Assembly: GCA_016871275.1 (NCBI GenBank)
Contig: VFZG01000006.1
Span: 1-64,000 of the forward strand
Reading direction: 5' to 3'
Length of the DNA stretch: 64,000 bases
Origin: Acidimicrobiia bacterium
GTDB lineage: Bacteria > Acidobacteriota > Vicinamibacteria > Vicinamibacterales > UBA2999
Part shown: piece by piece, positions 1 to 64,000 of the stretch
Layout of the letters: each line of letters begins with the position of its first letter
Numbering within the stretch: position 1 is the first letter of the stretch
Program-made: the position numbers and the translations under genes
The notes under the pieces: generated by a model
The model's input: the letters and a program-made list of their open reading frames with translations, nothing else
What the model was told of the DNA's origin: nothing
Databases searched by the model: none

Positions 1-766
1 CTCCTGGCCCCAGCTGGTCGACCGGCACCGCCTTGGGTGAGAACACCCCCAGCGACTCGATCTCGTGGTCCTGCCGGGTGTTCATCAGCGTGACCTTCAT
101 GCCTTGCCGGATGGTGCCCTCGAGCACGCGCGCCACGATCACCACGCCGCGATAAGAGTCGTACCAGGAATCGAAGATCAGCGCCTTGAGCGGCGCGGCG
201 GGATCGCCGTCCGGCGGCGGCAGCCGATGCACGACCGCTTCGAGAATCTCCTTCACGCCGGCACCGGACTTGCCGCTGGCAAGAATGGCTCCCGCGCCGT
301 CGAGGCCGATGATCTCCTCGAGCTGACGCCGCGCCTCCTCTGGCTGCGCCGACGGCAGATCGACCTTGTTGACCACCGGGATGATCTCGAGGTTGTTGTC
401 GACGGCCAGATACGCATTGGCCAGCGTCTGCGCCTCGACGCCCTGCGAAGCGTCGACGAGCAACAGCGCGCCTTCGCACGCCGCCAGCGAGCGGGTCACT
501 TCGTAGCTGAAGTCCACGTGGCCCGGCGTGTCGATCAGGTTGAGAACGTAGTCCTTGCCATCGTCTGCCCGGTAGCTGAGCCGAACGGGGTGGGCCTTGA
601 TGGTGATGCCGCGCTCGCGCTCGAGATCCATGGCATCGAGTACTTGCGCGGTCATTTCGCGCGCCTGCAGCGCGCCGGTGCACTCGAGGAAGCGATCGGC
701 CAGGGTCGATTTCCCGTGATCGATGTGCGCAATGATGGAGAAGTTACGAATGTGAGGCTGCTTCAC
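1..766 (-). CDS. lepA: Elongation factor 4 (LepA), 5' part, cut by the window edge
   Basis: Ribosome-associated GTPase that remodels or back-translocates stalled ribosomes. Read on the minus strand from a GTG at 766, the frame stays open to the window edge (255 codons). The N-terminus shows the G1/P-loop AHIDHGKS at residues 13-20, then the switch-region stretch [12 protein letters not shown], then [13 protein letters not shown] (G3) and VVNKVDLP (G4). ERGITIK with HPVRL is the LepA variant and separates it from EF-G, RF3 and BipA. An in-frame TAA at 782-784 lies just upstream, and no ATG lies between it and the conserved sequence, so GTG is the only reasonable start. An AAAGG about 13 nt upstream may serve as a weak ribosome binding site. 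The C-terminal domains lie outside the window. Confidence 0.95.
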
Positions 767-796
767 CGGCGGTTCAAGCCTTTATTATGACTCATG

Positions 797-822
797 CCAG
801 ACCCTTCGACTCCGCTCGGGGC
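797..822. repeat. Short dispersed GC-rich repeat ('PERSRR' type)
   Basis: The intergenic stretch CCCTTCGACTCCGCTCGGGG matches a short repeat often seen in genomes of this kind; one reading frame encodes CPERSRR. A related copy lies at 59068-59090, where it codes the C-terminus of MurG. It sits between lepA and the PLP enzyme gene. The rest of this 200-nt gap holds only a small GTGCC/GGCAC hairpin near 885-902 and no convincing gene. Confidence 0.5.
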
Positions 823-983
823 AGGCCAGGCGGGCTTCAGCAGGGTCTGTCCGTCGTGCGGGGGCGGGTGCCGCGGAGCGTCGACACGTGCCGCCGGGCA
901 CGATTCGCGGTGTGTTGCGCACCAACCGGCTCGATTTCGACTGGGAGCGATAGCCGGGATCGTAGCTAAGTGTTAGCATCGGC

Positions 984-2105
984 GTGCCGATGCATTCGAA
1001 CGGTCCCCGGCTGCGCGCCGACCTTCCAACACCTGCCCTGCTCCTCGATCTCCACGCCTTCGAAGACAACATCGCCGTCATGGCCGGGCACCTCAAGGCG
1101 CGGAATAAGGCGTTTCGTCCGCATGGCAAGACGCACAAGTGCCCCGAGGTCGCAAAGGCGCTGCTGCGCGCCGGCGCTATCGGGTGTTGCGCGGCACGCC
1201 TCAGTGAGGCCGAGGTCTTTGCTGCATCCGGCATTCCTGGACTCCTGATCACGACCGCGGTCATAAGCAAAGGAAAGATCGCGCGCGCGGTCGCGCTGGC
1301 GGCCAGTGCCCCCGACACGATGTTCGTCGTCGACGATCGCCAGAACGTGCGCGACCTCAATGAGGCCGCAGCGGCGAATGCCAATCGCGAACCACTCAAC
1401 CTGCTCGTCGACCTCAACTTTGGCCGGACCGGCATCACGCCCGGGCAACCCGCCGTCGAGCTCGCGCAGCTGATCGACTCGTTGCCGAACGTCACCTTCC
1501 GCGGCCTGCAGTCGTACGACGGCGCCGCCGCGCACACCACACCGTTCGATGCCCGCGCCGCGCGGACCGCGATGACGATGGGTAAGGCGGTGGAGACGAA
1601 GCAGCTGCTGGAGCGTGCCGGACTGGCGTGTCCGCTCGTCACCGGCGGTTCAACCGGCACCTATCGATTCGACTCCGACAATCCCGGCATCACCGAGCTG
1701 CAGCCCGGCAGCTTCGTGTTCATGGACATGGAATACGGCACAATCGGCGGTCCGGACGGGAACGAATATCGCGACTTCCAGAACTCACTGACGGTGGTGA
1801 CGACGGTGGTGTCGCGCTCGCCCGGCATGGCGATCGTTGACGGCGGCTACAAGGCGTTTTCCACCGATCGCCCGTTCACGCCGAGAGCGGTCGGCATAGA
1901 TGGCGTGGTGTTCCATTGGGCCGGCGACGAACACGGCCGGCTCGATGTCACGAACGCCTCGCGGGACGTGCGGCTCGGCGACCGCATTGAGTTCCTCCCG
2001 CCGCACATCGACCCGACGGTGAACCTGTACGATTCGATCTACGTGTTGCGTGGCGATCGCGTCGAAGACATCTGGCCAATCGCCGCCCGCGGCAAGTCGC
2101 AATGA
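984..2105 (+). CDS. D-threonine aldolase / D-serine dehydratase family PLP enzyme (BhcC-like candidate)
   Basis: Fold-type III PLP enzyme, 373 aa, a normal length for the family. An alanine-racemase-like N-terminal barrel carries the PLP lysine (K49) in RPHGKTHKC, followed by a C-terminal beta domain. The metal pair near the C-terminus is H341-x-D343 in PPHIDPTVNLYD. By family knowledge, H-x-D is typical of D-threonine aldolases, while D-serine dehydratases use H-x-C, so aldolase chemistry on a beta-hydroxy-D-amino acid is favoured. Beta-hydroxyaspartate aldolase (BhcC) belongs to the same family. The stop overlaps the ATG of the downstream dehydrogenase (ATGA), so the two are probably co-translated. 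Substrate is inferred, not shown. Confidence 0.85.
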   Translation: MPMHSNGPRLRADLPTPALLLDLHAFEDNIAVMAGHLKARNKAFRPHGKTHKCPEVAKALLRAGAIGCCAARLSEAEVFAASGIPGLLITTAVISKGKIARAVALAASAPDTMFVVDDRQNVRDLNEAAAANANREPLNLLVDLNFGRTGITPGQPAVELAQLIDSLPNVTFRGLQSYDGAAAHTTPFDARAARTAMTMGKAVETKQLLERAGLACPLVTGGSTGTYRFDSDNPGITELQPGSFVFMDMEYGTIGGPDGNEYRDFQNSLTVVTTVVSRSPGMAIVDGGYKAFSTDRPFTPRAVGIDGVVFHWAGDEHGRLDVTNASRDVRLGDRIEFLPPHIDPTVNLYDSIYVLRGDRVEDIWPIAARGKSQ

Positions 2106-5017
2106 ACCAATCCCTGCAACACGAGCTCGAGGCGGCCATCGACGGCGAGGTCCGCTTCGACAAGGTGTCTCGCGCGCTCTACTCCACCGATGCGAGCGTC
2201 TACCAGATCGAGCCGCTGGGCGTGGTCATCCCGAAATCCGCGGAAGCGGTGGTGCGGGCGGTGGAGATCGCGGGCCGGCACGGCGTGCCGATTACGCCGC
2301 GGGGCGGCGGCACCTCGCAGGCCGGACAGTCGATCGGCGCCGGCCTGGTGCTCGACACCTCGAAGCACCTGAACCGCATCATCGCAGTGAACCCGGATGA
2401 ACGGTGGGCTCGCGTTGAGCCTGGCGTCGTGCTCGACGAACTGAACGCCTCGCTGCGGCCATACAACCTGCGGTTCGCACCCGATGTGTCGTCCGCCAGC
2501 CGCGCCACCGTGGGCGGCATGATGGCCAACAACTCCAGCGGCGCGCGATCGGTGCTGTACGGCAAGACGATCGATCATGTGCTCGAACAGCGGGTGGTGT
2601 TGTCGGACGGCCGGCTGGCGCACTTCCGCCCGTTGACGCCGGCGGCCCTCGAGCGCGCGTCTACCGGTGACAGCATCGAAGCGCGCGCCTACCGCGCGGT
2701 TCCCGAGCTGGGACGCCGCCACGCCGCGGAGATCGATCGACGCTTTCCCAAGGTGCTGCGGCGCGTCGGCGGCTACAACCTCGATGCGTTCGTGGATCCG
2801 TCGCGCACTGTCGACCTGACGCGCATCATGGTCGGCTCCGAGGGCACGCTTGGCTTCATTGTCGATGCCCGGCTCAACCTGGTGCCGCTGCCGGCGCGGA
2901 AGTCGGTGATGACGATCGAATTCGATCACCTGCTCGACGCGCTGGGCGCGACGCCGCTGATCCTCGCGCACCGGCCGTCGGCCGTCGAGGTGATGGACGA
3001 CTTCATCCTGTCGCACGCCAGGAGCCGTCCTGCGCTCGACGCGCAGCGCCGCGCAATGCTGAGCGCCGACGGCTCGGCGCTGCTGTGCGTGGAGTTCTAC
3101 GGCGAGACGCTCGACGAGCTGATGCTCCACATGGACGCCCTGGAACGCGATGTGGCTTCGCGGTCGCCGCGCCAGGTCCGCCGCGTGCTCGATCCCGCCG
3201 CGCAGGCGCGCATCTGGAGCTTCCGGGAGGCGGCGCTGGGTCTGTCGACGGCGATGAAGGGTGACGGCAAGGCGGTGTCGTTCGTGGAAGACACCGCGGT
3301 GGCGCCGGAGAAGCTGCGCGACTACATCGAGCGCTTCATCGCCATCGTCAGGCGTCATCGGACGACAGCGGGCGTGTACGCGCATGCGTCGGTGGGATGC
3401 CTGCACGTGCGGCCGGTGGTGAACCTGAAGACGGCCGACGGCGTGGCGGCGTTCGAGTCGATTGCCAACGAGGTTGCGGACCTGGTGCTCGAATTCGGCG
3501 GCGCACTGTCCGGCGAACATGGCGACGGCCTGGTACGAGGCGCCTTCAACGAGAAGATGTTCGGCTCCGAGCTGTACGGCGCGTTTCGGGAGGTCAAGAA
3601 CACCTTCGATCCCAACGGCCTCTTCAATCCGGGCCGGATCGTCGACACGCCGTCCATCACGTCGCACCTGCGGTTCGGCGCCGGATACGACACGCCGTCG
3701 CCCGTCACCTTCTTCGATTTTTCCGAGCATGACGGCATGGGCCGGGCGGTCGAGATGTGCAGCGGTGTCGGCCTCTGCCGCAGGCAGCGAGACGGGACGA
3801 TGTGTCCGTCATATATGGTGACCCGCGACGAGGCCGACTCGACGCGCGGCCGCGCGAACACGCTGCGCCTGGCGATGAGCGGCAAGCTGGGTGACCAGCA
3901 CCTGTCGGACCAGGGCGTCCACGAGGTGCTCGACTTGTGTCTCGAGTGCCGCGCCTGCAAGAGCGAGTGCCCGGTGGGCGTGGACGTGGCGCGATTCAAG
4001 AGCGAGTTCCTGGCCGGCTATTGGGACCGCCATGGCACGTCGGTGGCGGCGCGGGTATTCGGCGGCGCTCACACCGCCGCCGTCTGGGGCAGCCGCTTGG
4101 CGCCGATATCGAACGCGATCGCCAACACCAGGCTGGCGCGGTGGGCGGCCGAGAAGACGGTCGGGCTCGATCGCCGACGCTCGCTGCCGGAATGGACGCG
4201 ACACACGCTCCGGAAACGGGAACCCGGCGGTGACCTGGACGGCGTGCAGGCGCTGCTGTTCGCCGACACCTTTACGAATCACGCCGACCCGGAGATTGGC
4301 ATCGCCGCGATCGGCGTGCTGATGGCTTCCGGCATCCCGACGCGCGTGGCACCGAACGTGTGCTGCGGCCGGCCGCTGATTTCGCGGGGACGCTTGCAGG
4401 AGGCCCGCCGGTTGGCGGCCGCCAACGTTCACGCACTCTACGATGCCGCCCATCGCGGCCACACGCTGGTGTTCGTGGAGCCGAGCTGCCTGTCGGCGGT
4501 GCGCGAGGACGCGCCCGACCTGCTGCGCGGCGAGCTGCAGCGGCGCGCGCGAGTGGTGGCGCATCACTCGATGCTGTTCGAGGAATTCCTGGAGCGCGAG
4601 TGTGCCGACGGTCGTGCGGTGCTGCCTGTCACGGGTGGCCCGACCGAAGTGCTGCTCCACCCACACTGTCACCAGCGATCGATGGGGCTGGCGGCGCCGG
4701 CCAAAGCGCTGTTGTCGCGCATCCCGTCGGCAACCGTGATCGACCTCGATGCGGGGTGCTGCGGCATGGCCGGATCGTTCGGCTACACCCGCGATCACTA
4801 CGACGTCTCGTGTGCGATCGCCGAACGGAAGCTGCTGCCGGCGGCGCGATCGATGAAGCCGGGGTCGGTGCTGGTCGCATCCGGCACCTCGTGCCGGCAC
4901 CAGGTGCAGGATCTTGCCGGCACCGCGGCGGTCCATCCCGCGATACTCTTACGCTCGCTGCTACGCCCAGACGCGCCGAGTCCGCGCGGCCGGGGTCCGC
5001 AGGAGGAGAGTCGATGA
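2102..5017 (+). CDS. Fused FAD-binding / Fe-S 2-hydroxyacid dehydrogenase (glycolate oxidase or D-lactate dehydrogenase type)
   Basis: Single 971-aa polypeptide combining GlcD-like and GlcF-like halves. Residues about 40-270 form the FAD-binding type 4 domain (PRGGGTSQAGQS) and about 300-520 the FAD-oxidase C-terminal domain (GALSGEHGDG). Two 4Fe-4S motifs follow: C553-x5-C with the downstream CPS, and C613-LECRACKSECP. Two CCG cysteine-rich modules (near 754, PNVCCGRP, and near 885, AGCCGMAGS) close the protein. This architecture oxidises D-lactate or glycolate and passes electrons to the quinone pool or a cytochrome. It is coupled by 4-nt ATGA overlaps to the PLP aldolase-like gene upstream and the transporter downstream. 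That context favours glycolate/glyoxylate use, but D-lactate cannot be excluded. Confidence 0.9.
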   Translation: MNQSLQHELEAAIDGEVRFDKVSRALYSTDASVYQIEPLGVVIPKSAEAVVRAVEIAGRHGVPITPRGGGTSQAGQSIGAGLVLDTSKHLNRIIAVNPDERWARVEPGVVLDELNASLRPYNLRFAPDVSSASRATVGGMMANNSSGARSVLYGKTIDHVLEQRVVLSDGRLAHFRPLTPAALERASTGDSIEARAYRAVPELGRRHAAEIDRRFPKVLRRVGGYNLDAFVDPSRTVDLTRIMVGSEGTLGFIVDARLNLVPLPARKSVMTIEFDHLLDALGATPLILAHRPSAVEVMDDFILSHARSRPALDAQRRAMLSADGSALLCVEFYGETLDELMLHMDALERDVASRSPRQVRRVLDPAAQARIWSFREAALGLSTAMKGDGKAVSFVEDTAVAPEKLRDYIERFIAIVRRHRTTAGVYAHASVGCLHVRPVVNLKTADGVAAFESIANEVADLVLEFGGALSGEHGDGLVRGAFNEKMFGSELYGAFREVKNTFDPNGLFNPGRIVDTPSITSHLRFGAGYDTPSPVTFFDFSEHDGMGRAVEMCSGVGLCRRQRDGTMCPSYMVTRDEADSTRGRANTLRLAMSGKLGDQHLSDQGVHEVLDLCLECRACKSECPVGVDVARFKSEFLAGYWDRHGTSVAARVFGGAHTAAVWGSRLAPISNAIANTRLARWAAEKTVGLDRRRSLPEWTRHTLRKREPGGDLDGVQALLFADTFTNHADPEIGIAAIGVLMASGIPTRVAPNVCCGRPLISRGRLQEARRLAAANVHALYDAAHRGHTLVFVEPSCLSAVREDAPDLLRGELQRRARVVAHHSMLFEEFLERECADGRAVLPVTGGPTEVLLHPHCHQRSMGLAAPAKALLSRIPSATVIDLDAGCCGMAGSFGYTRDHYDVSCAIAERKLLPAARSMKPGSVLVASGTSCRHQVQDLAGTAAVHPAILLRSLLRPDAPSPRGRGPQEESR

Positions 5018-6288
5018 ACCTGGCCTGGATCTCGTTCGCCGCGCTGATTGTCGCGATCACGCTCAGCATGGCCACGAGCCTGAACGTCGGCGTGGTGTCC
5101 ATGGCCATGGCCTGGGTGGTCGGCGTCTACCTGGCAGGCATGCCGGTCGCCAAGGTGCTGGCCGCGTTCCCGGTCGACCTGCTGATCAACCTGGTCGGCG
5201 TCACGCTGCTATTCGGCATGGCGAACAACAACGGCACGCTCGGGCGGCTGGCATCGCGGGCGGTGCGGGCCTGCAAGGGCAACGCCGGCGTGATCCCAAT
5301 CATGCTGTTCGTCATTGCCGTGACCCTCTCCAGCATCGGACCCGGCAACATCGCGACGACCGCGATCATGGCGCCGATGGCAATGGCGGTGGCCGTGCGC
5401 GCGTCGATTCCACCGTTCCTGATGGCGCTGATGGTCGGCAACGGCGCCCAGGCCGGCGCGCTGTCGCGCTTCGCGCCGACCGGCATCATCGTCAACAGCA
5501 ACATGGAGAAGATTGGTCTCGGCGGACACGAGACCAGCACGTTCCTCAACAACCTGCTCGCCCACGTCGCGGTGACGTTCGTGGCGTACTTCATCCTTGG
5601 CGGATGGAAGCTGTTCATGCGCCGCCGGGCCGGGGCGGCGGAGATGTCGCCATCCGACCAGGCCGGTGCGCGCGCCGATGCGGAGATCGTCGAGATCGAG
5701 CCGTTCGAAACGAAGCACTGGCTGACGCTCGCGGTCCTCGTCACGCTGGTGGTCGCGGTGATCGAATTCAACGCGCATGTCGGATTAGCGGCGCTGACAG
5801 GCGCGGCGCTGCTGTCGATCCTGCGGGCGGCTGACGAGAAAGAAGCCATCAAGAAGATGCCGTGGAGCGTGATCCTGATGGTCTGCGGCGTGACGGTGTT
5901 GATTGGCGTGCTGTCGGCGCAGCGCGGCATGGATTTGTTCACCGACCTGCTGGCCAGAATCGCCACGCCGGCGACGGTGACGTTCACGATCGCGCTCGTC
6001 ACCGGCGCGGTGTCGGTCTACAGCAGCACGTCCGGCGCGGTGCTGCCCGCGTTTTTGCCAACGGTGCCAGGCCTTGCCGAACGGCTGGCCGTCGATCCGC
6101 ACGCGATTGCCGCGTCGATGTACGTCGGCGGCCACCTGGTGGATCTCTCGCCGCTGTCGACGATCGGCGCGCTCTGTATCGCCGCTCTGCACAACGAGGC
6201 CGACGCCAAGAAGCTGTTCAACCAGCTGTTGTGGTGGGGCTTGTCGATGACGGTCGTGGGCGGCGCGATCTGCTGGGTGCTCTTCTAG
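5014..6288 (+). CDS. MatC-like / SLC13-type carboxylate transporter
   Basis: Integral membrane protein of 424 aa with about ten hydrophobic segments. The N-terminal half (SLNVGVVSMAMAWVVG, LLFGMANNNGTLGRL) resembles the dicarboxylate carrier MatC N-terminal family. The central SSIGPGNIATTAIMAPMA and the C-terminal SPLSTIGALCIAAL are repeat-like membrane loops typical of ion-transporter superfamily carriers. The ATG at 5014 overlaps the dehydrogenase stop and has AGGAGGAG at 5001-5008. Longer upstream frames are read through the dehydrogenase gene and are rejected. The operon suggests import of a small carboxylate such as glycolate, malonate or hydroxyaspartate; the substrate is unproven. Confidence 0.85.
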   Translation: MNLAWISFAALIVAITLSMATSLNVGVVSMAMAWVVGVYLAGMPVAKVLAAFPVDLLINLVGVTLLFGMANNNGTLGRLASRAVRACKGNAGVIPIMLFVIAVTLSSIGPGNIATTAIMAPMAMAVAVRASIPPFLMALMVGNGAQAGALSRFAPTGIIVNSNMEKIGLGGHETSTFLNNLLAHVAVTFVAYFILGGWKLFMRRRAGAAEMSPSDQAGARADAEIVEIEPFETKHWLTLAVLVTLVVAVIEFNAHVGLAALTGAALLSILRAADEKEAIKKMPWSVILMVCGVTVLIGVLSAQRGMDLFTDLLARIATPATVTFTIALVTGAVSVYSSTSGAVLPAFLPTVPGLAERLAVDPHAIAASMYVGGHLVDLSPLSTIGALCIAALHNEADAKKLFNQLLWWGLSMTVVGGAICWVLF

Positions 6289-6312
6289 GCCGTCGGGCCG
6301 TCGGGCCGTCAG
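6289..6312. repeat. Three tandem GGCCGTC units between convergent genes
   Basis: Immediately after the transporter stop, the heptamer GGCCGTC is repeated three times before the end of the convergent enoyl-CoA hydratase gene. Only 20 nt separate the two stop codons, so this is essentially the whole intergenic region. No function is evident. Confidence 0.5.
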
Positions 6313-7094
6313 GGAAATGTGGGCTTTCTGCCATCCAGGAAAGCTTTAACCCCTTCCTTGAAGTCGGGGGATCCGTAGCACTCGCTGATGATGTCGTCGG
6401 CGATGCCTGGCGGCGGACGACGATGATCGCGCAGTCTCGCCAGCAGTTTCTTGGTCGCGATAATCGTGCTTCGTGCGCGGGTCGACAGCTCGGCGGCCAT
6501 CTTGGCCGTCTCCTGCAGCAGTTCGTTCGATGGCACGACCGCGGTTGCCAGCCCGGCCGCGAGCGCTTCACGCGCATCCACCAGGCGTCCGGTCAACAGC
6601 AGCTCCCTGGTGCGCGCCGGGCCGATCAGATCGACCATCCGGGCGGTGTTTGCCATCGACAGGCAATTGCCGAGCGTCTTGGCGATCGGCACGCCAAACC
6701 GCGCGCGATCGGAACAGATTCGCAGGTCGCAGGCCATCGCCATGGCGCACCCACCGCCCGCCGCCACGCCGTCTACTTCGGCAATGGTCGCGACCGTCAG
6801 CCCTTCGATGCGATCGATCACCGCATCGAGGCGGCGCTCGTAGGCCGTACCATCATGGCCGTCCACGAAGTCCGCGAATTGCGAAATATCGGTGCCGGCC
6901 GAGAACGCGCCGCCGGATCCGCGTATGATCAGGACGCGCACCGTCGGGTCGGCTTCGGCCTTGCCGCACGCGTCGACGAGCGCTTGGTACATCTCCCAGG
7001 TAAGCGCGTTGCGCGCTCCGGGACGGTTCAAGGTCACAGTTGCGACGGATTCGTTGATGCCCCAGTCGACACTGCCTGCGTTGCTTGATGGCAT
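6309..7094 (-). CDS. Enoyl-CoA hydratase/isomerase family protein
   Basis: Crotonase-fold acyl-CoA enzyme of 261 aa. VATVTLNRPGARNALT marks the N-terminus, SAGTDISQF the first oxyanion-hole region and EVDGVAAGGGCAMAMACD the second. ICSDRARFGVPIAKTLG and the C-terminal FKEGVKAFLDGRKP are also typical. The ATG at 7094 is the best start because homology begins about nine residues later; longer frames are unsupported. Its 5' end overlaps the 5' end of the divergently transcribed CoA-transferase gene by 38 nt. The pairing suggests joint action on a CoA ester, such as activation followed by hydration. Which acyl-CoA is used cannot be told, and this subfamily is often misassigned. Confidence 0.88.
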   Translation of the reverse strand: MPSSNAGSVDWGINESVATVTLNRPGARNALTWEMYQALVDACGKAEADPTVRVLIIRGSGGAFSAGTDISQFADFVDGHDGTAYERRLDAVIDRIEGLTVATIAEVDGVAAGGGCAMAMACDLRICSDRARFGVPIAKTLGNCLSMANTARMVDLIGPARTRELLLTGRLVDAREALAAGLATAVVPSNELLQETAKMAAELSTRARSTIIATKKLLARLRDHRRPPPGIADDIISECYGSPDFKEGVKAFLDGRKPTFP

Positions 7095-8256
7095 AGTGGT
7101 TCTCGATACGACCCAGGTGATGGCCGGGCCGTATTGCGCGATGTTACTGGCTGACATGGGCGCGCGCGTCATCAAAGTGGAGCCGCCAGCCGGCGACTCG
7201 ACACGGAGCATGGCCGGCGCCCGCGGCAGCGACAGCCCGGCGTTCAACGCCGTCAACCGCGGCAAGCAGGGCCTGGTCCTCGATCTCAACGACCCGCGCG
7301 GCCGCGACGTCTTCAAGCGGCTGGCTCGGACTTCCGACATTCTCGTCGAGAACTACCGGCCGGGCGTGATGGCCAGGCTGGGGCTCGACTATCAGACGCT
7401 GTGCGGCGAGAACCCCCGCCTGATCTACGCGTCGATCTCCGGCCACGGCCAGAGCGGTCCGTGGTCATCGAAGGGCGGATTCGATCTGATCGCGCAGGGT
7501 CTCTCGGGCATCATGTCCGTCACCGGCAGCGCCGGCGAGGCACCCGTCAAGGCCGGCGTTCCACTGACAGATCTTGGTGCCGGCTTGTTTGCCCTGACCG
7601 GGATCCTGGCCGCGCTGCACTATCGCGCCAGGACCGGTGAAGGCCAGCACGTCGACACGTCGCTGGTCGACGCCGGGCTGGCCCTGTCGGTCTGGGAAGT
7701 CACTGACTACTTCTCCTCGGGGCAGGTGCCTGGGCCGCTCGGCTCGGCCCACCGCATGACGGCGCCGTATCAGGCCTTCAAGTGCGCCGACAGCTACATC
7801 ACGATTGGCGCGGCCAACGATCGCAACTTCGCCAGGCTCGCACGCATTGTCGGCCATCCGGAATGGATCATGGATGCGCGATTCTCCACCGACGACCAGC
7901 GCGTGGCGCATCGCAGCGAGCTGGCGGCGCTGATCGAAGCGGAAACCGTGCGAGAGCCAATGGCGTTCTGGATGCGCGACCTGGAGAAAGCCGGCGTGCC
8001 GTGCGGTCCGATCCTCGACTATGGGGACGCGCTGACCACGCCGCAAGCCACGGCGCGCGAGATGACGGTCGACGTGGAGCACCCGATCCTCGGACGCCTC
8101 CGAACGCTCGGCACGCCGATCAAGATGTCGGCCACGCCGCTCAATCCCCGCCGGCGGGCGCCAATGCTTGGCGAGCACACCGACGATGTGCTGCACGCGG
8201 CCGGGTACAGCAGCGACGAAATCGAACAGTTGCGCTATTCGGGCGCGGTTCGCTAA
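7057..8256 (+). CDS. CaiB/BaiF family CoA transferase (class III)
   Basis: Cytosolic enzyme of 399 aa that moves CoA between carboxylates. The N-terminus LLDGIVVLDTTQVMAGPYC, the motif MGARVIKVEPPAGDSTR, the VENYRPGVMARLGLDY block and GEGQHVDTSLVDAGL are family hallmarks. The aspartate in the last block (HVDTS) corresponds to the catalytic Asp of formyl-CoA transferase-like enzymes. The ATG at 7057 fits the usual family N-terminus; the longer open frame from 6892 is antisense to the hydratase gene. The two genes are divergent with overlapping 5' ends, so each promoter must lie within the other's coding region. Length is normal. Substrate unknown. Confidence 0.9.
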   Translation: MPQSTLPALLDGIVVLDTTQVMAGPYCAMLLADMGARVIKVEPPAGDSTRSMAGARGSDSPAFNAVNRGKQGLVLDLNDPRGRDVFKRLARTSDILVENYRPGVMARLGLDYQTLCGENPRLIYASISGHGQSGPWSSKGGFDLIAQGLSGIMSVTGSAGEAPVKAGVPLTDLGAGLFALTGILAALHYRARTGEGQHVDTSLVDAGLALSVWEVTDYFSSGQVPGPLGSAHRMTAPYQAFKCADSYITIGAANDRNFARLARIVGHPEWIMDARFSTDDQRVAHRSELAALIEAETVREPMAFWMRDLEKAGVPCGPILDYGDALTTPQATAREMTVDVEHPILGRLRTLGTPIKMSATPLNPRRRAPMLGEHTDDVLHAAGYSSDEIEQLRYSGAVR

Positions 8257-8324
8257 CCGAAGGCTCCCAACGAAGGTTCCCAAGAGGGTTCCTGCCAAGG
8301 TTCGGCGTACGCTCTAATTGAGGG

Positions 8325-9584
8325 ATGCACCTCAATCGCAAGGCCGTAGCACTCATCTTCGTCGCCGGTCTGGGCGCCGGGCTCGCCGCCTCCGCTCGCA
8401 GTAATCAAGCCGAGCTACGGCGTGACGTCGCCGGAGCTGCCTATGGCAGCGAAGGCGGGCAGCGCGGCGGGGGCACTGGCAGCGCCCCAGGGCAGGAGTG
8501 CCCGCCGGGTACCACCGAGGTGCGGCCGGGGAATTGCCAGGCGCCCGGTGAGGCGCCGCCAAGCATTCTCGACTACCGCCCGCGCAGCACGCTGGTCACC
8601 GCCGAACATCCGGTGCCGAAGGCCAAGTTCCCTGCAGTGGACGTGCACGGCCACCCGGGTGCGCTGACCACACCGGATCAGATCAACCGCATGGTCTCGA
8701 TCATGGATTCGCTCAATCTCAAGGTGATGCTGGTCGCCGAAAACGTGTCTGGCGATCGGCTGACCCGGACGCTTGGCGCCATCAACGCTTCGCCGCACAA
8801 AGATCGCTTCCGGGTGCTGGCCGGGGTGAGCTTCAGCGGCGTCGGACCCGGCTGGGGCGCCAAGGCGGCGCAGCAGCTCGAAGCGGACCTCAAGGCCGGC
8901 GCGATTGGCGTGGGCGAAGTGCCCAAGTCGTTCGGCCTTCGCACCACCAAGCCAGATGGCTCGCGGCTGCAGGTCGACGATCCCGAGCTCGATCCGCTGT
9001 GGGCCGCGTTTGCGCGCCTCGATGTGCCGGCGTTCATCCACACGGCAGAGCCGCAGGAGTTCTTCCAGCCGCTCGACTACAAGAACGAGCGCTGGCTCGA
9101 GCTGGCGTTGTTCCCGGATCGCCGCGTTAACCAGCCCGGGCAGGTGACGTTTGAGCAGTTGATGACGGAACGTAATCACCTGTTCCGCAAGCATCCCAAA
9201 ACGCGGTTCGTTGCGGCACATTTCGGGTGGCACGCCAACGATCTGGCGCGGCTCGGGAAGATGCTCGATGAGTTCCCGAACGTCACGGTGGAAGCCGGCG
9301 CGATCCTCTACGACCTCGGACGCCAGCCGCGCGCCGCGCGCGAGTTCTTCGTCAAGTACCAGGACCGGATCATGTTCGGCAAGGATTCCTTCCAGCCCGA
9401 TGAGTATCCGCTCTACTGGCGCGTGTTCGAAACCGCGGACGAGTACTTCGACTACTACCGCGACTACCACGCCACCTGGAAGATGTACGGCATGGCACTG
9501 CCGGACGAGGTGCTGAAGAAGGTGTATTACAAGAACGCGCTACGGGTGTTCAAGGGAATGCCGACCGCCGGCTGGCCGCAATAG
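8325..9584 (+). CDS. Secreted amidohydrolase family 2 protein
   Basis: Protein of 419 aa with a signal peptide (residues about 1-23, VALIFVAGLGAGLAAS). A Gly/Pro-rich low-complexity stretch (about 38-80) precedes the TIM-barrel hydrolase. Metal-binding candidates are H108-x-H110 in VDVHGHPG, the histidine in FIHTAEP, the histidines in AAHFGWHAND and the aspartate in FGKDSF. The fold matches the amidohydrolase-2 / 2-pyrone-4,6-dicarboxylate lactonase group, which hydrolyses or decarboxylates aromatic-derived acids. Export is expected from the signal peptide. It is followed by a convergent tannase-family gene, consistent with plant-phenolic degradation. The real substrate is not visible. Confidence 0.82.
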   Translation: MHLNRKAVALIFVAGLGAGLAASARSNQAELRRDVAGAAYGSEGGQRGGGTGSAPGQECPPGTTEVRPGNCQAPGEAPPSILDYRPRSTLVTAEHPVPKAKFPAVDVHGHPGALTTPDQINRMVSIMDSLNLKVMLVAENVSGDRLTRTLGAINASPHKDRFRVLAGVSFSGVGPGWGAKAAQQLEADLKAGAIGVGEVPKSFGLRTTKPDGSRLQVDDPELDPLWAAFARLDVPAFIHTAEPQEFFQPLDYKNERWLELALFPDRRVNQPGQVTFEQLMTERNHLFRKHPKTRFVAAHFGWHANDLARLGKMLDEFPNVTVEAGAILYDLGRQPRAAREFFVKYQDRIMFGKDSFQPDEYPLYWRVFETADEYFDYYRDYHATWKMYGMALPDEVLKKVYYKNALRVFKGMPTAGWPQ

Positions 9585-9624
9585 CATCGCGGGACCAAGC
9601 GGTCGCCAGCGGCGGCCGGCGTGG

Positions 9625-11106
9625 TCAAGGCCTGCAGACGAAGTTCGCTTCGTCGTCTATCGAGCCGCTGCCCTTGTAAACCGCGCGCCTCGGATACGCG
9701 CACAGCGGCCGGGTGCGAATCGTTTTGCCAGCCTGCAGCTTGCTGGCCACGACGCGATCCGGCGCGGCGCCGTTCTCCACCCACGTATCGAGCACGGAGT
9801 ACCAGTCAACGCGATCGGGCCCCGGTCCCCCGGCGCAGTGCGCCACGCCCGGCATCATGAACAGGCGCGTGAAGTCGGCGGCCTTGGGATCGCGCGCCAT
9901 CACCGCTTCGAAATACTGCGTCGTGGCATTGGCACTCAACGCCGCATCTGACCAGCCGTGATACAGCACGAGCTTGCCGCCGCGGGCCTTGAACGCATCC
10001 AGGTTCGGGTCGGTGGCGTTAAGGATGGCTGCCGCTTGCGCGGAGTCGCGCTGGAAGTTCGCAAAGTCGTACTTGAGGTAGTCCCACGACGGATCGTTGA
10101 AGATGAAGTTCTTGAAGAGCTGCGTGCCGAAGCCGAATCGCAGGCTGGGCGCCTGGTAGGCGACCATCAACATCGAATTGACGCCGTTGATCCACAACGG
10201 CCAGCCGCCGGCAACGTCGCCCTCGCCGCCAAACGGCTGCGACGGATAGACCACCGAGCCGTCGGGCAGTCGTTTTTCGCCATAGATGACCGACAGCGCC
10301 TTCCGTTGTTGATCCGACAGGCCGGTCAGCGATGACACAGCCAGCTTGCAGGCGCGCGGGTCTTCCATCAGTCCGTCGGTGACGCCGTCCAGCGCGTCGC
10401 ACGCCGCGACGATCTGGGATTCCACGCTCTTCAGCGTCTCCGCTGGGAACACCGGCTTCGACACGCTGGCCGCGTCGGGGAACGCCGCCTTGATGTCCAT
10501 GACGAATTGGGCCGCGATCCCGGTGAAGTCGTAGGCCGGCGCGCCGGCGACAATGCCATCGAAGTCCGCCGGATAGCGCTGCGCCGCCATCAACGCCTGG
10601 CGGCCGCCGTTGGAACAGCCGTTGAAATACGACCGCGACGGCGGCGCATGGTAGTGCGCGCGAATAATCGCCTTCGACGCTTCCGCGACGCGATGCACCG
10701 CGGCGTGACCGAAGTTGAGCTGGCGCTCGATGTTGTTGAGGGCCCACGAGGCGTCGACGGTGCGGCCGTCGTGGCCCGTATCGGTGCCGGCGGTGGCGTA
10801 ACCAACATTCACGGAGGAGATCGCCTGATTGTCGATGCCTGCGACGAACCCGCCGCCGCCACCCAGCATGAACTTGCGGTTCCACTGCTCGGGCAGCAGC
10901 AGGATGAACCGGATCTCGCGGCCGACGGTGCCGCTCACTTTGCAGTGCGGCGCGCGCACCGCGCCGGTCTGGGCGGCCGCGACGGCGGTCGCGTCGGTAA
11001 TCGTGATGTCGGGAAGTTGCAGCGCCTTCAGTGCGGCGCACTCAGCAGGCGCGGGCAGGCCGGCTACGGCCTGCCCTGCCATCAGTAACGCGAGAACCGC
11101 GCTCAC
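9625..11106 (-). CDS. Tannase/feruloyl esterase family protein, secreted
   Basis: Alpha/beta hydrolase of 493 aa with a hydrophobic signal (VLALLMAGQAVAG). The nucleophile elbow is YFNGCSNGGRQALM (Ser in GCSNGG). The acid and base candidates are the aspartate in YHGWSDAALS and the histidine in GVAHCAGGPGPD. The cysteines beside the serine and the histidine form the cysteine bridge typical of tannases and feruloyl esterases. The family hydrolyses ester bonds of plant phenolics such as gallates and ferulates. Start is GTG at 11106, ten nt after the stop of the upstream cytochrome c-like gene, so the two are probably co-transcribed. Confidence 0.88.
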   Translation of the reverse strand: MSAVLALLMAGQAVAGLPAPAECAALKALQLPDITITDATAVAAAQTGAVRAPHCKVSGTVGREIRFILLLPEQWNRKFMLGGGGGFVAGIDNQAISSVNVGYATAGTDTGHDGRTVDASWALNNIERQLNFGHAAVHRVAEASKAIIRAHYHAPPSRSYFNGCSNGGRQALMAAQRYPADFDGIVAGAPAYDFTGIAAQFVMDIKAAFPDAASVSKPVFPAETLKSVESQIVAACDALDGVTDGLMEDPRACKLAVSSLTGLSDQQRKALSVIYGEKRLPDGSVVYPSQPFGGEGDVAGGWPLWINGVNSMLMVAYQAPSLRFGFGTQLFKNFIFNDPSWDYLKYDFANFQRDSAQAAAILNATDPNLDAFKARGGKLVLYHGWSDAALSANATTQYFEAVMARDPKAADFTRLFMMPGVAHCAGGPGPDRVDWYSVLDTWVENGAAPDRVVASKLQAGKTIRTRPLCAYPRRAVYKGSGSIDDEANFVCRP

Positions 11107-11116
11107 TGCTGTACGG

Positions 11117-12565
11117 TTACTGCTGCTGTTGCGCGGACGTGCTGGGGGGCGGCGGCAGGTAGAAGGTGATGCTGGTGTACATCATCTCCTCCCACGTCTG
11201 GTCGCCCCACGTCACCTGCTTGGTGGCATCCGGGTTCGACTTGTTCGCCGCGGAGTTGTCGTACCACGCCTTGGCGAGGAGCTTGGTCCCGGCCGGCACC
11301 TTCCACGGCTGCTCGAACACGTATTCGTGCTGCCAGTTGAAGTCGTACTTGGGCACCGACAGGATGACTTCCGTACGGCCGTCAGGATAGGTCGCCTCGT
11401 AGTGCCAGCCGATGCCGCGGACGTGAGTGTGCGGGATCATGCTGTAAATCACGGTGTCGCGATTGAACGTCATGGTGTTCTCGACCAGGTGGTTGGTCGC
11501 GCCCGGCGGAATCGAGAGCGACGCGTTGATCAACGCCATGGTGTTGAGGATCGTCTTGGGCGTGGTCTTCGCGAACTTCAGACCGATCTTCGAACGATCC
11601 GTGCTCGCCTTGCCGTAGGTGGTGTAGTGCATCTGGAAAATGAGCGAGTAGCCCTTCGGAATGCGCATGCCCATCCCCTCGGGGAAGTGACGGATCGATC
11701 CGCCCGGCGAGAAGCCGCCCATGCCCTGCGCCATGCCCTGCGGGCGCGGCCGATAGTTGGGACCCGGATCCTTGCGCTGATCCGGCGGCAACGGACGTCC
11801 GCCCTCTTCGCCGGCGGGAATCTGGGTGCAGCACGCAAACTCGAACGGCGGCACCGGCCGCGGCGCCGCGTTCGCAGCGCTGGCGGGCGCGCCACCGAGC
11901 ATCCGCTGGAGCATCATCTGCTGCTGCCGCTTCGACTGCGCCTCAGCCACGTCCTTCGGCGCCAGCAAGTAGAGCAGCAGGTGGTGCACGGCCTGGCGAT
12001 CGCCAGGCCGAATCTCCCAGTCGGTGATGTAGCGGTCCTCGGCGAAGTTAGCCGGGACGACCAGGTACTGGTAGGGAATCTCGCCGGTGGCAGGAATGGG
12101 ATAGTCCTCCTGCATCGACAGCACCGCGTCGGGCGTGCCGATGTTCCACTCGTCGGTGTAGACGGGCGCAGCCGGCAAATCCGCGGCCTTGCCCTCTGGC
12201 GCACCAGCCGCGACCCACTTGGCAATCGTCTGTTTGTCGGCGTCGCTCAGCCTACGCGCGCCCACGAACGTGCCGTGCTTGGGATCAGCGTGCCACGGTG
12301 GCATGGTCCCATCGGCCACCTTGCCGGCGATCGACTTCGCCCACGGCCGCGACTCTTTGTAGGTCAGCAGCGACATCGGCGCAATGTCACCAGGGCGGTG
12401 GCACGACGTGCAGTTGGCGAAAAAGATCGGCGCGACGTCCTTGTTGAACGTCGGCGCGGCGGACGCGCCTGCCTGTTCGGCCTGAACCGTGCTGCCCGAC
12501 CACACCACGGCCGCCACGAGCGCGACGGCCGCAAAAGCGATGTACCTCTTCATCCCAAGTCTCAT
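11117..12565 (-). CDS. Periplasmic cytochrome c / copper monooxygenase-like protein
   Basis: Exported protein of 482 aa. After a signal peptide (YIAFAAVALVAAVV) comes one haem c site, NCTSCHRPGDIAPMSLL (CxxCH), and MPPWHAD, which may supply the distal ligand. The remainder resembles the copper type II ascorbate-dependent monooxygenase C-terminal fold, with histidines in AVHHLLLYL and IPHTHVRG. Such proteins are abundant in Acidobacteriota and are annotated variously; the reaction is unknown. GAGGA lies just upstream of the ATG at 12565. A short fragment of a related cytochrome domain is found at 53510-53656. Confidence 0.78.
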   Translation of the reverse strand: MRLGMKRYIAFAAVALVAAVVWSGSTVQAEQAGASAAPTFNKDVAPIFFANCTSCHRPGDIAPMSLLTYKESRPWAKSIAGKVADGTMPPWHADPKHGTFVGARRLSDADKQTIAKWVAAGAPEGKAADLPAAPVYTDEWNIGTPDAVLSMQEDYPIPATGEIPYQYLVVPANFAEDRYITDWEIRPGDRQAVHHLLLYLLAPKDVAEAQSKRQQQMMLQRMLGGAPASAANAAPRPVPPFEFACCTQIPAGEEGGRPLPPDQRKDPGPNYRPRPQGMAQGMGGFSPGGSIRHFPEGMGMRIPKGYSLIFQMHYTTYGKASTDRSKIGLKFAKTTPKTILNTMALINASLSIPPGATNHLVENTMTFNRDTVIYSMIPHTHVRGIGWHYEATYPDGRTEVILSVPKYDFNWQHEYVFEQPWKVPAGTKLLAKAWYDNSAANKSNPDATKQVTWGDQTWEEMMYTSITFYLPPPPSTSAQQQQ

Positions 12566-12616
12566 AAGGTCCTCAGACGACGGGTGGGTCGTACCCGTTG
12601 CGGCTATCGGTAGATT

Positions 12617-13756
12617 CTACCGCTGATCCAGGGGAATCCAGGTTTGCGGATAGGCCGGCCCGGTATAGTCCGCCCGGGGCCGAATCAGGCGATTATTGGC
12701 CAATTGTTCGAGTACATGCGCCGTCCAGCCGCTGACCCGGCTGACCGCGAAAATCGGCGTGTACAGGTCGATGGCGATGCCCATCGTGTAGTAGGTGGAC
12801 GCCGAGTAGAAGTCGACGTTCGGAAAGAGCTTCTTTTCGCCCTTCACCAACGCCTCGATTCGCTCGCTCATCTCGAACCACCTGGTATTGCCGGCCTTCT
12901 GGCCAAGCTCCTTGGACATCCTGCGCAGGTGCGTGGCGCGCGGGTCCTCGGTGTTGTAGACGCGATGCCCGAAGCCGGAGATCTTCTCTTTGCGGGCGAA
13001 CTTGCCCTTGACCAACGCGTCGATGCGCTCGGCCGGCGCATCCTGTCCGATTTCAATCAGCATCTTCATCACTTCGGCGTTGGCGCCGCCGTGCAGCGGG
13101 CCCTTCAACGTGCCGATGCCCGCGACAATTGCCGAGTGCATGTCGGTCAGCGTCGCCGCCGCGACGCGCGCGGCGAAGGTGGACGCGTTCAGCTCGTGGT
13201 CGGCGTGCAGCGTCAGCGCAATGTCCATGGCACGGATTTCGGTGGGGTTCGGGCGCCGGCCGAACAGCATGTAGAGGAAATTCGCTGCGTGCCCAAGCAC
13301 CGGATCGGGCGCAATCGGTCCCCCACCCTCCTGCATGCGGCCCCAGGTCGCGACCAGGCTGGCGATTTGTCCGGTCAGCCGAACGGCCTTGCGATACGAC
13401 GCCGGCGCGGAGTTGTCGTGCGCGTCGGGATCGTAGTGGCCGAGCGCCGAGGTGAGCGTGCGCAGCGCGTCCATGCCATCGGACGGCGGCAGCATCTTCA
13501 TCAGCCGGAGAATCGGCTCGGGCAGCGGGCGCGCAACCGCGAGCTGTGTCTGCAGGTCACCGAGCTCGGCGCGGTTCGGCAGCCGGCCGTGCCACAGCAG
13601 GTAGCACGTCTCCTCGAAGGTCGCGTTCCTCGCCAGGTCGTGGATGTCGTGCCCGCAGTACGCCAGCACGCCGCGATCGCCGTCCAGGAAGCAAATGCGT
13701 GAAGACGTCGCGACGACATCTTCCAGACCGCCTTTCGGCTTTTCAACTGTGGACAT
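12617..13756 (-). CDS. Citrate synthase (citrate/2-methylcitrate synthase family)
   Basis: Condenses acetyl-CoA with oxaloacetate, or propionyl-CoA in methylcitrate forms. The 379-aa protein is of the short bacterial type. Key blocks are LHADHELNASTFAARV (catalytic His), GPLHGGANAEVMKML and KISGFGHRVYNTEDPRATHL (active-site His and Arg), with the aspartate near IDLYTPIFAVSRVSGW. The N-terminus EDVVATSSRICFLDGDRGVLAYCGHDI is typical of this clade. The gene is monocistronic and divergent from the NTF2-like gene, with only 20 nt between the starts. Citrate versus methylcitrate activity cannot be decided from sequence, and no prpB/prpD neighbours are present. Confidence 0.93.
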   Translation of the reverse strand: MSTVEKPKGGLEDVVATSSRICFLDGDRGVLAYCGHDIHDLARNATFEETCYLLWHGRLPNRAELGDLQTQLAVARPLPEPILRLMKMLPPSDGMDALRTLTSALGHYDPDAHDNSAPASYRKAVRLTGQIASLVATWGRMQEGGGPIAPDPVLGHAANFLYMLFGRRPNPTEIRAMDIALTLHADHELNASTFAARVAAATLTDMHSAIVAGIGTLKGPLHGGANAEVMKMLIEIGQDAPAERIDALVKGKFARKEKISGFGHRVYNTEDPRATHLRRMSKELGQKAGNTRWFEMSERIEALVKGEKKLFPNVDFYSASTYYTMGIAIDLYTPIFAVSRVSGWTAHVLEQLANNRLIRPRADYTGPAYPQTWIPLDQR

Positions 13757-13776
13757 ATCGGGATAATTCTATCGCC

Positions 13777-14616
13777 ATGAAGCTGTCCCTCGCGCTGCTC
13801 GTGCTGCTCGCTTCGGCTCCATTCGTGAGGGCGCAGGCGCCGGCCGCGGACCTGGGGAAGGAGGCGTTGATGGCGCTCGATCGCTACCTGGAAACATGGA
13901 ATTCTCGGGATGCGGCGATCTGGGCGACCTCGCTGCACTTTCCGCACGTGCGGCCGGGCCCCGGCGCGTTCGAGATGACGCGATCGCCCGACGAGTACGT
14001 GAAGGGCGTGAATTTCGAACAGACGCTCAAGACCGGCTGGCACCACAGCGAGTGGGTGACGCGCGATGTGCTTCAGGTCAGCGCGGCGAAGATCCACGCA
14101 TCGGGCACCTGGCAGCGTTACACCGCTGATGACAAGCCGCTGGCCGGCAGCGACATCACCTATGTCATTACACGTCAGGGCAATCGCTGGGGCGTGCAGG
14201 CGCGCTTCGCGGCCGGCGTCAATGGCGCCTCCGAAGCGATTCGCGCCAGCAACAGCACGGCAGCCATGAACGCCGTGGCCGCGTTCTTCGATGCGTGGAA
14301 TTCCCACGATCAGGAGCGCCTCGCCGCTGCCATTCACTATCCACACGTGCGCCTTGCCGATGGCGCTGTCGAGACCTGGCGCGCCGCGCGGGACTACCTC
14401 ACCGGACCGGAACCCGGACGACAGCGCACGTGGTATCGCACCCGGCTCGATTCGTCGAAGGTGGTGCAGGCCACTGCGACCGGCGTCAACATCGTGGTCG
14501 CATTCAGCCGCCTTGCCCGCGACGGTCGCGTGCTGTCGAGCGATGAAGGCCTGTTTCTCTGCATCGATCGCAACGGTAGCTGGCGAGTCCAGGCGCGATC
14601 GACGATGGGCTCGTAG
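13777..14616 (+). CDS. Secreted protein with two tandem NTF2/SnoaL-like domains
   Basis: 279 aa with a signal peptide (LSLALLVLLASAPFVRAQA). Two related segments of about 125 residues follow. Each starts with a helix and WNS motif (YLETWNSRDAAIW; FFDAWNSHDQERL), continues with HFPHVR or HYPHVR and ends in RWGVQAR or SWRVQAR. This internal duplication is characteristic of cone-shaped NTF2-like folds, which bind small molecules or catalyse isomerisations. No catalytic residue pattern is clear. The longer open frame upstream is antisense to citrate synthase. Function unknown. Confidence 0.7.
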   Translation: MKLSLALLVLLASAPFVRAQAPAADLGKEALMALDRYLETWNSRDAAIWATSLHFPHVRPGPGAFEMTRSPDEYVKGVNFEQTLKTGWHHSEWVTRDVLQVSAAKIHASGTWQRYTADDKPLAGSDITYVITRQGNRWGVQARFAAGVNGASEAIRASNSTAAMNAVAAFFDAWNSHDQERLAAAIHYPHVRLADGAVETWRAARDYLTGPEPGRQRTWYRTRLDSSKVVQATATGVNIVVAFSRLARDGRVLSSDEGLFLCIDRNGSWRVQARSTMGS

Positions 14617-14668
14617 CGGGCGTCACACCGTCCGTCACACCACCGGACTGTGTGCTAGCGTTCTACAG

Positions 14669-16090
14669 ATGCGCCGACTGACCCTGTTGTGCCTGGTGTC
14701 CGTGCTTGCTGTGCCTGCGGCCTTGGTGGTCGGTGCTGAGCCACCGCTGGCCTGGCCACAGTTCCGCGGTCCGCAGGGCGGAGGCATCCTCGCCGACGGC
14801 ACGCTGCCCAGCTCGTGGGACACGAAGCGGAACGTGGCGTGGAGCGTCGAGGTGAAAGGCCGTGGCTGGTCGTCGCCGGTCGCGTGGGAAGGCACCGTCT
14901 TCGTGACGTCTGCGATCAGCCCCGGCGCGTTCAAGGCGCCATCTGCCGGCATCTTCGGCAACGACTACGCCGCCGCACTTGCCAAGCAGGGGCTGTCGGA
15001 TGACGAGGTCACCAAGAGAGTGGTGTCGCGGGACATCGAACTGACCAGCGAGAGCGGCGAGATCCGCTATATGGTCTACGCGTTCGATGCGCGCAACGGG
15101 CAGTTGAAGTGGGAACGCGAAGCGCACCAGGGCGCGCCGTTCGGCGGACGCCACCGCAAGAACACGTTTGCATCCGAGACGCCGGCCACCGACGGCGAGC
15201 GGCTCTACGCCTACTTCGGCAACGTCGGGCTGTTTGCCTACTCGCTGGACGGCAAGCTGTCGTGGAGCGTGAAGAGCGATCCTCAGCCGGTCTACCTGGA
15301 CTTCGGCACCGCGGCGTCGCCGGTCGTGCACGACGGCCGCGTCTTCATCGTCCACGACAACGACGGCCAGTCGTTCGCGGCCGCGTTTGACGCCAGGACC
15401 GGCACGCCGCTGTGGCGCGTCGAGCGCGACCTGCCGGCGGGCGGCGTAAAGTCAGGATGGTCGTCGCCGTTTGTCTGGCAGAACGATCGGCGTACCGAAT
15501 TGATCGTCATCGGCAGGCAGCACGCGATTTCGTACGATCCGCAGACGGGCAGCGAGTTGTGGCGCCTGCGTGGACTGACCGGTCAGTCCACGCCAAGCCC
15601 GGTGTCCGCGGACGGACTGCTCTACCTGGCCACCGGTTCGCAGGGCGAGAGCAACCGTCCGGTGTTCGCGGTGAAACCCGGCGCCGACGGCGACATCTCC
15701 CTGGCCAGGGGCGAAGAGAGCATCGCCTTCGTGGCCTGGTTCCATCCGCGCGCGTCGGCCTACACCTCCTCACCGCTCGTTTACCGCGGCCGGATGTACG
15801 TGGTGAACGACAACGGCATCCTCACCGTGTTCGATTCGAAGACCGGCAAGGAAATCTACAAGGCGCGCGCCGGCGGAGCTGGCAATACCTTCTCGGCATC
15901 GCCCTGGGCTGCCGACGGCAAGATCTATCTGTTGAGCGAGGACGGCCACACGTTCGTGATCGAGGCCGGTGATGCGTACAAGGAGCTGTCGAAGAACAGC
16001 CTCGACGAAATGAGCCTGGCCTCGCCGGCGCTCGCGCCGGACACGATCTTCCTGCGAACGCAGACGAGGCTGTATAGAATCGGGAAGTGA
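14669..16090 (+). CDS. Exported PQQ-like beta-propeller protein
   Basis: 473 aa with a signal peptide (TLLCLVSVLAVPAALVVGA) followed by WPQFRGPQGGG and repeated propeller blades with WRV, LWRLRG and VFDSKTGKEIYKA signatures (PQQ-like repeat; BamB-like). No full set of alcohol-dehydrogenase catalytic residues is visible, so a structural or binding role is more likely than quinoprotein catalysis. The ATG at 14669 directly precedes the signal peptide. A paralogue with the same domain order lies at 41011-42729. It converges on the Tricorn-type gene across a perfect inverted repeat. Confidence 0.82.
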   Translation: MRRLTLLCLVSVLAVPAALVVGAEPPLAWPQFRGPQGGGILADGTLPSSWDTKRNVAWSVEVKGRGWSSPVAWEGTVFVTSAISPGAFKAPSAGIFGNDYAAALAKQGLSDDEVTKRVVSRDIELTSESGEIRYMVYAFDARNGQLKWEREAHQGAPFGGRHRKNTFASETPATDGERLYAYFGNVGLFAYSLDGKLSWSVKSDPQPVYLDFGTAASPVVHDGRVFIVHDNDGQSFAAAFDARTGTPLWRVERDLPAGGVKSGWSSPFVWQNDRRTELIVIGRQHAISYDPQTGSELWRLRGLTGQSTPSPVSADGLLYLATGSQGESNRPVFAVKPGADGDISLARGEESIAFVAWFHPRASAYTSSPLVYRGRMYVVNDNGILTVFDSKTGKEIYKARAGGAGNTFSASPWAADGKIYLLSEDGHTFVIEAGDAYKELSKNSLDEMSLASPALAPDTIFLRTQTRLYRIGK

Positions 16091-16102
16091 GAAGGGAGAA
16101 GC

Positions 16103-16151
16103 AGGAAGTGAGAAGCCCTTCTCAGCTCTCACTTCTTACTTCTCACTTCCT
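16103..16151. repeat. Perfect 13-nt inverted repeat between convergent genes
   Basis: AGGAAGTGAGAAG (16103-16115) and its exact complement CTTCTCACTTCCT (16139-16151) flank a 23-nt pyrimidine-rich loop; further GAAGTGAGAAG-like copies touch the ends. The hairpin lies between the convergent PQQ propeller and Tricorn genes and could stop transcription from both sides. The same motif recurs at 39796-39879, so it is also a dispersed repeat. Confidence 0.75.
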
Positions 16152-19100
16152 CATTGCTGCTGGGCCGTCGTGCGGCGGCTGCCCAGCTGCTCCTTCAACA
16201 CGTCGACCGCCTTCATCAACTGCGCGTCGGTGCCGTTGAAGAAATCCGTCGGGGTGTTGTCGATGACGACGTCCGGCGGCACGCCGTAGTTCTCCATGTT
16301 GATGCCTTCGGCGGTCCACACGCCGCTGCCGGGCGTGCGAATCGTCGAGCCGTCCATCAGCGTGTACGAGCCGGTGCCGATCACCGCGCCCATCGTCGCC
16401 ATGCCGACCGTCTTGCCGAGACCCAGCGCCTTGAAGCCGGCCGGGAACATTTCGGCGTCGGACGCTGAGCGCTGGTTCTGCATCACCACCATTGGTCCGT
16501 AGAAGTTCTGCGGCCGTGGTTGCTGAAAGCCGGCGTCGCGGCCCTCGGTGTACTGGTAACGCTTGCCGCCCAGAATCGCCAGCAGCTCCTGGTCAATGCC
16601 GCCGCCACCGTTGAAGCGCTGATCGATGATCAACGCGCGCTTAGTGCGATTGGCGGCGAGATCGAGCTGGAACCGCCGCAATGACGGCGCGTCCATTGCC
16701 CGAATATGGAGGTAGCCGATCTCGCCGTTGCTGGCCTTGGCCACCATCTCGCCGCGATCAGCGACCCAACGTTCGTACTGCAGGTTGCCGAACTCCTGGT
16801 TTGCCACCGGCGTGATGGTCACCGGCCACGCGCCGGTGCGGGTTGGCTGGTCGTTCACGAGGAAGTGGAACTTCTGGCCGAGCGGATAGGTGAAGCGCTG
16901 CCAGTAGTTGTCGGTGGTCTTCAGGTCGCGGTCGTCCAGCGCGACAATGAACTGCCCTTCCTTGATCTTCAGGTAGTCCTTGTCGGCGGGCCCGTCCTTG
17001 TAGATGCGCCCCACCTTGTAATACCCCGACGCATCGGCGACGAGGTCGAAGCCTGGATAGCGCGTCTGCGCCGCGCCGCGGTTGTTGCCGGGGGCCGCGT
17101 TCACACCGGTGTGCGACGCGTTGAGCCGCCCGATCATCATCATCATCATGACGTGCAGCTCCTCGTCATCGACAATGTGATTGAGCAGCGGCTCGTACAA
17201 CGACTTCATTTCGCGCCACGGCGTGCCGTGCATGCTGGCGTCGTAAAAGCGGTTCTTCATGATGCGCCAGCCTTCGTTGAAGACCTGGGCACGCAACGCC
17301 TTGTGATCGATCTCGAGGTTGGCCGTGTAGGTCACGCGCCTGGCGGTCGCGTTCGGACCGGTCAATTCTTCCGGCGCGCCACCGCGGCCCGCACCCCGGC
17401 CACTGCCGGCGGCCGGCCGATCGGCCTGCAGGTTGATCGTCCCGGCAAACAGGCCGTTGCCCGATCGGAAGTACAACGTGCGTCCGTCGCGAGCGAACAC
17501 GAAACCCGGGCCGCCGCCGAATCCGCCGCCCCCGCCGCCACCCTGGTTGCCGCCGTCGGCGTTCTGCGGCGCCCGCGGCACCCGCGTCAGCTGGCCGCTT
17601 TCGGCGTTGACGATGTACATGTCACCGCTATTGCCCGGGCCGCCTCCGGCGGCGGCGCGCTGGCCGATCGTCAGCGCCACAAACGCACCCTCCGGCGCAG
17701 GCGCCAGCGATCCGATCGCGTTGCCCGGCACGGTCAACTGCTTCGCGCGGCGCGCCAGCCCGCTCCAGTCGATCTGCACCACCGGCACGGCATTGCCGCC
17801 GGCATTGCCGCGGCGCCCCTCGGCCTGTGCCGCCAGCCCCTGCGCTTCGTTGTCGATGTCGCGGTTGGCCGGATCGCGGTCGCGATCGCGCAGCGCCAGC
17901 GCCCACAATTCGGTCGACGGCACAAAGCCGCCCTGAGAGGCAATGCCGCTGCTGAACCCTTCGGTGGACGTGAACAGGATGTACTGTCCGTCGGCCGTCC
18001 AGACGGCCTCGTTCTCCGCGTACATCAGCGCATCGTCCGAGATGTGGCGCTCGTCACCGCCGGCGATCGGCATGATGTAGCCGTGCGAGCGCAGGGTGCG
18101 ATCCTGCTTGGTGACCACCAGCCACTTGCTGTCAGGTGAGACGGCCACCGAACCGATCCGGCCGATGTCGTTGCCCGTCACCGTGGCGGTCTTGCCGTCT
18201 TCCACTGAATAGTTGTAGAGCCGCTTGCCGCCGGCGATGTAGAGCAACGATTTCGAATCGGGCGACCAGATCGGCGCGCTCTTCTCGTTATCCAGGTCGG
18301 TGATCTTCTTCGGGGCGCGGCCTTCGGGATCGGAGATCCAGATTTCATCCCGGCCGGAGCGGTCCGATACGAAGGCAATGAACTTGCCGTCGGCCGACCA
18401 CTTCGGGAACTGGCTCCGCGACGCCATGCGGTCGGGATTGACGCGGGTGATGTCGCCGCGATCGGTGGCGATCGTCAGGATCTGCCCGCGCGCCGAAATG
18501 GCGGCGCGCCGGCCGGACGGCGAGATGTCGAACGAGTCGACCTCGTCACTCACCGCGCGGAACTCGATCTCGTTCTCCTTGTCGTCGGTGCCAACCTCGA
18601 TCTTGATTTCGGTGCTCCGGCCAGACGCGACATCGAGCTTCCAGATGCCGAAGTCACCCTCGTAGACGATCGTCTTGCCGTCGCTCGACATCGACGGCCA
18701 GAACAGGCTGCCGTCGGCGTGCTTCGTCACCTGCACCGGCGGCCCGCCCTTCGCCGGCATCTTGTAGATGTTGTTGACGCTGGCGCGCACCTCCGGGCTG
18801 CCCGGCTTGACGTTCTTCTCGTTCGGTAACGGATCGCCGACGAAGTAGATCGCCTCGTCTGCGCCCCACATCGGCCAGTAGCGGTTGTACTGCTCGTCGC
18901 CGAGCAGCTTGGTGTAGGTCTTGGTCGCCAGGTTGGTGACCCAAAGATCGGCGGCGAAGCTGCCGCGATAGTGACGGCGCGACCACGTTGAGGGATGACG
19001 ATTGAAGGCCAGCGACCTGCCGTCGGGCGAGAAGCTGCCCGACCAGCCCCAGTCGGTCGGCAGCGCCTGTTCCTGTCCACCGCTCAGCGCAATGGTGTGC

Positions 19101-19522
19101 AGCGTCGCGACGTTGGGAAACGCTCCGACGCCGCGCGGCGCCCTGAAGACGACGCTTCGCCCATCGCGCGTCCAGCCCACCACTTCGTCGTTGCCGCTAT
19201 GGAACGTCAACTGCCTGGCGGGGCCGCCGGCGGCCGGTATCACGAACACGTCGTTGTTGCCGTAGCGGTTCGACGAAAACGCGATCCACCTGCCGTCGGG
19301 CGAGAAGCGCGGATAGATGTCGCGGGCGATGTGATCGGTCACTCGCCGCGCGCCGCTGCCGTCGTCACTCGCGAGCCAGATGTCTCCGAGATAGCTGAAG
19401 ACGACCGTACCGGCGTGATAGTCCGGATGACGCGCGAGCTTGATGGGTTCGGCAGCCGCCGCGGCCGCGCTCAGCAGAATGGCGAGAGAGACAAACGACG
19501 CGAACCAGGATCGGCGAAGCAT
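16151..19522 (-). CDS. Tricorn-type S41 peptidase, exported
   Basis: Large peptide-degrading serine protease of 1123 aa with a signal peptide (FASFVSLAILLSAAAAAA). Residues about 30-600 hold WD/TolB-like propeller blades (RFSPDGRWIAFSSNR, PKWSADGKFIAFVSDR, APIWSPDSKSLLYIAG). A Gly-rich insertion near 550-620 separates them from the C-terminal PDZ and S41 parts. The S41 core shows GEIGYLHIRAMD, RALIIDQRFNGGGGIDQ and the serine segment QNQRSASDAEMFP. The ATG at 19522 is preferred over one eight codons upstream because it starts the signal peptide. Archaeal Tricorn is cytosolic; bacterial exported relatives probably act in the periplasm on imported peptides. It is followed on the same strand by two M16 peptidases. 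Confidence 0.88.
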   Translation of the reverse strand: MLRRSWFASFVSLAILLSAAAAAAEPIKLARHPDYHAGTVVFSYLGDIWLASDDGSGARRVTDHIARDIYPRFSPDGRWIAFSSNRYGNNDVFVIPAAGGPARQLTFHSGNDEVVGWTRDGRSVVFRAPRGVGAFPNVATLHTIALSGGQEQALPTDWGWSGSFSPDGRSLAFNRHPSTWSRRHYRGSFAADLWVTNLATKTYTKLLGDEQYNRYWPMWGADEAIYFVGDPLPNEKNVKPGSPEVRASVNNIYKMPAKGGPPVQVTKHADGSLFWPSMSSDGKTIVYEGDFGIWKLDVASGRSTEIKIEVGTDDKENEIEFRAVSDEVDSFDISPSGRRAAISARGQILTIATDRGDITRVNPDRMASRSQFPKWSADGKFIAFVSDRSGRDEIWISDPEGRAPKKITDLDNEKSAPIWSPDSKSLLYIAGGKRLYNYSVEDGKTATVTGNDIGRIGSVAVSPDSKWLVVTKQDRTLRSHGYIMPIAGGDERHISDDALMYAENEAVWTADGQYILFTSTEGFSSGIASQGGFVPSTELWALALRDRDRDPANRDIDNEAQGLAAQAEGRRGNAGGNAVPVVQIDWSGLARRAKQLTVPGNAIGSLAPAPEGAFVALTIGQRAAAGGGPGNSGDMYIVNAESGQLTRVPRAPQNADGGNQGGGGGGGFGGGPGFVFARDGRTLYFRSGNGLFAGTINLQADRPAAGSGRGAGRGGAPEELTGPNATARRVTYTANLEIDHKALRAQVFNEGWRIMKNRFYDASMHGTPWREMKSLYEPLLNHIVDDEELHVMMMMMIGRLNASHTGVNAAPGNNRGAAQTRYPGFDLVADASGYYKVGRIYKDGPADKDYLKIKEGQFIVALDDRDLKTTDNYWQRFTYPLGQKFHFLVNDQPTRTGAWPVTITPVANQEFGNLQYERWVADRGEMVAKASNGEIGYLHIRAMDAPSLRRFQLDLAANRTKRALIIDQRFNGGGGIDQELLAILGGKRYQYTEGRDAGFQQPRPQNFYGPMVVMQNQRSASDAEMFPAGFKALGLGKTVGMATMGAVIGTGSYTLMDGSTIRTPGSGVWTAEGINMENYGVPPDVVIDNTPTDFFNGTDAQLMKAVDVLKEQLGSRRTTAQQQ

Positions 19523-19581
19523 AGGATGCACCTCAGCGGGGTGCATCCTACACCGTTTGCGGAACTCCTGGCTCGCGGCCG

Positions 19582-20997
19582 CTACTTCGGCTCGGGAATC
19601 GACTTGCCGGTCAGGTCGAAGAACCTGATGCTGGAGAAGCCGGTCAGCTGATCCTTGACCTTGGTGTAGTCGCCGACAATAGCGACGACCGAATCCATTG
19701 AGCCGAGCAACATCTGCGCGCCGGTCTTGACCGCTTCGCCGGATGGCTGCGAAATCTGCCGCTGGAAGGTTTCGGGATAATCCTTCGGCAGGTTGAACGT
19801 GGTCATGGTAGTGAGCGTGGTGGCCAGGCCGGTCTGCGACGCGTTCTGGATCACGAACAGGCCGCGCGAATACTGCTTGGCGTCGCTCAGCTCTTCAGCC
19901 TCAGGTCCGCCGTCGCGCAACTTGTCGATCTCGGCGTAGATCTCCTTCAATGTTGCCCCGGTCACTTCGTTCCTGACGTCGGCCACGGCGCGATACAGGC
20001 CGCCCTGCGCCATCGACTGGAACACCGACTGCGGCGAGTAGGTGTAGCCCTTCTCTTCGCGGATGTTCCGCACCAGCCGTGAGTCGAACGCCGCGCCGAA
20101 GATCTGGTTCGCCAGCTGCAGCGTGTACCAGCGCGGGTCGTCACGCTTGGGCGTGAAGTTCCCCACCGAGATCGACGACTGCACGCTGTTGGGACGCTGC
20201 ACGAACACCAGGTTGCGTCCCTTGAGCTCGGGAAGAGGCACGGTCTTCGCCTCGGGCAGCGCGCGCCGCTCCCAGCTGCCAAAGGCCTTCTCCGCGGCGG
20301 CGAATACCGCGTCGGCTGCGACGTCTCCGACGACGATCAGGAAGGCGTTGTTCGGGCGGTAGAACGCATCGTGGTAGCTGACGATCGATGCGCGATCGAT
20401 CGCGGGCAGCGTTTCCGGCGACGCGCCAATGCGCGAGTAGGGATGGCTCCCGAACAGCGTCTGACGGAACATCTTGTGGTTCAGGTACTGCGGTGACGCC
20501 GTCTGCGCCTGTAACTGCTGGCCGGTGCGAGCCTTCAAGAGGTCGAGTTCCGCCTGGGGAAAGCTGGGATTACGCACCACATCGGCGGCGACGGCCAGCA
20601 TCTGTGGCAATGTGGTGTTGAGTCCGCGAAGCTGGAACGTGGATGCATCCTGGCCGGCCGAGCCGTTCAGGCTGGCCCCCATCGCGAACACGTCGCGCTT
20701 GATCTGTTCGCTCGACTTGGTGGTCGTGCCTTCCTGCGCCAGATCGACGACGAACTGGGCCAGCCCGGCCCTCTCAACCGGTTCGGCGGCCAGTCCTGAC
20801 TTGATGCCGAGAATGGCACTGACCTTCGGCACGGTGGCGTGGCCTAGCGTGATGATCTGCAGCCCATTGGGCAGCGTGCGCTCGCTTCGGGGAGCGGGCG
20901 CAAACGGTCGTTCGGCGCCAACTGCTGGTAGCGTGGTCTGGGCCGATGCGCTCGCGGCGGTCAGAACGGCCGCGAGCAGGAAAGCACTGCGGTTCAC
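19582..20997 (-). CDS. M16 family peptidase subunit lacking the zinc motif
   Basis: 471 aa with a signal peptide (FLLAAVLTAASASAQ). The overall M16 pattern is present (TLPNGLQIITLGH near the start, then PEVK-free repeats and the second-domain SSISVGNFTPKRDDPRWYTLQL). At the position of the HxxEH zinc motif, however, the sequence is QFVVD (residues 81-85), so this subunit cannot bind zinc in the usual way. It starts at a GTG whose last two bases overlap the stop of the upstream catalytic M16 gene (GTGA), so the two should form a heterodimer, as in PqqF/YmxG-like or mitochondrial processing peptidase pairs. Confidence 0.88.
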   Translation of the reverse strand: MNRSAFLLAAVLTAASASAQTTLPAVGAERPFAPAPRSERTLPNGLQIITLGHATVPKVSAILGIKSGLAAEPVERAGLAQFVVDLAQEGTTTKSSEQIKRDVFAMGASLNGSAGQDASTFQLRGLNTTLPQMLAVAADVVRNPSFPQAELDLLKARTGQQLQAQTASPQYLNHKMFRQTLFGSHPYSRIGASPETLPAIDRASIVSYHDAFYRPNNAFLIVVGDVAADAVFAAAEKAFGSWERRALPEAKTVPLPELKGRNLVFVQRPNSVQSSISVGNFTPKRDDPRWYTLQLANQIFGAAFDSRLVRNIREEKGYTYSPQSVFQSMAQGGLYRAVADVRNEVTGATLKEIYAEIDKLRDGGPEAEELSDAKQYSRGLFVIQNASQTGLATTLTTMTTFNLPKDYPETFQRQISQPSGEAVKTGAQMLLGSMDSVVAIVGDYTKVKDQLTGFSSIRFFDLTGKSIPEPK

Positions 20998-22424
20998 TGC
21001 GCACCCCCCACCTTCGCCAAGGCTTCCGCCTTCGTCGAGACTACGGCCGACAAGTCGGCGGGCGGGCCTGTAGGCTTCGCTGCCGGACGGCTGTCGAGCG
21101 AGGTGCGATTGGCCGGGACGAACCACCGGTTGGCCGCGGCCTTCACATCTTCAAGCGTCACCTTCTCGAGCTCGGGGAGAATGGTGGTGATCCGTCCGGG
21201 ATCGTCGTCGAACAACGCGAATACGCCGAGCAGGTTGGAGCGGCCGAACAGCGGCATGCCGCCGGCCTCCATGTCGTCGAGGAACGACGATCGCATGGTG
21301 GTCTTGGCCTGGGCGAGCTCCGCGGCCGTGATGCCGTTCTTGCGCACGTCGTCCAACACCGATTCGATGGCGGCCACCACCTGTTCGGCGGTCTTGTCGT
21401 TGAAGTAGTCGACGCGCATCGTGTAGAGCATCGGGCCCTTCATGTCCCAGTTGGGGCCGAGGAAGTTGAACCCGCCCTGGCTCGACATGGCGAGCCGATC
21501 TTCGCGGACCAGCTTGCGGTACATGCGGGCGCTGTCGTCGCTGTTGAGGAGCGGATCGAGCACGCTCAAGGCGAAGAAGTCCCTGGTCATACGCGGCGGC
21601 AGGTGCCAGGCCACGGCGATGGCCGGGGTCCGGGCCAGCTTGTCGGTGCGCGTGAAACTCTTTGGCGCCGTCTGCGGCGGCTCGGACAAATCGGCGGGCG
21701 CCGGCTGCGGCTGCATCGGGATCGATCCGAAGTGCTTCTCGGCGAGCCGCCTGACCTCGGCCGCGGTGGTGTCTCCGGACACCACCAGCACCGCATTGTT
21801 CGGCGCGTAGTAGGTCTTGAAGAACGCGCGGACGTCCTCGATGGTCGCGGCCTCGAGCTCCTGCAGCGCGCCGTAGAAATCGTGCGCGTTGTGCCAGTTG
21901 GTGTTGGCCTTTTCCCAGATTTCAATCCAGTCGAACGCGCCGTGCGGCTGGTTGAGCACGTTGACGCGCACTTCTTCGCTGACCACGTTCTGCTGGTTCT
22001 TCAGGTTCTCGGCGGTGACATCGAGCGATCGCATGCGATCGGCCTCGAGGAACAGCGCGCGCTCGAGCCCGTTGGACGGCAGCGACTGGAAATAGTTGGT
22101 GTAGTCGAAGCGGGTGGAGCCATTGACGATGCCGCCGGCCTCCTGGATCAGGGCCACGTGCTGCATCTTCTTCACGTTGGCCGAGCCCTGGAACATCATG
22201 TGCTCGAACAGATGCGCAAAGCCGGTGCGGCCCTTCGGCTCGACGCGGAAGCCGATGTTGTAGATGACCTCGACCAGCACCACCGGGGCGGAGCGATCGG
22301 TGCTGACCACGACCTTGAGGCCGTTATCCAGCTTGAAGTAATCGACGGCAACGGTGAAGGTCTGTGCGGGGACGGACGCTGTGACGAACAGCAGCAGCGC
22401 CGGGAGTGCGGCTATGAATCTCAT
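20994..22424 (-). CDS. Zinc-dependent M16 family peptidase (catalytic subunit)
   Basis: Metalloprotease with a signal peptide (FIAALPALLLFVTASVPAQ). The inverted zinc motif is H71-L-F-E74-H75, and the third ligand is expected at E151 in SEEVRVN, 76 residues on, which matches family spacing. FYGALQELEAATIEDVRAFF and YAPNNAVLVVSGD belong to the same fold. The start is ATG at 22424 (GTG at 22427 is possible). Probably degrades peptides in the periplasm together with the non-catalytic partner downstream. The C-terminus (STKAEALAKVGG) is encoded by a dispersed repeat at 21005-21034. Confidence 0.9.
   Translation of the reverse strand: MRFIAALPALLLFVTASVPAQTFTVAVDYFKLDNGLKVVVSTDRSAPVVLVEVIYNIGFRVEPKGRTGFAHLFEHMMFQGSANVKKMQHVALIQEAGGIVNGSTRFDYTNYFQSLPSNGLERALFLEADRMRSLDVTAENLKNQQNVVSEEVRVNVLNQPHGAFDWIEIWEKANTNWHNAHDFYGALQELEAATIEDVRAFFKTYYAPNNAVLVVSGDTTAAEVRRLAEKHFGSIPMQPQPAPADLSEPPQTAPKSFTRTDKLARTPAIAVAWHLPPRMTRDFFALSVLDPLLNSDDSARMYRKLVREDRLAMSSQGGFNFLGPNWDMKGPMLYTMRVDYFNDKTAEQVVAAIESVLDDVRKNGITAAELAQAKTTMRSSFLDDMEAGGMPLFGRSNLLGVFALFDDDPGRITTILPELEKVTLEDVKAAANRWFVPANRTSLDSRPAAKPTGPPADLSAVVSTKAEALAKVGGAQ
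21005..21034. repeat. Dispersed GC-rich repeat encoding the C-terminus of an M16 peptidase
   Basis: On the minus strand this reads as a variant of CCGCCRWAGCCTYGGCRRAGR (shared core AAGCCTTGGCGAAGGTGG). It supplies the last residues KAEALAKVGG of the M16 peptidase. Related copies sit at 41425-41455, 44031-44060 and 57561-57588, each inside a gene at a protein edge or linker. Confidence 0.6.
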
Positions 22425-22452
22425 CACCGCATCGTAATTCAGTTGCCAGTTT

Positions 22453-23964
22453 CTAGGCTTCTTTGCCCTGGACGACGTCGACGGTGTCCGGACCGTACTG
22501 CTGAAGCAGCGACAGCAGGCCGGTGTAGAGGAAACCGACCTGGAACAGCATCAGGAACGGCACGGTGCCGTAGATGCCGTTGGTCAGCGCGTAGAACAGC
22601 GTGCCGGTGAAGTAGATGCCCAGCGCCAGCTCGATCATCGGCTGCACCGCGGCCGAGTGGCGATAGCGCTTCTGCGTCCATTCGTCGGAGGTGTGTTCCA
22701 CCGCGTACTTGGGCGTGCGCACGAACTCGCTGGGCTTGTGGAACAGCGCCTCGAACACCGCCCTGGTGTTGTTGACGGCGAGGCCAATGCCGATCGACAT
22801 CAGCAACGGCAGGTAGCGCAGCCGCTCCGTCCACGTCATCGGGTACAACTCGCGCTGGCAGACCATGTAGAAGTTCGCCACCGATGCAGTCGCCGCCAGG
22901 AACAACGGGATGTCGATCAGCAGCATCTCGTACCAGCCCATGTTGTAGCGGATGATCATCGACGGCGCCATCAGCACCGACAGCACGCACATCAGCGGGT
23001 AGTTGAAGTTCGCCGACAGGTGGAAGAACGCCTCGGCCTTGACGTGGAACGGCTGCTTCGACTGCAGGATGCGCGGCATCAGCTTCAGGAACGTCTGGAT
23101 CGATCCCTTCGCCCAGCGGAACTGCTGCGTCTTGAACGAGTTCATCTCGACGGGGAGTTCCGCCGGTGACACGTGGTCCTGCACGAACACGAACTGCCAG
23201 CCCTCGAGCTGCGTGCGGTAGCTGAGATCGAGATCCTCGGTCAGCGTGTCGTGCTGCCAGCCGCCGCCGTCGGCAATCGCCTCGCGGCGCCAGATGCCCG
23301 CGGTGCCGTTGAAGTTGAAGAAGCAGCCGGCGCGATTGCGGCTGCCGTGCTCGAGCACGAAGTGCGCGTCGAGCAGCACCGCCTGGATCTTCGTCAGCAG
23401 CGAGTAGTCTTCGTTGACGTGGCCCCAGCGCGCCTGCACCAGCGCCACCTTCTCGTCGGTGAAGTAGTTGATGGTGCGGGTCAGAAAGTCCGGCTTCGGA
23501 ATGAAGTCGGCGTCAAAGATGGCCACGAAGTTGCCGCGCGCGACCTTCAGGCCTTGGTCGAGTGCGCCCGCCTTGTAGCCGGTGCGATCGGTGCGATGCA
23601 GGTACTTGATGTCCACGCCCTGCATGGCATGGCGGCGGACCGCGAGCTGGGCGATCTCCTGCGTTTCATCCGTCGAATCGTCCAGCACCTGGATTTCAAG
23701 GAGCTCGCGCGGATAGTCAATCTTGCAGACCGCGTCGACCAGCCGGTCGACGACATACATCTCGTTGTAGAGCGGCAACTGGATCGTGACGACCGGGAGC
23801 TTCTCGAAGGTTGCCTTCGGCTGCGGGTGCTGGTGCTTGTGCTTCATGTAGATGTACACCAGGTAGTACCGGTGCCATCCATAGACAGCCAGAATCAGGA
23901 GCACGAAGAAATACGAGGCGAGGATGAGGGTTTCGACTGCGGTCATCTCTGTTGGGGTTTCCAC
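22453..23964 (-). CDS. Membrane GT2 glycosyltransferase (cellulose/glucomannan synthase-like)
   Basis: Processive-type inverting glycosyltransferase of 503 aa. An N-terminal membrane helix ([18 protein letters not shown]) precedes the GT-A domain: [43 protein letters not shown] and [11 protein letters not shown] (D, DxD, TED and Q-x-x-RW). Three or four helices form the C-terminal channel region. It is most similar in pattern to mannan/glucomannan synthase-like enzymes that make an exported polysaccharide or lipid-linked glycan. Start is GTG at 23964, or ATG at 23946. It is divergent from larB with about 30 AT-richer nt between them. Confidence 0.88.
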
Positions 23965-23994
23965 CCCGGATCCAAACCATAATAATACGAACTG

Positions 23995-24756
23995 ATGCCT
24001 CTTAAAGTCAACGAACTACGGGCTTTACTGGACGCCGTGCGCGAAGGCACAACGAAACCCGCTGACGCGTTTGAAACGATTGCTGCGGCCCTTCGGGAAC
24101 AACCCTTTGAGGATCTCGGGTTTGCCAAGATCGACCACCACCGGTCCATCCGGCAGGGATTCCCCGAGGTCGTGCTGGGCCTGGGAAAGACGCCGGATCA
24201 GGTGGCGGCGATTTCCAGACAGATCGCGGGGCGGGGTCACCCGCTGCTGGTGACGAGGGCGAGTGAAGAGGCGTGGGTCGCCGTACGCGCCCAGATCCCG
24301 GAGGCCGAATTTCATGCCGCCGCGCGCTGCATCACGCTCAAAGGCGACTGCCCTCCGGGTACGGGGACCATCGTGCTCTGCTCTGCCGGCACATCGGATA
24401 TCCCGGTCGCGGAAGAAGCGGCAGTGACCGCGGAATTGCTCGGCAACACCGTCGACCGACTGTATGACGTTGGCGTGGCGGGCATCCATCGCCTGCTCGC
24501 CCAGCGGGCCCGGCTCGACGCCGCTCGCGTCGTGATCGTCGTCGCGGGGATGGAAGGCGCGCTGCCAAGCGTGGTTGCCGGGATGGTGAGCGTGCCCGTG
24601 ATCGGCGTGCCGACCAGCATTGGCTACGGCGCCAGCTTCGGGGGCATCGCCGCACTGTTGGGCATGCTGAACTCGTGCGCCAATGGTGTGTCGGTCGTCA
24701 ACATCGACAACGGATACGGCGCCGGCTGCATCGCATCGATGATCAATCACCAATAG
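23995..24756 (+). CDS. larB: Nickel pincer cofactor biosynthesis protein LarB
   Basis: 253 aa. LarB carboxylates and hydrolyses nicotinic acid adenine dinucleotide in making the nickel-pincer nucleotide of lactate racemase. The C-terminal PurE-like domain is clear: [33 protein letters not shown] (read as [13 protein letters not shown]), [14 protein letters not shown] and [20 protein letters not shown]. The N-terminal region ([18 protein letters not shown]) is the usual LarB leader. No larA, larC or larE is seen in the window, although a D-lactate/glycolate-type dehydrogenase occurs 19 kb away. The gene stands alone between a divergent glycosyltransferase and a dienelactone hydrolase. Confidence 0.93.
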
Positions 24757-24875
24757 TGCGCGGGCTGTTGCCGCCCCCCCCGGCGCGATGCCGCTCAGAC
24801 TGCGCCCAGGAACGAGCGGTTTTGGTGTATGTATTAGCATGTTCCACCGCGTTGGGCGGGACGTGAGGAGCCTCG

Positions 24876-25733
24876 ATGTGCGATAAGGACCATTTTGCGG
24901 AAAGCGTGACGGAGTACGAGGCCAGAGGGCTGGTGACTCGACGACAGTTTGGCGTGCTGCTCGCGGCCGGGGCCGCCATGCTGCTGCCCGCATCGGCCGA
25001 TGCGCAGGCCACCACCGAACGAGAGGTCGAGATCAAGACGCCGGATGGCACGTGCGACGCCTACTTCGTGCATCCGACGACCGGCGCCGCCGCCGCGGTG
25101 CTGGTGTGGCCGGACATCTTCGGACTGCGACCGGCCATGCGCACCATGGGCAAGCGACTGGCGGGCTCCGGCTACTCGGTGCTGGTGGTCAATCCGTTCT
25201 ATCGCACCGGCAAACCCACGGCCACGGGCGCAACGCCGATCAAAGAGATGATGGCGTTCCGCAAGGGGATGAGCCCCGCGACAGACATGAGCGATGCCAA
25301 GACGTTCGTGGCGTGGCTCGATGCCCAGCCGCAGGTCAACAAGAACCGCAAGGTGGGCGTACACGGCTACTGCATGGGCGGTCCGATGTCGTTCCACACC
25401 GCATCGGCCGTCCCCGACCGGATTGGTGCCGTCGCGTCGTTTCACGGCGGCGGGCTGGTCAACGATAACGCCGGCGCCAACAGCCCGCACTTGCTGGCGG
25501 CCGCCACGAAAGCGTCGTTTCTCGTCGCCATCGCCGAGAACGACGACAAGCAGCGGCCGAACGACAAGACGGTGCTGAAGGACACGTTCGACAAGGCCAG
25601 GCTGGCCGCGGAGATCGAGGTCTACCAGGCCGCGCACGGCTGGTGCCCGCCGGATACGCTGGTCTACAACGAGCCGGCGGCCGAGCGTGCCTGGAGCCGC
25701 CTGCTGGCGCTCTACGGCAAGGCGCTCGCCTAA
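24876..25733 (+). CDS. Dienelactone hydrolase family protein with Tat-like signal
   Basis: Alpha/beta hydrolase of 285 aa. The N-terminus has a twin-arginine-type signal, TRRQFGVLLAAGAAML, ending ASADAQA. The nucleophile cysteine lies in VHGYCMGGPMS, the acid aspartate probably in AENDDKQRP, and the histidine in QAAHGWCPP, matching the Cys-Asp-His triad of carboxymethylenebutenolidase. Family members open dienelactones in chlorocatechol breakdown, but many exported members have unknown substrates. Length is typical for the family plus leader. Confidence 0.88.
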   Translation: MCDKDHFAESVTEYEARGLVTRRQFGVLLAAGAAMLLPASADAQATTEREVEIKTPDGTCDAYFVHPTTGAAAAVLVWPDIFGLRPAMRTMGKRLAGSGYSVLVVNPFYRTGKPTATGATPIKEMMAFRKGMSPATDMSDAKTFVAWLDAQPQVNKNRKVGVHGYCMGGPMSFHTASAVPDRIGAVASFHGGGLVNDNAGANSPHLLAAATKASFLVAIAENDDKQRPNDKTVLKDTFDKARLAAEIEVYQAAHGWCPPDTLVYNEPAAERAWSRLLALYGKALA

Positions 25734-25817
25734 GGCGCCGGATCAGCGTGGCCAGAACCGCCCTGGCGATCGGCCGGGGCGGGCACGTAGAGGGGGATAA
25801 CCCCACCATGGCATGTA

Positions 25818-25846
25818 GGGTGGGCCGGGTTTGTCGCGGCCCACCC
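25818..25846. repeat. Perfect 10-nt inverted repeat (GGGTGGGCCG / CGGCCCACCC)
   Basis: A strong hairpin with a 9-nt loop lies between the dienelactone hydrolase stop and the histidine kinase start. It resembles the GTAGGGTGGGC dispersed palindromes of many bacteria. It could end the hydrolase transcript, but no T-tract follows. The other bases of this 170-nt gap show no gene. Confidence 0.6.
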
Positions 25847-25905
25847 GACCAGTATCGTGAGCCATCACACCCATGACGGGGCGTGATAGAAACGAAAGGC
25901 TCTCG

Positions 25906-27198
25906 ATGACTTCGTCCACCGCCACCTCGATCGTTCAGCCAGCGTCGCAGAGCGGGCCCTGGGCCAGCGGCAAGTTTGTCGCATCCACCTGGTTCGCCCT
26001 CGTGCATCTGCTGCTCAACCTGCCGCTCGGCGTCTTCTACTTTGCCGCCTTGGCCGTCGGTCTGTCGCTGGGGATCGGGCTGCTGATGACCGTCACGGGT
26101 GTGCCCATTCTGATCGGCGTGGCGGCTGTCACCCGAGGCATGAGCAACTTCGAACGGGCGCGGCTGAACGCGTTTCTCGGCACCAGCCTCCAGCCCTCCA
26201 CTTACCCGGTGCCGATCGAAGCTGGCTGGCTCAGCCGTCTGTCGACCATCGCGAAGGATGCCGCGACGTGGCGCGACCTGCTGTTCCTGCTGCTGCGACT
26301 GCCAATCGGCCTGTTCACCTTTACGGCCATGGTGACGGTTTGGTCGGTGAGCGTCAGCCTGCTGTTGTCTCCCGTGTTCTATTCGCTCGGGCTGTTTCAA
26401 ATCAATGTTGGTTACTGGGTGTTCGATGGTCCCGGGGCGATGCTCGTGTCGACCGGCGTTGGCGCGCTGCTGCTCGTGGTGGCCATTGGGGTCACGCACG
26501 GATTGGCCAAACTCGAGAGCGTATTGGCCGCGGCATTGCTGGCGGCCTCGCCCGAAGAACTGCAGAGACGCGTCGATGACATGGCTCGCAGCCGCAGTCG
26601 CACGATCAGCGTCGCCGATCGGGAACGTCGCCGACTCGAACGTGACCTCCATGACGGCGCGCAGCAGCGGCTGGTTTCACTCGCGATGACCCTGGGATTG
26701 GCGCAACAGAAGCTGGCCAGCAATCCCGAGCAGGGCGCGCGCCTGGTCAAGGAGGCGCACGAGGAGGCGAAACGCGCGCTGCAGGATCTGCGAGACCTGG
26801 CGCGTGGCCTGCACCCGGCGGTGTTGACCGACCACGGACTCGACGCCGCGCTGCCGGCGCTGGCGGCGCGGTGTCCGATCGCCACCCGCGTGGATGTGGC
26901 CGTACGCCCGCGGCCCGAGGCGGCCGTCGAATCGGCGGCGTACTTTGCGGTGGCCGAGGCGCTGACCAATGTCGCCCGCCACTCGCAGGCGAACCAGGTG
27001 CTGGTAACCGCGCAACGCCTCGAGCACCTGCTGGTGATCGAGGTGAATGATGATGGCGTCGGCGGTGCACGTTCCGAGCCGGATGGCGGCCTGGCGGGTT
27101 TGAGCGATCGGGTCGAGGCGCTTGGTGGCCGCCTCTCCATCTCGAGCCCCCCTGGAGGGCCGACCGTCCTGAGAGTCGAACTGCCGTGCGGATCGTGA
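25906..27198 (+). CDS. NarL-type sensor histidine kinase with four-helix membrane sensor
   Basis: 430 aa. The N-terminal region (about 20-215) holds four membrane helices in the pattern of the 'putative sensor' domain common in Actinobacteria (ALVHLLLNLPLGVFYFAALA). The HisKA_3 box is RRRLERDLHDGAQQRLVSLA with H249 as phospho-acceptor. The ATPase domain shows VAEALTNVARHSQA, NDDGVGGA and GLAGLSDRVEALGGRL. ATG at 25906 has GAAAGG upstream and is preferred over ATG 25873. It overlaps the response regulator gene by 13 nt, so they form one two-component pair. The signal is unknown. Confidence 0.9.
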   Translation: MTSSTATSIVQPASQSGPWASGKFVASTWFALVHLLLNLPLGVFYFAALAVGLSLGIGLLMTVTGVPILIGVAAVTRGMSNFERARLNAFLGTSLQPSTYPVPIEAGWLSRLSTIAKDAATWRDLLFLLLRLPIGLFTFTAMVTVWSVSVSLLLSPVFYSLGLFQINVGYWVFDGPGAMLVSTGVGALLLVVAIGVTHGLAKLESVLAAALLAASPEELQRRVDDMARSRSRTISVADRERRRLERDLHDGAQQRLVSLAMTLGLAQQKLASNPEQGARLVKEAHEEAKRALQDLRDLARGLHPAVLTDHGLDAALPALAARCPIATRVDVAVRPRPEAAVESAAYFAVAEALTNVARHSQANQVLVTAQRLEHLLVIEVNDDGVGGARSEPDGGLAGLSDRVEALGGRLSISSPPGGPTVLRVELPCGS

Positions 27199-27830
27199 TC
27201 GCAGACGACTCGGTGTTGCTGCGAGCAGGCCTCGAGCGCCTGCTCGCCGATGCCGGGTACGAGGTGGCGGCCTCGGTGGGCGATGGGGCGGCGCTGCTGG
27301 CTGCGGTCGTGACACACCAACCGCAGCTGGCCATCGTGGACGTGCGAATGCCGCCGGGGTATTCCGACGAGGGGCTGCGCGCGGCCGTGGCGCTGCGACG
27401 CAGCCATCCGGACGTCGGGGTATTGGTGTTGTCCCAATACGTCGAGGAACCGGCCGCGCGGGATCTACTGGCCGAGGGTGCCCGCGGCGTGGGCTACCTG
27501 CTGAAGGATCGTGTGGCCGACGTGTCGGAGTTCATCGACGCCGTCAGCCGGGTCGCGCGGGGTGGCACCGCGCTGGACCCGGAAGTCGTGGCGCAGGTCA
27601 TGGCTCGCCGGCACCGAGCCGATTTGTTGACATCGCTGACGCCGCGCGAGCGTGAGGTGCTGTCGCTGATGGCCGAGGGGCGCAGCAACACGGCCATCGC
27701 CGAACGCCTCCAGATCGGTGACGGTGCCGTTGAAAAACACGTCACGCATATCTTTTCAAAGCTGGCACTCGAGCCCGACGAGTCGGACCATCGTCGCGTG
27801 CTGGCGGTGCTGGCGTTTCTCCGCTCGTAG
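27186..27830 (+). CDS. NarL/FixJ-family response regulator
   Basis: 214 aa. Receiver domain residues 1-120 contain the acidic pair in VIADDSV, the phospho-acceptor D52 in AIVDVRMPP and the lysine in YLLKDRV. The LuxR-type helix-turn-helix near the C-terminus is SLTPREREVLSLMAEGRSN followed by AIAERLQIGDGAVEKHVTHI. Starts with GTG at 27186 inside the kinase gene, which points to translational coupling. It should bind DNA as a dimer after phosphorylation; targets are not visible here. Confidence 0.93.
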   Translation: MRIVIADDSVLLRAGLERLLADAGYEVAASVGDGAALLAAVVTHQPQLAIVDVRMPPGYSDEGLRAAVALRRSHPDVGVLVLSQYVEEPAARDLLAEGARGVGYLLKDRVADVSEFIDAVSRVARGGTALDPEVVAQVMARRHRADLLTSLTPREREVLSLMAEGRSNTAIAERLQIGDGAVEKHVTHIFSKLALEPDESDHRRVLAVLAFLRS

Positions 27831-27890
27831 ACACAGCAGAAAGAAGCTGCCAGCCGTCGGCGTCAGCACGCGCTCGTAGTTCGGCAACAT

Positions 27891-27922
27891 CGAGGTCAAT
27901 TTGACATGCAAACTGACCTCGA
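27891..27922. terminator. Perfect 9-bp hairpin between convergent genes
   Basis: TCGAGGTCA (27891-27899) and TGACCTCGA (27914-27922) with a 14-nt loop lie midway between the response regulator stop and the TonB receptor stop. The position suggests a bidirectional terminator, but there is no T-tract, so a protein-binding palindrome is also possible. Confidence 0.5.
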
Positions 27923-27955
27923 GGTTTCAGCTGGCGCAGGTCCGCGTTATTCGCG

Positions 27956-30601
27956 CTAGAAGGCGCCGACGCTCAATCCGACGGTGACGCTCCGGCCGCG
28001 CGTCGGCGCGAACTGGAAGTGCTCCCGATAGTAGCGATCCGTCAGGTTCTCAACCGCAACAGTCAGGGCCAGACGATCGCGACGTCCTGACAGGTTCACG
28101 CCCGCTCCGACGCGCTGGACCGAAAAGCCGTCGAGCGAATAGATGTCCTGCGCAATCAGAAACGGCGAGTCAAGGACGGTTTCCGCCACCCGCTCGACCC
28201 CGCCCTGGGCGCGAATGCCGTACTCCACCCACCATCGGCCGGTGGGCGCTGTATAGCGGGCGGCGGCGACGATCTTCGACGGCGTGATGTTGTCGGCCGG
28301 CGTGCCGTCCAACTCGGCTCGGTTGACCGGATTGATGCCGTCGGTCACGGTGCCGCGCGTGAGCGCGCCGGACGCGCTCAGCGTCAGCACGCGGCGGCCC
28401 AGCACAACCGGCGCATCCAGGTTGAACTCGATACCGGCAATGCGAACGTCCGCATAGTTCGTGGTCTGCGTCAGTGGCCCGCCGGGCGCGGTGGCCACCA
28501 CGAGATCCTGCGCAATGAAGTCCGAGTACTGGTTCACGAACAGGTAGGCGCCGCCGGTCACCCGGCCAATGGAAAACTTCGCGCCGGTGTCGAAGTTGTT
28601 GCCCGTCTCGGGCTTCACGCCCACGTTGGGCACGATGGTGCCGACGGTTGCCGGGCCGGCGAAGAACAACTCCTCGAGATTGGGATGCCGATAACTGCGG
28701 CCGTAGCGCACGAACGGACTGACCGTGCCGCCGGCATTGGCCAAGAGGCCGATGTCGCCGGTCAGCGATTGCCGGGAGTAGGTGTCACCGGCAGGATTCG
28801 GCAGCGTCATGCCATCAATCGCCGGCCGCGCGCCGGCCACGATGGACGTGACGTCGTAGCCGGGCGTGAGGCGCGAGGTCACCTGCCACAGGTCGCCGCG
28901 CAGTCCGGCGATCACCGACACGTTCGGGCGCAGCCGCCACTCGTCCTGGACGAAGAACGCAGTGTTGCGGAGGCTGGCGTCGGGCACGCGCACCGGGTTG
29001 GCGGACACCGGCGCGCCGAGCGCAACCGGCGATGGCAGCACGACGGCTTGCGGACCGCGTGCCCCCATGACGACCTGGCCGACCAGGCTGGTCTGGGTCA
29101 GCGTGGATCGCGTATCGCGGCTGTTGTCCTGATAGATGGTGAGGCCGGCCGTGAGCAGGTGATGCTCTGCCGGCACGAGCACCGCCTGCACATCCAGTCC
29201 GGGCGAATCGACGCGCTGCTCGGTGTCCGACAACACATCGAGCCGCATCACGCTGATCGGAAAGAACAGCGTTGGCGTCGGCGCCGGAAACTGCACCGGC
29301 AGGCGATTGCGCAGCATCCGCTCGGTCCGCTGGAAGTAGGCCGTCGCCGACACATTGGCCAGCCACGGCGCGATCGCCTGGGCCTCGTAACGTGCCGACA
29401 CACGATCGAGATTGCTGTAGGGCAGCGACGTGTCGTTGAAGAAATAGGGACGCGCGAAATCCGGGAACCCGATGTTCTCCATCCGTCGCCGCTGATAGCG
29501 GACGCGCAATGACTGGCGGTCGCCGACGGCCAGGGCACTCGACGCGTTGACGAAGTTGCCGCGCGCCTGCGAGTTCGGGGACTCGCGATCGGTACGGCGG
29601 TAGATCGCGTTGAAGGGATCCGGGAACGCCTTCAAGTTGAATCCGAACGCGGCGTCAATGGTGTCGGCTTGCCGCAGCGTGCCGTCCGCGTGCAGGCGGC
29701 TGGTGTCTTCGGGCTGCTCGAGGCGGCCGGCACGGTAGTTGTCGAAGGATTCGGCGCCGGCCTGCACCCTGAACACGAACCGGGGTGACGTGTAGCCCAG
29801 CGTAGCCGTGCCGCGCACGCCGTTCTCGTTCGAGCTGAAGAAACCGTTGAATCCGTAGAGCCACTGGCGGGCAGCGGTGAAGTTCGACTGGTTGGTGATG
29901 ATGTTGATGGTGCCGGCCAGCGCATCCGAACCGTACATCAAGGTGCCGGCGCCGTTGACCACCTCGAGACTGGCGACCGCGTCCGGCGAGATCAGCCCCA
30001 CTTCGGCGCCAGTTCGCTCGGTGGCCTGACGCGCGGTGTTCAAACGTTCACCGTCGACCAGCACCAACAGCCGCGTCGAATCGAGTCCGCGCAACCTGGG
30101 CCGCACACCGAAGGGTCCGCCGCCAACGGGGGTGACGTTCGCGGTCAGGTTCAGCGCATCTCCGGTCGACAGCGGGTTGCTCTGCTCGATCGCCGCGCGG
30201 GTGATGGTGTCGACGTGCAGGGGAATCTGTCGCACCTCGCGCTCGGCGCGCGCCGCTGTCACCACCACCGCGGCCACCACGCTGCCGACGTCCAGCCTCA
30301 GCGACACATCGATGGTTCGCTGACCGTCATCGACGACCACGGTTTGTGTCGCTTCGGAGAATCCGTGGCGGGTCGCCGTCACGAGATACGTGCCCGTTGA
30401 CGGCACCACAGTTTCGAACCTCCCGTCGACACCGGTATCGACCATCACTTCCTGGCGAGTGGCCAGGTCACGGATCACGACCCGGCTGCCGGCGACAGCG
30501 GCGCCAGTGCCGTCGGTGACCACTCCTCGAATGGTCGCGGCTTCGGCGACGCCGGCCAGACACAGCGCGGCCAACATCAACAGCAACGTTTGCTTCCTCA
30601 C
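27956..30601 (-). CDS. TonB-dependent outer-membrane receptor
   Basis: 881 aa with a signal peptide (TLLLMLAALCLAGVAEA). Residues about 23-105 form a carboxypeptidase-regulatory-like beta-sandwich (IRGVVTDGTGAAVAGSRVVI). The plug domain follows (VVVTAARAEREVRQIP, VRPRLRGLDSTRLLVLVDGERLN, MYGSDALAGTINIITN). A 22-strand-type barrel ends in ENLTDRYYREHFQFAP and a terminal phenylalanine, as needed for outer-membrane insertion. It imports a siderophore, vitamin or oligosaccharide with TonB energy; the ligand is not evident. Similarity to vitamin B12/haem-type receptors is only general. Confidence 0.92.
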   Translation of the reverse strand: MRKQTLLLMLAALCLAGVAEAATIRGVVTDGTGAAVAGSRVVIRDLATRQEVMVDTGVDGRFETVVPSTGTYLVTATRHGFSEATQTVVVDDGQRTIDVSLRLDVGSVVAAVVVTAARAEREVRQIPLHVDTITRAAIEQSNPLSTGDALNLTANVTPVGGGPFGVRPRLRGLDSTRLLVLVDGERLNTARQATERTGAEVGLISPDAVASLEVVNGAGTLMYGSDALAGTINIITNQSNFTAARQWLYGFNGFFSSNENGVRGTATLGYTSPRFVFRVQAGAESFDNYRAGRLEQPEDTSRLHADGTLRQADTIDAAFGFNLKAFPDPFNAIYRRTDRESPNSQARGNFVNASSALAVGDRQSLRVRYQRRRMENIGFPDFARPYFFNDTSLPYSNLDRVSARYEAQAIAPWLANVSATAYFQRTERMLRNRLPVQFPAPTPTLFFPISVMRLDVLSDTEQRVDSPGLDVQAVLVPAEHHLLTAGLTIYQDNSRDTRSTLTQTSLVGQVVMGARGPQAVVLPSPVALGAPVSANPVRVPDASLRNTAFFVQDEWRLRPNVSVIAGLRGDLWQVTSRLTPGYDVTSIVAGARPAIDGMTLPNPAGDTYSRQSLTGDIGLLANAGGTVSPFVRYGRSYRHPNLEELFFAGPATVGTIVPNVGVKPETGNNFDTGAKFSIGRVTGGAYLFVNQYSDFIAQDLVVATAPGGPLTQTTNYADVRIAGIEFNLDAPVVLGRRVLTLSASGALTRGTVTDGINPVNRAELDGTPADNITPSKIVAAARYTAPTGRWWVEYGIRAQGGVERVAETVLDSPFLIAQDIYSLDGFSVQRVGAGVNLSGRRDRLALTVAVENLTDRYYREHFQFAPTRGRSVTVGLSVGAF

Positions 30602-30637
30602 AGATCCCTCCAGGGCGCGGACCGGAGCCCGGTGCGG

Positions 30638-31205
30638 CTATGCACCGAGACACGGGTCGCGCATCTTCTTCAAGACGACAGCTGTTTCGCCTTCCGCCAG
30701 GCGGACGGCGAACCAATCGAGCGGCTTAGCGGTGTCGAGGCGGAGGGCGAGGGCCGAAACGCGGGGAATGATGCGCACGCCGCGCCGTTCCAACGGCAAG
30801 CGTGGCGTAGGCGCGGCTGGTGCCGGGCGAGGCAATCCGTCGCAGCCAGGCTGCCGCGAGTACGAAGCCCAGGCCGATCAGGCCTGTGGTGGTGACCACC
30901 TGCAGCAGGGTGGTGACCGCTTCGGGAAGCGACGGCTGGTTGAGGGGCGCCAGGCCGGCGTCGGCGGCCATGGCCGGGCCATGCAGCAGGGCGGCAAGCA
31001 GCCAGATGGACACGGCCTTCCGGCCCCAGAACATCGCGGCGCCGCTGCGGCGCAGGGCCACCATGCCGCCCACCAGGCCAGCCGCTATCAGCCAGCGCAG
31101 GATCAGCCCCGGCTCAACCAGATGGCCGGCCAAGAGCTGATTGGCGAACACCCACACGTGGAACAGCGTGAGCAAACCGGCCGCGGCAGCGAGGACGCGT
31201 TTCAT
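30638..31205 (-). CDS. Small membrane protein, probable frameshift near its C-terminus
   Basis: The frame from ATG 31205 encodes hydrophobic segments (VLAAAAGLLTLFHVWVFA, LILRWLIAAGLVGGMVAL, AVSISWLLAALL-like, TTGLIGLGFVLAAAWL), then decays into an Arg/His/Pro-rich tail that ends at 30726. In the next frame, from about 30810 to the stop at 30638, the sequence again looks protein-like (RRGVRIIPRVSALALRLD, then KPLDWFAVRLAEGETAVVLKK). I infer one ~185-aa membrane protein split by a frameshift, real or from sequencing, just upstream of the TonB receptor gene. No family is recognised. The alternative is a 159-aa protein plus an unrelated 65-aa frame. Confidence 0.5.
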
Positions 31206-31308
31206 TTCGGCGATTTCAATCCTGCTATGGTGATCTTACTTCAACGCCGGTGGCCAGCCGTCGGCGCGCGTCACCCGCTAGAATGGCAGGCAGCCCCCCG
31301 ACACCGCC

Positions 31309-33699
31309 ATGCTGGCCGCCCCCCCACTCGAATTCGACCGGATCGTCGACCAGGTCGCAGCGCTGGCGCTGGCGCCGCTTGGCGCCGCGGCCCTGCGTGC
31401 GCTCGAACCCTCCGACGATCCGCACGTCGTGGTCGCGCTACAGGCGTCCACGAGCGAGACGGTGAAGTTCATCGAGCGTCACCCACTGTTCCCGCTGCGA
31501 GCCGGCGAGGCGTTGCCGGACGCGCTCGATGCGCTGGAGGTCGTGGGACGCCCGCTCGATCCGCAGCAGCTGCGGCTGGTCGCCGATTTCGTCGATTCGG
31601 TCGATCAGACACGCACCAGCATCGGCCGCGCCAGTGGCGACTTCCCCATTCTTCGCGAGCTGGTCTCGAGGGTCGCCTCGTTCAAGAACGAAGTCGGCGC
31701 GGTGCGCGATGCGATCGACCCGGGCGGCGACGTGCTCGACAGTGCCAGCCCGGAACTGAAGCGCATTCGCACCGAGCTGAAGCACAAACGATCGAAGCTG
31801 CGAGGCACCCTCGAAGGGTTCACCCGCGGAGCGTCGGCGAAGTACCTGCAGGACGAAGTCATCACCGAGCGGAACGGCCGGTTCGTGCTGATGGTCCGCG
31901 CCGAACATCGCGGCAACGTCCCCGGCATCGTCCACGGCTCGTCGACGACAGGCGCGACGCTGTTCCTCGAGCCATCGGCCACCGTCGAGATCAACAATGA
32001 CATCGTCGAGCTCGAGGATCGCGAGCGCGAGGAGATCTTCCGCATTCTGCTGGAGCTGGCCGATCGCTTCCGGGCGCGGCCCGGCGACATGCAGGTCAGC
32101 CGGGATGTCGCGCGTGAGCTCGATGTGCTGCAGGCCAAGGCGCGCTACAGCGCGAAGGTGAATGGCATCGAGCCGGAATTCACGATCGATACCAGCCTGC
32201 AGCTGAAGGGGGCGCGGCACCCGATGCTCGAGCGCGCGGTGCCGGTGGACGTGCGGCTCGATCCGCCCAATCGCGTGTTGCTGATCAGCGGTCCGAACAC
32301 CGGCGGCAAGACCGTCGCCTTGAAGACTGCGGGGTTGTTTGCGCTGATGGCGCAGTCGGGGCTGCACCTCCCCGCCACCGTCGCGCGCCTGCCGGTGTTC
32401 CGTTCGGTGTTCGCCGACATCGGCGATCAGCAATCGATTGCAGCCAGCCTCAGCACCTTCTCGTCGCACATCACCCACCTGGTGTCGATGGACCGCGAGC
32501 TGCAGCTGCCGGCGCTCGTCCTGCTGGACGAGGTCGGCACCGGCACCGATCCCAACGAAGGTGGCGCGCTGGCGACGGCAATCGTGCAGCACTTCCGCCA
32601 GCGCGGCGCGCTGCTGATCGCGACGACGCACTTCGATGCGGTCAAGACGTGGGGCATCGGCACCGCCGGCGTGGCGGTGGCGGCGTTCGCGTTCGATCCG
32701 CAGAACTTCGCGCCCACCTATCGCCTGCTCTACGGCGCACCGGGCCGCAGTTTGGCGATCGAGATGGCGCAGCGCCTGGGGATGCCGCAACCGCTGATCG
32801 CCGCCGCGCGCGGATATCTCAGCGACGATCAGAAGCGCCTGCAGGCGCACCTGTCACGCCTCGATGCCCAGGCGCGAGCCCTCGAGAGCGATCGCGTGAA
32901 GCTTGAGCGGGAGCGGCGGGCGTTCAACGAGACCAACGCGGAACTGACCAGGCGCGAGAAGTCGCTTGCCGAGCGTGAAGACGTGTTCAAGAAGCGATTG
33001 AACGAGCGCCTCGATGAACGCCTGCGGCAGGCGCGCCGCGATGTCGATGCGGTAATCGCGCAACTGAAGGAGAAAGCGGAAGCGATCGCCGAAACAGCGT
33101 CGATCAGAGCGGCGATCAATACCGGAGAGACGGGATCGGCGCGCGCCGACGCACGCGCCGCGATCGATCGCATCGTCGAGGAGCTGCGTCATCCAGCGGC
33201 TCCGGGCTCAGCGGGCGGTAAAGCGCCCGCTCTCCACCCATCCGAGCCGGAAGTGGGATCCAGGGTCACTGTTGGGGGGCTCGGACTCGAGGGGGTCGTG
33301 ATGTCGACCGACGGCAACCGCGCCGAGATTGACGTGCGCGGCAAACGGGTTCAGGCCAGGGTCAAGGAGCTGCGGGTCATCGGTCCGCCGTCGTCACCGG
33401 CGGCGGGACACGGCCGCGTCCGGGTCAACGTCGACCTCCGGCCGCGCGAAGGCATGCTCAGCGAGGTGAACGTGATCGGCATGACCGTCGATCAGGCGAT
33501 CGATCGGGTGTCACGTTTTCTCGACGACACCCTCGTCACCGACATTCACGAAGTCCGCATCGTGCACGGCCACGGAACCGGACAGCTGCGCAAGGGCCTG
33601 CATCGGTTTCTCAAAGGACATCCGCTGGTGGTGAGGTATGCGGCCGCTCCTGACAATCAAGGCGGCGGCGGCGCCACCATCGCCGAGCTCAAGGACTAA
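31309..33699 (+). CDS. mutS2: Endonuclease MutS2
   Basis: 796 aa, normal for MutS2. It binds branched DNA or collided ribosomes and suppresses recombination. After the clamp/core region, the ATPase domain shows Walker A GPNTGGKT starting near residue 328, SLSTFSSHITHL and VLLDEVGTGTDPNEG (Walker B), and then a coiled coil (about 500-610). A KOW-like segment (VGGLGLEGVVMSTDGNRAEI) and the C-terminal Smr nuclease domain (DLRPREGM, VRIVHGHGTGQLRKGLHRFL) follow. A perfect hairpin repeat is inserted in the linker at 33210-33231. The gene is free-standing. Confidence 0.95.
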   Translation: MLAAPPLEFDRIVDQVAALALAPLGAAALRALEPSDDPHVVVALQASTSETVKFIERHPLFPLRAGEALPDALDALEVVGRPLDPQQLRLVADFVDSVDQTRTSIGRASGDFPILRELVSRVASFKNEVGAVRDAIDPGGDVLDSASPELKRIRTELKHKRSKLRGTLEGFTRGASAKYLQDEVITERNGRFVLMVRAEHRGNVPGIVHGSSTTGATLFLEPSATVEINNDIVELEDREREEIFRILLELADRFRARPGDMQVSRDVARELDVLQAKARYSAKVNGIEPEFTIDTSLQLKGARHPMLERAVPVDVRLDPPNRVLLISGPNTGGKTVALKTAGLFALMAQSGLHLPATVARLPVFRSVFADIGDQQSIAASLSTFSSHITHLVSMDRELQLPALVLLDEVGTGTDPNEGGALATAIVQHFRQRGALLIATTHFDAVKTWGIGTAGVAVAAFAFDPQNFAPTYRLLYGAPGRSLAIEMAQRLGMPQPLIAAARGYLSDDQKRLQAHLSRLDAQARALESDRVKLERERRAFNETNAELTRREKSLAEREDVFKKRLNERLDERLRQARRDVDAVIAQLKEKAEAIAETASIRAAINTGETGSARADARAAIDRIVEELRHPAAPGSAGGKAPALHPSEPEVGSRVTVGGLGLEGVVMSTDGNRAEIDVRGKRVQARVKELRVIGPPSSPAAGHGRVRVNVDLRPREGMLSEVNVIGMTVDQAIDRVSRFLDDTLVTDIHEVRIVHGHGTGQLRKGLHRFLKGHPLVVRYAAAPDNQGGGGATIAELKD
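33210..33231. repeat. Perfect 8-bp palindrome inserted in the mutS2 linker
   Basis: AGCGGGCG and CGCCCGCT with a 6-nt loop encode a linker region (GSAGGKAPALHPSEPE) between the coiled coil and the KOW/Smr part of MutS2. The composition and hairpin resemble intergenic palindromes elsewhere in the window (for example 61303-61321), which suggests a repeat element that landed in frame in a tolerant linker. Confidence 0.55.
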
Positions 33700-33772
33700 A
33701 CCGGCTCAGCCGTCGTGATACGGTCGAGGGTTATCGCCTCGCTGCCTGAAGGTCATCATCGGACTCCGGTGG

Positions 33773-34072
33773 TTGTGTCGCCCCGCCGCCCTGCTGGCGC
33801 AGGCGCCACCGACCCCGCAGGGGGCTGCCGGAAGGACCGCGGCGCCGCGTAGGATCGACGGCCGGCTCGATGATGCCGGGTGGACGACCGCGAAGGTGAT
33901 CGAGGGGTTCAAGCAGCGCGAGCCGGACGAACGCTTGGACGCCAGCGAGGCAACCTCGGTGCGTGTCCTGTATGACGACGCCAACCTGTATATTGGGGCG
34001 GAGCTGACCGACAGCGATGCCGCCGCGATCCGGTCGCTGGTCCTGAAGGCCACCTATTCGGTGCACTGGTAG
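33773..34072 (+). pseudogene. Truncated CBM9-like / DUF5916 protein N-terminus
   Basis: About 100 codons resemble the start of proteins with an exported carbohydrate-binding family 9-like domain: APRRIDGRLDDAGW, KQREPDERLDASEATSVRVLYDDANLYIGAEL and TDSDAAAIRS. Family members are several hundred residues longer and continue into a barrel. Here the frame stops after a non-matching LVLKATYSVHW. The start is also poor (TTG, weak leader), so I regard it as a decayed remnant. Confidence 0.6.
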
Positions 34073-34107
34073 CCGGACCATTACCCATCACGCATTGCCG
34101 GCCTGGA

Positions 34108-34872
34108 CTAGGAGGGGGCCCGCTTCTCTTCCCAGCGAACGACGATCTTGTAGCCGCTCACCAGGCGAAGTGTATCGGACACGTCGCGCGTACGGACGTC
34201 CACCGGCGCCGAAATGGCGTACCGAATCTCCTCATCGTCTTCGAGCAGCAGATCGAACTCGATGCCGAGGCCCTTCAGCACGTCTTCGGCCTTGCCGCGA
34301 AAGTCGGGATCGGTCGTCTGGATGCGGAGTTCGAAGTGCTTGCGGGCGGCCGGCGCGAGGAACTCGATCAGCCACAGCAGCAGCATCATGAACGCGGTGG
34401 CGACCGCGCCAATCTGGTAGAGGCCGACGCCGACCGCGAGACCCGACGCCAGCGCGCACAGCATCACCACCGCATCCTTGGGATCGGCGACGTTCGATCG
34501 ATACCGGATCAGTCCAGCGGCCCCGACAATGCCAAAAGCGCGGGAGAGACTATTGCCGACCACCAGCATGATCACCGCGCCGACCACCGCCAGCATGATC
34601 TGCGTCTGCACGACGACCACCTTGCGTGCACCCTGCGCGCGTCGCCGGGGGCGAAACGCCAGCGCCGTGCCGAACAGCGCGGCCAGCGGCAGGCGCACGA
34701 ACGCGACCTCGATCTCACTCAGCCCCTCGAGGACGGCCGAGGCCTGTGGGAACGGCGATGGCGCCTCGGCGGGCGGCGGAGGCTGCTCGCCTTCGCTGCC
34801 TGGGGCAGCTTCGGCGCGGCAAGCGCCGGCCAATATCAACGCGAGTGCAAGAACGAGCTTCAAGTTGGGCAC
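34108..34872 (-). CDS. DUF4956-type membrane protein
   Basis: About 254 aa from the GTG at 34872. The N-terminal hydrophobic leader (LVLALALILAGACRAEA) and a Pro-rich stretch precede membrane helices: VQTQIMLAVVGAVIMLVVG, SRAFGIVGAAGLIRYRSNV and DAVVMLCALASGLAVGVGLY. This block is the MgtC-like / DUF4956 signature. A soluble C-terminal domain (KHFELRIQTTDPDFRGKAED) resembles a ferredoxin-fold or ACT-like sensor. Function unknown; relatives lie near polyphosphate or transport genes. The longer frame to 35076 overlaps the divergent NHL gene and is less likely, so the start is uncertain. Confidence 0.7.
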   Translation of the reverse strand: MPNLKLVLALALILAGACRAEAAPGSEGEQPPPPAEAPSPFPQASAVLEGLSEIEVAFVRLPLAALFGTALAFRPRRRAQGARKVVVVQTQIMLAVVGAVIMLVVGNSLSRAFGIVGAAGLIRYRSNVADPKDAVVMLCALASGLAVGVGLYQIGAVATAFMMLLLWLIEFLAPAARKHFELRIQTTDPDFRGKAEDVLKGLGIEFDLLLEDDEEIRYAISAPVDVRTRDVSDTLRLVSGYKIVVRWEEKRAPS

Positions 34873-34943
34873 GTGACTTGGCGCCAAGTTTACGCGTAAC
34901 GGCTTGGCGACGGCAACACAGCGTGTAGAATCCCCCTCGGAGG

Positions 34944-36137
34944 ATGCGTATGACATCGCGCTACTGTGTGCCCCTGGTACTTGCCGTGATCGTGACCGGC
35001 GCTTTCGTCTATCGCGCCGAAGCGGCCGTCGGCCGCAACAGCGAACAGGCGCCCGCCGCGCCGGCCCAGCCCGCACAGCCGCCGCGCGGCTCGTCCGGCC
35101 CGCCCGAGCACGCCACGGTGACGCCGATCAACAACCTGCCCAATCCCTACGAGACGATTCGCAACTGGGGCACCCTGCCCGATGGACGCCGCTGGGGCTC
35201 GGTGAGCGCGGTGCACGTCGACATCGACGGCAAGCACATCTGGGCCGGCGATCGCTGCGGCGCCAATGCCTGCGTCGGCTCGACCGTCGATCCCATGGTG
35301 AAGCTCGATCCGAACGGCAAGGTGGTCGCCAGCTTCGGCAAGGGGCAGATTCTGTGGCCGCATGGCATAGACGTCGACCGCCAGGGCAACATCTGGGTGG
35401 CCGACGCGCGCGCGGCGACGCCCGCCGAACTGGCCAAGTTCCCCGAGTGGAAGGACAAGGGCCACACGGTGATGAAGTTCAGCCCGCAGGGCAAGCTGCT
35501 GCTGACCATCGGCACCGGCGGGCAGGCCGGCAATCCGCCGGAGAAGCTGACTGAACCGAACGACGTGCTGGTCGCGCCGGACGGCAGCATCTTCATCGCC
35601 GAGGCGCACCAGGCGCAGTTCCTCGATCAGAATCCACCGAACGGCGTGGGCCGCATCACCAAGTGGTCGCCGGACGGCAAGCTGATCAAGATATTCGGCC
35701 AGTACGGTTACGGTAGCAGCGAGTTCCGGGGACCGCATTCGCTGGCGATGGACTCGCGCGGCCGGCTGTTCGTCGCCGATCGCGGCAACCGCCGCATCCA
35801 GATCTTCGACCAGGAGGGCAAGCACCTCGACACCTGGTACCAGTTCAGCCGCATCAGCGGCCTCTATATCGATCGCAACGACACGCTCTACGCGATCGAT
35901 TCAGAGTCTGACGACAACTACAACCCGGGCTGGCGCAAGGGCCTGCGCGTCGGCAGCGCGCGCACCGGCGAAGTCTGGTACTTCGTGCCGGAGCACATCT
36001 CGAAGCAGCCCACCGGCATGGGCGGCATCGGCGCGATGGGCGAAGGCGTGGCGGTGGATGCCGCCGGCAACGTGTACGGCGGCGAGGTCGGCCCTGTCCA
36101 AGGCCTGACGAAGTTCATCCCGCGGCTCAAACGCTGA
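34944..36137 (+). CDS. Exported NHL-repeat propeller (peptidylglycine amidating lyase-like)
   Basis: 397 aa with a signal peptide (VPLVLAVIVTGAFVYRAEA) and an Ala/Pro-rich linker. Six NHL-type blades follow: WPHGIDVDRQGNIWVADA, TEPNDVLVAPDGSIFIAEA, GPHSLAMDSRGRLFVADRGNRRIQIFD and GEGVAVDAAGNVYGGEV. The pattern matches the lyase domain of peptidyl-alpha-hydroxyglycine amidating lyases, though most bacterial NHL proteins have no proven activity. The GGAGG a few nt upstream of the ATG supports the start. Confidence 0.8.
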   Translation: MRMTSRYCVPLVLAVIVTGAFVYRAEAAVGRNSEQAPAAPAQPAQPPRGSSGPPEHATVTPINNLPNPYETIRNWGTLPDGRRWGSVSAVHVDIDGKHIWAGDRCGANACVGSTVDPMVKLDPNGKVVASFGKGQILWPHGIDVDRQGNIWVADARAATPAELAKFPEWKDKGHTVMKFSPQGKLLLTIGTGGQAGNPPEKLTEPNDVLVAPDGSIFIAEAHQAQFLDQNPPNGVGRITKWSPDGKLIKIFGQYGYGSSEFRGPHSLAMDSRGRLFVADRGNRRIQIFDQEGKHLDTWYQFSRISGLYIDRNDTLYAIDSESDDNYNPGWRKGLRVGSARTGEVWYFVPEHISKQPTGMGGIGAMGEGVAVDAAGNVYGGEVGPVQGLTKFIPRLKR

Positions 36138-36175
36138 CGCCGCGCACGGCATAAAATGGGAGCGTCAGGACCCGC

Positions 36176-37950
36176 TTGAAGTTCCCACAATCCTTCGTCG
36201 ACGAGGTACGCGCCGCGGCCGATATTGTCACGGTCATCTCGGACTCCGTGACGTTGAAGAAGGCGGGGGCGAAATACAAGGGGCTGTGCCCGTTCCACGG
36301 CGAGAAGACGCCGTCGTTCAGCGTCGACAAGGACAAGGGCTTCTTCTACTGCTTCGGCTGTGGCGTCGGCGGCGACGTCTTCAAGTTCGTCGAGCTGCAG
36401 GAAAAGGTGGGCTTTGGAGAAGCCCTGCGCATGCTGGCCGGCCGCTTCGGCATTGCCGTGCCGGAACTCGAGAGCGGCGGCGAGCAGCGCGAAACCGCGG
36501 CCGAGCGCGAGGCGCTCGTCAAGATCCATGAGATCGCGCTGGCCTACTTTCGCGAACAGCTCGCCTCCCCCGCTGGAGCGCGGTGGCGCGACTACCTGCT
36601 CAAAGACCGCGGGCTGACGTCTGACACGATCGACCAGCTGCAGATCGGCTTCGCTCCGCAGACGCGCGATGCGCTGCGGCAACGCATTCTCAAGGCCGGC
36701 TTCAGCGCCGCGCAGGCCGTGACCAGCGGCCTGGTGACGCGGCGCGAGGACGGCAGCGAAGTCGATCGCTTCCGCAATCGGTTGATGATTCCGATCATGC
36801 GCGACACCGGCACGGTGATCGCGTTCGGCGGCCGCGCGCTCGAGGCGGACCAGCAGCCGAAGTACCTCAATTCGCCCGAAACACCGATCTACACGAAGAG
36901 CCGGACGCTCTACGGGCTCAACCTCACCAAGGGCCATCTGCGGAAGGGCAACTTCGCGCTGATCGTCGAGGGCTACTTCGACTTCGCGCAGGTGCACCAG
37001 GCCGGCGGCTTTCCGGTGATTGCGACCTGCGGCACCGCGCTGACGTCTCAACAGGCACAGATGCTGCGCCGCTTCGCCGCCAAGGCCGTGCTGTGCTACG
37101 ACGCCGACCGCGCCGGCCAGAGCGCGGCCGAACGCAGCTGCGAGTTGCTGGTGGCGGAAGGCTTCGATGTCAACGTGATGCAACTGCCGGGCGGCGAGGA
37201 TCCGGACACTTTTATCCAGAAGCGCGGCCGCGACGCCTTCATGGCCCAGTTGACGGCGTCACGGCCGTACCTCGAGTTCCTGCTGGACCGCGCCGCCGCC
37301 GAGCACGACCTCACGCGCGACGAGGGCAAGCGCAATTTCGTGCAGCGCATGCTCGATGTGGCCAGGCGAATGCCCAACGTTCACATGCGCAGCCTGTTCG
37401 GCGATCGCATCGCGCAGAAAGCGCGGGTCCACGAACGGGCCGTTCAGGACGAAATCAGAAAAGCGGCGGTCGCGGGCAAGTCAGAGATTTCGACCGAGCG
37501 GGTACCGGTGCTCCAGGGGAGTGTCCGGAAAGCCGAAAAGGCGCTGATTTGGACGCTGGTGCACCATCCGGCCGAGGCCATGGCCGCCCTCAGGCAGCTG
37601 GAACCATCTGATTTGAGGGGACTTAGTACTGAGCGCCTGCTGTCGACGGCCCGCGACCTCGAGGTCGATCCGGAGAATGTGCCGATAATTCTCATGGAGC
37701 GTCTAACTCGGCAGGAGGCGGAACTCCTCGCCTCGGTCGCGGCCGAACCATTTCCCCCGGCTGTGCTCCCGGACCTGTGTGTGGTGGCGCTGAAGTATGT
37801 GCGGCTGGAGCGGGAGTTGGCTGATGTCCAGCGCGAACTCATCCGCCTGCAGAATGTTGGAGATACCGGACCCGCGCTGATGGATTTGCTGCACCGGAAG
37901 CAGCAGATGATCCGCGCCTTAGAGGCGATGAAACCGCCAAAAGAGCTACA

Positions 37951-37954
<4 letters not shown>
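36176..37954 (+). CDS. dnaG: DNA primase DnaG
   Basis: 592 aa. Makes RNA primers at the replication fork. The CHC2 zinc ribbon is C38-PF-H41 ... C59-FG-C62 in [13 protein letters not shown] and [11 protein letters not shown]. The catalytic core with TOPRIM motifs follows: [14 protein letters not shown] and [18 protein letters not shown]. The C-terminal helicase-interacting region is from about 440. Start is TTG at 36176: the only nearby ATG (36157) runs into a stop, and homology ([17 protein letters not shown]) begins at the TTG. The end overlaps the rpoD start by 4 nt, forming a macromolecular synthesis operon. Confidence 0.93.
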
Positions 37955-39708
<1,754 letters not shown>

Positions 39709-39713
39709 CGCAC

Positions 39714-39787
<74 letters not shown>

Positions 39788-39795
39788 CACCCAAA

Positions 39796-39879
39796 GGAAG
39801 TGAGAAGTTGGCAGTGAGAAGTCATAAGAACCGCATCTCGGATCTGCTGCTCACTTCGTACATCTCACTTCTCACTTCC
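39796..39879. repeat. Inverted repeat GGAAGTGAGAAG ... CTTCTCACTTCC
   Basis: A perfect 12-nt pair (39796-39807 and 39868-39879) with secondary GCAGTGAGAAGT-like copies inside. It fills almost the whole gap between the tRNA gene and the zinc-ribbon gene. It is the same motif as at 16103-16151. The hairpin could end the dnaG-rpoD-tRNA transcript or help process the tRNA 3' end. Confidence 0.75.
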
Positions 39880-39884
39880 CGCTG

Positions 39885-40616
39885 ATGCTCCCGGATCTTC
39901 AACGATTAATCCAACTGCAGGACATTGAGAGCAGGGCCGCGGTGGCCAGCAAAGCCATCGCGGATGCTCCCGGGCGGATTGCGGCGCTGGATGCGCTGCT
40001 GCAGTCCGCCACCGCCGCCCTCGCCGACGCGAAACAATCCTTCGAACACAACAAGACCGCCCGCCGCTCCATTGACAAGGACCTGCTCGCCGACCAGCAG
40101 CGCCTCGAGAAATACCAGGAGCAGGTGATGGCGGTGAAGACCAACGAGCAGCTGCACGCCATGCAGCACCAGATGAAGGCGGTCGAGGCGGAGATCGGGC
40201 AGCGCGAGGAGAAGGTCCTGATCAACATGATGGAGGCCGACGAGATCAACGCCGCCATCAAGCGGGCGGAAGCCGCGCTCACAGCGGCGCAGGCGAGGAT
40301 GGCGTCCGAAAAGGCCGCCATCGAGACCGAGACCACCGCGCACCAGGCAACGGTCGCCGAGTGCGCCGAATCGCGCCGCACGCTGGTGGCGGCGATGGAC
40401 AACCAGGGCGCGGTGGACACGTTCCAGCGGATTGCCAAGGTCCGCGGCACCGCGGTGGCGCGCGCTGAAGGCGAGCGCTGCACGGTCTGCCAGGTCCGGC
40501 TGCGGCCGGCGGTATTCGCCGCGGTCCGCAAGAACGATCAGATCGTGCAGTGCGACAGCTGCAACCGGATCCTGTTCTTCGTGCCTCCCAAGCCGGCCAA
40601 CACGGCCTCGGCGTGA
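39885..40616 (+). CDS. Coiled-coil protein with C4 zinc ribbon (CT398/zf-RING_7 type)
   Basis: 243 aa. Residues about 1-180 form a long helical hairpin coiled coil (QRLEKYQEQVMAVKTNEQLHAMQHQMKAVEAEI as two heptad-rich segments). The C-terminus carries the ribbon C-TVC-QVRL ... QCDSC-NRIL (two CxxC pairs). Relatives are widespread and bind nucleic acid or assembly partners, but function is not settled. The stop overlaps the GTG of the RNase H gene (GTGA), so they are co-translated. Confidence 0.82.
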   Translation: MLPDLQRLIQLQDIESRAAVASKAIADAPGRIAALDALLQSATAALADAKQSFEHNKTARRSIDKDLLADQQRLEKYQEQVMAVKTNEQLHAMQHQMKAVEAEIGQREEKVLINMMEADEINAAIKRAEAALTAAQARMASEKAAIETETTAHQATVAECAESRRTLVAAMDNQGAVDTFQRIAKVRGTAVARAEGERCTVCQVRLRPAVFAAVRKNDQIVQCDSCNRILFFVPPKPANTASA

Positions 40617-41011
40617 TTACCGCGTATTTCGACGGCGGCGCGCGGAGCAATCCGGGCCCAGCCGGCTACGGCGTCTACATCGTGGACGACCTGGGCAACG
40701 TCCTCGCCGAGCTGCACGGCTCGCTTGGCATCGCCACCAACAACGTCGCCGAATACAGCGGCTTGATCGCCGCGCTGCAGTGGGCGATCGATCACGACGT
40801 CACCGCGCTCACCGTCAAGGGTGACTCGCTGCTGATCATCGAGCAGATGCGCGGCAACTACAAGGTCAAGAACGAAGGCTTGAAGCCGCTGCACATGAAG
40901 GCGCGCCTGCTGGTGATGCAGATCGGCAATGTCGCCTTTCAGCACGTCCCGCGTGAACAGAACAAGGATGCCGATCGGCTCTCGAATGTCGGCATGGACG
41001 ATAATCCCTGA
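40613..41011 (+). CDS. RNase HI-family protein
   Basis: 132 aa from the GTG that overlaps the zinc-ribbon stop. Catalytic carboxylates are visible: the Asp in [17 protein letters not shown], the Glu in [12 protein letters not shown], the Asp in [12 protein letters not shown] and the last Asp in [12 protein letters not shown]. This small, unfused form cleaves RNA in RNA/DNA hybrids. The next gene's ATG shares one base with the stop (TGATG). The longer upstream frame is read through the zinc-ribbon gene and is not used. Confidence 0.9.
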
Positions 41012-42729
41012 TGATGATTCGCCTGCTGCCCCTGCTGCTGATGGCGCTCTCACAAACGGTCGTCCCGGCCTCGCCGCTGGCGATGCGCGACTTCCGGCTG
41101 CAGTTCGACCCAGCCGGCACGTTCACGCTGGGCGGTGCCGGCTGGCCATCCATGGCCGGCACGTGGACGTTGAGGGGCGCCGAGATCACACTGCAGAACC
41201 AGGCGGGGCCGAAAGACTGTCTCAACGCGGCCCGATACACGATCAGCGTTGACGGCGCCCGCGTCGGACTCGATCTGATCGCCGATGACTGCCAGCCGCG
41301 CCGGATGATTCTCGATCGCAGCCGGTGGATGCCCCCGGGCGCCGAGGCGGCTCCGTCCGCCCGCAGCTTGGTCCGAACCCCCGGTCCGGCAAAGGGCCCG
41401 CTGCCACCGGCTCGCACCACCGGCGTGCCCGCCGAAGCCTCGGCAAAGACGGGCGACTGGCCGTCGTTCCGCGGCCGCGAAGCATCAGGCATCGCCGAAC
41501 AGCAGAATCTTCCCGACACGTGGAATCCCGCCACCGGCGAACACATCCTCTGGAAGACCCCCATTCCTGGACTCGCGCACTCGAGCCCGATCGTCTGGGG
41601 CGACACCGTGTTCGTCACCAGCGCCATTAGTGGACGCGGCCGCGCGACCTTCAAGCCCGGCCTCTATGGCGACGGCGACGCGTCGGAGGATCGTTCGCCG
41701 CATCGCTGGATGCTCTACGCGATCGACAAGCGAACCGGCAGGATTCGCTGGGAGCGCACCGCCGCGCAGGGTGAACCGCGCAACAAGCGCCATATCAAGT
41801 CCACCTATGCGAGTGCCTCACCCGCCACCGATGGGCGCATCGTCGTCACCTGGTTCGGGTCGCAGGGCATCGACGCCTACGATCTCGACGGCGGCTTGCG
41901 TTGGTCTGTCGACATCGGCCGCGTCGACATGGGCGCGTATGACATACCCGCCTACGAGTGGGGACCGGCCAGCTCGCCGATCATCTGGAACGGACTGGTC
42001 ATCGTGCAGTGCGACACGCAGGCGGATTCGTTCCTGCTGGCGCTCGATGCGGCCACCGGCGAGACCGTGTGGAAGACCGATCGCACCGAGCTGCCGTCGT
42101 GGGGCACGCCGACCATCGTCACGACACCCGCCGGTCCGGAGCTGATCACCAACGCGTCGAACTTCGTGCGCGGTTACGATCCCAGGACCGGCCAGGAGTT
42201 GTGGAAACTCGGTGGCAGCTCGAAGATCACCGCGCCGACGCCGATCTTTGCGAACGGCCTGCACATCATCGCCAGCGGACGCGCACCCGAACGCCCGGTG
42301 TTTGCCGTGAAGCCGGGCGCGCGCGGCGACCTGACACTCGCCAAGGACGCCACCGACAGCGCCCACATCGCGTGGAGCAAGACCGGCCGCGGCTCGTACA
42401 TGCCGACGCCGCTCGCCTATCGCGGCCAGTTGTACGTCCTGGCGAACAACGGCGTGTTCGACGCCTACGACATCACGACCGGCAAGGAGATCTATCGACA
42501 GCGCCTGCAACTCGTCGGCAGCGGCTACAGCGCATCGCCGGTGGCGGCTGACGGGAAGATTTACCTGTCTAACGAAGACGGCGAAATGGTGGTCGTGGAG
42601 GCGGGCGCCACGTTCAGGCAAATCTCGGCGAACGCAATGGGCGAGATGCTGATGGCCACGCCGGCGCTGTCCGATGGCGTGATGTACGTCCGGGGCGTCT
42701 CGACGCTGTTTGCGATCGGTCGCCGCTGA
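41011..42729 (+). CDS. Exported PQQ-like propeller protein with N-terminal beta domain
   Basis: 572 aa with a signal peptide ([18 protein letters not shown]). An N-terminal domain of about 100 residues ([20 protein letters not shown]) has no clear family. A linker encoded by a dispersed repeat ([12 protein letters not shown], near 41425-41455) leads to a [11 protein letters not shown] propeller with blades such as [16 protein letters not shown] and [14 protein letters not shown]. It parallels the protein at 14669-16090 without the extra N-domain. It may bind quinone or act as a scaffold. The start overlaps the RNase H stop by one nt, so it shares the transcript. Confidence 0.82.
41425..41455. 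repeat. Dispersed GC-rich repeat within a propeller gene linker
   Basis: Reads GTGCCCGCCGAAGCCTCGGC and then AAAGACGGGCG on the plus strand and encodes [11 protein letters not shown] between the N-terminal domain and the propeller. The core CCGCCGAAGCCTCGGCAAAG matches the copies in pgeF and ftsQ, and less closely that in the M16 gene. Confidence 0.6.
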
Positions 42730-42757
42730 TCACGCGGCGACCGACCACGGGACCACG

Positions 42758-43933
42758 TCAGCCTCGACCCAGCACCTTCCTGAAAATGGGCAGGGCCTTC
42801 TCCATGTCTTCCATGCGGCCGAGCGAGATGCGCGCGTAGGTCTTCTCCATCGGCGGGAAGTCACGGCCGACGGCCACGCCGAGCGCGCGGCAACCGTCGC
42901 GAAACTCGACGGCCGGGCGCTGGATGTTCACGAAGATGAAGTTGGTCTCCGACTCGGGCGTTTCGAAGCCCATCGCCCGGAACTGGTTCTGCGTCCAGTC
43001 GCGGACGCGCTTGTTCTCCATCTTCTCCCACTGCATGTGCGCCTTGTCGCTCAGGGCCGCGGTAGCGGCGACCGCCTGCAATTCGCCGATGCTGCCGAGG
43101 CCCCACGCGTTGCCGACCTTCCGCATGGTGTCGGGCTGGCCAACCGCGTAGCCGATGCGCATGCCGGCCATGCCGTAGGCTTTGGAGAAGGTGCGCGAAA
43201 TGAACACGCCCGGCAACTCGAGCGCCAACTTCGCCATGGTGAACGCACCCGGCTTGGTGGCGTATTCGAGATAGGCCTCGTCGATCAGGATGCCGGTCTC
43301 GGGCGAGCGCTGCTTGATGGTGCGAACCGTCTGTTCGATGTCGGCCGAGGTCTGTACCGTCGACGTCGGGTTGTTCGGGTTGCAGAGGAACACCAGGCCG
43401 GCGCCGATCGACGCCTTGATCATGCCTTCGAGATCGAGCGCCAGCGTCTTCGGGTGGACGGCGATGAACCGCACCGGCGCCTTGATGCGCTGAGCGGTCT
43501 GCGCGGGCGAGCCGTACGACGGATCACCGGTGACCAGCGCCTTGTCGCCGTTGCAGTAGGCCATCACGGCGGCGGTGAGGATGTCGCCTGAGCCGGTGCC
43601 CAGGATGACGTTGTTCGGCTTGGCGCCATCCATCGCGGCGCAGGCCTCGACGAACCCGTTGAGACTGGGCGGCGCGTAGCCGAGCCCGAGGTTGCTGAAG
43701 TTGTAGTTTTTCAGCGCTTCGATCACCTTCGGACCAGGTCCTCTGAGGTTTTCGTTGCTGCTGAGCTTGATGATGTCGCCGGTCGCGGCCGGACGCTGTC
43801 CGCCACCGCCCCGGCCCTGCTCCAACGCCAGCAGATCGTCGGTGCCATACGCCCTGATCAACTGGGAGGCGGCGGCAACGCCTGCTCCGCCACCACCGAG
43901 CCTTCGAACAAATTCACGACGTGAAAACGCCAT
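42758..43933 (-). CDS. Tat-exported class I/II aminotransferase (HisC-like)
   Basis: PLP-dependent aminotransferase of 391 aa. The N-terminus has a twin-arginine signal, FSRREFVRRLGGGGAGVAAAS, followed by the HisC-like body: IKLSSNENLRGPGPKVIEAL, GTGSGDILTAAVMAY, CNPNNPTST, ILIDEAYLEYA and the lysine segment SRTFSKAYGMAGMRIGYAVG. HisC-type enzymes normally work in the cytosol on histidinol phosphate. A Tat signal suggests the folded, PLP-loaded enzyme is exported and acts on another amino donor. AGGAGG precedes the ATG. It converges on the PQQ propeller gene, and its promoter must lie downstream of pgeF. Confidence 0.87.
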   Translation of the reverse strand: MAFSRREFVRRLGGGGAGVAAASQLIRAYGTDDLLALEQGRGGGGQRPAATGDIIKLSSNENLRGPGPKVIEALKNYNFSNLGLGYAPPSLNGFVEACAAMDGAKPNNVILGTGSGDILTAAVMAYCNGDKALVTGDPSYGSPAQTAQRIKAPVRFIAVHPKTLALDLEGMIKASIGAGLVFLCNPNNPTSTVQTSADIEQTVRTIKQRSPETGILIDEAYLEYATKPGAFTMAKLALELPGVFISRTFSKAYGMAGMRIGYAVGQPDTMRKVGNAWGLGSIGELQAVAATAALSDKAHMQWEKMENKRVRDWTQNQFRAMGFETPESETNFIFVNIQRPAVEFRDGCRALGVAVGRDFPPMEKTYARISLGRMEDMEKALPIFRKVLGRG

Positions 43934-44015
43934 ACCGCCTCCTGTATTTGCGGGAAATAGTAGCACCAATCGCTGTGGAGCGTTTTGACCTTCAGGGCGT
44001 CGGCCTGCCGGCTGT

Positions 44016-44840
44016 CTAGTCCGCCGTCTTGTCCGCCGTAGCCTCAACGAAGGCGGACGCCTCGGCGGGGGCGGGCACGACGATGATTCCGGCCATGCGG
44101 CCGGCGCGCTCGCCGTCCACGCGATACGAGTCGAACACGGCCGGATGCGAGACCGTGCTCAAGCCGCAGATATATATGCGATCGCGTGACAGGCCGCTCT
44201 TCACGAGCTGATCGCGATTCGCCGTCCACAGATCCAGGTGCGGCTTTGGACGAGTGCGGATGAACCAGGCGTCGATGTCCGCCGCCTCGTGGCCGGCGGC
44301 GCGGAACGCCTCGATGAGCGACTCGCTGACTTCGTAGTCCGCCGGCCCTGCGCTCGGGCCGATCGCGGCCGTCAGATCCGCCGGCCTGCTGCCGCACTCC
44401 CGCCGCATTGTTTCCACCGCCACCGCCGCAAGGCGCAAACACGTGCCCCGCCAGCCGGCATGCACCGCGGCGGCGGCGCCGACCCGCGCGTCGGCGATCA
44501 GGATGGGGACGCAGTCGGCAACCATCACCGCCAGTGACAGCCCCGGCTGGTCGGACACGACCGCATCGCCGTCCGGCCGGTCCTCCGCCGCGTGGTGCGG
44601 CACCTGGCCTCGCTTCAACACGCGCACCACGTGGCCGTGCACCTGCGTGACTCGCCTCAGCGAATTGACCGACGTTCCAACAGAGGCCAGCGCGGCGTGC
44701 CACGCGGACGGATCGGGTAATGGCAGTTGCTTCGACGTAAACAGATGTTGCGCCTGCGCCGACAGCGATCGACAACGCAGGCCGCTGCCCCAAGCCTCAT
44801 GGTTCCAATGAAATGCGGGATCCGGGATCGGCAACGTCAT
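44016..44840 (-). CDS. pgeF: Laccase-domain protein (PgeF-type peptidoglycan editing factor)
   Basis: 274 aa. The multicopper polyphenol oxidase/laccase-domain family includes PgeF, a zinc enzyme that removes mis-inserted serine from cell-wall peptides. Signatures are VTQVHGHVV, GLSLAVMVADCVPILI, AAVHAGWRGT (His and Cys ligands) and ICGLSTVSHPAVFDSYRVDG. ATG 44840 fits homology; the upstream ATG adds only eight unsupported residues. The last ~20 residues (EASAFVEATADKTAD) come from a dispersed repeat beyond the usual end AGRMAGIIV. Confidence 0.87.
   Translation of the reverse strand: MTLPIPDPAFHWNHEAWGSGLRCRSLSAQAQHLFTSKQLPLPDPSAWHAALASVGTSVNSLRRVTQVHGHVVRVLKRGQVPHHAAEDRPDGDAVVSDQPGLSLAVMVADCVPILIADARVGAAAAVHAGWRGTCLRLAAVAVETMRRECGSRPADLTAAIGPSAGPADYEVSESLIEAFRAAGHEAADIDAWFIRTRPKPHLDLWTANRDQLVKSGLSRDRIYICGLSTVSHPAVFDSYRVDGERAGRMAGIIVVPAPAEASAFVEATADKTAD
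44031..44060. repeat. Dispersed GC-rich repeat encoding the C-terminal tail of PgeF
   Basis: TGTCCGCCGTAGCCTCAACG plus AAGGCGGACG, read on the minus strand, gives the tail FVEATADK. CCGCCGTAGCC is shared with the ftsQ copy at 57561-57588. A second GC-rich unit (GCCTCGGCGGGGGCGGGC) follows and also codes tail residues. Confidence 0.6.
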
Positions 44841-44983
44841 TGCCCACCGCACCCGCAGTGGCAACCACGGTTGTCCTGCTCACCACAGGCGACGGCGTTC
44901 ACGGCGGATTCTGGCTGCGTTGGCGCTGGCATCACTCTTGATATTCCGTCTGGCGCACGTCCCAACAAGACTGGAGCACACAC

Positions 44984-45289
44984 ATGGTGGTCAAGATCAT
45001 GCCGAACGACAAGAACAATTCGCCGCAGGGCAAGCTCGCCGATGTCGAAATGCACTTCACAGACGGCGCCATGGCAGGGCTGCGGCTGCTCGGCTTCGCG
45101 GTATGGGAGAAGAAGAACGGCACGGGCCGAAGCGTCACGTTGCCGTCGCGCCCGTATTCGGTGAACGGGGAGCGGCGCAATTTCTCGCTGCTTCGGCCGG
45201 TGACCGACCCGAAGGCGCAGGACCGAATCCGGGACCTGGTGCTCCAGGCCTACGCCGACTTCGAGTCGCAGGCGGCGCTGGCCAGCTAG
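44984..45289 (+). CDS. Small SpoVG-like protein
   Basis: 101 aa, soluble. The order of motifs, DVEMHFTDGAMAGLRLLGFAVW, then TLPSRPYSVNGERRNFSLLRPV, then DRIRDLVLQAYADFE, resembles SpoVG (a small nucleic-acid-binding regulator), whose core is ...[20 protein letters not shown]...IQDAVLNEY. Identity is low, so this is a distant proposal. GGAG lies about 10 nt before the ATG. Its stop (TAG 45287-45289) overlaps the stop of the convergent radical SAM gene within one CTAG. Whether it binds DNA or RNA is unknown. Confidence 0.6.
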   Translation: MVVKIMPNDKNNSPQGKLADVEMHFTDGAMAGLRLLGFAVWEKKNGTGRSVTLPSRPYSVNGERRNFSLLRPVTDPKAQDRIRDLVLQAYADFESQAALAS

Positions 45290-47028
45290 TTCAGCACCGG
45301 CAGGAGCCGGGCGTTCTCCTGGGCGCGCTTCGGGGGTAGTGTCCACTCGGCGCGCGTGCTCTTCTCGAACTCGGCGCGGAAGAACGGCTCCTTCATGCCG
45401 CCGTCGATCACGTTCCACGGCAGCACCGTGTCGTTGGATCGGTCGCGGTAGATGTAGAAGTCGCCGTCCACGCCGGCGTCGGCGACGGCGCGGCGCCACT
45501 GGCCGCCATTGGCTTCGGCGTGTTCGATGGCCGGCGCGATGCGGCGATCGCCAAGCGACAGCAGCGCCTGGTAATAGGAGTGCCGCTCGCTCTTGATGTT
45601 GAAGTAGACGTTGTCGATGCCGGCCACCAGCGTGCGCATGCGCTTCATCCGGCGTTCGATGTCGCCGGATGGCGTCATCGGCAGCCACTGGTAGGCGGTG
45701 CCGGGCTTGGGCACCAGCGGGTTGACGCTGGCGACGATGCGGCCAATGCGGCCGCGGGCGCGGGCATGCTTGAGCATGATGGCGTGCAGCTGCAGGGTGA
45801 GGTCGCGAATCGCAACGAGATCGGCATCCTCTTCCGTCGGCAGGCCGATCATGTAGTAGAGCTTCAAGCTTTCGATGCCGGTCGCGAAGATCAGCTCGGC
45901 GCGGTTGAGGATCTCCTCGTTGGTGATGGTCTTGTTGATCACCCGGCGGAGTCGATCCGACCCGGTCTCGGGGGCAATCGTCAGCGTGCGCTCACCGCTC
46001 TCCCGCAGCAGCGACACGATGGTCGGGGTGAGGTCGTCGAGACGCAGCGAAGCGGGGCTGATCGAATAGCCCATGTCCTTCAAACTGCGGAGGATCTGTT
46101 CGATGTCGGGGTGATCGCACAACGCGATCGACACCAGGCCGGCGCGCGACGAGTGCGCGCGGGCGGCTTGGGCAAGGTCGAGAATCCGTTGGGTGGGAAA
46201 CGCCCGCACCGGCAGGTAGTTGTAGCCGGCCCAGCAGAAGCGGCAGAGGTTGGCGCATCCGCGCACGACTTCAACGAGGAAGCGTGAGCCGAACTCGGTG
46301 TCGGGGGTGAAGATGCTCGTGGACGGTGGATCGATGGCGTCGGTGGTCCTGAGCGCGGCCTTACGAACCACTGGCGGTGCGCCGGTGCCCTCGCGCGGCA
46401 CGAACCGCGCGATCGCGCCATGGGTGTCGTACTCCACGTCGTAGAACGACGGGATGTAGTAGCCGCGATGCTGCGCGAGCCTGCGGAGTTGTTCGCTTCG
46501 AGACGGCGTCTGAAACGCCTCGAGCAAGGCGGGCACCAACGCCTCCCCTTCGCCGGCGGCAATGACGTCGGCAAACGGAGCGAGCGGCTCTGGATTGACG
46601 AAGGTGACGGCGCCGCCGATTACGACCAGCGGATCCGTGTAGTCACGATCCGCGGCCCGTAACGGCACGCCGGCCAGTCGCAACATCGTCAGGACGTTGG
46701 TGTAGTCCCACTCGAACGACACCGAGCAGGCGATGACGTCGAAGTCGGCGACCGGCGTCTGCGACTCGATGGTGACGATGCGGGCGCCTGACTCGCGCAG
46801 CGCGGCGAGCTCCTGTTTCGGAGGCAGGAACGCGCGCTCGCAGACGATGTCGGGCTGATCGTTGAAGAGGCGATAGATCGTCTGGAAGCCGAGGTTCGAC
46901 ATCCCGACGAAATAGGTATTGGGAAAGATCAATGCGACGCGGAGGCGATTGGCGTGCGGCTTGCGCACGTAACCGACCTCACGCGAAAGGATGTGCTGTG
47001 CGGCTTCTTGCAGGTGCCGGGACTTCAT
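45286..47028 (-). CDS. B12-binding-domain radical SAM protein (TIGR03960-like)
   Basis: 580 aa. The N-terminal cobalamin-binding-like region (VALIFPNTYFVGMSNLGFQTIYRLFN, VADFDVIACSVSFEWDYTNVLTML) precedes the radical SAM core: VVRGCANLCRFCWAGYNYLP (CxxxCxxC) and APETGSDRLRRVINK. Similar proteins are annotated only as uncharacterised radical SAM proteins, often beside a DUF2344 partner; none is in this window. The start is ATG at 47028, just after a conserved hairpin leader. The first ~100 codons are repeated as fragments at 49158-49383 and 53730-54031. Reaction and substrate unknown. Confidence 0.87.
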   Translation of the reverse strand: MKSRHLQEAAQHILSREVGYVRKPHANRLRVALIFPNTYFVGMSNLGFQTIYRLFNDQPDIVCERAFLPPKQELAALRESGARIVTIESQTPVADFDVIACSVSFEWDYTNVLTMLRLAGVPLRAADRDYTDPLVVIGGAVTFVNPEPLAPFADVIAAGEGEALVPALLEAFQTPSRSEQLRRLAQHRGYYIPSFYDVEYDTHGAIARFVPREGTGAPPVVRKAALRTTDAIDPPSTSIFTPDTEFGSRFLVEVVRGCANLCRFCWAGYNYLPVRAFPTQRILDLAQAARAHSSRAGLVSIALCDHPDIEQILRSLKDMGYSISPASLRLDDLTPTIVSLLRESGERTLTIAPETGSDRLRRVINKTITNEEILNRAELIFATGIESLKLYYMIGLPTEEDADLVAIRDLTLQLHAIMLKHARARGRIGRIVASVNPLVPKPGTAYQWLPMTPSGDIERRMKRMRTLVAGIDNVYFNIKSERHSYYQALLSLGDRRIAPAIEHAEANGGQWRRAVADAGVDGDFYIYRDRSNDTVLPWNVIDGGMKEPFFRAEFEKSTRAEWTLPPKRAQENARLLPVLN

Positions 47029-47141
47029 TCAGGTCCCAGGGGGTCATCGAGCTGTGTTTACGCCGGCGGCGCTCGCGGCTCCCCTGGATATCCCTACTCT
47101 ATCAGCCCTCATTGCGGCGCAGGAACGCCGGCACGTCCAGG
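46741..47141. repeat. Repeat copy A: 5' end of the radical SAM gene, spacer and 3' end of ftsZ
   Basis: This 401-nt stretch matches copy C at 53730-54124, at roughly 95% by eye. It includes the first ~96 codons of the intact radical SAM gene (minus strand), the spacer, and the last ~12 codons of ftsZ ([10 protein letters not shown]), which are out of place here because ftsZ itself ends at 54085. Beyond 47141 the similarity stops abruptly. It forms the left border of the mosaic insertion. Confidence 0.85.
47031..47088 (-). promoter_or_regulatory. Structured leader in front of the radical SAM gene
   Basis: On the minus strand the leader folds as P1 CCAGGGG / CCCCTGG, P2 GAGC / GCTC and P3 CGCC / GGCG, with the internal strand TAAACACA. 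The 3' arm of P1 ends in TGGGA, a possible ribosome binding site 7-10 nt before the ATG, so pairing could block translation. The core is nearly identical in the three copies (also 49386-49443 and 54015-54071), while flanking bases differ. It does not match the cobalamin riboswitch pattern I know. Confidence 0.45.
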
Positions 47142-47423
47142 CCGGCTGAGCCGCTAGGCGCTGCGGCCGCGGGTCAACCACCCCTGCCGTTCGAGGCCGG
47201 CGACGATTGCGTGGCTGGAGACGACTACTGACATCGCCCTGTTGCATGCCGGAGCCAGGCCGGAGCCTGCACTGTGAGCTGACCTGCGCTGGCCCTGTGC
47301 GCTGGGTCCGAGAACGGGCCTTCCGATAACTGGGAGGCCGCTGATACGGCCTATCGTCTGCGCCGCGGTGAACGACCAGGTGCACGAGGCCACGGCGGTG
47401 AGAATCCGGTCCGCCCGCTTCGT
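47142..47423. other. Mosaic junction without an intact gene
   Basis: Between repeat copy A and the GT-C gene lie pieces of unrelated sequence: about 147 nt with a plus-strand frame PPLPFEAGDDCVAGDDY (unrecognised), the 72-nt palindromic element, then a plus-strand C-terminal fragment AAVNDQVHEATAVRIRSARFV ending at TAG 47425-47427. Nothing here looks complete. The pattern is that of repeated insertion and deletion. Confidence 0.55.
47289..47360. repeat. 72-nt structured palindromic element, copy 1
   Basis: Differs from the copy at 53658-53729 at three positions. It contains stem GGCCC / GGGCC, stem GGCCTTCC / GGGAGGCC (one G-T pair, 7-nt loop) and stem GGCCG / CGGCC. Sequences on either side differ completely between copies, so its ends are well defined. 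The right 26 nt recur at 49131-49156. Confidence 0.75.
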
Positions 47424-49085
47424 CTAGAACCGATAAATGCCGACCTCGCCGTCGCGGAACACTTCGCGCGATGCGTCGATCGGGACCAACGGCGCGTGGT
47501 CGAGTCCGCGCATCATGACCTCTGCGGCTCGATCCCGCTTGACGACATAGCGGAACCCATAGCGGCGGGCCGCTTCCTCCCAGGACCCGTCGAGGATGAG
47601 GCGCCTCAGTTCGAGGTCCGCCTGATCGACCGACGTCGGCGTTCTTGAGATGTAGCCGAAGCCGATCGGCTGCTGGTGCACGGTCTGATAGTAGAGCGCC
47701 TGAGGGCCGTTGGACGCCAGGTCGAGCACCGCCCCGGGCGGCAGGTTTTTCAGCGCGCGGGCGTAGGCCGGCACGGCGACGTCGGTCACCCGCTGCGGGT
47801 AGGGGAGGTACTCGAAGGCGATCGCCGCGAGCGCGATCGTGGCGACGGCCATTCGCCGCTTCGCGTTGAGCGCCACCCAACCGGCGGCGGCCAGCACCGC
47901 GGCAGCCAGTTGCACCATCACCATCATGCGGACCGGAACACCGGCCAGCCGCCACGGCGGAAAGATCAGCCACAAGATGGCGTACGGCAGCACCAGCGGG
48001 TTGACATCGTCCCGGCCGAACATCGCAATGGTGCCGGCTGAGACTTCGTGGCCCGCGATCTTGAGATTGGGGCCGAGCGCCATCACGCCGAAGAACAGAA
48101 TCACGATCAGCCAGTAGCCGCCGTCCTTCAGCGCCACCTGGGATCGGCGGCGCCATCCGTAGACGGCCAGCGCGATCACCGACCAGCCAATGTGCACGCT
48201 GGCTTCAGTCACGTACCGCGCGAGCGACTGCCACAGTGGCACCCAGTCGCGGAATCGCCAGTAGTAGCCCCACACGAACGGCGACAGCACGTCCATCGAC
48301 AGGTCACGCGGCGAGTGCGTGCCGAAGAACGGGTCGGTGGCGTGCGAGTAGACCAGCGTGCCGAGCAGGACGCCGGATGTGGCCAGCGTCGGCAGGACGA
48401 AGCCGCCCAGCATCGGTGCGGGCGACGGCGTCAGCAGGAACCATGGATCGCGTGCCGACCACGCGCGCCACACGACCAACAACACGCCGCCGATGACGCA
48501 GTAGGCAAAGTAGTAGAGATCGCACAGCAACACGAGCAGCAGGACGAATGCCGAGGCGGCGGCCCGGCCGGTGGTCCGCTGGTCGCAGAACCGGATCCAG
48601 CACAGCACGAACAGTGGGATCCATTGCAGGGCCGTCAACTGCAGGTGTCCGTCGGCGTGCATGAAATGGAAACTCGAGAACGTGAACAGCGCGCCGCCGA
48701 GCAGGCTGCCGCCGTACGATGCTGTCAGGTGGCGGCAGAGCGCGAATGCGGTCACGCCCGCGGCGACGAACGAGAACACGACGATCGCGTTGTAGGTCTG
48801 CACCGTCGTCAGCACCGGCAGCAACACGATGGCGATCAGCCCATTGAACGGGTTCAGCGTGTGCCCGACCAGCGTCGTCCCACCGGGGTGATGCAGGTAG
48901 GTGGTGTACCACGGCAGCTCGTGCAGCTCGCGCACGGCCTTGTTGACCCACCAGAGGTTCCAGATGTTCTGATAGCCGTCGGCTCCGCCGAAATAGAACG
49001 CGGTGGAGAATGCCGCCAGCAAGTGCGGATTGAGCGCGAAGAACAGCGCCAGATACAGCGTGGCGGGTACGACGACCGTCCGCAT
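47424..49085 (-). CDS. Multi-spanning GT-C-like glycosyltransferase/membrane protein
   Basis: About 553 aa with roughly 11-13 membrane helices. After the first helix (VVVPATLYLALFFAL) an acidic loop (FGGADGYQNIWNLWW) precedes LPWYTTYLHHPGG; acidic loops there are typical of GT-C lipid-linked sugar transferases. The C-terminal ~110 residues (NLPPGAVLDLASNGPQ, RYGFRYVVKRDR) form a soluble domain. The ATG at 49085 is preferred: the longer frame to 49169 begins inside repeat B and would add MADFETIGRVSGL from the repeat. Probably modifies exported glycans or lipids. It lies between repeat copies A and B. Confidence 0.75.
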   Translation of the reverse strand: MRTVVVPATLYLALFFALNPHLLAAFSTAFYFGGADGYQNIWNLWWVNKAVRELHELPWYTTYLHHPGGTTLVGHTLNPFNGLIAIVLLPVLTTVQTYNAIVVFSFVAAGVTAFALCRHLTASYGGSLLGGALFTFSSFHFMHADGHLQLTALQWIPLFVLCWIRFCDQRTTGRAAASAFVLLLVLLCDLYYFAYCVIGGVLLVVWRAWSARDPWFLLTPSPAPMLGGFVLPTLATSGVLLGTLVYSHATDPFFGTHSPRDLSMDVLSPFVWGYYWRFRDWVPLWQSLARYVTEASVHIGWSVIALAVYGWRRRSQVALKDGGYWLIVILFFGVMALGPNLKIAGHEVSAGTIAMFGRDDVNPLVLPYAILWLIFPPWRLAGVPVRMMVMVQLAAAVLAAAGWVALNAKRRMAVATIALAAIAFEYLPYPQRVTDVAVPAYARALKNLPPGAVLDLASNGPQALYYQTVHQQPIGFGYISRTPTSVDQADLELRRLILDGSWEEAARRYGFRYVVKRDRAAEVMMRGLDHAPLVPIDASREVFRDGEVGIYRF

Positions 49086-49130
49086 GATGCCCGGTAGCGG
49101 CGGCTGGCGCAGACTCGGCGGATCCGCAGC

Positions 49131-49465
49131 GAGGCCGCTGACACGGCCTATCGTCTCGAAATCAGCCACCGGCGTCTGCGACTCGAGCGTGACGATGCGC
49201 GTGCCCCGGCTTGCTCGTTGAAGAGGCGGTAGATCGTCTGGAAGCCGAGGTTCTATATCCCGACGAAATAGCTATTGGGAAGATCAGTGCGACACGAAGG
49301 CGGTTGGCGCAGGGCTGGCGCACGTAACCGACCTCACCCGAAAGGATGTGCTGTGCGGCTTCTTGCAGGTGCCGGGACTTCATTCAGGTCCCAGGGGGAA
49401 ATCGAGCTGTGTTTACGCCGGCGGCGCTCGCGGCTCCCCTGGATAGCCCTACTGTATCAGCCCTT
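49131..49465. repeat. Repeat copy B: half palindromic element plus degenerate radical SAM 5' fragment and leader
   Basis: Begins with the last 26 nt of the 72-nt element, then 308 nt matching the radical SAM 5' end and its leader. There is an internal deletion of about 85 nt after GTGACGATGCG, plus frame-breaking changes. The ATG (49383) is kept, but the frame soon fails. The match ends at TATCAGCCCT (49464), before the ftsZ tail seen in copies A and C. The 70 nt that follow are unrecognised. Confidence 0.85.
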
Positions 49466-49537
49466 TGTGCCTTCCGGGCCTGCCGCGGCCCGAGCGGCGA
49501 GGAGCGTCGCCAGCGTTTTCGCAGGATCGATCGAAAC

Positions 49538-49675
49538 ATGAGATCCTTTTTCGATGTCGGACTGTACGAGCTGGAACCATCAGACACACTTCGCCGTGAG
49601 GAGCGCGTGAATCTGGAAGGTCTCACCATCGCGAACCGACATCTGCGCGATGTGCTGGTGGCGAAGGGATATTAG
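49538..49675 (+). pseudogene. C-terminal fragment of an enterochelin-esterase-like hydrolase
   Basis: The frame MRSFFDVGLYELEPSDTL ... ANRHLRDVLVAKGY resembles the segment of esterase-D / enterochelin-esterase-like proteins that precedes the catalytic histidine. The expected continuation (V-x-Y-x-E-F-x-G-G-H) is missing: a TAG follows KGY directly, and the MFS gene starts 2 nt later. The N-terminal two-thirds, with the nucleophile, are absent. A remnant, not a working enzyme. Confidence 0.6.
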
Positions 49676-49677
49676 CC

Positions 49678-51180
49678 ATGCCCGACCTCCTCTCCCGCGA
49701 GCGCATCATCGCGCCGCCCGGATTCAATCGCTGGCTCGTTCCACCCGCGGCGCTCGCCATTCATCTCTCGATTGGCATGGCGTACGGCTTCAGCGTGTTC
49801 TGGCTGCCGCTCAGCCGCGCGATTGGGATCACGCAGTCGGCGCCCGATGACTGGAAGATCAGCACGCTCGGTTGGATGTATACGCTGTTCTTCGTGATGC
49901 TCGGCTCCTCGGCGGCCATGTTCGGCCCGTGGGTCGAGCGCGAAGGACCGCGAAAAGCGGGCGTCGTGGCCGCGGCCTGCTGGGGCGGCGGATTCATGCT
50001 GGCGGCGCTCGGCGTGTATCTCCATCAGGTGTGGCTGCTGTGGGTGGGCGCCGGCGTCATCGGCGGATGCGGACTCGGGCTCGGCTACATCTCACCGGTG
50101 TCCACGCTCATCAAGTGGTTCCCGGACCGACGCGGGATGGCGACCGGACTCGCGATCATGGGGTTCGGCGGCGGCGCGATGATCGGCACGCCGCTCGCCG
50201 ACGTGCTGATGAAGCGCTTTGCGACGCCGACGTCCGTCGGCGTGTGGCAGACCTTTCTCGTCATGGGACTGCTCTACGCCGTCGCGATGCTGGCCGGCGC
50301 GTTCGCATATCGTCTTCCGGCGCCGGCGTGGAAACCTGCCGGCTGGACACCGCCCGCCGAACCGACGTCGGACGGCACCGCGCGCTCCGTTCCCGTGCAG
50401 GTGGCGTGGCAAACGAAACAGTTCTGGCTGCTGTGGGGCGTGTTGTGCCTGAATGTCAGCGCCGGCATCGGCATTCTCGGCATGGCCTCGCCGATGATTC
50501 AGGAAGTGTTCAAAGGCCGCGTCGACGCGTCGGCCGCGGCCGGCTTCGCCGGTCTCCTCAGCCTCTTCAACATCGGCGGAAGAATTTTCTGGGCGTCGCT
50601 CTCGGATCGCATCGGCCGCAAACCGACCTACACCGTCTTCTTCATCCTCGGCATGTTGCTGTATGCCTCGGTGCCGACGGCTGGATCAACCGGCAGTCTC
50701 CTGCTCTTCGTCGCGATCTTTTCAATCATCCTGACGATGTACGGCGGCGGGTTCGCGACGATTCCTGCGTATCTCGCCGATCTGTTTGGCGTGCAGCACG
50801 TGAGCGCGATTCACGGACGTCTGCTGACGGCCTGGTCCACCGCCGGCATTCTCGGACCGGTCCTCATCAACTACCTCCGCGAATTCCAGATCTCGCGCGG
50901 CATCGCCGCATCCGACGCCTACACGTTCACGATGTACGTGCTGGTGGGACTGCTCGGCGTCGGACTGGTCTGCAACATGGCGGTGACACCAGTGTCGCGC
51001 GACCTCTTCACCCTCACGGCAACTGTCGTGCGGCGAGATGGAGCGTCAGCGGCCGCCGTTGCGGTCGATGCGCCGCAAGGGCACTGGGCCACCGTCGCGA
51101 TCGCCTGGACGCTCGCCGGCGTTCCGCTCGCGTGGGGCGTCTTCCGCACGCTCACGCTCGCGGCTCAGATGTTCCGCTGA
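49678..51180 (+). CDS. MFS transporter, oxalate/formate antiporter (OFA) type
   Basis: 500 aa with 12 predicted membrane helices. FNRWLVPPAALAIHLSIGMAYGFSVFWLPL at the N-terminus, GGCGLGLGYISPVSTLIKWFPDRRGMATG and IGGRIFWASLSDRIGRKPTYTVF (the A-like loop DRxGRK) are typical of the OFA family. Family members exchange oxalate, formate or other monocarboxylates. The gene is intact and lies between repeat copies B and C, preceded by an esterase fragment. No linked decarboxylase is seen, so the substrate is open. Confidence 0.88.
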   Translation: MPDLLSRERIIAPPGFNRWLVPPAALAIHLSIGMAYGFSVFWLPLSRAIGITQSAPDDWKISTLGWMYTLFFVMLGSSAAMFGPWVEREGPRKAGVVAAACWGGGFMLAALGVYLHQVWLLWVGAGVIGGCGLGLGYISPVSTLIKWFPDRRGMATGLAIMGFGGGAMIGTPLADVLMKRFATPTSVGVWQTFLVMGLLYAVAMLAGAFAYRLPAPAWKPAGWTPPAEPTSDGTARSVPVQVAWQTKQFWLLWGVLCLNVSAGIGILGMASPMIQEVFKGRVDASAAAGFAGLLSLFNIGGRIFWASLSDRIGRKPTYTVFFILGMLLYASVPTAGSTGSLLLFVAIFSIILTMYGGGFATIPAYLADLFGVQHVSAIHGRLLTAWSTAGILGPVLINYLREFQISRGIAASDAYTFTMYVLVGLLGVGLVCNMAVTPVSRDLFTLTATVVRRDGASAAAVAVDAPQGHWATVAIAWTLAGVPLAWGVFRTLTLAAQMFR

Positions 51181-51186
51181 CGCCGC

Positions 51187-51400
51187 TCAGAGGACCTTCG
51201 GGTCGAGGCCGGCGATGGTGAGGTCGACGGCGCTCGCGCGACTGCTCGATGAAACCGTCAGACGGTCGACCGGTCTCCGGGCGAAGCGACGCGATCAGCG
51301 ACGCGCTTGTCTGTCCGGCGGCGGCCGTGGCCCGCTGCTGCTTCATGTACTCGGTCACCGCGTACTGAGACGCATCGATCGGACTCATCGCCATCGTCAA
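51187..51400 (-). pseudogene. Decayed C-terminal gene fragment, unrecognised
   Basis: On the minus strand, MSPIDASQYAVTEYMKQQ from about 51394 is protein-like for some 45 codons. After an apparent frame change near 51270 it continues as VDRLTVSSSSRASAVDLTIAGL and ends DPKVL at the stop 51187-51189, seven nt from the MFS stop. I do not recognise the family. The rest of the 390-nt gap up to 51570 shows a GCCGGC hairpin (51408-51425) and no other gene. Confidence 0.35.
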
Positions 51401-51570
51401 CTGATAGGGGCCGCCGGCGCCTTGCCGGCGCTTTCAAAAGACGGCAGTCGCGTCCAGGTCCAGGGCTTCCTCCGGCCGACCGCGATTGTGGCGCCGCGCA
51501 TCTTCCGTATCGGCGTTGTCTGCGGTTTCGGATTGCGCCGAATCCCGTCGTGTGTTCTGCTGAACACAAC

Positions 51571-52875
51571 GTGCTTCGACTGGCCCAGATCTGGCGAGTG
51601 ACGCTCGTCGCCGCCGTGATGATCGGTCTGGCGACGTTCACCGCATTCGCCCAAGCGCCCAACACCACGTCACTCGATCGGCCGTTGCGCGTGTTCATCG
51701 ATTGTCGCGGGCCAGGCTGCGATCAGGCATTCTTCCGTACCGAGCTGGCGTGGATTGACCACGTGCGCGACCAGATGGACGCTGACGTGCACGTGCTGGT
51801 CACCGCCCAGGGGACGGGCGGCGGGGGCACGGAATATACGCTTCGCTTCATCGGTCAAAGCGGCTGGCAGGGACAAGAGGACACCTTCACACGCGCGACC
51901 GAGGCCGGTGGCACCGACGACGACCGGCGGCGCGCACTGGTCCAAGCCTTTGGTCTCGGGCTGGCGCGATTTGCGGCGGTCACGCCTGTCGGTCTGCAAC
52001 TGCGCATTGCCTCGCCGGCCGCGATCACCGCTCCGCTCCAGACAGTCGCCAAGGCCGACGGGTGGAACTTCTGGGTGTTCAGGACCAATCTCAATCTCAA
52101 CCTGAACGGGGAACAGAGCAACAGCTCCAGAAGCTTCAACGTCAATCAGTCGGCCACCCGCACGACCGCCGAATGGAAGGTCAATTTCAACGCCGGCGTC
52201 AACCGCAGCACCAATGCATACGAGCTGTCGAGCGGCAACTTCGTCACCACCCGGCGCGGCTGGAACGTCAACGGCCTGACCGTCAAGAGCCTCAACGATC
52301 ACTGGTCCGTGGCGCTGAAAGGCGGGGCGTCACGCTCGACCTTCCTGAATCAGAAACTCGCGGCCCGCTTCGCTCCTGGTGTCGAATTCAACGTGTTCCC
52401 GTACGCGCAGTCAACCTCCCGCACGCTCATCCTGCAATGGACCGTCGGCCCCAACCGGTTCGTCTATGACGAGCCCACGATCTACGGCAAGCTGGACGAG
52501 AGTCGCTGGGAACAGACAGCGCTGGCGCAGCTGAACCTGCGGCAGCCGTTCGGGACGGTCGGGTTGGCGACCGAGATCGCCAGCTATCTCGACCACCCGG
52601 ACCACTACCGGTTCGTGTTCAATGCCGATACCGAGTTTCGTGTTTCCCGCGGGCTGACGCTCCGGCTGGATGGCAACTACCAGGTGCTGCACGATCAGCT
52701 GTACTTACGCCGTGGCACATCGACCGACGAAGAAATCATCGCGCGGCAGCGCCAACTGCAGACCTCGTATCGATATTTGGTCTCGATCGGCCTGACCTAT
52801 CGCTTCGGCTCGATCAACAACAACGTCGTCAACCCGCGCTTCGGCGGCGGACCAGGCGGCGGCTTCCCGTTCTGA
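51571..52875 (+). CDS. Two-domain exported protein with outer-membrane barrel
   Basis: 434 aa from GTG 51571, with a signal peptide (VTLVAAVMIGLATFTAFAQA). Residues about 35-150 form a compact domain (LRVFIDCRGPGCDQAFFRTE, ADVHVLVTAQGTGGGGTEYT, DDDRRRALVQAFGLGLARFA) with a C-x5-C pair that could be disulphide-bonded. The remainder alternates polar and hydrophobic residues (FWVFRTNLNLNLNGEQSNSS, YRYLVSIGLTYRFG) and ends in phenylalanine, as outer-membrane barrels do. Similar proteins occur in Acidobacteriota and Gemmatimonadota without known function. It lies inside the repeat-bounded region. Confidence 0.65.
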   Translation: MLRLAQIWRVTLVAAVMIGLATFTAFAQAPNTTSLDRPLRVFIDCRGPGCDQAFFRTELAWIDHVRDQMDADVHVLVTAQGTGGGGTEYTLRFIGQSGWQGQEDTFTRATEAGGTDDDRRRALVQAFGLGLARFAAVTPVGLQLRIASPAAITAPLQTVAKADGWNFWVFRTNLNLNLNGEQSNSSRSFNVNQSATRTTAEWKVNFNAGVNRSTNAYELSSGNFVTTRRGWNVNGLTVKSLNDHWSVALKGGASRSTFLNQKLAARFAPGVEFNVFPYAQSTSRTLILQWTVGPNRFVYDEPTIYGKLDESRWEQTALAQLNLRQPFGTVGLATEIASYLDHPDHYRFVFNADTEFRVSRGLTLRLDGNYQVLHDQLYLRRGTSTDEEIIARQRQLQTSYRYLVSIGLTYRFGSINNNVVNPRFGGGPGGGFPF

Positions 52876-53008
52876 CACGCCTCCCGCCGTCGCGTGCGAT
52901 GATACGCTCGACCTCGATGATCCGTTCCTGCGTCGGCGTTGACGCGGCCGTCCCGATCACGGCTGGGTGAATGGCTCGACCAGCCCTTACTCGCACGAGG
53001 AGAACCGC

Positions 53009-53500
53009 ATGCTGCAGCACGTCATCTTCGCCTACGGATTCAATTTGCACATGGCGAAGCGCCTGGTCGGCGATCTCGCGGCCGATCAGATGTGCCAGCA
53101 GCCGCACGGTGTCGTCAATCACCCGGCGTGGAGCCTGGGGCACCTCGCCGCAGCGTCTGCCATGCTGCTGAGGACTCTGGGCCACGACGCCTCGCTGCCA
53201 CCGGCGTGGGGAGACGTCTTCAAGACGGGGGGAATACCGGTCGGCGATCCGTCGCTGTTCCCGTCCAAGGCCGAACTCCTCGACACGCTGGAATCGCTGC
53301 ACGGCCGCGTGGCTGCGGCCGTTGCCGCAGCCGACGCCGCCACGTTCGCCGCGCCGAATCCCAGCGAGTCGATGCGCAAGTACTTCCCGACGTTGGGCGA
53401 CATGGCCGTGTTCATGATGACGTCGCACGAGACGGATCACCTGGGCCAGCTGGCCGCATGGCGAAGAGCCATGGGGCTGGCGGCGCCAGGCACCGTGTAG
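53009..53500 (+). CDS. DinB-like four-helix metal-binding protein
   Basis: 163 aa. The DinB/DUF664 pattern is visible: NLHMAKRLVGDL in helix 1, VNHPAWSLGHLA (first His) and MTSHETDHLGQLAAWRR (the H-x3-H pair), giving the three-histidine metal site. Such proteins act as thiol-dependent transferases or remain uncharacterised. ATG 53009 with GAGGAG 7 nt upstream is a better start than GTG 52967. Confidence 0.8.
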   Translation: MLQHVIFAYGFNLHMAKRLVGDLAADQMCQQPHGVVNHPAWSLGHLAAASAMLLRTLGHDASLPPAWGDVFKTGGIPVGDPSLFPSKAELLDTLESLHGRVAAAVAAADAATFAAPNPSESMRKYFPTLGDMAVFMMTSHETDHLGQLAAWRRAMGLAAPGTV

Positions 53501-53509
53501 TGCCGGACA

Positions 53510-53656
53510 GTGCGAGCAGCAGGCCAAGGTGCCGAGGTCTCCGAGTGTCAGTCCTGCCATGAGCCTGGCTCGATTGCGCCCATGTTGCTCATCATCTACA
53601 AGGACACCCGACCCTGGGCGCGTTCCATTCGGCAGCGGGTGTCGATGCGGCAGATG
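53510..53656 (+). pseudogene. Fragment of a haem c domain
   Basis: In frame from 53510: EVSECQSCHEPGSIAPMLLI followed by YKDTRPWARSIRQRVSMRQM. The CxxCH and spacing match the cytochrome domain of the protein at 11117-12565 (NCTSCHRPGDIAPMSLL ... RPWAKSI). The frame is cut exactly where the 72-nt element begins, before the expected PPWH, and no upstream signal peptide is present. A truncated remnant. Confidence 0.7.
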
Positions 53657-53657
53657 T

Positions 53658-53729
53658 CTGGCCCTGTGCGCTGGGTCCGAGAACAGGCCTTCCGTTAACT
53701 GGGAGGCCGCTAATACGGCCTATCGTCTG
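53658..53729. repeat. 72-nt structured palindromic element, copy 2
   Basis: 69 of 72 bases match copy 1 at 47289-47360. The changes fall in loops or single-stranded parts (GATAACT to GTTAACT; CTGATA to CTAATA), leaving the main stems intact. It joins a haem c fragment on the left to the radical SAM 5' fragment on the right. Confidence 0.75.
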
Positions 53730-54124
53730 GAAGTCAGCCACCGGCGTCTGCGATTCGATGGTGACGATGCGGGCGCCTGACTGGCGCAGCGCGGCGAGCT
53801 CCTGTTTCGGAGGCAGGAACGCGCGCTCGCAGACGATGTCGGGCTGATCGTTGAAGAGGCGATAGATCGTCTGGCAGCCGAGGTTCGACATCCCGACGAA
53901 ATAGCTACTGCGAAAGATCGACGCGGAGGCGATTGGCGTGCTTCTGGCGCACGTAACCGACCTCACGCGAAAGGATGTGCTGTGCGGCTTCTTGCTGGTG
54001 CCGGGACTTTCTTCAGGTCCCAGGGGGCATCGAGCTGTGTTTACGCCGGCGGCGCTCGCGGCTCCCCTGGATTTTCCTACTGTATCAGCCCTCGTTGCGG
54101 CGCAGGAACGCCGGCACGTCCAGG
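53730..54124. repeat. Repeat copy C: radical SAM 5' fragment, leader and ftsZ 3' end at the native position
   Basis: The segment continues without a break into ftsZ (ending 54085), so this is the original site. The radical SAM portion is dead: the ATG is changed (GAATGA to GAAGAAA context, near 54011), and the frame is cut after about 100 codons at the palindromic element. The leader hairpin core remains intact at 54015-54071. Confidence 0.85.
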
Positions 54125-55407
54125 TCGAGATTGAGGTCGAAGTCGCCCGGCGCGGCCGCATCGCCCATCGGCGGGTCCCCGGGGTTGTGTCCGACGGCGA
54201 TCGCTCTGGGGGCGGCCGTGGGGTCCCCGACGCGCGGACCGTGCGCGTTGGGGTGGAGCGGCATTTCAATCGGCGGACGGCGCGTGATCGACGGCAGGAT
54301 GCCGGCCCGCGGCGCCAGCGGCGCAGCCGGTTCGCTGGCGCGCAACTGTGACATGTAGGGGGTCATGTCCACGGGCGTATTTGACGGCGCCATTGCCGGG
54401 GTCGAGCGGTCGGTCTTGACGTGATCGAAGCCGGTGGCGATCACCGTGATCTTCACCTTGCTGGCGAGCTTCGGATCGACGACCGCGCCGAAGATGATGT
54501 TGGCGTCTTCGTGCGCCGACTCCTGGATGATGGTCAGCGCTTCGTTGACTTCGAGCAGCGACATGTCGGGGCCGCCGGTGACGTTGATGATCACGCCGCG
54601 CGCGCCCTTGACCGAGGCGTCCTCGAGCAGCGGGCTCGAGATGGCGCGATTGGCGGCATCGACCGAGCGCGTCGTGCCCTCGGCGATGGCGGTGCCCATC
54701 ATCGCCACGCCCATGCCCGACATGATCGTCTTCACGTCGGCGAAGTCGAGGTTGATGAGGCCGGGCACCAGGATCAGGTCGGAGATGCCCTGGATCGCCT
54801 GGCGCAGCACGTCGTCCGCGGTGACGAACGCGTCGAGCATCGAGGTATTGCGGTCGATGACGCTGAGCAGCCGCTCGTTCGGGATGGTGATCACCGTGTC
54901 GACCGCTTCCCGGAGCGACTCGAGTCCGAACTCGGCCTGGCGGGAGCGTTTCTTGCCTTCGAACTTGAACGGCTTGGTGACGACCGCGATGGTCAATGCG
55001 CCGAGCTCGGTGGCGAGGCTGGCGATCACCGGCGCGGCGCCGGTGCCGGTGCCGCCGCCGAGACCGGTGGTGACAAACACCATGTCGGCGCCCGACAACG
55101 CCTGGATCAGGTTGTCGGTGTCTTCGAGCGCCGCCTGGCGTCCGATGTTCGGATCCGCGCCGGCGCCCAGCCCCTTGGTCAGCTTGCCGCCGATCTGGAT
55201 CTTCACCGGCGCCGGGTTGGCCTTGAGCGCCTGTGCGTCGGTGTTGGCGACCATGAACTCGACGCCCGAGATCCCGGCCTGCACCATCCGCGACACGGCA
55301 TTGCTGCCGCCGCCGCCGATGCCAACCACCTTGATTCGCGCGCCTATCCGCGCCTCTTCATCGAGCGTAAGCCGCAGCGATTCGAAGCCGTCTTGATCCG
55401 CCATCAT
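54085..55407 (-). CDS. ftsZ: Cell division protein FtsZ
   Basis: 440 aa; the tubulin-like GTPase that forms the Z ring. GTP-binding [11 protein letters not shown] is near residue 32 and the signature [12 protein letters not shown] at 115-126; the T7 synergy loop is [12 protein letters not shown] Pro-rich linker (about 320-425) ends in the conserved tail [12 protein letters not shown], which binds FtsA and other partners. AGGAGG lies directly before two consecutive ATG codons (55407 and 55404); the second has better spacing. Follows ftsA by 40 nt. Downstream, the radical SAM remnant begins after a short spacer. Confidence 0.97.
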
Positions 55408-55447
55408 GCCTCCTGATCCGAAACTTCCCTGATCCCTGATCCCTGTC

Positions 55448-56680
55448 CTAGAAGAACTCCTTGAACACCGTCCTCAACTTGCCCATCACCTTCGCAAAGC
55501 CGCTGCCGCCCGCCGTCGACGCCGCGGGGTGGCGATGCCGCGCGGCGTAGAGCACCAGGCCGACCGCGGTGGCGAACGATGGGTGGCTGACGTGATCCGC
55601 CAGCCCGCCGACACCGACCGGCGACCCGCGCCTGATCGGCAGGTCGAAAATCTGTTCGGCAATCTCGGACATGCCTTCGAGCTGCGCGCCGCCGCCGGTC
55701 AGCACCAGGCCCGAGTTCAGTGACTTCTCGTAGCCGGCCTTGCTGATCTCGTCCCAGATCAGGTGGAACGTTTCCTCGGCGCGCGGTTGCAGGATGTCGG
55801 ACAGGATGCGGCGCGCCATGACGCGCGGCCGCCGCCCACCCACGCTCGCCACCTCGATGGTCTCGTCTTCTTCGACCATCGACGACAGCGCGCAGCCGGC
55901 GCGGCGCTTCACCTTTTCCGCGTCGGGAATCGGCGTCCGCAGTCCGACGGCGATGTCATTGGTGAAGTGATCGCCGCCAACCGCGATCACCGCGGTGTGC
56001 CACAGGCTGCCCCGCTCGAAGATCGCCAGGTTGGCGGTGCCGCCGCCGATGTCGACTATTGCGACACCGAGCTCTTTCTCGTCCGAGGTCAGCACGGTTT
56101 CCGACGCGGCCAGCTGGCCGATGACGGTGTCCTGCACTTCCACGCCGGCGCGATTGACGCAGGCGACCAGGTTCTGCGTGGCCGTCTGGCTGCCGGTGAT
56201 GATGTGCACGTTCACTTCGAGCCGCGCTCCGGTCAGGCCGACCGGGGCGCCGATGCCTTCCTGTTCGTCGACGACGAAGTCCTGCGGCAGCACGTGCAGG
56301 ATTTCGCGTCCCGCCGGCAGCGACACGGCGCGCGCCGCATCGATCGCGCGTCGCACATCGTCGCGCGTCACCTCGCGGTTCTTGCCGGCGACCGCCACCA
56401 CCCCGCGGCTGTTGAAGCCCTTGATGTGCGGGCCGCTGATGGCCAGCTGCACCGACCCGACTTCGACGCCGGCCATCAGTTCGGCCTCTTCGATCGACTT
56501 CTTGATCGAATCGACCGCCGCCTCCAGATTGACGACCACCCCGCGCTTGAGGCCTTTCGAGTCGGTGACGCCGATGCCGATCACATCGACGCCGCCCTCG
56601 TCGAGCAGCTCCCCCACCACGGTGCAGACTTTGGTGGTGCCGATGTCGAGCCCCACCACGTATCGTTCCTGTCGCGCCAC
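55448..56680 (-). CDS. ftsA: Cell division protein FtsA
   Basis: 410 aa, actin-like ATPase that tethers FtsZ to the membrane. [18 protein letters not shown] (phosphate 1), the 1C domain with [34 protein letters not shown] (phosphate 2) and [14 protein letters not shown] (adenosine) are all present. The C-terminal amphipathic helix ([16 protein letters not shown]) fits membrane targeting. It sits 15 nt after ftsQ and upstream of ftsZ, the usual order. Confidence 0.96.
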
Positions 56681-56695
56681 GAGTCCTCCGCTCCG

Positions 56696-57610
56696 TTACT
56701 TTCTGGCCTGGGCCGCCTTGGGCGGCCTCACGTACAACCGTTCATCGAACCGCAAGTCGACGTAGTCAATCGCCGTCAGCCGCTCGCGCAGCGCCGGCGC
56801 CAGGTCGATGTACTGCTGCAGCCGCGCCACGAATGCGGTGTCGCCGAGGCGCAGCAGCGCCGGATCGCCGTCGAGAATCACCACCGCGTCGCGCAGGTCG
56901 CTGACGTCGATTTGCGACACCTGCGCGGCCAGATCCGGCCGGACCGACAGCGCGGCCATGACTCGCGCCGCAAACTCCGCCCGCGTGACGTCGATGATCG
57001 AGGCGCCGTCCTGCGGCGACGCTGCCAGGCCGTCGATGATCGGCAGATCGATGTCGGCGTATGCGGGGCCGTACTCGTCGACGATCACGCCGCGCGCGTC
57101 GATCAGGTAGAGCGACGTGCCAAGGCGTCCGATGCCGAGCGGCCGCCGCTCGTGGAGGATGATCTCGACCGTCGACGGCAGCACGCGTCGAATGGTGGCG
57201 CGCTCGACCCACGGCGACGACAGCAGCTTGTCCTGCCACTGGTCGAGTTCGATGCCGAGGATGTTCTGGCCGCGCAAGCCCTCGACCAGCACCAGCACCT
57301 CGCCGGCCGACAGCCGTTCGTGGCCGCGCACCACCAGGTGGCCGATCTGCAGCGAAGACGATGCGGCCACGAGCGAGACGCCGCGATACCCCGCGTAGCC
57401 GAGCACCAGCGCCAGCAGCGTCAGGCGGGCCGCCAGCCAGGCGTGCCGCGACGCGAGACTGCGCTTGCGCGCCGGCTTGACCTGCGCTCGGCGGAAGCGC
57501 TTGTCGGTGGCCAGCGGGGTGGCCGGCGTCTGGCGCGGCACGCCCGCCTGGCCTCCGGCTTGCCCGCCGTAGCCTTGGCGGAGGTGGGAGCCCTGGCGCA
57601 GAGGGGCCAT
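56696..57610 (-). CDS. ftsQ: Cell division protein FtsQ
   Basis: 304 aa, single-pass division protein bridging early and late divisome. A cytoplasmic tail of about 50 residues precedes the helix LTLLALVLGYAGYRGVSLVA. The POTRA domain (LQIGHLVVRGHERLSAGEV, WVERATIRRVLPSTVEIILHER) and the FtsQ beta domain follow. The tail includes LRQGYGGQAGGQAG, encoded by a dispersed repeat. ATG 57610 shares one base with the murC stop and has GGAGGG eight nt upstream; GTG 57616 is less well spaced. Confidence 0.92.
   Translation of the reverse strand: MAPLRQGSHLRQGYGGQAGGQAGVPRQTPATPLATDKRFRRAQVKPARKRSLASRHAWLAARLTLLALVLGYAGYRGVSLVAASSSLQIGHLVVRGHERLSAGEVLVLVEGLRGQNILGIELDQWQDKLLSSPWVERATIRRVLPSTVEIILHERRPLGIGRLGTSLYLIDARGVIVDEYGPAYADIDLPIIDGLAASPQDGASIIDVTRAEFAARVMAALSVRPDLAAQVSQIDVSDLRDAVVILDGDPALLRLGDTAFVARLQQYIDLAPALRERLTAIDYVDLRFDERLYVRPPKAAQARK
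57561..57588. repeat. Dispersed GC-rich repeat inside the ftsQ cytoplasmic tail
   Basis: TGCCCGCCGTAGCCTTGGCG plus GAGGTGGG encodes RQGYGGQAG on the minus strand. The same core is found in the M16, PQQ-propeller and pgeF genes. Its presence in an essential gene shows that it is tolerated in frame. Confidence 0.65.
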
Positions 57611-59043
57611 CAGCACGTCCCTCCATGCCGCCGCTGCAGTTCCGCGACGAGATTGCCCGCCAGCGACGCGATCGAGCCGGCACCAAGCGTGATGACGAGG
57701 TCACCGGGCCGGGCGAGGTCGGCGACTTTCGACGGCAGCGCGTCGAGCTTCCTCACCAGATGCACCGGCGCCGGCCGGGCGTCGTTGATCGCGGCGGCCA
57801 GCGCCTCGATCGTCACGCCGGGAATCGGGTCTTCGCTCGCCGCATAAATGCCGGTCAGCACCACTTCGTCGGCGCCGGCCAGCGCCACGCCGAACTCGTG
57901 CATCAAGTCGCGGGTGCGGGTGTAGCGATGCGGCTGGAACGCGACCACGATGCGCGGCGGCTGCGCGGCCCTCGCCGCAGCCAGCACCGCGGCAATTTCG
58001 GTCGGATGGTGGCCGTAGTCGTCCACCACGCAGATGCCGTTGACGGTGCCGCGATGCTCGAAGCGGCGCTCCGCGCCGCGGAACTCTGCCAGCGCCGACG
58101 CCACCTTCGAAAACGGCACGTCGAGTTCGAGGCCGACGGCCACCGCCGCGAGCGCGTTCAGCACTGAATGGCGGCCGGGCACCGACAGCACCAGCTCTCC
58201 GAGCGTTTCCAACACGCCGCCTTCGAGCTTCTCAATCACCGAGTGCGAGCCGAAGCCGGCGAGGCTGACACCCCGGGCGGACAAGTGGAGGCCGGCTCTG
58301 CCCGGATTGCCATCGTGACCGTGAGGGCCGGCAATCCCGTAGGTGATCATCCGGCGCTTGAACTTCGGCATCACCGTGCACAGCTCCGCGTCATCGGCGC
58401 AGACCACCACCGCGCCGTAGAACGGCACCTTGTTGGCGAAGTCGATGAAGGCCTGCTGCAAGTCGGCGAAGCTCCCGTACGCGTCCATGTGTTCGCGATC
58501 GATGTTGGTAATCACCGCAACCGACGGCGACAGTTTCAGGAACGAGCGATCGCTCTCGTCCGCTTCCGCCACCATGTATTCCCCGCGCCCCAGCCGCGCA
58601 TTGCTGCCGAACGCGCTCAGCCGTCCGCCGATCACCGCGGTCGGATCGAGCCCGGCCCGCTCCAGCACCAGCGCCACCATCGAGGTCGTGCTGGTCTTGC
58701 CGTGCGCGCCCGCAATCGCGATGCCGAATCGCAGCCGCATCAGTTCGGCGAGCATCTCCGCCCGTGGAATCACCGGGATGTGCCGCGCGGTGGCTTCCGC
58801 CACCTCCGGGTTGTCCGGCCGCACTGCCGACGAATACACGACCACGTCGGCACTCCCGACATTCACCGCGGCGTGCCCGGCCTGCACCGCCACGCCGAAC
58901 GACTCAAGCCGATCGGTCACCGGCGATCGCCTGGCGTCGGACCCCGATACGGCGTAGCCAAGATTGGCGAGCAGCTCCGCGATGCCGCTCATGCCAATGC
59001 CGCCGATGCCGACCAAGTGAATCCGCCGCGTCTTACCGAGCAT
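57610..59043 (-). CDS. murC: UDP-N-acetylmuramate--L-alanine ligase MurC
   Basis: 477 aa cytosolic ligase adding L-Ala to UDP-MurNAc. The Rossmann start IHLVGIGGIGMSGIAELLANLGY, ATP loop IAGAHGKTSTTSMVALVLE, EADESDRSFL, ITNIDREHMDAYG and the C-terminal DDYGHHPTEI with FQPHRYTRTRDLM are hallmarks that separate MurC from MurD. ATG 59043 (MLGKTRR) is the natural start; the longer frame lies in murG. Overlaps murG by 11 nt upstream and ftsQ by 1 nt downstream. Confidence 0.96.
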   Translation of the reverse strand: MLGKTRRIHLVGIGGIGMSGIAELLANLGYAVSGSDARRSPVTDRLESFGVAVQAGHAAVNVGSADVVVYSSAVRPDNPEVAEATARHIPVIPRAEMLAELMRLRFGIAIAGAHGKTSTTSMVALVLERAGLDPTAVIGGRLSAFGSNARLGRGEYMVAEADESDRSFLKLSPSVAVITNIDREHMDAYGSFADLQQAFIDFANKVPFYGAVVVCADDAELCTVMPKFKRRMITYGIAGPHGHDGNPGRAGLHLSARGVSLAGFGSHSVIEKLEGGVLETLGELVLSVPGRHSVLNALAAVAVGLELDVPFSKVASALAEFRGAERRFEHRGTVNGICVVDDYGHHPTEIAAVLAAARAAQPPRIVVAFQPHRYTRTRDLMHEFGVALAGADEVVLTGIYAASEDPIPGVTIEALAAAINDARPAPVHLVRKLDALPSKVADLARPGDLVITLGAGSIASLAGNLVAELQRRHGGTC

Positions 59044-60163
59044 CGCGCCCGCTCTCTCCCGTCTGCCCTGAACCCGGTCGAAGGGCCAGCTGCTCCACCC
59101 GGTCGGCGATCCGTTCCGCCGCATCTGGCCGAGCCAGCGCCCGCGCCGCCGCGCTCATTCGTTGCCGTCGATCGGGGTCGCCAATCAACGGCGCCAACAC
59201 CTCGGCAAGCGAGGTGCGCAGTTCACGTTCCTCGATCACCACCGCCGCGCCGGCCGCCGCCACGACCGCCGCGTTCCTGCGCTGATGGTCGTCGGTCGCA
59301 TTCGGCAGCGGCACGAGCACCGCCGGCGTGCCGGACGCGGCCAGCTCCGCGAGGGTGGTGGCACCCGCGCGGCAGATGACCAGGTCGGCGTGCTTCATCT
59401 CCCGGTCGATTTGGAAGATGAAAGCCTCAGCGCGGGCCTCGAGGCCGGCGCTGCGGTACGCGTCGCGCACCAAATCCAGATCGCGCTCGCCGGTCTGGTG
59501 GGTGATCGCAAGGCGAATGCCGGAGGCTGCCAGCCGCGGCGCTGCCTCCACCATGGCCAGGTTGATCGCGTGCGACCCCTGAGAACCGCCAAAGGCTAGT
59601 ACCTGGGCTGCGTCCCGCAGCCGGTTGGTTCGATCATTCGCCTCCTCGTTCTGCGCCGGGAAGAACTCCGGTCGCACGGGATTGCCGGCCACGAATCCCG
59701 TGCGCGGGAAGTAGGCCAACGCCGCCTCGAAATTCACCGCTGCCGCGCGCACCAGCGGCGCCAGCAGGCGATTGGTCACGCCCGGCACCGCATTCTGCTC
59801 GAGCAGCAGCGTCGGATAGCGAAACACCGCGGCCAGCGCGAGCACCGGTCCCGACACAAAGCCGCCGACGCCGACCACCACATCGGGGCGGCGCCTGGCG
59901 ATCACCCGCCAGGCGTCGATCACCGACAGCGGCAGCAACCCCATGGCAATCGACCGTTTGACGTATGACTTGCCCTTCACACCCATCACGTGAATCAGAT
60001 CGAGCTCGAAGCCCTCGCGCGGGACGACCCGCGCTTCGATCCCCTTCGCCGTGCCGACGAACGACACCTGCGTCGCCGGATCGCGGCGCTTCAACTCGCG
60101 CGCCAGCGCGATTCCCGGGTACACGTGCCCGCCGGTCCCTCCCCCCGCGATCAGGACGCGCAC
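59033..60163 (-). CDS. murG: Lipid II synthase MurG (GlcNAc transferase)
   Basis: 376 aa GT28 enzyme forming lipid II at the membrane inner face. VLIAGGGTGGHVYPGIALA (G-loop 1), VVGVGGFVSGPVLALAA, LLEQNAVPGVTNRLL and VLAFGGSQGSHAINLAM match the family; the UDP-GlcNAc segment is VICRAGATTLAELAASGTPAVLVP. Start is GTG 60163, 3 nt after ftsW. The last residues (RPGSGQTGESGRDAR) are encoded by a CCCTTCGACC-type repeat and extend past the usual fold. Confidence 0.95.
   Translation of the reverse strand: MRVLIAGGGTGGHVYPGIALARELKRRDPATQVSFVGTAKGIEARVVPREGFELDLIHVMGVKGKSYVKRSIAMGLLPLSVIDAWRVIARRRPDVVVGVGGFVSGPVLALAAVFRYPTLLLEQNAVPGVTNRLLAPLVRAAAVNFEAALAYFPRTGFVAGNPVRPEFFPAQNEEANDRTNRLRDAAQVLAFGGSQGSHAINLAMVEAAPRLAASGIRLAITHQTGERDLDLVRDAYRSAGLEARAEAFIFQIDREMKHADLVICRAGATTLAELAASGTPAVLVPLPNATDDHQRRNAAVVAAAGAAVVIEERELRTSLAEVLAPLIGDPDRRQRMSAAARALARPDAAERIADRVEQLALRPGSGQTGESGRDAR
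59066..59090. repeat. CCCTTCGACC..-type dispersed repeat within the 3' end of murG
   Basis: The stretch GCCCTGAACCCGGTCGAAGG near 59070 is a relative of the intergenic repeat at 797-822. On the minus strand it codes the extra C-terminal residues of MurG and lies just upstream of the murC start. Confidence 0.5.
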
Positions 60164-60166
60164 CGG

Positions 60167-61291
60167 TCACGCCGCTCCAGGCTCCACCGACACGGTTTCC
60201 ACGTGCGCGTGCTGCGAGATGTTAAGCAGCACGCCAATCGCGAGCAGGTTGATCAACATCGACGAGCCGCCGTTGCTGACCAGCGGCAGCGGGATGCCCT
60301 TGGTGGGCACCAGTCCCAGCACCACGCTCATGTTCACGAACGCCTGCAGCACCAGCATCATGGTGATGCCGAGCGCGAGGTAGGCGCCGAAGCTGTCGGG
60401 CGCGCGCATCGCCGTGCGCAGGCCGCGCCACGCGATCACGCAGAAGCAGAGCACCACCAGCGTGGCGCCGATCAGGCCGGTCTCCTCGGAGATCACCGCG
60501 AAGATGAAGTCGGTGAACGGCTCGGGCAGGTAGAACAGCTTCTGCACGCCGCTCATCAGGCCCTTGCCGAACACGCCGCCGGTGCCGACCGCAATCAGCG
60601 ACTGGATGATCTGGAAACCGTCGCCGAGCGGATCGGCCCACGGGTCCATGAACGTCAGCAGGCGGCGGCGCCGGTAGTCGGCCTGCATCAGGATCACGTA
60701 CAGCGCGGGCAGCGCCAGCAGCGCGGCCCCGAGCAGGTAGCGGTAACTGATGCCCGCGGCGAACACCATCACCGAGACGACGGCCAAGAGCGACACCGCG
60801 GTGCCGAAGTCGGGCTGCAGCAGGATCAAGCCGACGAGGCCGCCGACGATCAGGCCGATCGGCAGCAGCGAGTATCCCAGCTCGTTGATGCGCTGACGCC
60901 GGCGCTCGAGGATGATCGCCGTGAAGATGATCGCGGCGAGCTTGGCCAGCTCTGACGGCTGGATGCCGAAGCCGCCGATGCCGAACCAGCGGCGCGTGCC
61001 GTTGATCGGGCGCGAGAACAGCACCGCGATCAGCATCAGACCGACTACGCCAACCAGGAACCAGACCATGCGGTCGTTGCGATAAGACCGGTAGTCGATG
61101 TGCATCACGATCGACAGGACGGCAATGCCCACCGCGGCCCACATCGTCTGGCGGGTCACGAACAGATACGGCTGCTGAAAGCGCTCCAGCGCCACCAGCG
61201 CCGAGGCGCTATAGACCATGACGACGCTGATGCAAATCAGCGCTAACGTCGCCAGGAACAGCCATTTGTCGGACTGCAGCTTTCTCGCCAT
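60167..61291 (-). CDS. ftsW: Peptidoglycan polymerase FtsW
   Basis: 374 aa SEDS-family glycosyltransferase with about ten membrane helices that polymerises lipid II at the septum. ISVVMVYSASALVAL at the N-terminus, GTRRWFGIGGFGIQPSELAKLA, the LLQPDFGTA motif and PLPLVSNGGSSMLINL near the C-terminus are diagnostic. ATG 61291 (MARKLQSDKW) begins the protein; residues from the longer frame come from the hairpin-rich gap. FtsW versus RodA is decided by the dcw context. Confidence 0.95.
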   Translation of the reverse strand: MARKLQSDKWLFLATLALICISVVMVYSASALVALERFQQPYLFVTRQTMWAAVGIAVLSIVMHIDYRSYRNDRMVWFLVGVVGLMLIAVLFSRPINGTRRWFGIGGFGIQPSELAKLAAIIFTAIILERRRQRINELGYSLLPIGLIVGGLVGLILLQPDFGTAVSLLAVVSVMVFAAGISYRYLLGAALLALPALYVILMQADYRRRRLLTFMDPWADPLGDGFQIIQSLIAVGTGGVFGKGLMSGVQKLFYLPEPFTDFIFAVISEETGLIGATLVVLCFCVIAWRGLRTAMRAPDSFGAYLALGITMMLVLQAFVNMSVVLGLVPTKGIPLPLVSNGGSSMLINLLAIGVLLNISQHAHVETVSVEPGAA

Positions 61292-61552
61292 ATTTCTCTG
61301 TTGCGCCGCCTCCAGCGGCGCTACTATTCCGACCCCCGGCTGTCGGCCGGGCACTAAAGTCCGAACGCCAGCGCTCGATACAACGGGTGCGCGTTCAAGC
61401 AGTCAGTAGTCGCCAGTCGATCAGGGAATTGGGACACCAGCCTCGCAGACCGGGGCAGCCTGCGCTCCCAGCGACCAGCTCCTAATTGCCGCCAACCGGC
61501 TGACGACTACTCACTGCTCTCCGACGGGCCTGCGCGCCGTCGGACGCACGCC
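61292..61552. other. Hairpin-rich gap between murD and ftsW
   Basis: No gene is seen in these 261 nt. Several inverted repeats are stacked: GCGCCGC/GCGGCGC (61303-61321), CCCGGC/GCCGGG (61335-61351), a long imperfect pair GCAGTCAGTAGTCGCCAG (61399-61416) versus 61500-61517, and CCGACGG/CCGTCGG (61521-61543). All other dcw genes here overlap or nearly touch, so this gap is exceptional. It may attenuate or end the murD transcript or carry a second promoter for ftsW. Confidence 0.6.
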
Positions 61553-62911
61553 TCACGTTTCGCTGACGAGTTTCCGGACCTCCTCTTTGAATTGCCGTCC
61601 GCGATCCGCGTAGTCGGCGAACATGTCGAAGCTCGAACAGGCCGGCGCGAGCAGCACCACGCCGCCGGGCGCCGCGAGATCGAAGGCGCGCCGCACCGCT
61701 TCCTTCAGCGACGCCGCTTCCACCACCGGCACCACGCCCTGCAGCGCATCGCGGACCATCCGGCGCGTCTCGCCGATGGCCACCACGCCGCGGCCATGGG
61801 CGCGCAGCGGTCCGGCGAGATCGCCGAAATCGCCGCCCTTGTACTTGCCGCCGATGATCGCCACGACGTGCTCGAAGCTGTCGATCGACTTCGCGGCGGC
61901 ATCGACGTTGGTCGCCTTGGAGTCGTTGACGAAGCGCACGCCATCCTTGGTGGCCACCAGCTCCATCACGTGCTCGAGGCCGTGAAAGCCGGTGAGCGCT
62001 CTGGCGAGCGCCGATCCGGTCGCACCCGCGAGGTGACTGATCGCGGTCGCTGCCACGACGTTGCTCAGCATGTGCCGGCCCGGTAGTTGCACCGCCGCCA
62101 GCGGCAGCAGCGGGATGTCGCCTTCCGACGTGCGCTGCCACACGAAGCCGTTGCCGACATGGACGTCGGCGGCGCTGTGATCCACGCCGTAGCTCACGAC
62201 GCGGGCTCGAACGTTGGTTGCCATGCCAGTGGCCTCCGCGCTGTCTGCGTTGACGACCGCCCAGTCGTCAGCGCGCTGGTTGGCGAAAATGCGCCGTTTC
62301 GCCGCCGCGTACGGCGCTTCGTCCGGATAACGGTCCAGGTGATCGGGTGAGAAGTTGAGCAGCGCCGCAATCCACGGACGGAACGTGTCGGTGGTCTCCA
62401 GCTGGAAGCTGCTGGCCTCGATGACGTGCACGGTGTCGCTGGTCGAGTCGTCGACCTGCGCGCTCACCGGGTAGCCGATGTTCCCGCCGACCATGACGCG
62501 GCGGCCTGACGCCTCGAGCATCCGGCCCACCAGCGTGGTGGTGGTGGACTTGCCCTTGGTGCCGGTGATCGCGACAATCGGCCCCTGCAGCCATCGGGAC
62601 GCCAATTCCAGCTCACCGATGATCGGCACGCCGCTCGCCTTGGCGCGCAGCACCTCCGGCAAATCGAGCGGCACGCCCGGACTCATCACGATCAGGTGCG
62701 CGGACTCGAACGTCCTGGCGTTGTGTCCGCCCAGTTCCAGCGACACTGCGGCCGCTCGCAATGCCGCTGCGCCGGGAATGTGCGCCTTGCGATCGGTCAG
62801 CGTCACGGCCGCGCCGCGGCGCGCAAGCAGATGCGCGGCGGCGACACCGCTTCTGGCCGCTCCCACCACGAGCACCGCTTGACCCGACACGGAGAAGGTG
62901 GCCGCCGTCAT
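61553..62911 (-). CDS. murD: UDP-MurNAc-L-alanine--D-glutamate ligase MurD
   Basis: 452 aa. Adds D-Glu in peptidoglycan precursor synthesis. An N-terminal Rossmann fold (VLVVGAARSGVAAAHLLARRG), ATP loop VAITGTKGKSTTTTLVGRML, EASSFQLETTDTFRPWIAAL and FVNDSKATNVDAAAKSID mark MurD. ATG 62911 overlaps the mraY stop by 4 nt. The longer frame upstream is read out of phase through mraY. Confidence 0.95.
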   Translation of the reverse strand: MTAATFSVSGQAVLVVGAARSGVAAAHLLARRGAAVTLTDRKAHIPGAAALRAAAVSLELGGHNARTFESAHLIVMSPGVPLDLPEVLRAKASGVPIIGELELASRWLQGPIVAITGTKGKSTTTTLVGRMLEASGRRVMVGGNIGYPVSAQVDDSTSDTVHVIEASSFQLETTDTFRPWIAALLNFSPDHLDRYPDEAPYAAAKRRIFANQRADDWAVVNADSAEATGMATNVRARVVSYGVDHSAADVHVGNGFVWQRTSEGDIPLLPLAAVQLPGRHMLSNVVAATAISHLAGATGSALARALTGFHGLEHVMELVATKDGVRFVNDSKATNVDAAAKSIDSFEHVVAIIGGKYKGGDFGDLAGPLRAHGRGVVAIGETRRMVRDALQGVVPVVEAASLKEAVRRAFDLAAPGGVVLLAPACSSFDMFADYADRGRQFKEEVRKLVSET

Positions 62912-63993
62912 CGCAGCTTCAATGTCGTCAGGCTGAACAGCGCGAACAGGATCGCAATGATCAGGAAACGGGTAATGACCTTGGGCTCTTCCCAGCCGCT
63001 CAACTCGAAGTGGTGGTGCAGCGGCGCCATCTTGAAGACGCGCTTGCCGCGCATCTTGAACGACGTCACCTGAATGACGACCGAGGCGGCCTCGAGCACG
63101 AAGACACCGCCGACGATCACCAGCAGCAGTTCCTGCTTGATCAACAGCGCCACCGTGGCCAGCGCGCCGCCCAGTGCCAGCGAACCGACGTCGCCCATGA
63201 AGATCTCGGCGGGGTGCGCGTTGTACCAGAGGAAGCCGAGGCTGGCGCCGACCAGCGCGCCGCAGAAGATCGTCAGCTCGGCCGCCGGCTCGAAGCGCAC
63301 CAGCAGCAGGTATTCGGCGAACACGCGGTGGCCGGTGACGTAGGCCAGCGCGGTGAACGCCGCGGCCGCCACCGCGAAGGTGCTGATCGCCAGGCCGTCG
63401 AGCCCGTCGGTCAGGTTGACGGCGTTGCTCCACGCCACCAGGAAGAACACCGCGAACGGCGCGTAGAGCCAGCCGAGATCGGGAATCAGCTGCTTGAAGA
63501 ACGGGAAGATCAGCCGGGTGTTGTACAGGTTCTCGGCGGCGAGCCACATCAGCACCAGGCTGACCAGCAGGCTGGCGAGGATCTGCAGGCCCATCTTGTA
63601 GCGCGGCCGCAAGCCACCCGAAGAGCGGCGCGTGATCTTCAGGTAGTCGTCGAGGAAGCCAATGCCGCCGAACGCGGCGGTCGACACGACCGCGATCCAC
63701 ACGAACGGGTTCGTCAGGTCGGCCCACAGCAGCGTCGGCACGAGTGCCGCCACGAGGATCAGCAGTCCGCCCATCGTCGGCGTGCCCGCCTTGGCGCGAT
63801 GTGATTCGGGCCCTTCCTGCCGGATCACCTGGCCGATCTGGAAATCGCGCAGCCGGCGAATCAGCCACGGCCCCATCACCAGGCCGATGACCAGCGCGGT
63901 CATGCTGGCGACCGCGGTCCGGAACGTGATGTAGCGCGTCACGTTGAGGACCGAAATCTCCGGGTAGAACGAGATCAGCAGGTGATACAGCAT
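62908..63993 (-). CDS. mraY: Phospho-MurNAc-pentapeptide transferase MraY
   Basis: 361 aa, ten-helix membrane enzyme making lipid I from undecaprenyl phosphate. KAGTPTMGGLLILVA, the DD motif in GFLDDYLKI, NAVNLTDGLDGLAI (catalytic Asp), FLWYNAHPAEIFMGDVGSLALG and APLHHHFELSGW are all intact. It is complete within the window (ATG 63993) and begins the visible part of the dcw cluster; murF would be expected just beyond the right edge. Confidence 0.96.
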   Translation of the reverse strand: MLYHLLISFYPEISVLNVTRYITFRTAVASMTALVIGLVMGPWLIRRLRDFQIGQVIRQEGPESHRAKAGTPTMGGLLILVAALVPTLLWADLTNPFVWIAVVSTAAFGGIGFLDDYLKITRRSSGGLRPRYKMGLQILASLLVSLVLMWLAAENLYNTRLIFPFFKQLIPDLGWLYAPFAVFFLVAWSNAVNLTDGLDGLAISTFAVAAAAFTALAYVTGHRVFAEYLLLVRFEPAAELTIFCGALVGASLGFLWYNAHPAEIFMGDVGSLALGGALATVALLIKQELLLVIVGGVFVLEAASVVIQVTSFKMRGKRVFKMAPLHHHFELSGWEEPKVITRFLIIAILFALFSLTTLKLR

Positions 63994-64000
63994 CAGCCGA

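Follow-up and report, generated by a model that had tools for sequence, protein, structure and literature searches.

Gene content and structure of the locus

The window (the whole 64,000-nt stretch from the start of contig VFZG01000006.1 that was analysed here) contains a tract of genes and gene fragments interrupted by copies of a short repeated element (Table 1). The first-pass annotation had reported two 72-nt copies and a 26-nt right part. All three were confirmed, the 72-nt copies being 96% identical with differences at element positions 28, 38 and 55, and the right part having one mismatch to the element. The three differences had been placed outside the stems; however, position 28 sits in the proposed stem GGCCC/GGGCC. 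The core of copy 1 is its last ~58 nt, with the terminal ...CCTATCGTC at 47358.

Table 1. Genes, gene fragments and element copies in the studied part of the window
Feature	Position	Strand	Remarks
Intact radical-SAM (rSAM) gene	45286..47028	-	TIGR03960 is the best NCBIfam match, below cut-off; holds the third copy of the rSAM 5' end
ftsZ 3' end, 45-nt copy	47100..47144	-	Upstream of the intact rSAM gene; 96% to 54083-54127
Transposase C-terminus remnant, ending ...PPLPFEAGDDCVAGDDY	47178..47231	+	Upstream of copy 1; stop TGA 47229-47231
Element copy 1 (putative right end)	47289..47360	+	E 1.6e-16 to the 58-nt model
Membrane-protein gene	47424..49169	-	Candidate passenger between copies 1 and 2; weak YfhO match, PF09586 E 1.8e-4, below cut-off
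Element copy 2 (26-nt right part)	49131..49156	+	Abuts rSAM fragment
Second rSAM 5' fragment and intergenic stretch	49157..49465	-	Cut at the same nucleotide as the 53730..54084 fragment
MFS transporter gene	49678..51180	+	Candidate passenger; PF07690 E 1.2e-32
DUF481-like gene	51598..52875	+	Candidate passenger; Pfam search
DinB-family gene	52967..53500	+	Candidate passenger; PF12867
Cytochrome-c-like gene fragment (CQSCH)	53510..53657	+	Ends where copy 3 begins; read from sequence
Element copy 3 (72 nt, putative right end)	53658..53729	+	rSAM fragment abuts right side; E 2.9e-18 to the 58-nt model
rSAM 5' fragment and ftsZ-rSAM intergenic stretch	53730..54084	-	Cut at the element; downstream of intact ftsZ
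ftsZ, intact	54085-55407		Adjoins the rSAM fragment 53730..54084

The gene to the left of copy 3 had been read as a haem c fragment, which is plausible from the CQSCH motif and has no Pfam match; the fragment has 70-80% DNA matches elsewhere in the same genome and in congeners. The flanks of the copies, described earlier as unrelated, are not all so: the copies at 49131 and 53658 share the rSAM 5' fragment cut at the same place, and their right flanks, which abut the element, match each other at 88%.

In all ten relatives examined (in one of them the rSAM gene is cut by a contig end), ftsZ is followed directly by the rSAM gene and the element is absent there; therefore, the DNA from about 47145 to 53729 is regarded as an insertion. 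Its borders carry direct repeats composed of the ftsZ 3' end, the intergenic stretch and the rSAM 5' end, and the ftsZ/rSAM 5' region occurs three times in the window, the 196-nt block 53730-53925 matching 46741-46936 at 95%. At the join the intact rSAM sequence reads GATGACG/TCGAAGTC, while the copy junctions at rSAM are CCTATCGTC/TCGAAATC and CCTATCGTC/TGGAAGTC, which fits insertion of an element ending at GTC. The insert of ~7 kb could have been formed, as we suppose with less confidence, by homologous integration of a circle or a duplicate containing the element joined to the rSAM 5' end-ftsZ 3' end segment; such an event would account for the direct ftsZ/rSAM repeats at the borders, and may be the route by which the segment was triplicated.

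Abundance and ends of the element

A BLAST search of the genome returned 17 matches, most of which share the same right-hand terminal base, with the second 72-nt copy at E 1.7e-27, far above chance. A sequence model of 58 positions, constructed from 37 copies, matched every one of the 37 candidates scored in this genome (37 copies or more in total) and detected the element in 51 of the 149 genomes searched, which are assemblies, many of them in hundreds of contigs. The copy number is patchy within the genus, with at least 37 copies in the genome of the window (G000), 26 in G005, 23 in G003 and a single one in G004; the same model detected no element in G007 and G008. The search of the whole genome and its relatives, proposed in the first-pass annotation as a check of mobility, thus revealed many copies at unrelated gene-fragment junctions, the behaviour of a mobile element.

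The right end of the copies is fixed to the base, whereas the left end varies, lying at 58 nt, at 80 nt, or further out with other DNA included; some other copies are shorter (26-43 nt) or longer than these two forms. For the 58-nt type (30 copies), pairwise identity is 0.67-1.0 over the first 14 bases inside the left end vs 0.23-0.37 outside it, and 0.24-0.33 to the right of the right end. The 80-nt type, to which 15 copies were assigned, begins at a left end of its own that lies about 22 nt beyond that of the 58-nt type. A rule that the left end starts with CTGR held for the 58- and 80-nt forms, failed for longer units and was rejected, and a left-end consensus was not found for the longer units.

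Among 78 copies, 45 pairs share flanking DNA beyond the 58-nt core on the left (many of the 45 being the 80-nt form itself or longer forms related to it, and the count taking in related pairs as well as overlaps of 20-23 nt from the 80-nt form) and two pairs beyond the right end. Left DNA was shared and right flanks were different for two copies of G017 (618 nt) and two copies of G003 (216 nt), and a stretch of 129 nt, core included, is common at 98% to G000 and G086, genomes of different families, with differing right flanks. The two pairs that share the right flank instead of the left would require a separate duplication. A fixed right end combined with a variable left one is the polarity that one-ended transposition of the IS91 type predicts.

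To the right of the end, bases of 65 copies are random apart from a pyrimidine bias at the first position (50/65). No IS91-like target tetranucleotide (GAAC/CAAG type) was found right of the end or left of the longer units, and no terminal inverted repeats are visible in the copies.

Link to an IS91/ISCR-type transposase

The left flanks of three copies in relatives encode a transposase C-terminus of the Y2_Tnp family (PF04986). This family was found in 10 of the 16 genomes tested, and with a protein query in 58 of 149. The relatives' transposon consists of one gene for a zinc-ribbon and Y2_Tnp transposase of ~500 aa. A full-length representative (locus L155 of G118) contains the Zn_Tnp_IS91 (PF14319, E 1.9e-19) and Y2_Tnp (E 5e-24) domains, both above the Pfam cut-offs. 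In NCBIfam it matches ISCR clade Ia best (E 4e-102) and IS91 next, with scores below the cut-offs of both models (342.4 of 925 bits and 100.8 of 125 bits, respectively).

At no fewer than 15 loci of relatives, the element or a diverged form of it lies 60-450 nt downstream of the transposase gene on the same strand. The complete elements behind transposases terminate at CCTATCGTC, CCTATCGGC, CCTATCATC or a close variant, and divergent subfamilies retain CCTATCGTC/GGC/ATC at the terminus. The element HMM matched behind transposases in G001 (3e-21), G006 (1e-16, right-truncated), G051 (7e-9), G124 (7e-8), G047 (8.5e-8) and, more weakly, in others; the matches are on the same strand and, apart from the right-truncated one in G006, run through to the terminus. 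Several of the transposase loci that lack the element stop, or are cut, short of its expected place, and a contig scan with one transposase as the query matched its own contig only. Since the same terminus follows the transposase on the same strand, the element is assigned to the right end of the Y2_Tnp transposon family.

The window itself contains a trace of this arrangement. At the DNA level, the remnant upstream of copy 1 is 77-81% identical to the 3' ends of transposase genes in three congeners, and alignments over 47178-47239 gave E 6e-12 and 8e-11. The stop codon of the remnant is separated from the copy by 57 nt. As the transposase 3' end and its stop precede copy 1, this copy is interpreted as the tail of a truncated transposon, the longer unit 47178-47359 comprising the transposase 3' end and the element. 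In the genome of the window the Y2_Tnp profile search yielded nothing above threshold, and the protein search gave short remnants only, no intact transposase being found. Repeats like CAGAAACTGC were seen upstream of the full-length element, where the boundary of its left end (terIS) could not be fixed.

As judged from these comparisons, the element very probably represents the right (oriIS-like) terminus of an IS91/ISCR-type HUH rolling-circle transposon, its copies being detached ends, which presumably have moved by transposition. A linked RAYT/Y1 transposase or tyrosine recombinase had been named in the first-pass annotation as a finding that would support mobility; a linked enzyme is indeed encoded, but of the IS91/ISCR HUH type, which was not named there.

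Origin of the gene-fragment junctions

The joined flanks of 17 copies were searched in nine genomes of the genus. The flanks often are pieces of conserved genes whose interruption coincides exactly with the element ends. One left-flank fragment, dihydroorotase-like by reading of its translation, has a homologous stretch of 743 nt (86%) at a second site of the genome and one of 1489 nt in another species; the right flanks that start exactly at the element include a 61-nt piece with an 88% match. Contig C38 of the same genome carries a 1730-aa open frame with glycosidase-type domains that contains two copies in frame.

The following sequence of events could produce such structures. The transposase, supplied in trans, would nick at the right end, and replication would peel leftwards until it stops, either soon (giving the minimal 58- and 80-nt elements) or after entering neighbouring DNA; the right end would then join a new target, and the left side would bring the DNA carried along. 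Repeated cycles, together with recombination between copies, may lead to runs of gene fragments with solo ends between them, such as the one in the window. These steps resemble what is described for IS801, which begins its transposition from the right end and finishes it at the left end or a substitute, captures upstream DNA, and has one-ended transposition in 26% of its insertions in a trap, with right-end fragments of 229-679 nt (PMC3189936). We tentatively propose a further possibility, to which we give less than even weight, that the detached 58-80-nt ends are themselves transposition units that capture, move and fuse host gene fragments, a bacterial counterpart of Helitron capture leaving fragment arrays and sometimes open chimeric frames.

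The junctions can result either from capture in the course of transposition or from recombination between copies, and some of them may have been made by the latter. Homologous recombination between dispersed transposon ends, joining the flanks of different copies, could even be their main source in place of rolling-circle capture; this is a serious possibility that falls short of being probable. The left and right flanks of two copies map to different contigs or loci in several congeners, and the search for a clean empty site gave none, as no copy among the 17 congeneric ones or the six from another genus had its two flanks side by side in a relative; the authors of the IS801 study attributed most genomic fragments to reorganisation (PMC3189936). 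However, several fragments are additional to a related, intact-looking copy that the genome carries at another place, and the 45-to-2 left/right asymmetry would be unexpected from recombination alone.

The joining of unrelated sequences by short-read repeats during assembly is a very unlikely explanation. It would agree with the position of about eight of the 26 copies of G005 no more than about 320 nt from a contig end, far above expectation, but the core is just 58-80 nt, the copies of the window differ mutually and are internal to a contig of 141 kb, there is 5-12% divergence between the repeated rSAM flanks, and the linkage to the transposase recurs in many independent genomes.

Movement in trans by a RAYT (Y1) transposase, as for the REPIN-like elements suggested in the first-pass annotation, is highly improbable. 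The copies are short, repeated and partly palindromic, and the genome contains five Y1_Tnp genes; however, the element occurs at none of these five loci within 1.5 kb on either side and stands instead behind Y2_Tnp transposases, and the fold is not conserved. The folded single strand envisaged earlier likewise found no support, the folding being weak (z -0.85 to -2.3). The alignment of 37 copies has no covariation in the terminal hairpin and no consensus structure, and an Rfam search with the element gave no match.

Integron attC sites or other targets of tyrosine recombinases with cassettes between them would be called to mind by the several same-orientation copies 1-5 kb apart on some contigs. 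This reading is extremely improbable, given that the attC core GTTRRRY/RYYYAAC is absent at the boundaries (the listed copies, read by eye, end in TATCGTC), that the three phage-integrase-type genes of the genome (312, 463 and 394 aa) showed no link to the element and lie off the contigs with listed copies, that the DNA between copies often consists of gene fragments rather than single cassettes, and that the enzyme found in physical linkage with this terminus is another one. Finally, one segmental duplication, in line with the threefold ftsZ/rSAM 5' region and named at the outset as the finding that would speak against mobility, is next to impossible as the source of all copies in view of their number in this genome, their spread over 51 genomes and their unrelated sites, although duplication is still needed for the rSAM flank common to two copies.

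Comparison with known systems

With the reading of the copies as detached transposon ends, several known systems can be compared. IS91 and IS801, with their one-ended derivatives, share with this transposon family the zinc-ribbon HUH transposase, the single gene, the unlike ends, the fixed right and variable left end, the right-end fragments and the capture of upstream DNA (PMC3189936). Unlike in IS91 and IS801, the detached ends here can measure as little as 58-80 nt, with dozens of them in a genome; no target motif of the GAAC/CAAG type was found, and the transposase scored below the NCBIfam IS91 cut-off. ISCR elements, whose ends are named terIS and oriIS and which are thought to move adjacent genes (PMC13393415), have the closest transposase family over nearly the full length; however, the score is far below the clade Ia cut-off, so the transposase lies outside the clade, the terminus differs, and the association here is with fragments of ordinary chromosomal genes. 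The capture of neighbouring genes by IS91 and ISCR elements is mostly discussed in the context of antibiotic resistance.

Helitrons (Helraiser) also have an HUH enzyme, carriage of flanking DNA by end read-through and a hairpin-like sequence near the 3' end, but they are eukaryotic, their enzyme bears a helicase, and the read-through is at the 3' side (PMC4778049); the likeness noted here is one of features. Bacterial MITEs and REPINs are similar in being short, non-autonomous, repeated and thought to be moved in trans, and differ in that here terminal inverted repeats were not seen and the link is to Y2_Tnp and not to Y1 or DDE enzymes. No account of such short solo ends in this group was found in the open-licence literature.

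The evidence for the mechanism of transduction was still termed circumstantial in 2016 (PMC4778049). With dozens of solo ends per genome, patchily distributed among congeners, these bacteria offer many natural events from which polarity and stop signals can be read; the left-sided passengers and right-sided targets are part of what makes the lineage informative, and it would show the minimum size of such a mobile end. In these genomes the solo ends can also serve as a simple means of locating gene-fragment junctions.

Forms of the element and additional subfamilies

In three copies of the source genome (G000), only the last ~27 nt are shared with the main form of the right end, which makes these terminal 27 nt look like the conserved core of the element; the different left part of ~60 nt is common to all three. 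A second short repeat, matching positions 685-739 of the query of the empty-site search, was found in four relatives (G130, G118, G071 and G055), each of which has several to many copies of it. As it is similar to the right end seen in transposons of the G088/G118 subfamily, solo ends seem to be present for other transposon subfamilies too.

Coordinates of features in loci (L) cut from the genomes
Feature	Genome	Position
Copies with a different left part	G000	L019:15602; L022:6238; L022:12821
Open frame of 1730 aa	G000 (contig C38)	L018:1228-6417
~620-nt unit	G017	L075:6691-7316; L076:6289-6914
Y2_Tnp transposase (~403 aa) with the recombinase-like gene or genes before it		L105:3708-5810; L106:955-4475
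GCTTGATCCGATCTCGTGGACAT		left flanks of L062:1600 and L074:8407; L058:8353

Genomic context of the copies

The 1730-aa frame, with GH39-type and BNR-type domains, contains two in-frame element copies, as if distinct gene pieces had been joined via them. The ~620-nt unit of the relative G017 comprises the element and a passenger reading frame, which might be phage-related; its two copies are 95% identical and occupy unrelated sites. In another relative, G005, many copies lie within ~300 nt of a contig end (contigs C25, C36, C81, C99, C107, C112 and C155), suggesting that these sites break assemblies or differ among strains.

Upstream of the transposase start, a TGGCACG-N4-TGC-like motif is conserved in L105, L159, L160, L164 and other loci and looks like a sigma-54 promoter; two CAGAAACTGC-like repeats lie farther 5'. 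In L105 and L106, one or two tyrosine-recombinase-like genes stand ahead of a different Y2_Tnp transposase of about 403 aa. GCTTGATCCGATCTCGTGGACAT, repeated left of element copies in two genomes, may be the terminus of a different insertion sequence.
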